From Phycisphaerae bacterium (GTDB taxonomy: Bacteria; Planctomycetota; Phycisphaerae; UBA1845): a stretch of 33,696 nt of DNA. Shown here in pieces: positions 1-33,696 of this stretch. The notes beneath the pieces are model-generated. The model was given only the letters and a program-made list of their open reading frames with translations. It did not search any database and was not told the DNA's origin. The first letter of the stretch is position 1. Every line of letters begins with the position of its first letter. The translations under genes were made by a program, and so were the position numbers. The DNA lies in the NCBI GenBank assembly GCA_029260255.1, contig JAJDDR010000065.1, positions 1-33,696 of the forward strand, read 5' to 3'.

Positions 1-641
1 GACACCCTCTCGTCGGATTCCACAAGAACGCGTCCGAAGAGATGCATGGCTTTGGTTGAGACGATGGCGGCGTGATCTTTCACGTCTCCGTGAATCTTGC
101 GCGTTGCTTTCGACAGCCGTCGCCCATCGGTCGCGACCATGGTGAGTTCGCCACCTTTGGCTTCCCACAACACACCGTTGATGGCGTAGCGCGTGTTTTC
201 GCGGGCTGCCGCGAAGACCGTCCAGTTGGTCAATTCGCGAAGAGCACTGACGTCGAGATCGAAGTCGTACGTCCCGTCCGCTTCGGGGAACTCCGGAAAG
301 CCTTTCGGATCATGCGAGTAGATTTGGAAATGGCTGTCCTGGCCTCGGACGTGGCACACGTTGTCTGCGGACTCGAGCGTCAGGATCTCGTCTTCCGACT
401 CGCGTACAACCTGGGCGAGCTTGTCGGCGCGCACGAGCACGGAACCGGGCGATGCGACTTCCACTTGGCTGACGCTGAACCGCACCGCGACATCGAGGTC
501 GGTGGCCGACAAGAGCGCGTAGTCGTCATGCACGTCGATGAGAACGTGCTTGAGTATCTCCTTGGGCGTGCGTTGCGGCGCGACGCTGGCCGTGGTGAGA
601 ACCGCTTCGGCGAACTCAGCTCGGTTGACGGAGAGTTTCAT
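1..641 (-). CDS. dnaN: DNA polymerase III beta sliding clamp, N-terminal part (runs off the left edge)
   Basis: This is the ring-shaped processivity clamp that tethers replicative polymerase to DNA. The reverse strand reads MKLSVNRAELAEAV, then DYALLSATDLDVALR, VLVRADKLAQVV and MVATDGRRLSKA, which are typical conserved stretches of beta-clamp domains I and II. About 213 residues are present out of the usual 370 or so, and the C-terminal part lies outside the window. The ATG at 641 gives the standard clamp N-terminus. The gene lies downstream of dnaA in the same direction across a spacer of about 290 bases, the classical dnaA-dnaN order. The 202-residue plus-strand ORF in the track is only its antisense shadow. 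The ORF track misses this gene because it has no stop inside the window. Confidence 0.93.
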   Translation of the reverse strand, partial: MKLSVNRAEFAEAVLTTASVAPQRTPKEILKHVLIDVHDDYALLSATDLDVAVRFSVSQVEVASPGSVLVRADKLAQVVRESEDEILTLESADNVCHVRGQDSHFQIYSHDPKGFPEFPEADGTYDFDLDVSALRELTNWTVFAAARENTRYAINGVLWEAKGGELTMVATDGRRLSKATRKIHGDVKDHAAIVSTKAMHLFGRVLVESDERV

Positions 642-719
642 GGGGATCCCTTCCAACATTTGCTCAGTACCTGGAGATAGTATTTCTGTCTTTCTAAGTA
701 ATCATTCTTCATTAAGGCA

Positions 720-728
720 TGTTGATAA
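720..728 (+). promoter_or_regulatory. DnaA box, one mismatch (TGTTGATAA)
   Basis: This differs from TGTGGATAA at one position and has the same orientation as the perfect box about 85 bases away. It abuts the AT-rich stretch at 677-735, which is the arrangement expected of a box next to an unwinding element. A single match of this quality could be chance. Confidence 0.4.
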
Positions 729-804
729 CGTGAACAAGAACCGTGTGCAACCCCATAAGCTCGTGTAGTACCAGAGGTTACGTGAAACCATCGTGCGTAC
801 GGGA

Positions 805-813
805 TGTGGATAA
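805..813 (+). promoter_or_regulatory. DnaA box (perfect TGTGGATAA)
   Basis: The nonamer TGTGGATAA matches the reverse-complement form of the consensus TTATCCACA exactly. Its position in the dnaA-dnaN spacer supports DnaA binding for initiation, dnaA autoregulation, or both. Confidence 0.6.
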
Positions 814-932
814 CCTGTTGTGTTCGTTCTTGCCTACGTGCAGACTTTTCACATGGTTGCGCCGGTGAGCGCGACCGAGCCGCGTGTAAGGCAGATTCTG
901 ATTTGAATGCAACACGCATGTGGCTGTTCCTG

Positions 933-2246
933 TCAGGAGCCATTCTTCAAGGTGGTTTGCAGGTTCTGAAGTTCCAGGTCGAGTTCGGGATCCACCTGTC
1001 TCCGTTTCGTAATGAGTCGATGCCCGTGGATGACCGTAGTGTGGTCACGTCCTCCGAAGTAGCCACCGATTTCTTCGAGGCTGAGGTTTGTGAGTTCCCT
1101 GGCAAGATACATGCAAACCTGTCGCGGAAACGCGATCGACTTTGTGCGTTTCTTGCCTTGAAGATCCGAGAGCCGAAGGTTGTGCCGCTTCGATACGGTG
1201 TTGAGGATCTCAGGAATGCTGATAATGGGCTTGGGCGCACACACCCCGAGCGCTTCCATGGCCAGGTCGATATCGATGTGCCCGCCGCGCGTCTGACTAA
1301 GCAGGGTGAGCTTGGCCAGCGTTCCCTCAAGCTCACGTACGTTGGAGTCAATGTGTGTGGCGATGGCCTTGATCACATCCTTGGGAACGTCGATACATCG
1401 TAGCCTCGTCTTGGCAAGCACGATCGCCATGCGTGTTTCGAGGCACGGTCTGTCGACGAGGGCGACCAGGCCGGAGTTGAATCGGCTGACAAGTCGCTCT
1501 TCGAGACTCGGAATCTCCGCGGGGCTGCAGTCGGCGGAGAGGACGATCTGACGTTGGGACTGATAGAGCGTGTTGAACGTGTGGAAGAACTCCTCCTGGC
1601 TGCGTTCGCGTTCGGCGAGAAACTGGATGTCATCGATGACGAGGAAGTCTGCGTGGCGGTATCGGTATCGAAACTGATGCAGGGCACCGCGTTCGACGGC
1701 CTGGATGAAGTGGTTGGTGAAGGTTTCACAGGAGATATAGACGATGTTGGCGTCGGATCTGCGGCGTTTGAACTCATGACAGATTGCCTGGAGCAGATGT
1801 GTCTTGCCCAGCCCGACATCGCCGTGGATGAACAGGGGGTTGTACGCTTTGCCGGGGCTTTCAGCGACGGCGACGGCGGCGGCGTGCGCCAAGCGGTTAC
1901 ATGGTCCAGTGATGAAATTGTTGAACAGGTAGTCATCGGATAGCTTGAGCAGTGATCCATCATCCTCGAACGCGAGCATATCGTCGTCTTCGTTTTGCCC
2001 CTCGCACTCGAAGCGGACGCTGATGAGTCTGCCCGTGGCGGCCTGCGCCGCTTCCGCGAACGTTCGTCGGCAATGCTCGTTGAGATATCGCACTTGCGGT
2101 GGATTGGCCGCGGTGATGCTGAGCACGCCCCCGGCGAGTTCGGTGGGTTCAAGCGCGAAGAACCACGTGCGTGCAAGGTGTGGCGAATGCAGGCGCACGT
2201 GTTCGAGGATGTCGTCCCAGACTGATACCGCCAGAAGTTTTGCCAT
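933..2246 (-). CDS. dnaA: Chromosomal replication initiator protein DnaA
   Basis: This AAA+ initiator binds DnaA boxes and opens the origin. The 437-residue protein from the ATG at 2246 (MAKLLAVSVWDDILEHV) has a short domain I, a brief acidic linker at about 83-97, Walker A GDVGLGKTH near residues 142-150, Walker B FLVIDDIQFL, and the domain IV DNA-binding signature GGRDHTTVIHGH near the C-terminus. The length is normal for DnaA. The ORF track extends the frame to 2414, but the extra 56 residues do not look like DnaA and include the promoter region, so the ATG at 2246 is preferred even though its Shine-Dalgarno sequence is poor. It is followed by the candidate oriC and dnaN. Confidence 0.96.
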   Translation of the reverse strand: MAKLLAVSVWDDILEHVRLHSPHLARTWFFALEPTELAGGVLSITAANPPQVRYLNEHCRRTFAEAAQAATGRLISVRFECEGQNEDDDMLAFEDDGSLLKLSDDYLFNNFITGPCNRLAHAAAVAVAESPGKAYNPLFIHGDVGLGKTHLLQAICHEFKRRRSDANIVYISCETFTNHFIQAVERGALHQFRYRYRHADFLVIDDIQFLAERERSQEEFFHTFNTLYQSQRQIVLSADCSPAEIPSLEERLVSRFNSGLVALVDRPCLETRMAIVLAKTRLRCIDVPKDVIKAIATHIDSNVRELEGTLAKLTLLSQTRGGHIDIDLAMEALGVCAPKPIISIPEILNTVSKRHNLRLSDLQGKKRTKSIAFPRQVCMYLARELTNLSLEEIGGYFGGRDHTTVIHGHRLITKRRQVDPELDLELQNLQTTLKNGS

Positions 2247-2378
2247 CGTCGTGCCCGGTTGTTGGGCGCTGCGCGCGCGTCCCGGCGTCCAGCTGCCCCC
2301 GTGAACGCCCCGTCCTGTCGCTAAACCATTTTCAAACAACGAGTTACAGTATCCTCGCGCCGTGGACGAGTGGCGCAC

Positions 2379-2387
2379 ATTGTAACA
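2379..2387 (-). promoter_or_regulatory. Possible extended -10 promoter element for dnaA
   Basis: The reverse strand reads TGTTACAAT, an extended -10 (TGn plus TACAAT), about 130 bases upstream of the dnaA ATG. It lies in the gap between the TPR membrane gene and dnaA. No good -35 hexamer is visible at 17 bases, which extended -10 promoters can tolerate. The assignment is tentative. Confidence 0.3.
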
Positions 2388-2480
2388 GAAAACCCGTGGC
2401 TCGCCAGCCCGCAAACAAGTTCGCAGGGCACGAAAAAAAGCGGTTCTGCGGCTTGTTCGGCGGCACCGTACGTTCCGGCT

Positions 2481-3779
2481 TCAGTCGACGTGCTTGCGGG
2501 CGCGGTAGTAGGCCTTGCGGAGTTTTTTTGAGGTTGGGTTGAGTTCGCAGGCCCGCTCGAATTGTTCGAAGGCCATTTGATCCTCATTCATCAATTCGTA
2601 CGTCCGGCCCAGCGAGTAGGCGGCGTTTGGGCTGTCGGGGTGCTCCTTGATGCGATCGAGTCCAATCTGGAGGGCTTTTTCAAGGTAGGTCTCAGCCTTT
2701 TTGAGGTTTCCCATTTTCCGATAGGTTTGCACGAGGGAGCGGTGGACGGAGGCGGCGTTGGGATCATCCTCGAGTTTCCGCAGGTCGATTTCGAGGGCCT
2801 GGCTGAGGTAGGCGTTGGATTTCCGGCTGTTGCCAAGGTTTCTGTGGCACTCCCCGAGTTTCCGCAGGGTCGCGCAGCTTCTCGGTTTTTCGTCGTGGAC
2901 GCGTTGGTAGAGAGATGCTGCGATGTCCCAGCGCTCGTAACGGGCGTAGCGACCGGCGAATTTCTCGACGCCGTTGGCGATTCGGCCGTCGATTTTTGAT
3001 TTGCTGGCGGGTTGGGAGTAAACGAGCATGGTCGTCAAAACCGACAAGGTCAGCAACCCGACAGGCGACGCGCCGATCAGCGCCGCGAACCGAGTGGTTG
3101 ATCCGGCAGGCCAGTCGTTCACTCGGTGGGTCTCCAGCTTTCTGCGATGGGAGAACGCGTATTGCTGCGCGGTGGTGACCAGGGCGAGCCCAACGAGGAT
3201 TTCGGCGATCTCGGCTTCGTTGAACTCGAGCACACCTATCTCGAAAAACGCGGCCGTTGCAAAGAACGGCCAAAGGTAGAGCGGTGGCGCGACCAAACCG
3301 TGGTCGTGTAGCCAGGTGATGGGTTTCCAATTCAGGCGAAGCAGGGCAGGGTATACAAGCCCGAAGAGCAGGAGTCCCGCGGCAACGCCGTATGCGAGGG
3401 TTGCCTTGAGCGCTGTGCTGTATGGGCCGGTGAGCATATTGTGCAGGTTGGTTTCTCCCTGGAGGTTCTTCGCCCGGAAGTACTCGGGTGAGGTGAAGCC
3501 GAAGAGCCGCTGGCCCCACGATATTTCTTCCATGGCTACGTAGAAGCACCCGAGCGCCAACAGCGCGAAGAAGGGCCTGTACCGGCACTTGGTCAACACA
3601 AGACGCAGGGAGAGCAGAAACGTGGCGACGAAACACCAGAACTGCAGCCACTCGCCGACGAGATCCTCGTACGTGGCCCAGATGAAAGCGACGGGGTACC
3701 AGATCGCCATCACGAGGTAGGCACAGACGACTGTCGCGAACACGGCCGTGGCCGACAGGATTGGCGCTATTCTCGTCAT
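2481..3779 (-). CDS. Polytopic membrane protein with C-terminal TPR repeats, function unknown
   Basis: A protein of about 432 residues that I cannot name. The first 270 residues or so contain about seven hydrophobic segments (for example near the N-terminus, VGEWLQFWCFVATFLLSL, FFALLALGCFYVAM, FAALIGASPVGLLTLSV). A striking motif, MEEISWGQRLFGF, follows the third segment. The last 150 residues are soluble tetratricopeptide-type repeats (SLYQRVHDEKP..., AETYLEKALQIG, AFEQFERACELNP), which usually mediate protein contacts. I chose the ATG at 3779 because MTRIAPILSATAVFATVV starts directly into the first membrane segment; the ORF track start at 3818 adds 13 atypical residues. It lies upstream of dnaA in the same direction but is separated by more than 200 bases. 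Confidence 0.7.
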   Translation of the reverse strand: MTRIAPILSATAVFATVVCAYLVMAIWYPVAFIWATYEDLVGEWLQFWCFVATFLLSLRLVLTKCRYRPFFALLALGCFYVAMEEISWGQRLFGFTSPEYFRAKNLQGETNLHNMLTGPYSTALKATLAYGVAAGLLLFGLVYPALLRLNWKPITWLHDHGLVAPPLYLWPFFATAAFFEIGVLEFNEAEIAEILVGLALVTTAQQYAFSHRRKLETHRVNDWPAGSTTRFAALIGASPVGLLTLSVLTTMLVYSQPASKSKIDGRIANGVEKFAGRYARYERWDIAASLYQRVHDEKPRSCATLRKLGECHRNLGNSRKSNAYLSQALEIDLRKLEDDPNAASVHRSLVQTYRKMGNLKKAETYLEKALQIGLDRIKEHPDSPNAAYSLGRTYELMNEDQMAFEQFERACELNPTSKKLRKAYYRARKHVD

Positions 3780-3957
3780 GGGGATTGCCCCGCCGCTTTC
3801 CCTGCTCGTCGACACCATGGCGTGCGGCCAGGGACGTTATCGAACGATGGCAGGCTATTCTTTTGATCCGGATTCGTCAAAAGGTGCCGCTGTCGGTCGT
3901 CAAGCGTTGGTCGCACGGCGCGGACGAACTATCGGGCGTTCCGGCTGCGCGCAGAAA

Positions 3958-3988
3958 GGAGCCCGAGTGCTGTTGGCACCCGGGCTCC
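3958..3988 (-). terminator. Hairpin terminator after the Ser-Asp-repeat gene
   Basis: A near-perfect inverted repeat: GGAGCCCG, one mismatch, GTGC, loop TGTTG, GCAC, CGGGCTCC. It gives 12 paired bases interrupted by a single A/C mismatch. On the minus strand the stem is followed by TTTCT, a short U-rich tail. It lies about 45 bases downstream of the stop of the Ser-Asp-repeat gene and before the next leftward gene, the expected place for a rho-independent terminator. Confidence 0.65.
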
Positions 3989-4031
3989 GTGGTCATTGGT
4001 GGCGTCACCGGCTGTTCGCCGGTGGCATTAG

Positions 4032-4890
4032 TTAGTTTGAGTCCGAATCGGAATCGCTGTCCGAGTCAGAGTCGCTGTCGGAGCCACCGAACTCGAAGTG
4101 GCAATCCGAACCGGAATCGGAGTCGCCGTCGCTGTCCGAATCCGAATCGCCGTCGCCGGACGAGTCAGTTCCGCTGTCGGAATCTGAGTCTGTGCCGGAG
4201 TCGCTGCCCGAAGCGGAATCCGAATCCGAATCGGTGTCGCTATCGCTGTCCGAATCAGAATCTCCGTCGGAGTCTGAGTCGCTGTCGTCGCCGCCGGGTT
4301 GTCCGGCTGAGCAGATCAACTCGACGAGCTGTCCGTTCTCGACTGGAATCTGGGCACAGCCGATGTCGATGATGGCTATGACGTCATCGCAGGTACCGTC
4401 TACCTCGTAGCTGATCTGCAGCAGGCTTCCGCTGTCATCGGAGTCGTCACCGGAATCACTGTCGGAGTCCGATCCCGAGTCGCTGTCCGAATCAGAGTCC
4501 GAATCCCCATCGGAATTGGTGGAATCGCCATCCGAGTCAGAATCGCTATCGCTGTCGGTATCCGAATCACTATCGGAGTCGGTATCGCTATCCGAATCCG
4601 AGTCGCCGCCTGTTCCGCCGCTGATGGCACAGAGATCCAGGACGCATTCCTCGGTGCCTGCGGTCACGATCAGCAGGGCCACGTCGGATCTGATTCTGAG
4701 GACGTCACTGTCGGAATCTGAATCGCTGTCTGAGTCCGAATCGGAGTCACTGTCCGAGTCAGAGTCCATACCTCCATCAGAATCGGTGTCGCTATCCGAA
4801 TCAGATCCACTGTCGGAGTCGGTATCGGTTCCCGAATCGCTGTCCGAATCCGAATCCGCGTCGGAATCGCTGTCAGAATCGTCCGGGCCA
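4032..4890 (-). repeat. Low-complexity Ser-Asp codon repeats
   Basis: Several blocks of hexanucleotide-like repeats (on the plus strand GAATCN, GAGTCN and related forms) encode alternating Asp and Ser, with occasional Gly, Thr, Ala or Asn. The blocks lie at about 4035-4290, 4440-4610 and 4700-4890, separated by non-repetitive Cys-containing inserts. Codon choice varies between copies, so the amino-acid pattern is better conserved than the DNA. Repeat-rich DNA of this kind is prone to length change and to misassembly. The plus-strand ORFs with SESES runs are shadows. Confidence 0.85.
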
Positions 4891-5795
4891 GCGATTGCGG
4901 GCTCGGCCGCACAGATGACGACGCAATCACCGGGAACGGTGCAGTCGTTGGCGCAACCGTCGTCGTTGTTGGTGTTTCCGTCGTCGCATTCTTCGCCGTC
5001 CTCGACGATCCCGTTACCGCACTCGGGCACCGACATCACGAACGTGACGTGGAAATCGCCGCCACCGGAGTCGAATCCGCCGTGTAGGACTGCTGCGTCG
5101 AAGAGATCCTCGGCGTTCGTGATCGACGCGGTCGACGTGCCGTCGCCAAGGACGGGCAGGTTGATGTCGAAGAAGGCCAGCGTACCGATCTGATACGAGT
5201 TTCTCTCGGCGGAAACAACCGATATCGTGCTGCCGACGAGGTCCTGACCTGGACCCGTCGGTGCATCGTCCGTGCCCTCGAACGTCCAGTCGCCGGTGGC
5301 CGGGCTCGCGAGAATCGAGGATCCGCTGAGGGTGGTGAGTGTGCCGATAATGCGAAGCGTCCTGCCGAAGAACGTGACGCCGTCCAGATCGGCGCCGACA
5401 GGAATGTCGTTCACGAAAGCCGCGGCAAACGACGGTGATGCAAGCGTCGTATTGATGTCGGTGCCCTTGATGGTCCCGTTGAGCACGAGGTCCTCGGTGC
5501 CGGGAGGGTTGGCGACGGTGGCTTCGAACAGGACGTCGAAGTTCGAGGCGAGCGCGATGTTCGCCCGGTCGGTCACGACTCCCAGCGGGTCGCGATTGGT
5601 CGCCCTGAGTGACGTTGGTGCTTGGTCGAGGACCGAAATCGTGCCCGTGTTTGCATCGAACACGACACGAACGTCCGCGTAGCCCAGATCTACGGTATCC
5701 GCGCCGGCGGACGTCGATAACCCTACGAATGCACACATGACGGCGCAAAGCGCTGCCACCCCACCGAAAGAAATGTCCCGATTCTTCCGCTTCAT
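4032..5795 (-). CDS. Secreted Ser-Asp-repeat protein with a Myxococcus-type Cys-rich motif
   Basis: A 587-residue predicted exported protein. Residues 1-32 form a signal peptide ([12 protein letters not shown]..., hydrophobic core [14 protein letters not shown], cleavage near SAGA). Residues 33-255 are a globular domain I do not recognise. Residues about 257-290 carry [23 protein letters not shown], the Cys-rich repeat known from myxobacterial and planctomycetal surface proteins. The rest consists of long Asp-Ser runs broken by three short Cys-containing inserts. Such runs are highly acidic and likely bind calcium or act as an extended stalk. A strong AGGAGG lies 8 bases upstream of the ATG. 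There is no C-terminal membrane anchor or sorting signal; the protein ends in (SD)n-N. A hairpin terminator follows. Confidence 0.82.
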
Positions 5796-6328
5796 CTGTG
5801 AAACCTCCTAATCACTACCATTATGTGCCGCGTCCCGAACACGCGGTGAACTACTCTTGATCGAATCGACTTGGACCAAAACCCGTTCGCCCAGACCTAG
5901 CCATGTTGCGCCACGAGCCGCATCCACCCGACGAGACAGCATCTGAGGTGGCATTCGTTGTTGCGCGAGCATGCCACGGTGTTGCTCTCGCTCAATCAGA
6001 CGAGGGCGCCACGAGGATATCCCCCGAATGCACGACACACGCATTCCCACTCACCGATTCGAGTTGGACCCCTCAGGCGTCGTCGGACACCAGTGTGTGA
6101 TGATACGGTTCCGCGACCGCCGTCTCAACCTGTCTTCATCAGATTCGTTAGCAAAAACTGCATATATATGCCTGTGGTCTATCGGACGCGCGGGGTGGCC
6201 ATAATCGATGAGTTCAATGATCGCCCATCGGAATCCGAGTCGCATGCCCGATGAGTCGGACGGACGATAGATGCCGCACGAGCGTTTCGAGGCCGCCGCG
6301 TTTGGAGGCCTTGAATCAGATGGCGCGA
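5796..6328. other. Gene-free interval of about 530 bases
   Basis: I see no convincing gene here. The small ORFs in the track lack family features and overlap on both strands. The right part is downstream of the CNNM gene and the left part is the leader of the Ser-Asp-repeat gene, so promoter and terminator signals are expected, but I cannot assign hexamers. An AT-rich patch around 6140-6175 contains the perfect 12-base palindrome GCATATATATGC. Confidence 0.5.
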
Positions 6329-7420
6329 TTATTCTGGTTGGGGAGGACGGGATTTCCGGTTCTTCAGTTTCTGCGCGGCCTTGTGACGGGCGACGTCTTG
6401 CAGGTCTGTGTGGTGGTCGAATTCGTCGACGATCTCAGTTCCGAGAAGCGATTCGATTGCGTCCTCGAGAGTGACAATTCCTGCGGTGCCTCCGTACTCG
6501 TCCGCAACGATGAAGAGGTGACGGCGATCTCGGAGGAACTTGGTGAGAAGGTCGCCCACCTTCATGGCTTCGGGAACGAAGGTCGGTTCGCGCATGATGT
6601 GGGATATCACGCGGTCGGCCTGGCCGGCGACGACGGCTTCGTAGACCTCCCGGCGAAGGACAACTCCGATGATCTTGTCGAGGTCGCCCGCGTCGGTGAC
6701 GGGCACGCGGCTGTGGGGCCATCCGGCGGCGCTGTCGGAGATCTCTGAGAGCGGCGCGTCTTTGGGCACGCTGAAGACGACGGTCCTGGGAGTCAGGATG
6801 TCCGCGACCTTGAGCGTGTCGAGGTTGAGCGCGTTTTGCATCCATCGCGCCTCGTCGGGTCGGAGTGACCCGGTGCGCACACCGCGTCGGGCCAGCGCGA
6901 GGAGATCGTCTTGGCTGGAGGCGGCGTCCGGGTCGCTGCGCGGGAACATCCTGGTGACCTGGCGGCAGAGCCACACGAGTGGCCAGAGCGACCAAATCGT
7001 CCACTCGATCGGGACGGCCAGCAGTGGTGCGAGCGTGTCGGCGTAGAGTACGCCGAGCGTTTTGGGAACGATCTCACTGACATACAAGATTCCGAGTGTG
7101 AACACTCCGCTGAAGATCCCGACGCCAAGGCTGTCGAAGAAAGAGGCGGCGACACTGCCTGCCAGCGTGGCGCCGACGGTGTTCGCGATCGTGTTCAAGG
7201 TCAGGATGGCCGCGATCGGGCGGTCGATCTGGCTGCGAAGCCGCTTCAGGCGTTTCCCGAGGGGGGAGCCGGACTGCGCCAGGTGTTCGACGCGCCCGTC
7301 GGTGACTGCGTAGAGCGCGGCCTCGCAGATGGAGCAGAAGAACGAGATGGTGAGCGTGGCGAGAACGATCGCGGTGAGCGTGCCATAGCCGGTCGAATCA
7401 CTGGTAACATCTGGCTCCAC
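6329..7420 (-). CDS. CNNM-domain membrane protein with a CBS pair (hemolysin C/CorC-like)
   Basis: A 363-residue member of the family related to CorC/MpfA, implicated in Mg2+/Co2+ transport or efflux. The N-terminal half is a DUF21/CNNM membrane domain with several hydrophobic segments (GTLTAIVLATLTISFFCSICEAALYAV, ILTLNTIANTVGATLAGSVAASFF, LGILYVSEIVPKTLGV). The C-terminal half holds two CBS domains, the second ending in the family hallmark VADEYGGTAGIVTLEDAIESLLG. It stops soon after, without the C-terminal CorC_HlyC domain. I prefer the GTG at 7420 because AAGGGGG lies about 8 bases upstream; the track extends to 7498. A second, longer relative is at 17676-18962. Confidence 0.87.
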   Translation of the reverse strand: MEPDVTSDSTGYGTLTAIVLATLTISFFCSICEAALYAVTDGRVEHLAQSGSPLGKRLKRLRSQIDRPIAAILTLNTIANTVGATLAGSVAASFFDSLGVGIFSGVFTLGILYVSEIVPKTLGVLYADTLAPLLAVPIEWTIWSLWPLVWLCRQVTRMFPRSDPDAASSQDDLLALARRGVRTGSLRPDEARWMQNALNLDTLKVADILTPRTVVFSVPKDAPLSEISDSAAGWPHSRVPVTDAGDLDKIIGVVLRREVYEAVVAGQADRVISHIMREPTFVPEAMKVGDLLTKFLRDRRHLFIVADEYGGTAGIVTLEDAIESLLGTEIVDEFDHHTDLQDVARHKAAQKLKNRKSRPPQPE

Positions 7421-7513
7421 GAACTCGCCCCCTTGTTGCGCTGGATCGCGCCGAGAGTTAGCGGTAGCGCATCGGCGCCCGGCGGGTGCGGCACGCACCG
7501 CGGAATCCCGCTG

Positions 7514-8203
7514 TCATTCGGTCGCCGGCGCGATTTGGATTTCGACGCGGGTGACCTCGAGTTCGGCGCGAAGCCCATGCTCGCCATCGCCGGATACAGC
7601 GACGCTGCCCGCGACTATCAGGTGATAGGCAAGGCCCGGTTCCAGTTTAAGGTCGAATGAGGGCGACTGAGATCCGGACCAGCGTTCCGGCAGCCGGTCC
7701 GAGTCGCCTTCGGCAAGCATGACCTTGGCCAACATGCGGTGGTTGGAATCCTTGATGTACGCTTTCAGGGCGATCGGTTGGGCGTCGTTTCCGGGTGCGT
7801 CGCCTCTCACGGAGCACCGGTACTCGACATTGAACGTAACCGCCACATCGAGCGGGGTGTTGCCGTCGTGGGTTAGGACGTGTCCGATCTGAAACTCAGC
7901 GCCGGCCCGCCCGCCGCGTGAGGCGTCCGCGGAACAAGATGCCCTACCTGAATCGTCGGCGGTGGAGTCGGCTGCCGCGGCGCCCTGCGAGTGGCGCTGC
8001 GTGTCTGCTACGTTAAACGATCTGTCCTTGGGAAGCGTGACCGGCGCGCCGCCGTTGAACGCGGCGCTCAGTCGGTCGCGGTGGCCCTGGGGGATGGTGA
8101 CCGACTCACCGAAGTCATCGCCGCCGCCGCATCCCTGCAGGGTGGCGATCAGTATCAGCGCCATTCGTTGGGTGATGGACCCGAGTTGTCCGGACAGGTA
8201 CAT
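7514..8203 (-). CDS. Predicted lipoprotein, function unknown
   Basis: A 229-residue protein I do not recognise. Its N-terminus (hydrophobic MALILIATL followed by QGC-GGG) resembles a lipoprotein signal peptide with the acylated Cys near residue 25; Gln at -2 is unusual. The middle is low complexity (AAAADSTADDSGRASCSADASRGGRAGA). The C-terminal half looks like a beta-rich domain (VAVTFNVEYRCSV, FDLKLEPGLAYHLIVAGSV, ELEVTRVEIQI). The ATG at 8203 has GGAG about 11 bases upstream; an internal ATG at 8164 would leave too short a signal. It sits between murD and the CNNM gene in the same direction. Confidence 0.6.
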   Translation of the reverse strand: MYLSGQLGSITQRMALILIATLQGCGGGDDFGESVTIPQGHRDRLSAAFNGGAPVTLPKDRSFNVADTQRHSQGAAAADSTADDSGRASCSADASRGGRAGAEFQIGHVLTHDGNTPLDVAVTFNVEYRCSVRGDAPGNDAQPIALKAYIKDSNHRMLAKVMLAEGDSDRLPERWSGSQSPSFDLKLEPGLAYHLIVAGSVAVSGDGEHGLRAELEVTRVEIQIAPATE

Positions 8204-8327
8204 GGTATGGTGCGCTCCAGTATTGCAATGGTCCGGGGTTCTTGACGGATCGCGACGCCGGGCGCGGATTCTATTCCCGATACTGTGGTGGTCAAGGCAC
8301 TACTTCGCGCACGGAGACTAACGGTGG

Positions 8328-9692
8328 TCAGCCGATGAGCGCGGTGAATGCGGCGCCCCGCTCGCGGTAGTTGGCGAATGCGTCGTAGCTGGGGAATCCC
8401 GGCGACAGGAGCACGACATCGCCCTTGCGAGCCAGGGACGCCGCGGCCCCGACGGCGTCCTTCAACCGCGGGTGGTGCTGAGTCGTGCAGTCATTCGAGC
8501 GGGTGGGCAGACACCTGATCGCGTCCAGCACAGTCTTGCCGGCCGGTCCGAAGCAGATGGCTGCCTTGGCGTGTTCGGCGATGCAATTCGCCAACGCCCG
8601 GCATTGGCCTGGTCGGTTCTGCCCGCCTGCCAGCAGCACAACACGCCGATCGAACGCGCGCAGGGCGGTGATGGTCGCTTCGGCGGTGGTCGATTTGGAG
8701 TCGTTGAAGAAGTCGATTTCACGATGCGTTCCGACGTGCTGCAAGCGGTGAGGCAACCCCGGAAAGGTCGCGAGGGCTGCGGAGATGTGGTTTTCGTTCA
8801 CTCGAAGGAGGCGCGCGGCCGCTGCCGCGCACGCGGCGTTGTGTTGGTTGTGCGCGCCGGGGATACGGAGCGCGAAACCTCCGTTCTGACGGCAGGGAGA
8901 CCGCACGCTCACGTCGGCAGTGCCGATGGCGGCGTGAAGCGCATCGGTGAGATCGGCATCATCGACACCCCAGACCACGGCGGTGCCGGGCTCAGCGTTC
9001 CGAACCATGTTGAGCTTACAATCAACGTACTCCCCGAAAGTGCCGTGACGGTCCAGGTGGTTGGGCCAAAGCGAAACGAAAACTGATACGTCCGGTCGTC
9101 TGATGTCCTGTGGCAGATCGGCGAGCTGGAAACTGGACAACTCGAGCACAACGACGTCATCGGTGGTCATTGCCTCAAGCGCGCCCAGCAGGGACGTGCC
9201 GATGTTGCCGCCGAGGTAGCTCGTGCCGACGCCGTAGCCGCGCTGGAGAATCGCGTGCAGCATTGCGGCGGTCGTGCTCTTGCCGGCCGTGCCGGTCACG
9301 CCGACGACGCGCGCATCGCAATGGGCAAGAAACAGGTTGATTTCCGTGGTCCAGGGGATGCGCCGGCGAACGCTTTCGTTGAAGAAGGCGGAACTTTCCT
9401 TGCAGACGGCCGGACTCACGATCAAATAGTCGGCGCCGTCGAGGTCGGCGATGTCGTGTCCCCCCAGCCGGTACGTGACATCACAATCGGCGAGCGAATC
9501 GATCGTTTCTCGTAGTGAACCCTCTTCGGCCAGATCGGTGATGAGTACATCGGCACCGTGGGACGCCAGCCACCGGACGGCGCCGGCACCGCCACCGAAC
9601 CGGCCGAGCCCCATGACCACGACGCGCCGTCCGGCGAGAGTGCCCGGCTCAAATGACCGAGGCGACGGATTTGACGAAGTCCCTGCAGGCAT
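8328..9692 (-). CDS. murD: UDP-N-acetylmuramoyl-L-alanine:D-glutamate ligase
   Basis: This cytoplasmic ATP-dependent ligase adds D-glutamate to UDP-MurNAc-L-Ala in peptidoglycan synthesis. The protein of about 454 residues has an N-terminal Rossmann-like domain (RRVVVMGLGRFGGGAGAVRWL), the Mur ligase P-loop VTGTAGKSTT, the central LELSSFQL and NHLDRHGTFGEY motifs, and the C-terminal FNDSKSTTAEAT and LLSPGFPSYDAFANYRERG signatures typical of MurD. The P-loop has Ala where most Mur ligases have Asn. The start is uncertain: the ATG at 9692 overlaps the end of pyrF by 44 bases, and the track start at 9755 overlaps by 107. It is not in a dcw cluster here; its neighbour is pyrF. Confidence 0.92.
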   Translation of the reverse strand: MPAGTSSNPSPRSFEPGTLAGRRVVVMGLGRFGGGAGAVRWLASHGADVLITDLAEEGSLRETIDSLADCDVTYRLGGHDIADLDGADYLIVSPAVCKESSAFFNESVRRRIPWTTEINLFLAHCDARVVGVTGTAGKSTTAAMLHAILQRGYGVGTSYLGGNIGTSLLGALEAMTTDDVVVLELSSFQLADLPQDIRRPDVSVFVSLWPNHLDRHGTFGEYVDCKLNMVRNAEPGTAVVWGVDDADLTDALHAAIGTADVSVRSPCRQNGGFALRIPGAHNQHNAACAAAAARLLRVNENHISAALATFPGLPHRLQHVGTHREIDFFNDSKSTTAEATITALRAFDRRVVLLAGGQNRPGQCRALANCIAEHAKAAICFGPAGKTVLDAIRCLPTRSNDCTTQHHPRLKDAVGAAASLARKGDVVLLSPGFPSYDAFANYRERGAAFTALIG

Positions 9693-10587
9693 GCTCGACG
9701 CACTTCTCCCATTCGGATGCGTAGGACTCCAGGTACTTCGTGTCTTCGTAGGCATAGATCACGCTGCGCGAGGCGGTGACCAGCGCTCCGGTGCCGTCGG
9801 GCTTGAAACACGGTTTGACGTCGTCTCCACCCCGCCCCTGCGCGCCGAACCCGGGCACGAGAAAGATGCAGTTGGGCATCATGGCGCGCAGACGCGCCAT
9901 TGCGGCCGGATCACGCGGCGCTGCCACCGCCCCGATCGCGCTATAACCGGAAACGCCCATCAGAGCCGGCTCGCCGGCCCATCGGTTGACCAGTCGCCCG
10001 ACGTGTTCAGCGACGGTCCCGCCTCCGGCGAGCTCCTGGCCTTGGAGTTCGGCGGCCGTCTCGTTGCTGGTTTGCACGAGGACGAACACTCCCTTGTCGT
10101 TCTTGTCGGCGGCATCGATGAACGGTTTGACGCCGTCGAGGCCGAAATAGGGGTTCACCGTGATGGCGTCCGGGATCATCAGCTCCTCGACCTCACCGAG
10201 CTCCGGCGCGGCGAGATGGGCTCGCGCGTACATTGCGGACGAATGGCCTATGTCGGCGCGTTTGACGTCGCCGATGACGATGAGGCCGCGCGAGCGTGCC
10301 TCCTGGACCAGTTCGTGGTACGCCTCCAGTCCGTCCCAATGATACTGTTCGAAGAAGGCGATGTTGATTTTCACTGCAGGCACGAGGGGGGCGACGATTT
10401 TGATGACGTGTCGACAGTACTCCGTCACCGCGTCCACAACGCATTCGATGTCGTCCGCGTCGTCGAGCCCGTCTTGCGCCGTGATATCGGCCGGGAGGCG
10501 ATCGTAGACCGGGTCGATCCCCACGCAGGTTGGTGTTCCCTTGGTCCTGATCGCGATGGAGAGTCGATCGGCGAAATGTTGTGACAC
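9649..10587 (-). CDS. pyrF: Orotidine 5'-phosphate decarboxylase (long form, type 2)
   Basis: Catalyses decarboxylation of OMP to UMP, the last step of de novo pyrimidine synthesis. The 312-residue protein contains the family signature GDVKRADIGHSS with the catalytic Asp-Lys-Asp arrangement, an N-terminal PTCVGIDPVYDRLP, the KINIAFFEQYHWDGLEAY stretch and the phosphate-binding FLVPGFGAQG. This length and these motifs fit the type 2 subfamily, not the short E. coli type. The GTG start at 10587 has a strong AAGGAG 6-7 bases upstream. It overlaps the murD start, so the two are probably co-transcribed and translationally linked. It is divergent from rsgA. Confidence 0.95.
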   Translation of the reverse strand: MSQHFADRLSIAIRTKGTPTCVGIDPVYDRLPADITAQDGLDDADDIECVVDAVTEYCRHVIKIVAPLVPAVKINIAFFEQYHWDGLEAYHELVQEARSRGLIVIGDVKRADIGHSSAMYARAHLAAPELGEVEELMIPDAITVNPYFGLDGVKPFIDAADKNDKGVFVLVQTSNETAAELQGQELAGGGTVAEHVGRLVNRWAGEPALMGVSGYSAIGAVAAPRDPAAMARLRAMMPNCIFLVPGFGAQGRGGDDVKPCFKPDGTGALVTASRSVIYAYEDTKYLESYASEWEKCVEHACRDFVKSVASVI

Positions 10588-10740
10588 GGAGCGCTCCTTT
10601 TTCCGGGGGCCTACAATTCGCGGCTCACTCTATGGCGATGTCAGCGCAATGGCAACAGGGGTTGGTGGGAGGAATCTTGACACTGCCGATCGAATGGCGC
10701 GACAATCGTTATCGTGTCACGAGGACGAAGAAAGCGGGAC

Positions 10741-11868
10741 GTGAGCGGAACGAAGAAGCGGCGCGTCGACTTCCGGCGCAACCGCGCTCAGCCGGCGCGC
10801 GAGAAGGACTGGACGCGGTTCGCTCCGGGCAGCGGGCGGGAGGAGGCCGACCCGGAAGCTTCCGAGCGTGTCGTCGCCAAGGGAAGCCTCTCCCGCAAAC
10901 GCACCGTCATCGTCGAATCGGACGGGTTCGCAGGTTCGCCTGACGCGATGCGAGACGGGACGGTGGTGACGTTGTTCGGTCTCATCGCGCACGTTGACGA
11001 CGGGGAGCGGGTTTGGCCTTGCACGATCCGCGGGGTGTTGCGGACCCGCCGCATCGGCGGGCGTAGCGCCGTGACCGTCGGTGACCGTGTCGCGTTCTCG
11101 GTTGCGGCGGAGCGGAAGGGCGTTGAGTCGGCGGGCGTCATCGAGGCGGTGGCGCCGCGACACGGCGAGTTGAAGCGCATCACCAGCCGGCGCGAGCAGA
11201 TCGTTGTTGCGAACGTTGACCAGGTCGTGATCGTCACGTCGGCTGACGCACCGAAGTCCAACTTGGTCGACCGCTATATCGTCTCATCGCTTCACGGAAG
11301 CATGCAACCCGTAGTGTGTATCAACAAGATTGACCTGGTTTCGGAGGAGACGGTCGATCGGTTCCTTTCGATTTACGATGGGCTAGGGTACGTGACCATG
11401 CGCACCAGCGTGATCGATGGCGCTGGCATCGACGCGCTTCGTGCGCTCCTCTCGGGCAAGGCGTCGGTTATTGCCGGACAGAGCGGCGTGGGCAAGAGTT
11501 CGCTGCTCAACGCGGTGCAGCCGGGGCTGGCGCTCAAGACGGGCTCGGTGATCGAGGATACCTCCAAGGGGCGGCACACGACCACGCGCGCGACGTTGCT
11601 CAATCTCGACAACGGGGGCTACGTGGTGGATACGCCCGGCGTGCGATCGTTCGATCTCGGCTGCGTGCCGCGCGAGCAGTTGGAACAGTATTTTCAGGAA
11701 TTCGTCGCGTGGGTCCCGCACTGCAAGTATGCCGATTGCGTCCACATTCACGAGGATGGCTGCGCGATCAAGTCCGCGGTGAAAAAGGGGCGAATCAACG
11801 AGTTGCGCTACGAGAGTTACGTCCGCCTGTTCACGGAACCTGAGTTTCGGATAAACGCGACGACGTAG
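10741..11868 (+). CDS. rsgA: Ribosome small subunit-dependent GTPase RsgA (YjeQ)
   Basis: A late-stage 30S ribosome assembly GTPase. About 375 residues, with the circularly permuted GTPase order of the family: an N-terminal OB-fold-like domain, then G4 NKID near 195, G1 GQSGVGKSS near 246-254, and G3 DTPGVRSF, followed by the zinc-binding knuckle CKYADCVHIHEDGC near 327-340. The N-terminus is long and basic (KKRRVDFRRNRAQ). I chose the GTG at 10741; the track uses another GTG at 10714, and neither has a strong Shine-Dalgarno sequence. It opens a rightward block of seven genes and is divergent from pyrF, with a TACAAT at about 10602 in the shared promoter region. Confidence 0.94.
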   Translation: MSGTKKRRVDFRRNRAQPAREKDWTRFAPGSGREEADPEASERVVAKGSLSRKRTVIVESDGFAGSPDAMRDGTVVTLFGLIAHVDDGERVWPCTIRGVLRTRRIGGRSAVTVGDRVAFSVAAERKGVESAGVIEAVAPRHGELKRITSRREQIVVANVDQVVIVTSADAPKSNLVDRYIVSSLHGSMQPVVCINKIDLVSEETVDRFLSIYDGLGYVTMRTSVIDGAGIDALRALLSGKASVIAGQSGVGKSSLLNAVQPGLALKTGSVIEDTSKGRHTTTRATLLNLDNGGYVVDTPGVRSFDLGCVPREQLEQYFQEFVAWVPHCKYADCVHIHEDGCAIKSAVKKGRINELRYESYVRLFTEPEFRINATT

Positions 11869-11907
11869 GAACTGCACAGATCGTTCCATAACGAGGAAGA
11901 AGGACAC

Positions 11908-12897
11908 TTGCTCAACCGTATCATCTACGGCTCCGTCGCGGTGCTGGCGCTGCTCACGGCAGTCGCGTCCGACGCCGCGTTGGCCTACAAGGCTGACGAG
12001 CACGGAGTGCTGACGGCATTGGTCCGTGCCGGCAGCGTCATTCCCATTTTGTTTACGCTGGTCACGGCCGTCGGTGTCGTGGAGTTCCTCCGACTACTGC
12101 GCCTCCTCGGGCACCGGCCTGCGGGTGGGTGGTCGATTCTGGCGTGCGCGATGCTGATGCTATCGCCGTGGTTGTGCGCGGGCGGAGTTCTCGGGGACCA
12201 TCCGGTGGATGTGGAAGGTCTGCACTGGCAAGTTGTGTGGCTTGGCGCAGGTTTTCTAGGGGCCGTGGTGATTCACCTGCGGCGCGCCGTGACCCCCACG
12301 GCGGTGGCCGATCTTGCTGCAACCGTATTGACGATCATATATCTCGGGTTGCTCCCGTCGTTCGCCATCCAGATCCGCTCGGATGTGAACAGCGGATACC
12401 CCGCCGTGGGCGCATGGACCCTTTTGATCGTTCTGGCTACGGTTTTCGCGTCCGATATCGGTGCGTTGTACGTCGGGAAAGCGTTGGGTCGGCGTCGGTT
12501 GGCGCCCTCGATCAGTCCGGGAAAGTCGGTAGCCGGATTCTTCGGCGGGATAGGTGCGAGCGTCCTCGCGGGCGTGTTGATCTGGTGGTTGACCGCCGTG
12601 GCATCGTCGGAGGGCGAGGTTGGCACCATGTCGGAGCGACTCGCCCGGCTAGCCCACGAGGCGGGCCTGGCGTTCCGCGGACTCGATCTTTCGCAGGTAA
12701 TCGTGTTCGGCATCGCGATGTCGGTGTCTTCTCAGATGGGAGATCTGTTTGAATCGCTGGTCAAGCGAAGCGCGCAAGTCAAGGATTCATCGAAACTTGT
12801 GCCAGGAATGGGCGGTGTTCTCGACGTCGTGGACGGGGCGGTGTTCGCGGTACCGCTGGCGTGGTTTCTGCTGACAAGACTCTGGCATGTCGTGTAG
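11908..12897 (+). CDS. cdsA: Phosphatidate cytidylyltransferase
   Basis: This integral membrane enzyme makes CDP-diacylglycerol from phosphatidate and CTP, the entry to phospholipid synthesis. About 329 residues with many hydrophobic segments and the C-terminal signature region ESLVKRSAQVKDSSKLVPGMGGVLDVVDG. Compared with the usual CdsA signature (KD...PGHGG..DR.D), Met replaces His and Val replaces Arg, while the KR, KD, PG and final Asp positions are kept; the central SDIGALYVGKALGRRRLAPSISPGKS segment is also typical. The TTG start at 11908 has AGGAAGAAGGA 5-10 bases upstream. It follows rsgA after 39 bases. Confidence 0.88.
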   Translation: MLNRIIYGSVAVLALLTAVASDAALAYKADEHGVLTALVRAGSVIPILFTLVTAVGVVEFLRLLRLLGHRPAGGWSILACAMLMLSPWLCAGGVLGDHPVDVEGLHWQVVWLGAGFLGAVVIHLRRAVTPTAVADLAATVLTIIYLGLLPSFAIQIRSDVNSGYPAVGAWTLLIVLATVFASDIGALYVGKALGRRRLAPSISPGKSVAGFFGGIGASVLAGVLIWWLTAVASSEGEVGTMSERLARLAHEAGLAFRGLDLSQVIVFGIAMSVSSQMGDLFESLVKRSAQVKDSSKLVPGMGGVLDVVDGAVFAVPLAWFLLTRLWHVV

Positions 12898-12900
12898 AAT
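12871..12900 (+). promoter_or_regulatory. Candidate promoter for the phoH-ybeY block, overlapping the cdsA stop
   Basis: CTGACA (5/6 to the -35 consensus) and TAGAAT (5/6 to the -10 consensus) are separated by 18 bases. The -10 overlaps the cdsA stop codon. A start about 7 bases further on would fall almost at the ATG at 12910, which has no Shine-Dalgarno sequence, so a leaderless or near-leaderless transcript is possible. Confidence 0.4.
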
Positions 12901-12909
12901 ACGGCCCAG

Positions 12910-13917
12910 ATGCGTGGAGGATCACGCGGATTCGTCGAGGGGACACCGTTTCAGGGAGCCGTTCGTAGTCCATTGGAACTGAGCATTGCCATCGAAGACA
13001 CCTCGAAGTGTTCGGCCCTTTTCGGTGCCACCGACACGAATCTGCGTGCGATTCGGGCGGCGTTCGACGTGCGAATAGCGGCTCGGGATGGGTGCATCCA
13101 TCTTGTGGGTTCTCCCGAGGCGGTGCGTAAGGCCGCGGATGCGGTCGAGTCGCTTCAGCGGAAGCTGCGTACGAGTCGAGAGCTGGTTGACGGCGATATT
13201 GAAGCGGCGATCACGCGAGCGAATCGTCCCGACTGCGCCGATGATGTCGACGCGCTCGATGTATTCGGCAATCATGCTGCGATCAAGCCCAAGTCGGCGA
13301 GCCAGGCGGCGTACGTCCGAGCCATCCTGGCGAATGACGCGACGTTTTGCCTGGGTCCTGCGGGGTCGGGGAAAACCTATCTTGGCGTTGCCGTCGCCCT
13401 GATGATGCTCAAGCGCAAGCAGATTGAACGTATCGTCCTCGCCCGCCCGGCCGTCGAGGCGGGCGAGAAACTGGGGTATTTGCCGGGTGATCTGCAGGCG
13501 AAGGTCAATCCATTTCTCAGGCCGCTGTTCGATGCGCTGAACGACATGATGGGTCTCGATCAAATCAAGCGTTTCATGGAAAACGATGTCGTCGAGGTGA
13601 TCCCGCTCGCGTTCATGCGTGGCCGGACGCTCAACAGGGCGGTCATCATCCTCGATGAGGCACAGAACACAACGATTGCGCAAATGTTGATGGTGCTCAC
13701 GCGCATGGGCATGGGAAGCAAGATGATTGTTACGGCGGACCAGAGTCAGACTGACTTGGCGCCTGGACAGCCCAGTGGGGTTCAGGACGCTGTCCGACGG
13801 CTGGGCGGTGTAAAGGGAGTTGCCGTGGTTCAACTGGCCAAGGCGGACATCGTACGTCATCCGCTCGTCCAGAGGATCGTGGAGGCCTATGGCCGAGATG
13901 GGAGCAAGGACCGATAA
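12910..13917 (+). CDS. ybeZ: PhoH-family ATPase (YbeZ-like)
   Basis: A 335-residue cytoplasmic ATPase of the PhoH family, whose YbeZ branch is genetically and physically linked to the endoribonuclease YbeY. It has an N-terminal KH-like region (ALFGATDTNLRAIRAAFDVRIAARDGCIHLVG), Walker A LGPAGSGKTYL near 148-158, the ARPAVEAGEKLGYLPGDLQAKV stretch, Walker B VIILDEAQN near 243-251, and the sensor-like MIVTADQSQTDL. Length and motifs are normal. The ATG at 12910 lies 12 bases after the cdsA stop. The downstream HD protein and ybeY complete a conserved PhoH-PgpH-YbeY neighbourhood. Confidence 0.92.
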   Translation: MRGGSRGFVEGTPFQGAVRSPLELSIAIEDTSKCSALFGATDTNLRAIRAAFDVRIAARDGCIHLVGSPEAVRKAADAVESLQRKLRTSRELVDGDIEAAITRANRPDCADDVDALDVFGNHAAIKPKSASQAAYVRAILANDATFCLGPAGSGKTYLGVAVALMMLKRKQIERIVLARPAVEAGEKLGYLPGDLQAKVNPFLRPLFDALNDMMGLDQIKRFMENDVVEVIPLAFMRGRTLNRAVIILDEAQNTTIAQMLMVLTRMGMGSKMIVTADQSQTDLAPGQPSGVQDAVRRLGGVKGVAVVQLAKADIVRHPLVQRIVEAYGRDGSKDR

Positions 13918-14004
13918 AACCACCGATTCTGATACGCGGATTGGTGTTGCGTTCGGATAGGCTTGAGCGTGTGGTCGGCCGGGTCGATGTTATAGCGATG
14001 TTCT

Positions 14005-14022
14005 GCGAGCCGGACGGCTCGC
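14005..14022 (+). terminator. Short hairpin between ybeZ and the HD phosphodiesterase gene
   Basis: A perfect 7-base-pair stem, GCGAGCC/GGCTCGC, with the 4-base loop GGAC. It is followed by TGGGGTTT, not a clean T run, so termination would be weak. It could be an attenuating or RNA-processing hairpin in the 164-base gap. Confidence 0.3.
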
Positions 14023-14081
14023 TGGGGTTTAGCATTCGGCGCGGGTGCGGAGGGAATGCGGCCAAGTAGCCGGTTTTCGCA

Positions 14082-16418
14082 ATGGCTGTCAAGAAAACAG
14101 ATCGACGCCATCAGGTCAGGCAGCAGCGGACGCAGAGGTCGGTATCCGTGTGGCGACGAGTCCGCGACTCAATCGGATTCGCTCCGCTTCTGGCGGGTCT
14201 GGCGTTCGGCGTCGCTGCCTCCGGGGTGGCGCTCTACGGCTCGCATACGAGCGATTACACGCTGGGTCGGAAGCTCGACCAGCCGATCTACGCCGAAGTC
14301 ACCTTCGAGATTGACGACGAACAGGAGACCCTCCGGCGGCAGCAATCCGCGCGTGCGGCCACGCCGAGCCACTACCGAGTGAATCACGAGCTGGTCGCCC
14401 GGACCGGCACGGAGTTGCAGGAGCTGTATCAGGCTGCTCAAGCTTCGGAGGCGTTTGAGGCGTTTGAGGCGACGGCAACGGCCCGAGGCTGGGTGGCAGG
14501 GCGGGAAGCCTACGATCAGCTGCGGTCCTACGCGGATGAGCAGACGCAAGTCCGATTCGAGAACAACATTGCGCGGTTGCGCACCGCGCTGAGGTCGGAA
14601 CGCACCTGGGAAGCTAACTCGGCCGCGCAGCGCACGCCGCAATCGACCGCGGAGTTCGTACTTGTTCACGACGTTGATGATGGGTCCGGACAGGCGCGTT
14701 CGCCGAGAGAGGTGCGGAATCTCGATCTTGTGCCGGTTTCCAACGTAACGAGTCTCCGTCGGGCGGCCGAGTATCTTGCTTCTTCCAGCGGATTCGCGAG
14801 TGTATTACGCGCCACGGTCGCGCAGATTCTGAGTGCCAGGATGGGCGAGGCGCCACTTCTCGTATTCGATCTGGCGATGACGAACGAGGAGATGTCGCGC
14901 ACGGAGCAATCGGTCGAGCCGGCGAAAATCCGCTACGAGCGCGGACGGCCTCTTATCGGCCGGCAGACTGACACAGGATTGACGGCGGCGGATCTACAGT
15001 TGTTGCACAAGCACGACGCGGCCTATCTCGAATACGTCCGAAGCGGCAAGGAGGGCGCCGAGGCGTTGCGCGATAGGGAACTCCTGCGTCGCACGGGGAT
15101 CGGCGTCATTGTCGTGCTCACGACGGTCGGGTTGTTCGTGTACATCGGGATGTATCAGCACCGAGTTTTCGAGGTCAACACGCGAATCGCAGCGCTCGTG
15201 TTGCTTCTTCTTGGGACGTTGATTACAGCGAAGTTGATCGATGCGCGGACGGTGCATAAGGAGTTGATCCACATCCCGGCAGTGTTCGCCGGGTCGATTC
15301 TGGCCATCGCATACTCGCGCCGGTTCGCGGTCGCGGTGATGACGTTCGTCGGCGTGATGATCATGCTCAGTGTGCGCGGTGAAGCGGCCCTGCTGGTTAC
15401 GCTGATGATCGGCGTGGCGGCGGTGGTGAACCTTCTGAACGAGATTCGCACGCGCACGCGGCTGCTCTGGGTCGGGGCGATGGTGGCGAGCGCTATGTTC
15501 CTGGGGGCGACCGGGTTCGCACTGGTTGATGGCCAGGCGCTTCGCTTCGCCGCCAGGAGCGGCGGGTGGGCCGCGGCGGGTGCGTTGTTGTCGGTTCTGT
15601 TGTTGCAAGCGACTTTGCCGTTGATCGAGCGCGTTTTTCGGATCGCGACGTCGCTTACGCTGCTGGAATGGCGCGACCCCACGAAGCCCCTTTTGCAGAG
15701 GCTCGCCAGAGAGGCGCCGGGCACCTACACGCACAGTTTGGCCTTGAGCGAGATGGCCGCTGCCGCTTGCGAGGGGATCGGTGCGAACGGTTTGCTCACC
15801 CAGGTTGCCGCGCTGTACCACGATATCGGGAAGCTGCACAAGCCCGAGTATTTCGTCGAGAATCAGGAGGCCCAGATCAACCGTCACGATAAGCTCGAAC
15901 CGACGATGAGCCTTCTGATCATCATCGGGCACGTCAAGGACGGAATGGAGATGGCCAGGGAATACCGTCTGCCACGGGTGCTTCATCCGTTCATCGAGGA
16001 GCACCACGGGACGACGGTGGTGCGCTATTTCCACCATATCGCGAGCGAGAAGCAGCCACAGATCGCCAGCGGCAAGCACGATCGCGACGTTCCCGACGTT
16101 CGGTTTCGCTATCCCGGGCCGAAGCCCAGATCCAAGGAGTCCGCCGTCCTGATGATCTGCGACGGCGCCGAAGGCGCGGTCCGGGCGCTGTCCGAGCCGA
16201 CTCCCGGCCGCATCGAGCAAGTGGTTCACCAGATCATCACGCAACGGCTCAATGACGGCCAGTTCGGGAACTGCGACATAACGCTCAGAGAGTTGCAGCG
16301 GGTGGAGGATTCGCTGGTAAAGAGCCTTTCGAGCCACTATCATGGGCGGGTTGCGTATCCCAAACGTGAGAAGACGGAAGACGCTGGAGAGGCCGAGCCC
16401 AAGTCGATCGCGGGGTAA
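14082..16418 (+). CDS. pgpH: 7TM-HD family phosphodiesterase (PgpH-type, probable c-di-AMP hydrolase)
   Basis: A 778-residue membrane protein. Domain order: a basic cytoplasmic N-terminus; one membrane segment (FAPLLAGLAFGVAASGVALYG); an extracytoplasmic domain to about residue 340; a cluster of about seven membrane helices (340-510); and a cytoplasmic HD domain with GTYTHSLALSEMA and ALYHDIGK (His580-Asp581), then IEEHHGTTVVRYF. This is the architecture of PgpH/YqfF proteins, which hydrolyse c-di-AMP in Firmicutes; the substrate here is inferred. The start codon ATG follows PSSRFSQW-type shadow frames and has no strong Shine-Dalgarno sequence. The gene is 11 bases upstream of ybeY, its usual partner. 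Confidence 0.9.
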   Translation: MAVKKTDRRHQVRQQRTQRSVSVWRRVRDSIGFAPLLAGLAFGVAASGVALYGSHTSDYTLGRKLDQPIYAEVTFEIDDEQETLRRQQSARAATPSHYRVNHELVARTGTELQELYQAAQASEAFEAFEATATARGWVAGREAYDQLRSYADEQTQVRFENNIARLRTALRSERTWEANSAAQRTPQSTAEFVLVHDVDDGSGQARSPREVRNLDLVPVSNVTSLRRAAEYLASSSGFASVLRATVAQILSARMGEAPLLVFDLAMTNEEMSRTEQSVEPAKIRYERGRPLIGRQTDTGLTAADLQLLHKHDAAYLEYVRSGKEGAEALRDRELLRRTGIGVIVVLTTVGLFVYIGMYQHRVFEVNTRIAALVLLLLGTLITAKLIDARTVHKELIHIPAVFAGSILAIAYSRRFAVAVMTFVGVMIMLSVRGEAALLVTLMIGVAAVVNLLNEIRTRTRLLWVGAMVASAMFLGATGFALVDGQALRFAARSGGWAAAGALLSVLLLQATLPLIERVFRIATSLTLLEWRDPTKPLLQRLAREAPGTYTHSLALSEMAAAACEGIGANGLLTQVAALYHDIGKLHKPEYFVENQEAQINRHDKLEPTMSLLIIIGHVKDGMEMAREYRLPRVLHPFIEEHHGTTVVRYFHHIASEKQPQIASGKHDRDVPDVRFRYPGPKPRSKESAVLMICDGAEGAVRALSEPTPGRIEQVVHQIITQRLNDGQFGNCDITLRELQRVEDSLVKSLSSHYHGRVAYPKREKTEDAGEAEPKSIAG

Positions 16419-16429
16419 CGGCGGCTGAC

Positions 16430-16912
16430 TTGAATCTCGAAATGGACGAAGAAGACCTACCGCTTTCGATCAACGTTGCTCAGGACTGTGCACATCTGAC
16501 GCTCGACGAATCGGCGGTGCGCGTTGCCATTGAGCGGGTCCTCGGACGATTCGGTCGGCGGGAGGCTCGCATTAGCGTGGCCGTCGTAGATGACGCCCGC
16601 ATCGCTAAGTTGAACGGCCGATTCTTGGATCATTCGGGTCCTACCGATTGCATCACCTTTGACCTTTCCGACTCAGTTGAGGGGTGCATCGAGGGCGAAG
16701 TCGTCATTTCCGGCGAGACGGCGGCGCGTGAAGCGGCGACGCGGGGGCTCGCGCCACGTGCGGAAGCGTTGCTCTATGTTGTCCACGGCACGCTTCACCT
16801 GTTGGGACTGGACGATTCGACGGAGCAGGAATCCGACGCGATGCACGCAATCGAGGATCAGGTGCTCACGGAGATTGGTATCGGACCGGCGTACGCAGTG
16901 GGACGAGCATGA
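16430..16912 (+). CDS. ybeY: Endoribonuclease/rRNA maturation factor YbeY
   Basis: A metal-dependent endoribonuclease involved in 16S rRNA 3'-end maturation and ribosome quality control. The protein of about 160 residues has the UPF0054 layout: ISVAVVDDARIAKLNGRFLDHSGPTDCITFDLSD and a C-terminal HGTLHLLGLDD. The canonical zinc motif is HGxLHLxGxDH; here the third His is Asp (residue about 129), while the first two His are intact. Start options are the TTG at 16430 and an in-frame ATG at 16442; neither has a clear Shine-Dalgarno sequence, and coupling to the HD gene 11 bases upstream is likely. Its stop overlaps the next ATG (ATGA). Confidence 0.92.
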   Translation: MNLEMDEEDLPLSINVAQDCAHLTLDESAVRVAIERVLGRFGRREARISVAVVDDARIAKLNGRFLDHSGPTDCITFDLSDSVEGCIEGEVVISGETAAREAATRGLAPRAEALLYVVHGTLHLLGLDDSTEQESDAMHAIEDQVLTEIGIGPAYAVGRA

Positions 16913-17610
16913 GAATCGCGATATCGTCAGTCACTCTGGACTCCACGAGCCGATCCACGAACGTCGCGCGGGCGTTGAAACTGATTGAAACAGCGGCGGG
17001 GGGCGAGCCGGCGCCGGGGCTGGTTGTCGTTCCGCCCGGTTGCGATCATGTGCGGGAACGCCGGCACGTTTTCACGCGGGCAATGTCGGAGATGTACTCA
17101 GCTTCGATGTCGGTCAAAGCGCGCGAGTGGGGCGTGCTGTTGGCATATGGCCAGCGCCGTTACTCGGAGACGGGCACTGAGGACGTGGCGGTTTTTCTCG
17201 ACGCGGACGGTGACGAGCGACTCGTCATCGGCGCGGACGCGCTGCCCGATCACGCGGCCGAGACAGTGTTCGGCCCGATCGTGGTTTGCATGCGGTCGGA
17301 CGCAGGAAAGCGGGAATCCGCCGATGGCGCCTGGCCCGCGGCCGCACTGACGTTGGTGCTCGGGCAACCCGCGGGGGATTCCGCCGTCGCCGCCCAAGAC
17401 AGGGCGCTGTGCGAGCGCATCGCGGGTGTCGGAAGCCGCACGGCTTGTGTCGTGCGCGCTTCCACTGCAGCGAACGGGGGTGCCGACTGCGTGAGTTGCT
17501 CAGACCGTACGGTCTTGGGTGAGCCATGCGAAGTTTCGGGCGGGTATATCGTGACGGGCGACGTTGTGATGGGTTCATGTATCAACACGACCAAACATGT
17601 AGGATCGTGA
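16909..17610 (+). CDS. Carbon-nitrogen hydrolase-like protein, probably catalytically inactive
   Basis: A 233-residue protein whose order of motifs resembles the nitrilase superfamily: MRIAISSVTLDS..NVARALKLIETAAGG, then LVVVPPGCD, AREWGVLLAYGQRRY, VFLDADGDERL, FGPIVVCMRSDAG, and a C-terminal CSDRTVLGEPCEVSGGYIVTGDV. In active members the LVVVPP site reads LPE with a catalytic Glu, and a Lys follows the DG segment; both appear to be missing. A Cys is retained at the expected nucleophile place (VVCMRSD). It overlaps the ybeY stop by four bases (ATGA), so it is translationally coupled, and the CorC gene follows. The assignment is by eye and moderate. Confidence 0.5.
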   Translation: MRIAISSVTLDSTSRSTNVARALKLIETAAGGEPAPGLVVVPPGCDHVRERRHVFTRAMSEMYSASMSVKAREWGVLLAYGQRRYSETGTEDVAVFLDADGDERLVIGADALPDHAAETVFGPIVVCMRSDAGKRESADGAWPAAALTLVLGQPAGDSAVAAQDRALCERIAGVGSRTACVVRASTAANGGADCVSCSDRTVLGEPCEVSGGYIVTGDVVMGSCINTTKHVGS

Positions 17611-17675
17611 CCGGCGGAGCAGGCCTGCTGTCACGGTCCCGGGATGCAGGATGTCTGCAACGGGCAAACAAATAG

Positions 17676-18962
17676 GTGTTACTTAGCCTTTGGGTGCTGG
17701 GAGCGGCACTCCTGACCCTCCTCCTTCTGGCGGCAACCGCGAACGTGGGGCTGAGAACGCGGTCGGTGTTGGTTGCCGCGGAACGTCTGGAGAGAATCGG
17801 CAAGGAGCGGGAACTGCGTTGGTTGGCGGGCGTACGCCGCGAGCTGAGTCTGGCGACCGCGATCGCTCGGACGGCGACGTCGCTCGCGTTGGTCCTCGAT
17901 GTGTTCGCCATCTGTGAGGGTTTCGGGCTTGCCCGTACGGAGCGGTACTGCGTTGCGTTTGGCGCGACGTTCGGTCTGGTTCTGATTTTCGGCGTGGCGG
18001 TTCCGGCCGCGTTGGTGAAGTATGCGGCCGGGGCGGTGATCGCCACCGCGCTTCCGATCTACCGGCCGCTGCACGTTGTCGCGCTTCCACTTCTGCGGAG
18101 CCTCCGGGCCGTGGACAGCATCGTCCGGCGGATCGTCGGCGCTCCCGCCCCGACACCGGAATCCGAGGCGGACGATCTCGAGAAAGATATCCTCAACGTC
18201 GTGAGCGAGGGGGAGTTGCAGGGTGCGGTGGATGAACAGGAAACGGAGATGATTCGATCGGTCATGGAATTCGCCGATACGGACGTCGAGGAGATCATGA
18301 CGCCGCGTACCGACATCGTCGCGATCGATCGCAACACGAGTCTGGAAAGGGCAAAAAAGGTCATCGCCGAATCGGGGCACTCGCGCATCCCGGTCTACGA
18401 TGAAAGCATCGACAACATCCTTGGCGTTCTCTATGCCAAAGACCTGCTGCTCATCGACACTGGCGAACAGTTTGATGTGACCGAGACGATGCGGTCCGTG
18501 CCCTACATTCCCGATAACAAACCGGTCGACGATTTGTTGCAGGAGTTGAAGGACCGCAAGGTGCACATGGCGATCGTTCTTGACGAGTACGGAGGCACGT
18601 CAGGGCTCGTGACCATCGAGGATATCATCGAGGAACTCGTCGGTGAGATCGTTGACGAGTATGAGCCCGCGGAGTCCGCAGTGCTCGAGCGCATTGATGA
18701 GCACACGGTCGAGGTCGATGGGCGGATGCGCATCGACGACCTGAACCAGGAGTTGAGTATCGCGCTGCCCGAGAACGACGACTACGAGACGATCGGCGGT
18801 TACGTGTTCAGCTCTTTGGGCAAAATCCCGCAGGTCGGCGAGCAGTGTCGCCATGACAACGTGCAGATCACGGTGCTGGCGGCCGAACCGCGCCGAATCA
18901 ACCGGCTGCGCGTCCAGATTGATGCCGACGTCGACGGCGATATCAGCTGTAACGGGAAGTGA
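17676..18962 (+). CDS. CorC/HlyC-type CNNM-CBS membrane protein
   Basis: A 428-residue protein. The N-terminal 150 residues have several hydrophobic segments in the DUF21/CNNM position, though this part is divergent. Next comes an acidic linker (ESEADDLEKDILNVVSEGELQGAVDEQETEMIRSVMEF), the EIMTPRTDIVAID motif that opens the first CBS domain, a second CBS ending in LDEYGGTSGLVTIEDIIEELVGEIVDEYE, and a C-terminal CorC_HlyC domain (VEVDGRMRIDDLNQEL...YETIGGYVFSSLGKIP). Family members are linked to Mg2+/Co2+ handling and often sit next to ybeY, as here. The GTG at 17676 starts just before the first membrane helix. It ends 26 bases from the convergent gene at 18989. Confidence 0.9.
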   Translation: MLLSLWVLGAALLTLLLLAATANVGLRTRSVLVAAERLERIGKERELRWLAGVRRELSLATAIARTATSLALVLDVFAICEGFGLARTERYCVAFGATFGLVLIFGVAVPAALVKYAAGAVIATALPIYRPLHVVALPLLRSLRAVDSIVRRIVGAPAPTPESEADDLEKDILNVVSEGELQGAVDEQETEMIRSVMEFADTDVEEIMTPRTDIVAIDRNTSLERAKKVIAESGHSRIPVYDESIDNILGVLYAKDLLLIDTGEQFDVTETMRSVPYIPDNKPVDDLLQELKDRKVHMAIVLDEYGGTSGLVTIEDIIEELVGEIVDEYEPAESAVLERIDEHTVEVDGRMRIDDLNQELSIALPENDDYETIGGYVFSSLGKIPQVGEQCRHDNVQITVLAAEPRRINRLRVQIDADVDGDISCNGK

Positions 18963-18988
18963 TCTGAGGTGCGCGGCACAGCGACGGG

Positions 18989-19933
18989 TCATCGACCTCG
19001 TGTCTTCTTTGCCGCGATCAGGGCGATGGCGGCTTGCTTCCTAAACTGCTGTCTCAGCTTCGCGTCTTCGGGGCGCAGACTATTGACCAAGTGGGCGCTG
19101 AGGTACCACAAGGGTCCGCTGGCCAGGCTGTTTTCTTTGTCGGTCTTGATCGCGATTTCCAGTTTGCCGAGCGCTTTCTTCGTTGCCTCGTCGCGCCGCA
19201 GTTGTTCGGAGCGGTCGACGGGCGTGTCGGACCCGCTCGGGTGCGGGAAGAACGGGACGTCCCTCAGGGCACGCGCGATTTCGACGCGTGCGGCTCTGCC
19301 GGACGCCGGTCCGAGTAAGGCGGATAGTGGCACGACGAGTGCCACGGCGATCCACAGCAAGCCGACGCGTGTGGCCCATCCGCGTACCATCACCGATGCC
19401 CAACGCGTCCATCGCGTGGCCGCGGCGCCGTCGCGCGCGTCTTTCTGATTCGATCCCGGATCCCGGCGTGCCGGCTGCGCGTACCAGGGACTGGCCGCGA
19501 GAACCCAGATGACCACGCCGAACATCAGATAGTTGGCGTTGACGAGCGTGCTGGTCAGGGGTGTAAGGACCGAGGTCTGCTGGACGTAGGGCGATTCATT
19601 GACGGCGATCGCGATGGCGGTCATGCCGCAGTGCGCGACGTACCCCGCAGCGGCGCGAAGCAAACGCTGAGGCCAGCGAAGCCAATACGATGCGAGGGTC
19701 AGTGCCACCACGGGCGGGAACATTGTGGCGTGCCAGTAGAGCGTTGTTTCGTCGCAGTACATGTAAGGCGCGGGATAGCCGGCGATTCCATGCAGCGCCT
19801 TGGTCAGCCACACCGTGAACGCTGCGTTGGCGTTGCCGGTGAGTCGCCACAGGATTCCCGCCGCGACCGCGAGCGGAATCGCGAGCGCTACGAAGCGATG
19901 CAGCGAGAATGTCGATCGGCTTCGTTCATCCAC
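18989..19933 (-). CDS. Polytopic membrane protein partnered with the exosortase, function unknown
   Basis: A 314-residue protein not recognised by family. About five membrane helices are visible (FVALAIPLAVAAGILW, ATMFPPVVALTLASYWL, GYVAHCGMTAIAIAV, ANYLMFGVVIWVLAAS, VGLLWIAVALVVPLSALLG), followed by a charged soluble C-terminal region of about 110 residues (KKALGKLEIAIKTDKENS, LRPEDAKLRQQFRKQAA). The GTG start at 19933 overlaps the last 8 bases of the exosortase-like gene, so the two are almost certainly translated as a pair. The partnership suggests a role in the same export or processing pathway; nothing else in the sequence fixes it. Confidence 0.72.
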   Translation of the reverse strand: MDERSRSTFSLHRFVALAIPLAVAAGILWRLTGNANAAFTVWLTKALHGIAGYPAPYMYCDETTLYWHATMFPPVVALTLASYWLRWPQRLLRAAAGYVAHCGMTAIAIAVNESPYVQQTSVLTPLTSTLVNANYLMFGVVIWVLAASPWYAQPARRDPGSNQKDARDGAAATRWTRWASVMVRGWATRVGLLWIAVALVVPLSALLGPASGRAARVEIARALRDVPFFPHPSGSDTPVDRSEQLRRDEATKKALGKLEIAIKTDKENSLASGPLWYLSAHLVNSLRPEDAKLRQQFRKQAAIALIAAKKTRGR

Positions 19934-20498
19934 GAGCTTTGCGCGTCCGTTTTGTCGTCCAGGCCGCCCACGCCAACCACAGCGGCGCCACGCAGGAGAT
20001 GAGGAACCACTGCATCAGCACGACGTGGGCGAAATGAAACAGCCTTGGGAGCCAGAGTGAGATCAGCACCAGTCCGGCCACGCGCAGGATGTTGAGGATC
20101 GTCACGCCGGCGATGCCGATCGCGAATCCGACGATCCGATCCCGCCATCGCGCGGGGTAGGCGATGGCCGCTGCGCAGAAGAGCGCCTTTGCAAACAGTG
20201 CTGTGCATTCCACGCTGACGATCAAATGCATGGCCCCGGCGGAGATCGTCACGCTATCGAGCTCGACGCGGGCGTCGAACCCGCCGGCGAGCCAGGCGGC
20301 GGTCCCGGCAACCAGTTCACGCAGGCCGAACACCCAGTCTGGTTCCTCACCGCTCTGGCTGAGCTGCATGATGTAGGCTTCGCCGAAGCCCAGCAGCAGC
20401 GTGAGTACGACCAACTTGATGACGAACATGGTCGCGATGCGGGCGGCGTCGTTCGCCGGCGGCGGGTCCCCCCGTTCCTGCTCTTGGTCAGTGGCCAT
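19926..20498 (-). CDS. Exosortase/archaeosortase-family transpeptidase (short, XrtH-like size)
   Basis: A 190-residue membrane protein with the exosortase catalytic arrangement: Cys98 in IVSVECTALFAKAL, Arg139 in NILRVAGLVLISL, and His158 (or His155) in FHFAHVVLMQW, each at the edge of a hydrophobic helix. Exosortases process proteins carrying C-terminal sorting signals such as PEP-CTERM and pass them to the cell surface. Size and layout resemble the short exosortase forms; the subfamily is not certain. The track start at 20675 is too early; the ATG at 20498 has GAGGTG about 10 bases upstream and leads directly to MATDQEQ... and the first helix. It is divergent from nadA and overlaps its downstream partner gene. 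Confidence 0.78.
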   Translation of the reverse strand: MATDQEQERGDPPPANDAARIATMFVIKLVVLTLLLGFGEAYIMQLSQSGEEPDWVFGLRELVAGTAAWLAGGFDARVELDSVTISAGAMHLIVSVECTALFAKALFCAAAIAYPARWRDRIVGFAIGIAGVTILNILRVAGLVLISLWLPRLFHFAHVVLMQWFLISCVAPLWLAWAAWTTKRTRKARG

Positions 20499-20663
20499 GT
20501 GATCGGTACACCTCGGTGTTCGCAAGGCCGCCTCCGCGGGTGGCGCCCCTCCTCTCATCGCCGCTTTAGTCGGTCTCGCTTGATTGTTCAAGTGGTCGCG
20601 CTCGCGAAGGATCGCGGTGTCGAGCAATCGGGGCGTCTTGTTTTCCCGAGCCTCGACGGCGGC

Positions 20664-20669
20664 TATAAT
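20664..20669 (+). promoter_or_regulatory. Probable -10 element of nadA (TATAAT)
   Basis: A perfect TATAAT lies 41 bases upstream of the nadA ATG in otherwise GC-rich DNA. The best -35 at 17 bases (TTTTCC) is weak. Transcription from here would give a leader of about 35 bases that includes GGAGAG before the start codon. Confidence 0.45.
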
Positions 20670-20710
20670 GAACATGCGCGGATTGCGATCATCACTGGAG
20701 AGTCTGGCTC

Positions 20711-21823
20711 ATGCTGTTTCAACCACCCCTGCCGGCGAAGTACGACGACTACAGCCGAGACGAGCTCGTTGATCGTATCCGACGGTGCAAGGCCGATCTC
20801 GGGGGACGGCTGGTGATTCTGGGGCATCACTACCAGGACGACGACGTTATCCAGTTCGCGGATTTCACCGGCGACAGCCTCAAGCTCTCACAGATCGCGG
20901 CCGAGCAACGACAGGCGGAGTTTGTCGTTTTTTGTGGCGTTCACTTCATGGCGGAGAGCGCGGACATCCTCACCGCGAACGGCGTGAAGGTCGTCCTGCC
21001 GGACCTGTCCGCGGGCTGCAGCATGGCCGATATGGCCGAGATCGAGCAGCTCGAGGAGGCGTGGGACGCCCTCGTCGATATGGCCGGCTCGACGGTGATT
21101 CCGATCACTTACGTTAATTCGACCGCTGCGATCAAGGCGTTTTGCGGGCGTCACGGCGGGGCATGCTGCACGAGTGGCAACGCGAAGCGGGTGTTGGAGT
21201 GGGCATTGTCACAGGGAGAGAAGGTGCTGTTCCTCCCGGATCAACACCTGGGCCGGAACACGGCCTACGCGATGGGGTATTCGCTCGACGAGATGGTGGT
21301 GTACGATCCGAAGCGCCGCGACGGGGGCCTCGCGGCCGATCGGATTCGCGAAGCGCGTTTCTATCTTTGGAACGGGCATTGCAGCGTTCATCAGCTCTTC
21401 ACGCCCGAGGATGCTGACGAGATCCGGCGGCTCGACGACGGGTATTCGATAATGGTGCATCCCGAGTGCTCGTGGGGGGTTGTGCAGAAGGCGGACTGTG
21501 TCGGCAGCACCGAGGGTATCATCAAGACGGTTAGTGAATCTGCTCCGGGTTCGAAGTGGGCGATCGGGACCGAGATTCATCTGGTGAATCGCCTGGCCAA
21601 CGAACATCGGGACAAGGTGGTGCGTTCCTTGGCGCGCGTGCAGTGTTTATGCACGACGATGTACCGCATCGACATGAAGCACCTGCTGTGCAGCCTCGAG
21701 GCACTGGTTGCGGGACGCATCGTCAACCAGATCTTGGTCGACCCTGAAACCAGCAGGTATGCTCAGATTGCCCTGGATCGCATGCTTTCCCACGCAGCGC
21801 CGCAGCCGGCGCCCGCCGACTGA
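20711..21823 (+). CDS. nadA: Quinolinate synthase
   Basis: A [4Fe-4S] enzyme that condenses iminoaspartate with dihydroxyacetone phosphate to quinolinate in NAD synthesis. The 370-residue protein shows the three-fold pseudo-repeat of the family: VILGHHYQDDDVIQFADFTGDSLKLS, DLSAGCSMADMAE, TYVNSTAAIKAF, FLPDQHLGRNTAYAMG, NGHCSVHQLF, HPECSWGVV, WAIGTEIHLVNRL. Cluster ligands are probably Cys103 (AGCSMAD), Cys224 (GHCSVH) and one of Cys312/Cys314 (QCLCTTM). The length is typical of the longer NadA form. ATG with GGAGAG about 9 bases upstream. nadB and nadC are not in the window. Confidence 0.96.
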   Translation: MLFQPPLPAKYDDYSRDELVDRIRRCKADLGGRLVILGHHYQDDDVIQFADFTGDSLKLSQIAAEQRQAEFVVFCGVHFMAESADILTANGVKVVLPDLSAGCSMADMAEIEQLEEAWDALVDMAGSTVIPITYVNSTAAIKAFCGRHGGACCTSGNAKRVLEWALSQGEKVLFLPDQHLGRNTAYAMGYSLDEMVVYDPKRRDGGLAADRIREARFYLWNGHCSVHQLFTPEDADEIRRLDDGYSIMVHPECSWGVVQKADCVGSTEGIIKTVSESAPGSKWAIGTEIHLVNRLANEHRDKVVRSLARVQCLCTTMYRIDMKHLLCSLEALVAGRIVNQILVDPETSRYAQIALDRMLSHAAPQPAPAD

Positions 21824-21832
21824 CCGCGGATC

Positions 21833-22321
21833 ATGGGCGAGACCTCGACCATGAAAGGGACACTCGAACGGGTCATCGTCACACCGGAGCAAATAGCCCG
21901 CCGCGAGGGCGAAATGGCGGAACAGGTCGCGACGCAGTACCGGAATGCAACTGAGCCCGTCGTCGTTCTTGTGCTCAACGGCGCTGGTTTTTTTCGCCGA
22001 TCTGATCGGTCGAGTGCCGATAATCATGACACTCGGTGTCATCGAGTTTCCCGCTACGCTGGACCGACGCGCAGATCACGGGGCGCGAAGCTGCGGATGA
22101 TTGCGGTCGAGCGGCCGGTGAGCCTGGAAACGGCGGTGCTATCGCGCAGCCCCAAGGTTGCCCCGGATGACACGCACCTTGATTACTTCGGGTTCGACAT
22201 CGCGACCGAGTTTGTTGTTGGGTACGGCTTGGACTACGATGGCCGATTCCGGAATCTGCCGCACATCGTGGTGCGCGGCCCGGAATACGCCAAGTCAGCC
22301 GTGACGGGCGAGTGCGGTTGA
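21833..22321 (+). pseudogene. hpt: Decayed hypoxanthine phosphoribosyltransferase
   Basis: The ORF has both ends of an Hpt-type purine salvage enzyme: LERVIVTPEQIARREGEMAEQV...VVVLVLNGAGFF at the start and DYFGFDIATEFVVGYGLDYDGRFRNLPHIVV at the end. The middle is damaged. After GAGFF the expected ADLIGRVPIIMTLGVI continues only in the -1 frame, as if one T had been added to the T7 run at 21988-21994. The original frame returns near 22044 (RVSRYAGPTRR), as if one base had been lost. The PRPP-binding loop, normally VDDI.DTG-like, is absent altogether: AKLR runs straight into MIAVERPVSLETAVLS. The product of 162 residues is short of the usual 175-185 and could not bind PRPP. Confidence 0.7.
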
Positions 22322-22324
22322 CCG

Positions 22325-22981
22325 ATGGGGACCGTTTCGATGCGAGGTTCATACTCCACGCGGATACCTGCCAGACAGTGCATCGCCGACGCGGCGCGGA
22401 GCGCGCCGGTGTATCGGGCGGCCGCGGCCGCCCGGTCGACCGACCAGCTTGCCGGCGAGAGGGAGGCCGCCGAGTCGCTCCTGCTGCCGGCCGATCTGCT
22501 GGGTGGCGACGAGTCGGTCATTTTCGCCATCAAGCCCTCGTTGTGGTTCATCGTCTTTGATTCGGCCAACTGGGCGATTGCGGGACTCTGCCTGATTGCG
22601 TGCGCGTCGTGGTTTGCCGAACTGGTGACGCTGTCTGAGTCTCAGTTTATGTCCGTGGTACTGACGGTGTTCGCCCTTCGCGTCGGGTTGGCGTTGTTGC
22701 GGTGGGTGTCGAGGTCCTATGTCTTGACGAATCGGCGCGTAATGCGGCTGCGGGGTGTACTCAAGCCGGACATCTTCGAATGCCCGCTGGTGAACATCCG
22801 CAACACCACGTTGACGGCGAGCTTCCCCGAGTCGCTCACCAGCCTGGGTACGATCACGTTCATCATCGCCAGTCCCGAAGACCGGCTGGGTCTCTGGCGC
22901 AACGTCGCCAACCCGCAGTACATCCACACCGAAGTCCGCAAGGCCATCGAGCGGGCGATCGACTGCCAGCCGCATCTGTAG
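22325..22981 (+). CDS. Membrane protein with a bacterial PH domain (bPH2/YdbS-like)
   Basis: A 218-residue protein. Two hydrophobic segments (WFIVFDSANWAIAGLCLIACASWFAEL and FMSVVLTVFALRVGLALLRWV) are followed by RSYVLTNRRVMRLRGVLKPDIFECPLVNIRNTTLTASFPESLTSLGTITFI, the typical core of bacterial PH-like domains with the Y.LTN.RV..RRG motif. The function of these proteins is poorly known; some affect envelope stress. The first 60 residues are low complexity. The start is uncertain: the ATG at 22325 follows the hpt remnant stop by 3 bases and lacks a Shine-Dalgarno sequence, while another ATG is at 22340. Confidence 0.72.
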   Translation: MGTVSMRGSYSTRIPARQCIADAARSAPVYRAAAAARSTDQLAGEREAAESLLLPADLLGGDESVIFAIKPSLWFIVFDSANWAIAGLCLIACASWFAELVTLSESQFMSVVLTVFALRVGLALLRWVSRSYVLTNRRVMRLRGVLKPDIFECPLVNIRNTTLTASFPESLTSLGTITFIIASPEDRLGLWRNVANPQYIHTEVRKAIERAIDCQPHL

Positions 22982-23021
22982 GTGGCGGCCGCCCGCGTCG
23001 GCGGGATGGTGGCCGAACAAG

Positions 23022-26000
23022 TCAGCGCCTCACGCCTGCCGCTGACGTCTCGCGACGCAAACCGCCGGCTTCCTCTCGCACACTCCCGGTCGACGTCTGA
23101 ATCGCGTCCTCGGGAATCGCGCGCGTCGGCGATGACGCCTCGCCCACACCCTTGACACCGCCACGGTTGTTTCGTGTTCGGTCAAGGGCGGTGTCGCCTG
23201 CAACCGGCTTGTCGTTGGTGTCGACGTCTTCCGGATAGGTCAGGCCGAACGACTCGACGGTCTTGCGATCCGCTGGCGGGAGTGCCTGTCCGGCGGCCAC
23301 GCCGCAGGGAAGCGGTGGGAAGACGATGCTTGGATCATCGCAGCATTTCAACCAACCCGAGGCAAAGAACGCCAAGTCACCCGGATCGACGGAGCCGGAA
23401 CAGTCGAAATCCGATGCCCCGCAGTTGAACGTATTCCACTCGGGATCCGCGTTCGTCGTCAACCAGCACGGGGCGAAGAAGGCCATGTCCCCGGGGCCGA
23501 TACAATCATCACCATCGAGGTCGTACATGCACGGGTTGCCGATTCTGAAGGTTCCTGTCGGAACATATTGAATCTGGGCGACGGGCACCGAGCCGTATTG
23601 ACATATTGAATTTGCCGTGCCGGCCGGAAGTGTCGCGATCGTGTTTCCGAAGCCGGGAACATCGGCGGTCATGTTCACGGTAGCAACGCGGACCCACTGG
23701 GGCGTGACACCGAGCGGCGGCGTAACGGTACAGCCGCCGATCTCATTGACGAGGCTGGTCCCGCAACTGCCTGAAGCGAAGCTGCTGAACTGCGGCGAGG
23801 GCACGACGTTTGAGCAGCTCATCAGGCCGCTGCTGAAGTCAAGATCCGCGAATACACAGCAGAGGCCGAATAGCGGTGGATTGGCGGGATCCTGCAATTG
23901 CTGCGCCCACAATTCCACCACGAACGGTGCGGCTTCCTGGAGCGCGTCATCGCCCGCGGGAGGCGCTCCCGTCGTTATGTCCAGTCCGCTGGGTAGCTGT
24001 CGCACGACTGCGGCGATGCGGATTAAGTCGAGGGGTTGTCCCGGCTGGCAATCCAGGTTCGGGTCGCAGAATTCCTGGCCGTTGAGTATGTCCCCGTCGT
24101 CGCACAACGCGTCGACGAGCGTGTTGGTGCAATCGCCGGTATTCTCGTTACAGGTGTCAAGTGAGCAACTGAGCCCGTCGTCGCAGGGCGCCACTCCCGG
24201 CTCGCATCCGAACAGCGGATGGCACACCTCAAGGCCGTCGCAATACAGGGCGTTGTTGCAAACCGAGTCGATCGGTACGGGAACGCACGTGTCGATCATC
24301 TCGTTGCAGGCGTCGATCGTGCATGCTATGCCGTCGTTGCACGGCGTTGTCCCGGCCAGGCAGCCGGTGATCGTATCGCAAGTTTCCGTTCCATCGCAGA
24401 ACTGTCCGTTGTCGCAGAGTGCGTTGTTGGCGGTGCTCACGCACGTGGCGCTGAATTCGTCACAGGTGTCGAGTGTGCAGCCCACCCCATCATCGCAAAT
24501 GACGGGCGTTCCGAGCTGGCAACCGGCCACCAGATCGCAAGTCTCGACACCGTCGCAGAACACACCGTTGCCACAGAGTTGATCGTTGGGAGTGATGATG
24601 CACACGCCGGCAACGCACGCCTCCTGTGTGCATGCGATTGTGTCGGTGCAATCGATGGGGTTGACACAGGTTTGACATCCGGGGACGGGCGTGAATACAC
24701 AGCTACCGGCGACCTCGTTACACGTATCCAGGGTGCATGCGACGCCGTCATCGCACGTGAAGGTGCTCGCCTGGCAGCCGAGTACGGCGTCGCAGGTTTC
24801 GACGCCGTCGCAGAACAGCCCATTGTTGCAGGCGGCGTTATTCGGAGTGCTTACGCAAACATCGTTGACCTCGTCGCAGGCGTCGGTGGTGCACGCGACA
24901 CCGTCGCTGCAATTAACGGGAACACCTGCTTGACAGTCGAGCAGCGCGTCGCAGGTTTCGACGCCGTCGCAGAATTGGGTGTTGTTGCAGAGCACGTCTA
25001 TCGGCGTGTTGACGCACACGTTGATAAGCTCATCGCACGAGTCCACGGTGCAACCGACGAGATCATCGCACGTCAGCGGGGTCCCTGCCTGGCAATCCAA
25101 GACCGGGTCGCATGTTTCCACGCCGTCACAAAACAGCCCGTCGTCACACAGCCCGTCCGTGGCGATATTCAGGCAGAGATCGTTAATCTCATCACAGGTA
25201 TCCACCGTACACACCACTGCGTCATCACAGGTGACGGCTGCACCGGCCTGGCAGCCCAGGACGGGGTCGCATGTTTCCACGCCGTCGCAGAACAGCGCGT
25301 TGTTACAGAGCGTGTTGTTGGGGGTGTTGACGCAGATGTCGTTGATTTCGTCGCATGAGTCGCCCGTGGTGCATGCCACGCCGTCGTTGCAATTGACCGG
25401 CGTGGCGATCTGGCAGCCGAGCAGCGCGTCACATGTTTCGACGCCGTCACAGAACTGACCGTTGGAGCACAGCGCGTCCGTCGGCGTGTTGACACAGAGG
25501 TCGGCGACCTCGTCACACGTGTCGACGGTGCAGGCGACGGCGTCACCGCAAGCGACGGCGACCCCTGCGTTACAGAGGCCTCCGACGCATGTCTCGGCAC
25601 CATTGCAGAATAGGCCGTCGTCGCAATCCGAGTTCAGGAGGCAATCGACACAGACGTTCGCGATATCGTCGCAAAGTTGACCCGGGCACGGATTGGTGCC
25701 GGCTTGGCAGTCGAGCAGGGCGTCGCAGGTTTCGGCGCCGTTGCAGAACAGAGTGTCGTCGCAGTTGGCGTTGTTGACCGTGTGGACGATGACGTCCAGG
25801 AGCTCGTCGCAGGTGTCGTCGGTGCAGATTACGCCGTCAGTGAGAGTCGGCGGCGTGCCGGCCTGGCAGTCGAGCAGTGCGCTGCAGGTCTCGACGCCGT
25901 TGCAGAACAGGGTATCGTCGCACAGGCTGTTGGTCGGTGCGTTGGTACATACTCCGGCAGTACAGGTGTCGATCGTGCAGGCAACGCCGTCGCCGCAGTC

Positions 26001-26702
26001 GGCGTTGATCGTGCATTCGGCTACTTGGAATACGCGCACTTGGTACTCGATGTTTGCCGGATTGGTGTTGTTGAGCTGGCCGAGAATCGACGTGCCCGCA
26101 AAGGGGTTGTTGTTGTCAGCCGCGCTGACGGTGATGGGACCGCCCAGCGTGAGGGCGCTCATCTGGATGCGCTCCACAAGCACCCACTCCGCGACGCCGA
26201 GTCCGGGGATCGCGGGAACGGTCTGGCATCCGCCGACGTCCGAGACGGTTCCGGTCACATCGTTAATTGCGGGCGCAACGGCATTGATGGGAAAGAGGCT
26301 GCTGTCCTGAATCGGCGCCACCGCATCGATCAGGTCGGTACGGTCGTAGAGCACGTTGGCATAGGCGCAAGCAAGTCCGTCCAGCGGCGCGCCCACATTT
26401 GTTGCCCATATCTCTACGTAGAACGTGGACAACGGGGCGACGCGCACGGCCGACGTCGGAGGCGTTACGCCGGCGAAGCGTTCACTGCCGATTGGGGTGG
26501 CCGTCTGCTTCACGATGGGAGCGATGCGGACAATGGTCTGCGCCAGCGCCGATTCTGCGGTGACGGTGGCCAACCCGATACACAGCACGCACATCCGGAC
26601 CAATGGTCTATTCATCATCATGAGTTCATTCCAAACCAATACACGGCCGGGAGCGGTGACACCGGTCAATGCTCCGCGGCGGTCACTTCCCGGTTTGTTC
26701 AT
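23022..26702 (-). CDS. Large secreted Cys-rich repeat protein with a C-terminal dockerin-like pair
   Basis: Up to 1226 residues. Order: signal peptide (core [19 protein letters not shown]); an N-terminal domain starting [11 protein letters not shown]; about twelve tandem 52-residue Cys-rich units ([14 protein letters not shown]...C...[15 protein letters not shown]...GCQ); a second domain starting [11 protein letters not shown] that resembles the first; two EF-hand/dockerin-like motifs ([17 protein letters not shown] and [17 protein letters not shown]); and a charged tail. Likely extracellular, disulphide-rich and calcium-binding. The ATG at 26702 has GGGAG upstream and overlaps the stop of the preceding small ORF (ATGA). 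An alternative ATG at 26621 gives a more usual signal-peptide length. No sorting signal or membrane anchor ends the protein. Confidence 0.83.
24035..26018 (-). repeat. Tandem Cys-rich protein repeats, about 156 bases per unit
   Basis: About twelve imperfect units of roughly 52 codons. Each holds the core C.DGVACT.D.CDE....C and the core LC.N..FCDG.ETCD...GC. The central units are the most alike, down to the DNA level (repeated GTTTCGACGCCGTCGCAGAA-type blocks on the plus strand), which points to recent internal duplication. The plus-strand ORFs at 23617-25680 are shadows. Confidence 0.85.
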
Positions 26703-27193
26703 TTCCCTGCTCCCAACGATTGACTCCGTCCGGTGTTCGGGGATAGATCGGCTCTATCGACCGGCGGAGCAGAATACACTTCCAATGATTGCACGCGAAC
26801 CGTCACGCTGCCGAATGCAACGATCGACGGGTCGAGGCTCTCGTCCAAACCGACCACAGCGAGTTCGGTGGAGCGACTGCCGGCTCGCTCGAGCGCGATC
26901 TTGAGTTTCCGCGCGCGACGTGTCGGCATTTCGATCATCGCGATTCTAGCACTACCGGCGCCGCTGGGCGGCGCCGGGTGGTTGTTGAGCGTGTCCGCGC
27001 AGACCTCGTTGATTTCATCACTCCAGTCGTCCTGGCACGCGACGCCGTCGACGATGCTCGACACGCCACCTTCACAGTCGAGATCCGCGGTGCGCTGCGC
27101 AAGGCACCGATGGGCGGCCGAGCCTACGAGCCAAGCGAAGAGACTCAAGCGAAGGACGGCCCGTCGGTCGAACCACAGTACGAGTGCGATCAT
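26699..27193 (-). CDS. Small secreted protein with one degenerate copy of the Cys-rich repeat
   Basis: A protein of about 164 residues from the ATG at 27193, which has AGAAGGG 5 bases upstream; the track start at 27241 is less likely. It begins with a signal peptide (RRAVLRLSLFAWLVGSAAHRCLAQ). The next part, VDGVACQDDWSDEINEVCADTLNN, clearly matches a repeat unit of the downstream protein (for example [24 protein letters not shown]), but one Cys of the unit is lost. The remaining 100 residues are unrecognised. Its stop overlaps the ATG of the downstream protein (ATGA), so the two are probably translationally coupled. It could be a decayed or shuffled relic of a larger paralogue. Confidence 0.6.
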   Translation of the reverse strand: MIALVLWFDRRAVLRLSLFAWLVGSAAHRCLAQRTADLDCEGGVSSIVDGVACQDDWSDEINEVCADTLNNHPAPPSGAGSARIAMIEMPTRRARKLKIALERAGSRSTELAVVGLDESLDPSIVAFGSVTVRVQSLEVYSAPPVDRADLSPNTGRSQSLGAGK

Positions 27194-27689
27194 GCAAACC
27201 CTTCTCTTCGGCCGTTGGCATGGCGCGCCGCACTTACCCATGTCGGTGTCGCGGGCGTCGTGTTGCCGGGGTCAAGCGTCGCTAGCCACAAGTACGATCA
27301 CTGTGAATTCGAGCCGACGGTCGCTCCCCACCAAGTGCGACCGCATGCAGAGTGATTGTGTAGGACGCTTTTCCTCTTACCCGCCCAGTCCTGGCGCACA
27401 CCCAGCATGCCAATCGTGAACCGACGGATACCAATACGCGGGGAGGCTTCTTTCGCACTTCCTCGCCAGGAACCAAATATATCGAACCTGCGTCGATCTT
27501 TCAAGTCATGCATGACCAATGTCTATAATCGTTAAGTTCTTTTTTGGTAGTAGTTTACAGTTTTGCTTTGTGCCGGTTCGGAACGCCCACGTGTTGTGCA
27601 TGCTTATGGGGCCGAAATCGCAGCCTGCTACGCCCCTGAGCAAGGGGCACACCAACGCCTCCGCGGATGGAGCGACGAGGCCTTCTTGC
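27194..27689. other. Gene-free interval of about 500 bases
   Basis: I find no credible gene here. The interval contains an AT-rich patch at about 27470-27560, with a TATAAT on the plus strand at 27524-27529, and a hairpin GCCCCT-GAGCA-AGGGGC at 27632-27648 just beyond the stop of the leftward glycosyltransferase gene. The hairpin has no T run and is at best a weak terminator. The promoter of the leftward repeat-protein pair is expected in this interval but is not identifiable. Confidence 0.45.
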
Positions 27690-29120
27690 TCAGGCGGATG
27701 CGAAGTGCGCGTTGACCCGCCCCGGCTCCCGGCCGAGTCGGGACTTTAGCGTCATTTTGATTTGGAGCAATCCTTGAAGACCGACTTCACACCGCCGCTC
27801 TACGGTCATTGGGACGACAACGGGAGGCGTGCCCGTCGCGCGGGCGACCGCGCCGCACCAGCGATGCGCGAAGTCAAGATCCGTGCTCGGACGATGATCG
27901 AGGTGCCGTAGTACTTCTTCAACATGCAAGAACGAATCGCGGCGAACCAGGACGCATCCGAGGTCCACCGACGCGACGGAGAAGGGCTCTTTCAACTGCG
28001 GCAGCTTGATGTTCTGCGGGGCGACGAACGCGCCGCTTACCGGGTCGGGTCGCCAATATGACCAGCAGATTCTGCCATCGATCAGGTTCCGCGTAAGCGC
28101 GGACACGATCGGCGCATCGACGGACGCCAGCAAGCCCAAGACCGCGCCGTGAGGGACAATGTCGTCACCGATTACGAGCACGCGCTGGAACCGCGGATCG
28201 AGGCTCCTGATCCGCGCCGCGATATCAACGAAACAGCCGCGGACCGTGTCCGAGTGTACCTTTTCGATCTGGATACGGTCGCCGCATTCGCGCTCCCATT
28301 CTTGCAGGCGCTCGACCAATTGCATTCCGAGCCAGCCGGTACGCGGGACGCGTACGGCGACGAACACGGGGCTTGAATCATCGGGCGCCTGCAGCCGTGG
28401 CCACGGCGACACCGGAATGCGGTCGCTGTACAGCAGATCGAGATGGGTCAGATCGATCTGCTTGAGATGGTCCGCGACGACATGCTGGTCGACGGCGATC
28501 TCAAAACCCGCGCGGCGCGCCTTGCGAAAGAAGTAGACGTCCTCGCCGATCACCTCGCCCTCGAATTGCCCGACGAACGAACACCACGGCCGGTCGATTT
28601 GCTCGAACACCTCTCGCTGGATCAGGCACAACCCCAGTCCGGTGGCGTCGCACGTGAACAACCCCGGCGGAAAATCATCCGGGTCCATGCGTCGATAGCC
28701 CGCATCCGGCCTCTCGGGCGCGACGGCCGTTCCGCGCAGCGCCGGATCGTCATGCACCATGATGTTCGTCCCGACGGTTACTCCGCGTTCTTCATCCGGC
28801 GGACCGTAGCGTCGATGCAAGGTCGGGACGGGCGCGCAGACGATCGGCACACGGTGCGCCAGGAGCCGATCCAATGTGTCAGGTTGGGTCGTGACGTCGG
28901 TGTCGACGAACAGCAGGTGCGTCCACTCGGGGCAGTTCACGAAGCGCTCGATCAGCGCGTTTCGACAGCGGTCGTGCGGATGGTCGTTGTCCCACCAGAA
29001 GGCGACCCGCTCGGCGCCACAAGTCGCTGCCATCATCGCTCGCGAGGATTCCGCGCACGCTTGGTGCATCGAGCCTGTCGAAGGGACTGCTACCACGACA
29101 CGAGGTTGACGGTGATCCAT
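27690..29120 (-). CDS. Tandem two-domain glycosyltransferase-like protein (GT-A fold)
   Basis: A 476-residue cytoplasmic-looking protein. The first half starts RVVVAVPSTGSMHQACAESSRAMM and has NDHPHDRCRNALIERFV, THLLFVDTDVTTQ with a DTD motif near residues 72-74, PIVCAPVPT, and GLGLCLIQREVFEQI...GEDVYFFRKARRAG, the usual pattern of small family-2-like transferases that read a sugar nucleotide via an acidic motif. The second half repeats the plan: VFVAVRVPRTGWLGMQLVERLQ, RVLVIGDDIVPH near 318-320, PIVSALTRNLIDGRICW, SVASVDLGCVLVRRDSF...TDLDFAHRW. So the protein looks like a fused duplication. The acceptor and donor are unknown. There is no signal peptide or membrane helix. Neighbours are secreted proteins. 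Confidence 0.72.
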   Translation of the reverse strand: MDHRQPRVVVAVPSTGSMHQACAESSRAMMAATCGAERVAFWWDNDHPHDRCRNALIERFVNCPEWTHLLFVDTDVTTQPDTLDRLLAHRVPIVCAPVPTLHRRYGPPDEERGVTVGTNIMVHDDPALRGTAVAPERPDAGYRRMDPDDFPPGLFTCDATGLGLCLIQREVFEQIDRPWCSFVGQFEGEVIGEDVYFFRKARRAGFEIAVDQHVVADHLKQIDLTHLDLLYSDRIPVSPWPRLQAPDDSSPVFVAVRVPRTGWLGMQLVERLQEWERECGDRIQIEKVHSDTVRGCFVDIAARIRSLDPRFQRVLVIGDDIVPHGAVLGLLASVDAPIVSALTRNLIDGRICWSYWRPDPVSGAFVAPQNIKLPQLKEPFSVASVDLGCVLVRRDSFLHVEEVLRHLDHRPSTDLDFAHRWCGAVARATGTPPVVVPMTVERRCEVGLQGLLQIKMTLKSRLGREPGRVNAHFASA

Positions 29121-29441
29121 GAGCTGGTTCCAGAGGCTAATCCGCAGGCGGTTCCAAGGAGATTATCGGTAGCCGATCGGTCGAGCACGATGAAAACGAT
29201 GCCCCCCCAATTGTTCTCAATGATGGACAACGTGTTAGAACGGCAGGTCTTTGAAAGCGGATGGGCCGTCAGGACCGCGCCGGTGCGTCAGTCGGACCGT
29301 CACGCGACTCTCCCGCTCCCTCGGCTGCATTCGCGGGGTAGCCGAATCTCCAGACGGCGCTACAATCTCCACGTGCAATGACGTGCGGAGTTGGTCGGGG
29401 TCCGGCCGCCGGGAGGCCGATCGAGTGGGGTGATTCTCGTA
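29121..29441. other. Divergent intergenic region of about 320 bases
   Basis: This region lies between the leftward glycosyltransferase gene and the rightward ASPIC lipoprotein gene and should hold both promoters. On the plus strand a TACAAT at 29361-29366 lies 76 bases before the lipoprotein ATG, preceded by GC-rich sequence without a clear -35. I see no gene; the ORFs in the track run through from the shadow frames. Confidence 0.4.
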
Positions 29442-31991
29442 ATGACTCGTAGAGGTTTCCATGCGGGCGTGCCGCTGGGTCTGGGTGCGGTACTCGCTTG
29501 CGCCGGTTGTTCGAAGTCAGAGAAGTCAGAAGGGAAAGTGGGCGGGAGCCGCAGCCTGGAGGAACCGGCCAAGGCGTTTGTTGACGTGACCGCTGCGGCG
29601 GGCATCGTTCACGAGCACCACAAGCCGCAACTCGACGCGAAGCTCGACAACATCAACGCATGGGTCGCCAGCGTCGGTGCGGCCGCGTGCGCCGGCGATT
29701 TCGACAACGACGGCTGGATCGATCTGTACGTCGTAGACTCGCGAAAGGGAACGCCCAACCACCTCTACCGCAATCGCGGAGATGGAACGTTCACCGACGT
29801 TGCTGGACCCGCGGGAGTTTCCGATCTCAACGGCGATCACGGCACGAGCATGGACTGCGTCTGGGGCGACTACGACAACGATGGTCTGAGCGATCTTTAC
29901 GTTGTGCGGTGGGGCAACGACGTGTTGCTTCGCAACAACGGTGACGGCACGTTTTCAGATGTGACCGACATGCACTTTCACAGGCGCGACGGGTCGCCGG
30001 GAATCGACTGGGCGAATGGCAACGCCGCCATTTTCTTTGACTACGACCGAGACGGTCGGCTCGACATCTACGTCGGCAACTACTTCGACGAGATCGACCT
30101 GTGGCATCTCGACAGCACGCGCATCATGCACGAGGACTTCGAGCGTGCCCGCAACGGCGGCAACAACTACCTCTACCGCCAGGAGGCTGACGGCACGTTC
30201 GTTGAGGTGGCGGCTTCGCTCGGGCTTGACGATCCGGGCTGGACGCTGGCCGTCGGGTCGGCGGACGTGAACAACGACGGATGGCCCGATTTGTATTGCG
30301 CCGACGACTTCGGTCCGGATCAGCTCTTCTACAACAACGGCGACGGGACATTCGCCAACGTGTCGAACGACGCCATCGGGTTTGACACGAAGAAAGGCAT
30401 GAACATCGACTTCGGCGACTTCAACAACGACGGCTGGCTGGACGGTTACGTCGCCAACATCACCACGGCGGAGTACCTCCAGGAGGGGAACATGCTGTGG
30501 CACAACAACGGTCCCAACGCGGATGGGCTGGTCACTTTCACGGATATCTCGACTGAAACGGGAACGTACAACGGCGGCTGGGGTTGGGGCGCGAAATTCT
30601 TCGACTATGACAACGACGCCGACCTCGATCTGCTGGCGGTGAACGGTTTCATCAGCGCCGGCGCCGGCAACTACTGGTTCGACCTGGCGTCGTGGACGGT
30701 GCTGGGGGAGGACGCGGCCGAGGCGCGGAACTGGCCGACCATCGGAGATCGCTCGTTCTCCGGGTACGAGCCGTTCCGTTTCTGGCGGAACGACGGATTC
30801 GATGCCTTCACGCAGCGTGCTCGAGAGGTCGGACTCGACAGCGATCGCGACGGGCGCGGCGTGGTCTGCTTCGACTACGACAACGACGGCGATGTGGATC
30901 TGTTTGTTGCCAACCAGGACCAGGCGCCGCAACTGTTCCGCAACGACTCCAAGAACGCGAACCACCGTCTGACCGTCGTCCTTCAGATCGACTCCGCCAC
31001 CGAGGTGAACCGGGACGGCATCGGTACGCGTGTCACGCTGGTCAACGACAGCGGCTCACAGATTCGCGAACGCGACGGCGGGAACGGCTACTGTGGACAG
31101 AGTGACCCGCGATTGCACTTCGGTCTGGGCGCGGAAAGTGCGGCCAAGCTGATCGAGATACGCTGGCCTGACGGCGGGCTGCAGTACCTTGAGAACATCC
31201 CCGCCGATCAGATTCTGACGATCAGGCAGGATCCCGCGCAGTACGTCGCCCAGTCGATGGTGCAGATCGCCAGCCCCAAGTCGCGGGTTCGGTCGCGGCA
31301 GACGAAGAAGATCGATGCTTCCCCGGAGGAAATCGAGCGTTTTCTGTCGCGTCTTGAGTCGGAGATCGCAACGAAACCGGAGCAGTACGCGATGTCCGAC
31401 GCCTATCGTGCCAAGTGCGTTGCGTGGGATAAGCACGATCGATCGATCGACTTCTTCGCGAAGTTGTCCAAGGACCACCCCGACGCACTCCAGCCGCGCG
31501 TATCGCTGGCGGGGGCTTATGTGGACAAGATCCCAACGTGCGGCGGGCTCGCCGCCGTCGTGAGCAAGGGCACGCTCGCCAACAAGGCCCTTGACGTGCT
31601 CAACGCCGCCCTCGAGCGGCACGGCTCTTCATGGGTCGTTCACTACGCGCGCGGGATGAACCACCTCCATTGGCCACGCATGCTGAGACACTCGGGCGAC
31701 GCCATCGCGGATTTCGAGCGCTGCCTTAACATGCAGAAGTCCGGCGGCAAGAAGGAACCCTATCATGAGCGGTTGTGCGTCGCGCTCGGCGACGCGCATT
31801 CGAAGAACAAGAGTTACTCAGCCGCCCGGAAGGTCTGGCGCGACGGCTTGGCCGCGTTTCCCGACTCCGAGGAACTGAAGACCCGACTGGCGATCAAGGA
31901 CGATGGCGCGCTCGACAGGTTTGTCATGGAGGCCCGCAGTCTGGATAAGCCCATCGACACGAGCTTCGCCTTCCTGGAGCGCGAGCGGTAG
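29442..31991 (+). CDS. ASPIC/UnbV FG-GAP repeat lipoprotein with a TPR-like C-terminus
   Basis: An 849-residue predicted exported protein. The N-terminus MTRRGFHAGVPLGLGAVLACAGC looks like a lipoprotein signal with the lipid-bearing Cys near residue 23. Residues about 45-500 contain repeated calcium-binding FG-GAP/VCBS motifs (DFDNDGWIDLYVV, DYDNDGLSDLYVV, DYDRDGRLDIYVG, DYDNDGDVDLFVA), a beta-propeller. Residues about 505-590 match the ASPIC/UnbV domain (GIGTRVTLVNDSG...GNGYCGQSDPRLHFGLG...IRWPDGGLQ). The last 200 residues are helical and TPR-like. The start has GGGGTGA 9 bases upstream; the track start at 29391 is too early. Proteins of this type are abundant in planctomycetes; the ligand is unknown. 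Confidence 0.87.
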   Translation: MTRRGFHAGVPLGLGAVLACAGCSKSEKSEGKVGGSRSLEEPAKAFVDVTAAAGIVHEHHKPQLDAKLDNINAWVASVGAAACAGDFDNDGWIDLYVVDSRKGTPNHLYRNRGDGTFTDVAGPAGVSDLNGDHGTSMDCVWGDYDNDGLSDLYVVRWGNDVLLRNNGDGTFSDVTDMHFHRRDGSPGIDWANGNAAIFFDYDRDGRLDIYVGNYFDEIDLWHLDSTRIMHEDFERARNGGNNYLYRQEADGTFVEVAASLGLDDPGWTLAVGSADVNNDGWPDLYCADDFGPDQLFYNNGDGTFANVSNDAIGFDTKKGMNIDFGDFNNDGWLDGYVANITTAEYLQEGNMLWHNNGPNADGLVTFTDISTETGTYNGGWGWGAKFFDYDNDADLDLLAVNGFISAGAGNYWFDLASWTVLGEDAAEARNWPTIGDRSFSGYEPFRFWRNDGFDAFTQRAREVGLDSDRDGRGVVCFDYDNDGDVDLFVANQDQAPQLFRNDSKNANHRLTVVLQIDSATEVNRDGIGTRVTLVNDSGSQIRERDGGNGYCGQSDPRLHFGLGAESAAKLIEIRWPDGGLQYLENIPADQILTIRQDPAQYVAQSMVQIASPKSRVRSRQTKKIDASPEEIERFLSRLESEIATKPEQYAMSDAYRAKCVAWDKHDRSIDFFAKLSKDHPDALQPRVSLAGAYVDKIPTCGGLAAVVSKGTLANKALDVLNAALERHGSSWVVHYARGMNHLHWPRMLRHSGDAIADFERCLNMQKSGGKKEPYHERLCVALGDAHSKNKSYSAARKVWRDGLAAFPDSEELKTRLAIKDDGALDRFVMEARSLDKPIDTSFAFLERER

Positions 31992-32015
31992 GCCTCGCTC
32001 GCTTCATCGCGAGGC
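31992..32015 (+). terminator. Hairpin directly after the ASPIC lipoprotein stop
   Basis: A perfect 7-base stem, GCCTCGC/GCGAGGC, with a 10-base loop begins on the base after the stop codon. No T run follows, so it may act as an mRNA 3' stabiliser instead of a terminator. The rest of the gap to 32262 holds only the candidate promoter of the next gene. Confidence 0.3.
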
Positions 32016-32183
32016 GCTGTGCTTGATTCTGAAAGTCGCTCCCCACTGTTTCGGGGCTCCACCGCGGGGGTGGCCTCCCGCCGAGTTACCGCGTTCCACC
32101 TCATTTCGGCCGTGCAGGAGTGTCTGCGGGAAACTCTCGTAGCTCCCCCGCGCCGCCACGGTGACGCTTTTCTCCAGAAATGT

Positions 32184-32211
32184 TTGGTTTTTGTTAGCCA
32201 TACAGTACGAT
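32184..32211 (+). promoter_or_regulatory. Possible promoter for the TcmP gene
   Basis: TTGGTT (4/6) and TACGAT (4/6) are spaced by 16 bases in a locally AT-rich stretch, about 50 bases before the TcmP ATG. The match is modest. Its position, in the only AT-rich part of this gap, is the main argument. Confidence 0.28.
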
Positions 32212-32262
32212 TGCGGTAACATTGGTGCATGGGGATTGCGAACCACGAGATTGGATTCTGCC

Positions 32263-33150
32263 ATGACAAAACACCAGTTCGGCGGCGATTGGACCGCGGA
32301 GAAACTCAATCGCGTTCGGAAGTACTTGGAAGCCTACACGCTGATCTTCACGCGCAACCCACAGGCGCGGTCCTTCACAACGATTTATGTGGATGCCTTT
32401 GCGGGGACGGGCCACCGCGTCGACTCGGCTGGAGACACCGCCTCGGGGGGACTCTTCGATTCTGTCGAGAGCGCGGATGCCGAAGCATACAAGAAAGGAA
32501 GCGCGCGAATCGCGCTCGAAGTAGAGCCGGGTTTTAATCGCTATCTCTTCATGGAACACGGTGCAGGTCACGTGAAGGAACTGACCGCCTTGGTCAAGAC
32601 GTTTTCCAACAAGGAAGGATCGGTCGATATCAGACGGGGAGATGCCAATGACCTCCTGGAGCAGTGGTGTACCGAAACGGATTGGCGACGCCACCGTGCC
32701 GTTGTCTTTCTAGACCCGTACGGTATGCAAGTTCGTTGGACGCTTCTCGAAACCATCGCAAGAACGCAAGCGATTGACTTGTGGCTGCTCTTCCCGCTCG
32801 GGATGGCCGTGAATCGGTTACTGACCAAACATGGACCACCTCCACCCTTGTGGGCTGAGAGGCTGACAGAGACGTTTGGAACGGCCGAATGGGAGCCAGC
32901 GTTTTATCGCAAACAGAACCAGCTGGATCTGTTCGACGTTGGGGGCAGCGAAGAGAAGTCGGCGACCTTCGACTCCATCGCCGAGTTCTTTGTGAACAGG
33001 CTGAAGTCAATCTTCACGCAGGTTGCCGAGAAGCCGCTGCGGTTGCACAACTCGACGTACACACCTATATACTTGCTGTGTTTCGCGGCCGGGAACCCCA
33101 AAGGAGCCTCAACAGCGGTGCGAATCGCTAACGATCTTCTGAAGCCATAG
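32263..33150 (+). CDS. tcmP: Three-Cys-motif partner protein TcmP
   Basis: A 295-residue protein with the TcmP family pattern: HQFGGDWTAEKLNRVRKYLEAYTLIF at the start, YVDAFAGTG near 42-50, RRGDANDLL, VVFLDPYGMQVRW, WLLFPLGMAVNRLL, and a C-terminal YLLCFAAGNPKGA. The DAFAGTG and FLDPYG segments resemble a methyltransferase-like nucleotide-binding fold. The family is defined by adjacency to a gene for a three-Cys-motif (Gp37/Gp68-like) protein, and that gene follows here after 18 bases. The biochemical role is not established; defence or nucleic acid modification has been suggested by context elsewhere and is only inference here. The ATG at 32263 is preferred over the track start at 32161 because it gives the family N-terminus. 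Confidence 0.85.
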   Translation: MTKHQFGGDWTAEKLNRVRKYLEAYTLIFTRNPQARSFTTIYVDAFAGTGHRVDSAGDTASGGLFDSVESADAEAYKKGSARIALEVEPGFNRYLFMEHGAGHVKELTALVKTFSNKEGSVDIRRGDANDLLEQWCTETDWRRHRAVVFLDPYGMQVRWTLLETIARTQAIDLWLLFPLGMAVNRLLTKHGPPPPLWAERLTETFGTAEWEPAFYRKQNQLDLFDVGGSEEKSATFDSIAEFFVNRLKSIFTQVAEKPLRLHNSTYTPIYLLCFAAGNPKGASTAVRIANDLLKP

Positions 33151-33168
33151 AGAGGTGATTGAGCGCCC

Positions 33169-33696
33169 ATGTCCAAGATCGAATGGACGGAAATGACCTG
33201 GAATCCGGTCACCGGTTGCTCCAAGGTGAGCGAGGGGTGTCGCCACTGTTACGCCGAACGCATGGCCCGTCGCCTCAAGGCGATGGGCAACGCGCGGTAC
33301 GCCAACGAGTTTCGCGTGACGTTACACCACGACCTCGTCGATGTCCCACGCCGCTTCAAACGGCCGCGCGTAGTGTTTGTCAACTCGATGAGCGATTTGT
33401 TTCACGAGGACGTTCCCGTTTCCTTCATCCAACAAGTATTCCGAACGATGGAGCAGTGTCCCCAACACACTTTTCAGATCTTGACCAAGCGCAGCGGTCG
33501 TCTCAGCCAGTTGGCAGCTGGGTTGCCGTGGCCGAACAACGTGTGGATGGGCGTAAGCGTTGAAGACACGCGGGCCGCGTTCCGCATCGCCGATCTCAAG
33601 ACAATCCCCGCCGCGGTCAGGTTCCTATCCTGCGAGCCTCTCATTGGACCGCTTGACGACCTTGAACTCGACGGAGTTGACTGGGTTATCGTCGGA
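33169..33696 (+). CDS. Three-Cys-motif protein of the phage Gp37/Gp68 (DUF5131) family, 5' part (runs off the right edge)
   Basis: Only the first 176 codons are present, so the ORF track shows just a shadow. The N-terminus [35 protein letters not shown] is the family signature, with Cys17, Cys24 and Cys27 in the CX6CX2C motif that looks like a radical-SAM-type iron-sulphur site. Further motifs are [37 protein letters not shown] and [12 protein letters not shown], which are typical of this family and resemble a TIM-barrel radical SAM relative. The ATG has GAGGTGAT about 11 bases upstream. It is clearly in an operon with tcmP. Confidence 0.88.

Follow-up and report, generated by a model that had tools for sequence, protein, structure and literature searches.

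A Phycisphaerae genome encodes a short exosortase, P0001, together with an overlapping gene for a second polytopic membrane protein, P0002, and we consider it somewhat probable that the two proteins are an active exosortase and a catalytically dead homologue that form an obligate heteromer, a two-subunit intramembrane protein-sorting enzyme. The source genome is a 5.75 Mb metagenome-assembled genome (MAG) in 618 contigs, from which a 33,696-nucleotide stretch was analysed (referred to here as the window), and relatives of the locus likewise come from Phycisphaerae or Planctomycetota MAGs. Both open reading frames were confirmed on the minus strand (Table 1). As an earlier note on this DNA had pointed out, the P0002 gene begins inside the last 8 bases of the exosortase gene; the genes are tightly coupled, and the overlap probably entails translational coupling.

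Table 1. Features of the P0001–P0002 locus, in window positions.
Feature	Position	Strand	Description and basis
P0001 short exosortase	19926..20498	(-)	190 aa; TIGR04178 43.9 bits, XrtH 66.8, XrtX 61.6, PF09721 27.5; AF2
P0002 partner	18989..19933	(-)	314 aa, GTG start; AF2, hhalign to partner2, gene neighbourhood
P0001 stop / P0002 start overlap	19926..19933	(-)	8 bp, GTGGATGA
Cys98 codon, putative nucleophile	20205..20207	(-)	invariant in 19-row alignment
Arg139 codon, within N-x-x-R motif	20082..20084	(-)	invariant in 19-row alignment; EpsH motif in PMC1569441
His158 codon, putative catalytic His	20025..20027	(-)	invariant in 19-row alignment
P0002 residues 10-152, exosortase-like helix order, catalytic positions apparently replaced	19478..19906	(-)	hhalign, AF2 models
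P0002 residues 208-314, predicted C-terminal helical domain	18992..19312	(-)	AF2 helices 210-224, 241-267, 273-284, 291-313

Six exosortase genes are present in the source genome. Two are full-length, one adjoining an EpsI-like gene (C200) and the other lying in a polysaccharide-export locus (C406; both neighbourhoods judged by eye). The four short ones comprise the window gene, which we call type A, a type B gene that also has a P0002-like partner (C302), and two genes (C235 and C582) that are each followed by a partner of another kind, about 210 aa long, referred to here as partner2.

Profile searches bear out the earlier note's description of P0001 as exosortase-like. Scores of 43.9 bits against TIGR04178 exo_archaeo (cut-off 23) and 27.5 bits against PF09721 (gathering threshold 25.7) identify it, at the level of sequence, as a genuine exosortase/archaeosortase-family protein. 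Assignment with the NCBIfam exosortase models, a check suggested in the same note, led to no named subfamily. XrtH (TIGR04177) gives the top named-subfamily score, 66.8 bits, under its cut-off of 86; XrtX (NF046081) gives 61.6 bits, under a cut-off of 170; and the NCBIfam scan placed P0001 below every curated cut-off of the other named short-exosortase models. P0001 is thus accepted by no named exosortase subfamily. The XrtH model matches all 13 of the P0001 relatives scanned (best E 5.7e-21), apparently none of which reaches its cut-off.

Across a 19-row alignment of P0001 relatives, Cys98, Asn136-x-x-Arg139 and His158 are invariant. His155, which the earlier note had placed with His158 in an exosortase position, is confined to type A and so is not the catalytic His, while the proposals for Cys98, Arg139 and His158 hold. 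We looked both for failure to match exosortase models and for loss of the Cys, Arg and His in homologues, either of which the earlier note had named as grounds against an exosortase, and found neither. The AF2 model of P0001 (pLDDT 84.8, pTM 0.71) is laid out as TM1, an amphipathic helix, a beta-hairpin, a short TM2, TM3 and TM4, or about four transmembrane helices in total (assigned by hand), with the amphipathic helix and the beta-hairpin predicted to precede the catalytic Cys.

The arrangement of Cys, N-x-x-R and His is shared with EpsH, in which these residues are predicted to lie near the outer membrane face (PMC1569441), and EpsH-type systems (TIGR02602, XrtA/XrtD, with EpsI and PEP-CTERM) similarly have a second protein that is encoded downstream or fused. 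Substrates with C-terminal motif-helix-basic tails would be a further shared feature. Full-length EpsH-type exosortases, however, cross the membrane eight times and carry C-x-G and H-x-x-x-G motifs (PMC1569441), the features called for by TIGR02602, and are about 300 aa long, whereas P0001 has 190 residues and about four transmembrane helices. It carries C-T-A and H-V-V-L-M; type B has C-T-G but likewise H-x-V-L-M. We also considered a split eight-helix exosortase. P0002 matches neither the N-terminal nor the C-terminal half of 28 full-length exosortases and is therefore not the missing half of such an enzyme, and EpsI models gave no match to it either.

The association between the two genes was surveyed in 114 genomes of the order, by means of P0002 profile matches spanning the family together with an exosortase-query search. 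P0002 homologues occur in 11 of the 114 genomes, and all 18 profile matches spanning the family are encoded immediately downstream of a short exosortase gene, which they overlap or nearly abut at the loci checked; the question raised in the earlier note, whether the partner always sits beside the exosortase, can thus be answered in the affirmative for the genomes surveyed. In a single genome, the exosortase and the P0002-type partner are naturally fused in one stop-free frame (G102; L017, G102:C4, about 895-2478). Seen from the side of the enzyme, 121 of the 127 short exosortases in the order are paired, 18 with a P0002-type partner and 103 with partner2; of the 6 with neither, at least 2 are cut by a contig end. 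Pairing of the P0001–P0002 type is far beyond chance. In a sample of 392 genomes of the phylum, with the top candidates per genome scored, the source genome was the only one to yield the P0002 family, apart from one weak C-terminal match.

Model scans assigned P0002 to no Pfam or NCBIfam family, and 14 of its relatives gave only scattered, weak, single-member matches to Pfam. The earlier suggestion that the partner could be a new accessory factor is supported: P0002 is likely such a factor and has no named family. Its apparent homology to degenerate exosortases, set out below, is beyond what the earlier note could see.

This homology is best approached through partner2, which is found in 52 of the 114 genomes, with as many as six copies in one genome, downstream of short exosortases (loci L117-L146), the gene position that P0002 holds as well. 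Profile comparison with hhalign relates partner2 to short exosortases (prob 97.5, P 8.6e-12), several of its members match exosortase models directly, and a search of 4280 ORFs with its profile returned, among non-self matches at E<1, only exosortases and P0002-family proteins. The partner2 alignment has no residue at the Cys position, 27 of its 32 rows keep the Arg (counted by hand), and no counterpart of the catalytic His was found in it. On these comparisons, partner2 reads clearly as a degenerate exosortase.

P0002 in turn resembles partner2. The hhalign comparison of the two families gives a prob of 77-79 and a P of about 2e-5, set against P values of 0.06-0.22 for reversed-profile controls, and its score of 44.4 was reached by none of 200 column shuffles that preserve hydrophobicity (null mean 18.7, sd 4.2, max 31.4). 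Directly compared with exosortases, P0002 shows weak similarity (prob 14, P 0.002; 2 of 200 shuffles reach the score), so the case for its homology to exosortases rests on the partner2 link. In the AF2 models, the helix order of P0002 (pLDDT 82.6, pTM 0.79) is that of an exosortase through residue 152 and is followed by an extra transmembrane helix and a helical C-terminal domain (208-314), which the positive-inside rule predicts to lie outside the cytoplasm. The P0002 family has no invariant Cys or His, and the aligned Arg position is occupied by Ala in type A and Gln in type B. Conserved loops of the partner carry P-A-P, W and S-P-Y. P0002 is thus probably, though not certainly, a diverged dead exosortase homologue in which all three catalytic residues have been lost. 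No PDB chain matched the exosortase profile, and fold searches of the PDB with the P0001 and P0002 models gave no match at E<=0.001.

These comparisons also bear on a different reading, which we consider unlikely, in which P0001 is a real exosortase and P0002 an unrelated polytopic accessory, such as a chaperone or a factor that hands over an acceptor lipid or polysaccharide, its resemblance to exosortases reflecting convergence of membrane helices. The weak direct similarity and the lack of an assigned family for P0002 are compatible with such an accessory, as is the existence of separately named accessory families for other exosortases (EpsI, PMC1569441; CrtB-associated TIGR04533, PMC12188702). 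The P0002–partner2 similarity nevertheless lies far above both the reversed and the hydrophobicity-preserving controls, and partner2, which occupies the same gene position, is to all appearance plainly exosortase-derived.

What the pair recognizes can be approached from the C-terminal sorting signals of the source genome. As reported earlier, none of the window's ORFs has a motif-helix-basic C-terminus. That absence had been taken to mean that the signal is unknown, a conclusion that does not follow: a non-exhaustive inventory, drawn from searches by family and selected stretches, yielded at least 28 PEP-CTERM tails above the Pfam cut-off and at least 20 IPTL-CTERM (TIGR04174) tails above the NCBIfam cut-off elsewhere in the genome, so the absence of a substrate in the window is uninformative. 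The search for tails, recommended in the earlier note, recovered both signal classes in these parts of the genome; IPTL-CTERM proved to track partner2, and a PAP(G/S)A tail discussed below is a lead only.

The connection between partner2 and IPTL-CTERM is visible at two levels. Tails of the form (I/V)P(T/A)VS(E/Q)WG adjoin several partner2-linked exosortases (L125, L126, L127, L137, L141 and L146), and the presence of partner2 agrees with that of IPTL-CTERM in 49 of 51 genomes of the family (39 with both, 1 and 1 discordant, 10 with neither; Fisher 9e-9, a value that overstates independence because the genomes are related). Partner2 pairs are thus most simply XrtH-like systems. In the source genome, the two exosortases with partner2 score 68.5 (C235) and 81.9 (C582) on the XrtH model and accompany IPTL-CTERM tails.

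P0001 shares with XrtH its short length and its top subfamily score, and one could suppose that the window pair is merely a divergent XrtH with IPTL-CTERM proteins as its substrates, all the more since the XrtH model matches every P0001 relative scanned and the genome holds IPTL-CTERM proteins above cut-off. Several observations make this improbable. P0001 falls under the XrtH cut-off, which apparently no member of its group reaches, and has a different partner; IPTL-CTERM follows partner2; and the partner2-linked exosortases form their own clade (support 100/100), outside which type A and type B exosortases fall. Furthermore, one genome (G054) contains type A and type B pairs and has no IPTL-CTERM match at E<=0.005. 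Given this genome and the clade structure, the window pair probably reads a signal other than IPTL-CTERM, and a PEP-CTERM-like signal would be the most likely substrate class.

A candidate for such a signal comes from the only substrate-like gene that directly adjoins the type A and type B loci. This gene, a divergent neighbour of a type A exosortase in G087 (L030 6499-7806 (-) / L077 10385-11692 (+)), encodes a secreted protein with a PAPGA-type tail (PIPAPGAVVLAMLGFGGVASMRRR) that ends PIPAPGAVVLAMLGFGGVASMRRRTND, and tails resembling this ending occur in the source genome (C451 and C104). The PAP(G/S)A variant of the PEP-CTERM tail was found in 8 of 8 type A genomes and also in about a dozen of the 43 others, in a search whose query rows came from type A genomes. 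PAPGA-type tails are moreover common throughout the family, and several of them lie next to full-length exosortases. For both reasons the PAP(G/S)A tail is a lead only.

Short exosortases with dedicated partners have precedents. In Flavobacterium johnsoniae, biofilm and surface colonisation are lost in the same way whether XrtF or the associated protein encoded next to it is deleted (PMC10936215). This short exosortase and its adjoining partner, both needed for one phenotype, are the nearest experimental precedent for the window pair, although P0001 scores just 32.2 on the XrtF model (cut-off 90) and no NCBIfam family matches P0002. The cyanobacterial exosortase CrtB (cyanoexosortase B) similarly has a gene for an uncharacterised protein immediately downstream (PMC12188702), but P0002 matches no NCBIfam model, that of the CrtB-associated protein (TIGR04533) included. 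Our literature search, in which the XrtH / IPTL-CTERM literature was thinly covered, found no paper joining an exosortase and a pseudoenzyme. The kind of system is thus already known; new, as far as these searches show, are the exosortase subtype and what the partner appears to be.

The favoured reading, an active exosortase in an obligate complex with a dead homologue, can be stated as a mechanism modelled on exosortases and archaeosortases. P0001 would be the active subunit. Its Cys98, together with Arg139 and His158, would sit on the outer side of the cytoplasmic membrane and cleave C-terminal tails of the motif-helix-basic kind, after which the protein would be handed on. P0002 is presumably a strongly diverged homologue from which the three catalytic residues have disappeared and to which a fifth transmembrane helix and a helical C-terminal domain have been added; it would most likely form an obligate heteromer with P0001 and help to choose or position the substrate. 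The constant presence of the partner, along with its apparent nature as an inactivated relative, suggests that these enzymes work as pairs of active and inactive subunits. A more speculative extension, possible though in our view somewhat doubtful, is that short exosortases are obligate heteromers with a dead homologue, that the dead subunits have diverged into two or more families, with a separate class of C-terminal signal for each, and that the window signal is distinct from IPTL-CTERM.

To our knowledge, exosortase accessory proteins are mostly without a known role. If the partners are inactivated copies of the enzyme, they offer a concrete, testable model in which the dead subunit carries specificity. 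This bears on how exosortases choose between the different C-terminal sorting signals of a single cell, and sets the IPTL-CTERM/partner2 class apart from the class of the window pair inside single genomes with up to seven exosortase genes.

The patchy distribution of P0002 homologues within the order might also be expected of a decaying or non-functional leftover. We regard this as very improbable: both ORFs are intact in the type A genomes with unbroken contigs, the triad is invariant, and the two proteins have diverged in parallel: pairwise identities of the exosortase correlate with those of the partner (r 0.93 in type A, 0.96 in non-A), the pattern that genes inherited together should show.

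Beyond the pair itself, the type A loci compared have no conserved neighbours. In 3 of 7 loci, a gene with weak resemblance to GT2 (PF13641, E 4e-4) is found close to the pair (window 27690-29120; L029 9193-10695; L076 3868-5394). Upstream of the type A pair in G084, a gene for a 395-aa polytopic membrane protein (L026 916-2100) gives a weak P0002 match (E 8e-6 among the loci and 1e-4 in the genome), which may be due to chance similarity between membrane helices. Another genome, G086, has a type A exosortase cut by a contig end (G086:C376:7-348) and a separate C-terminal fragment of a type A partner (L025, G086:C710), which could reflect a split assembly or a decayed pair. Elsewhere in the window, a hypoxanthine phosphoribosyltransferase-like ORF (21833-22321) matches its model in the last third only (profile 106-165), and its middle reads out of frame, which suggests a truncation, a frameshift or an assembly error in this region. 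Finally, the 587-aa protein encoded at window positions 4032-5795 begins with what resembles a signal peptide and ends in a long, acidic tail of SD repeats.
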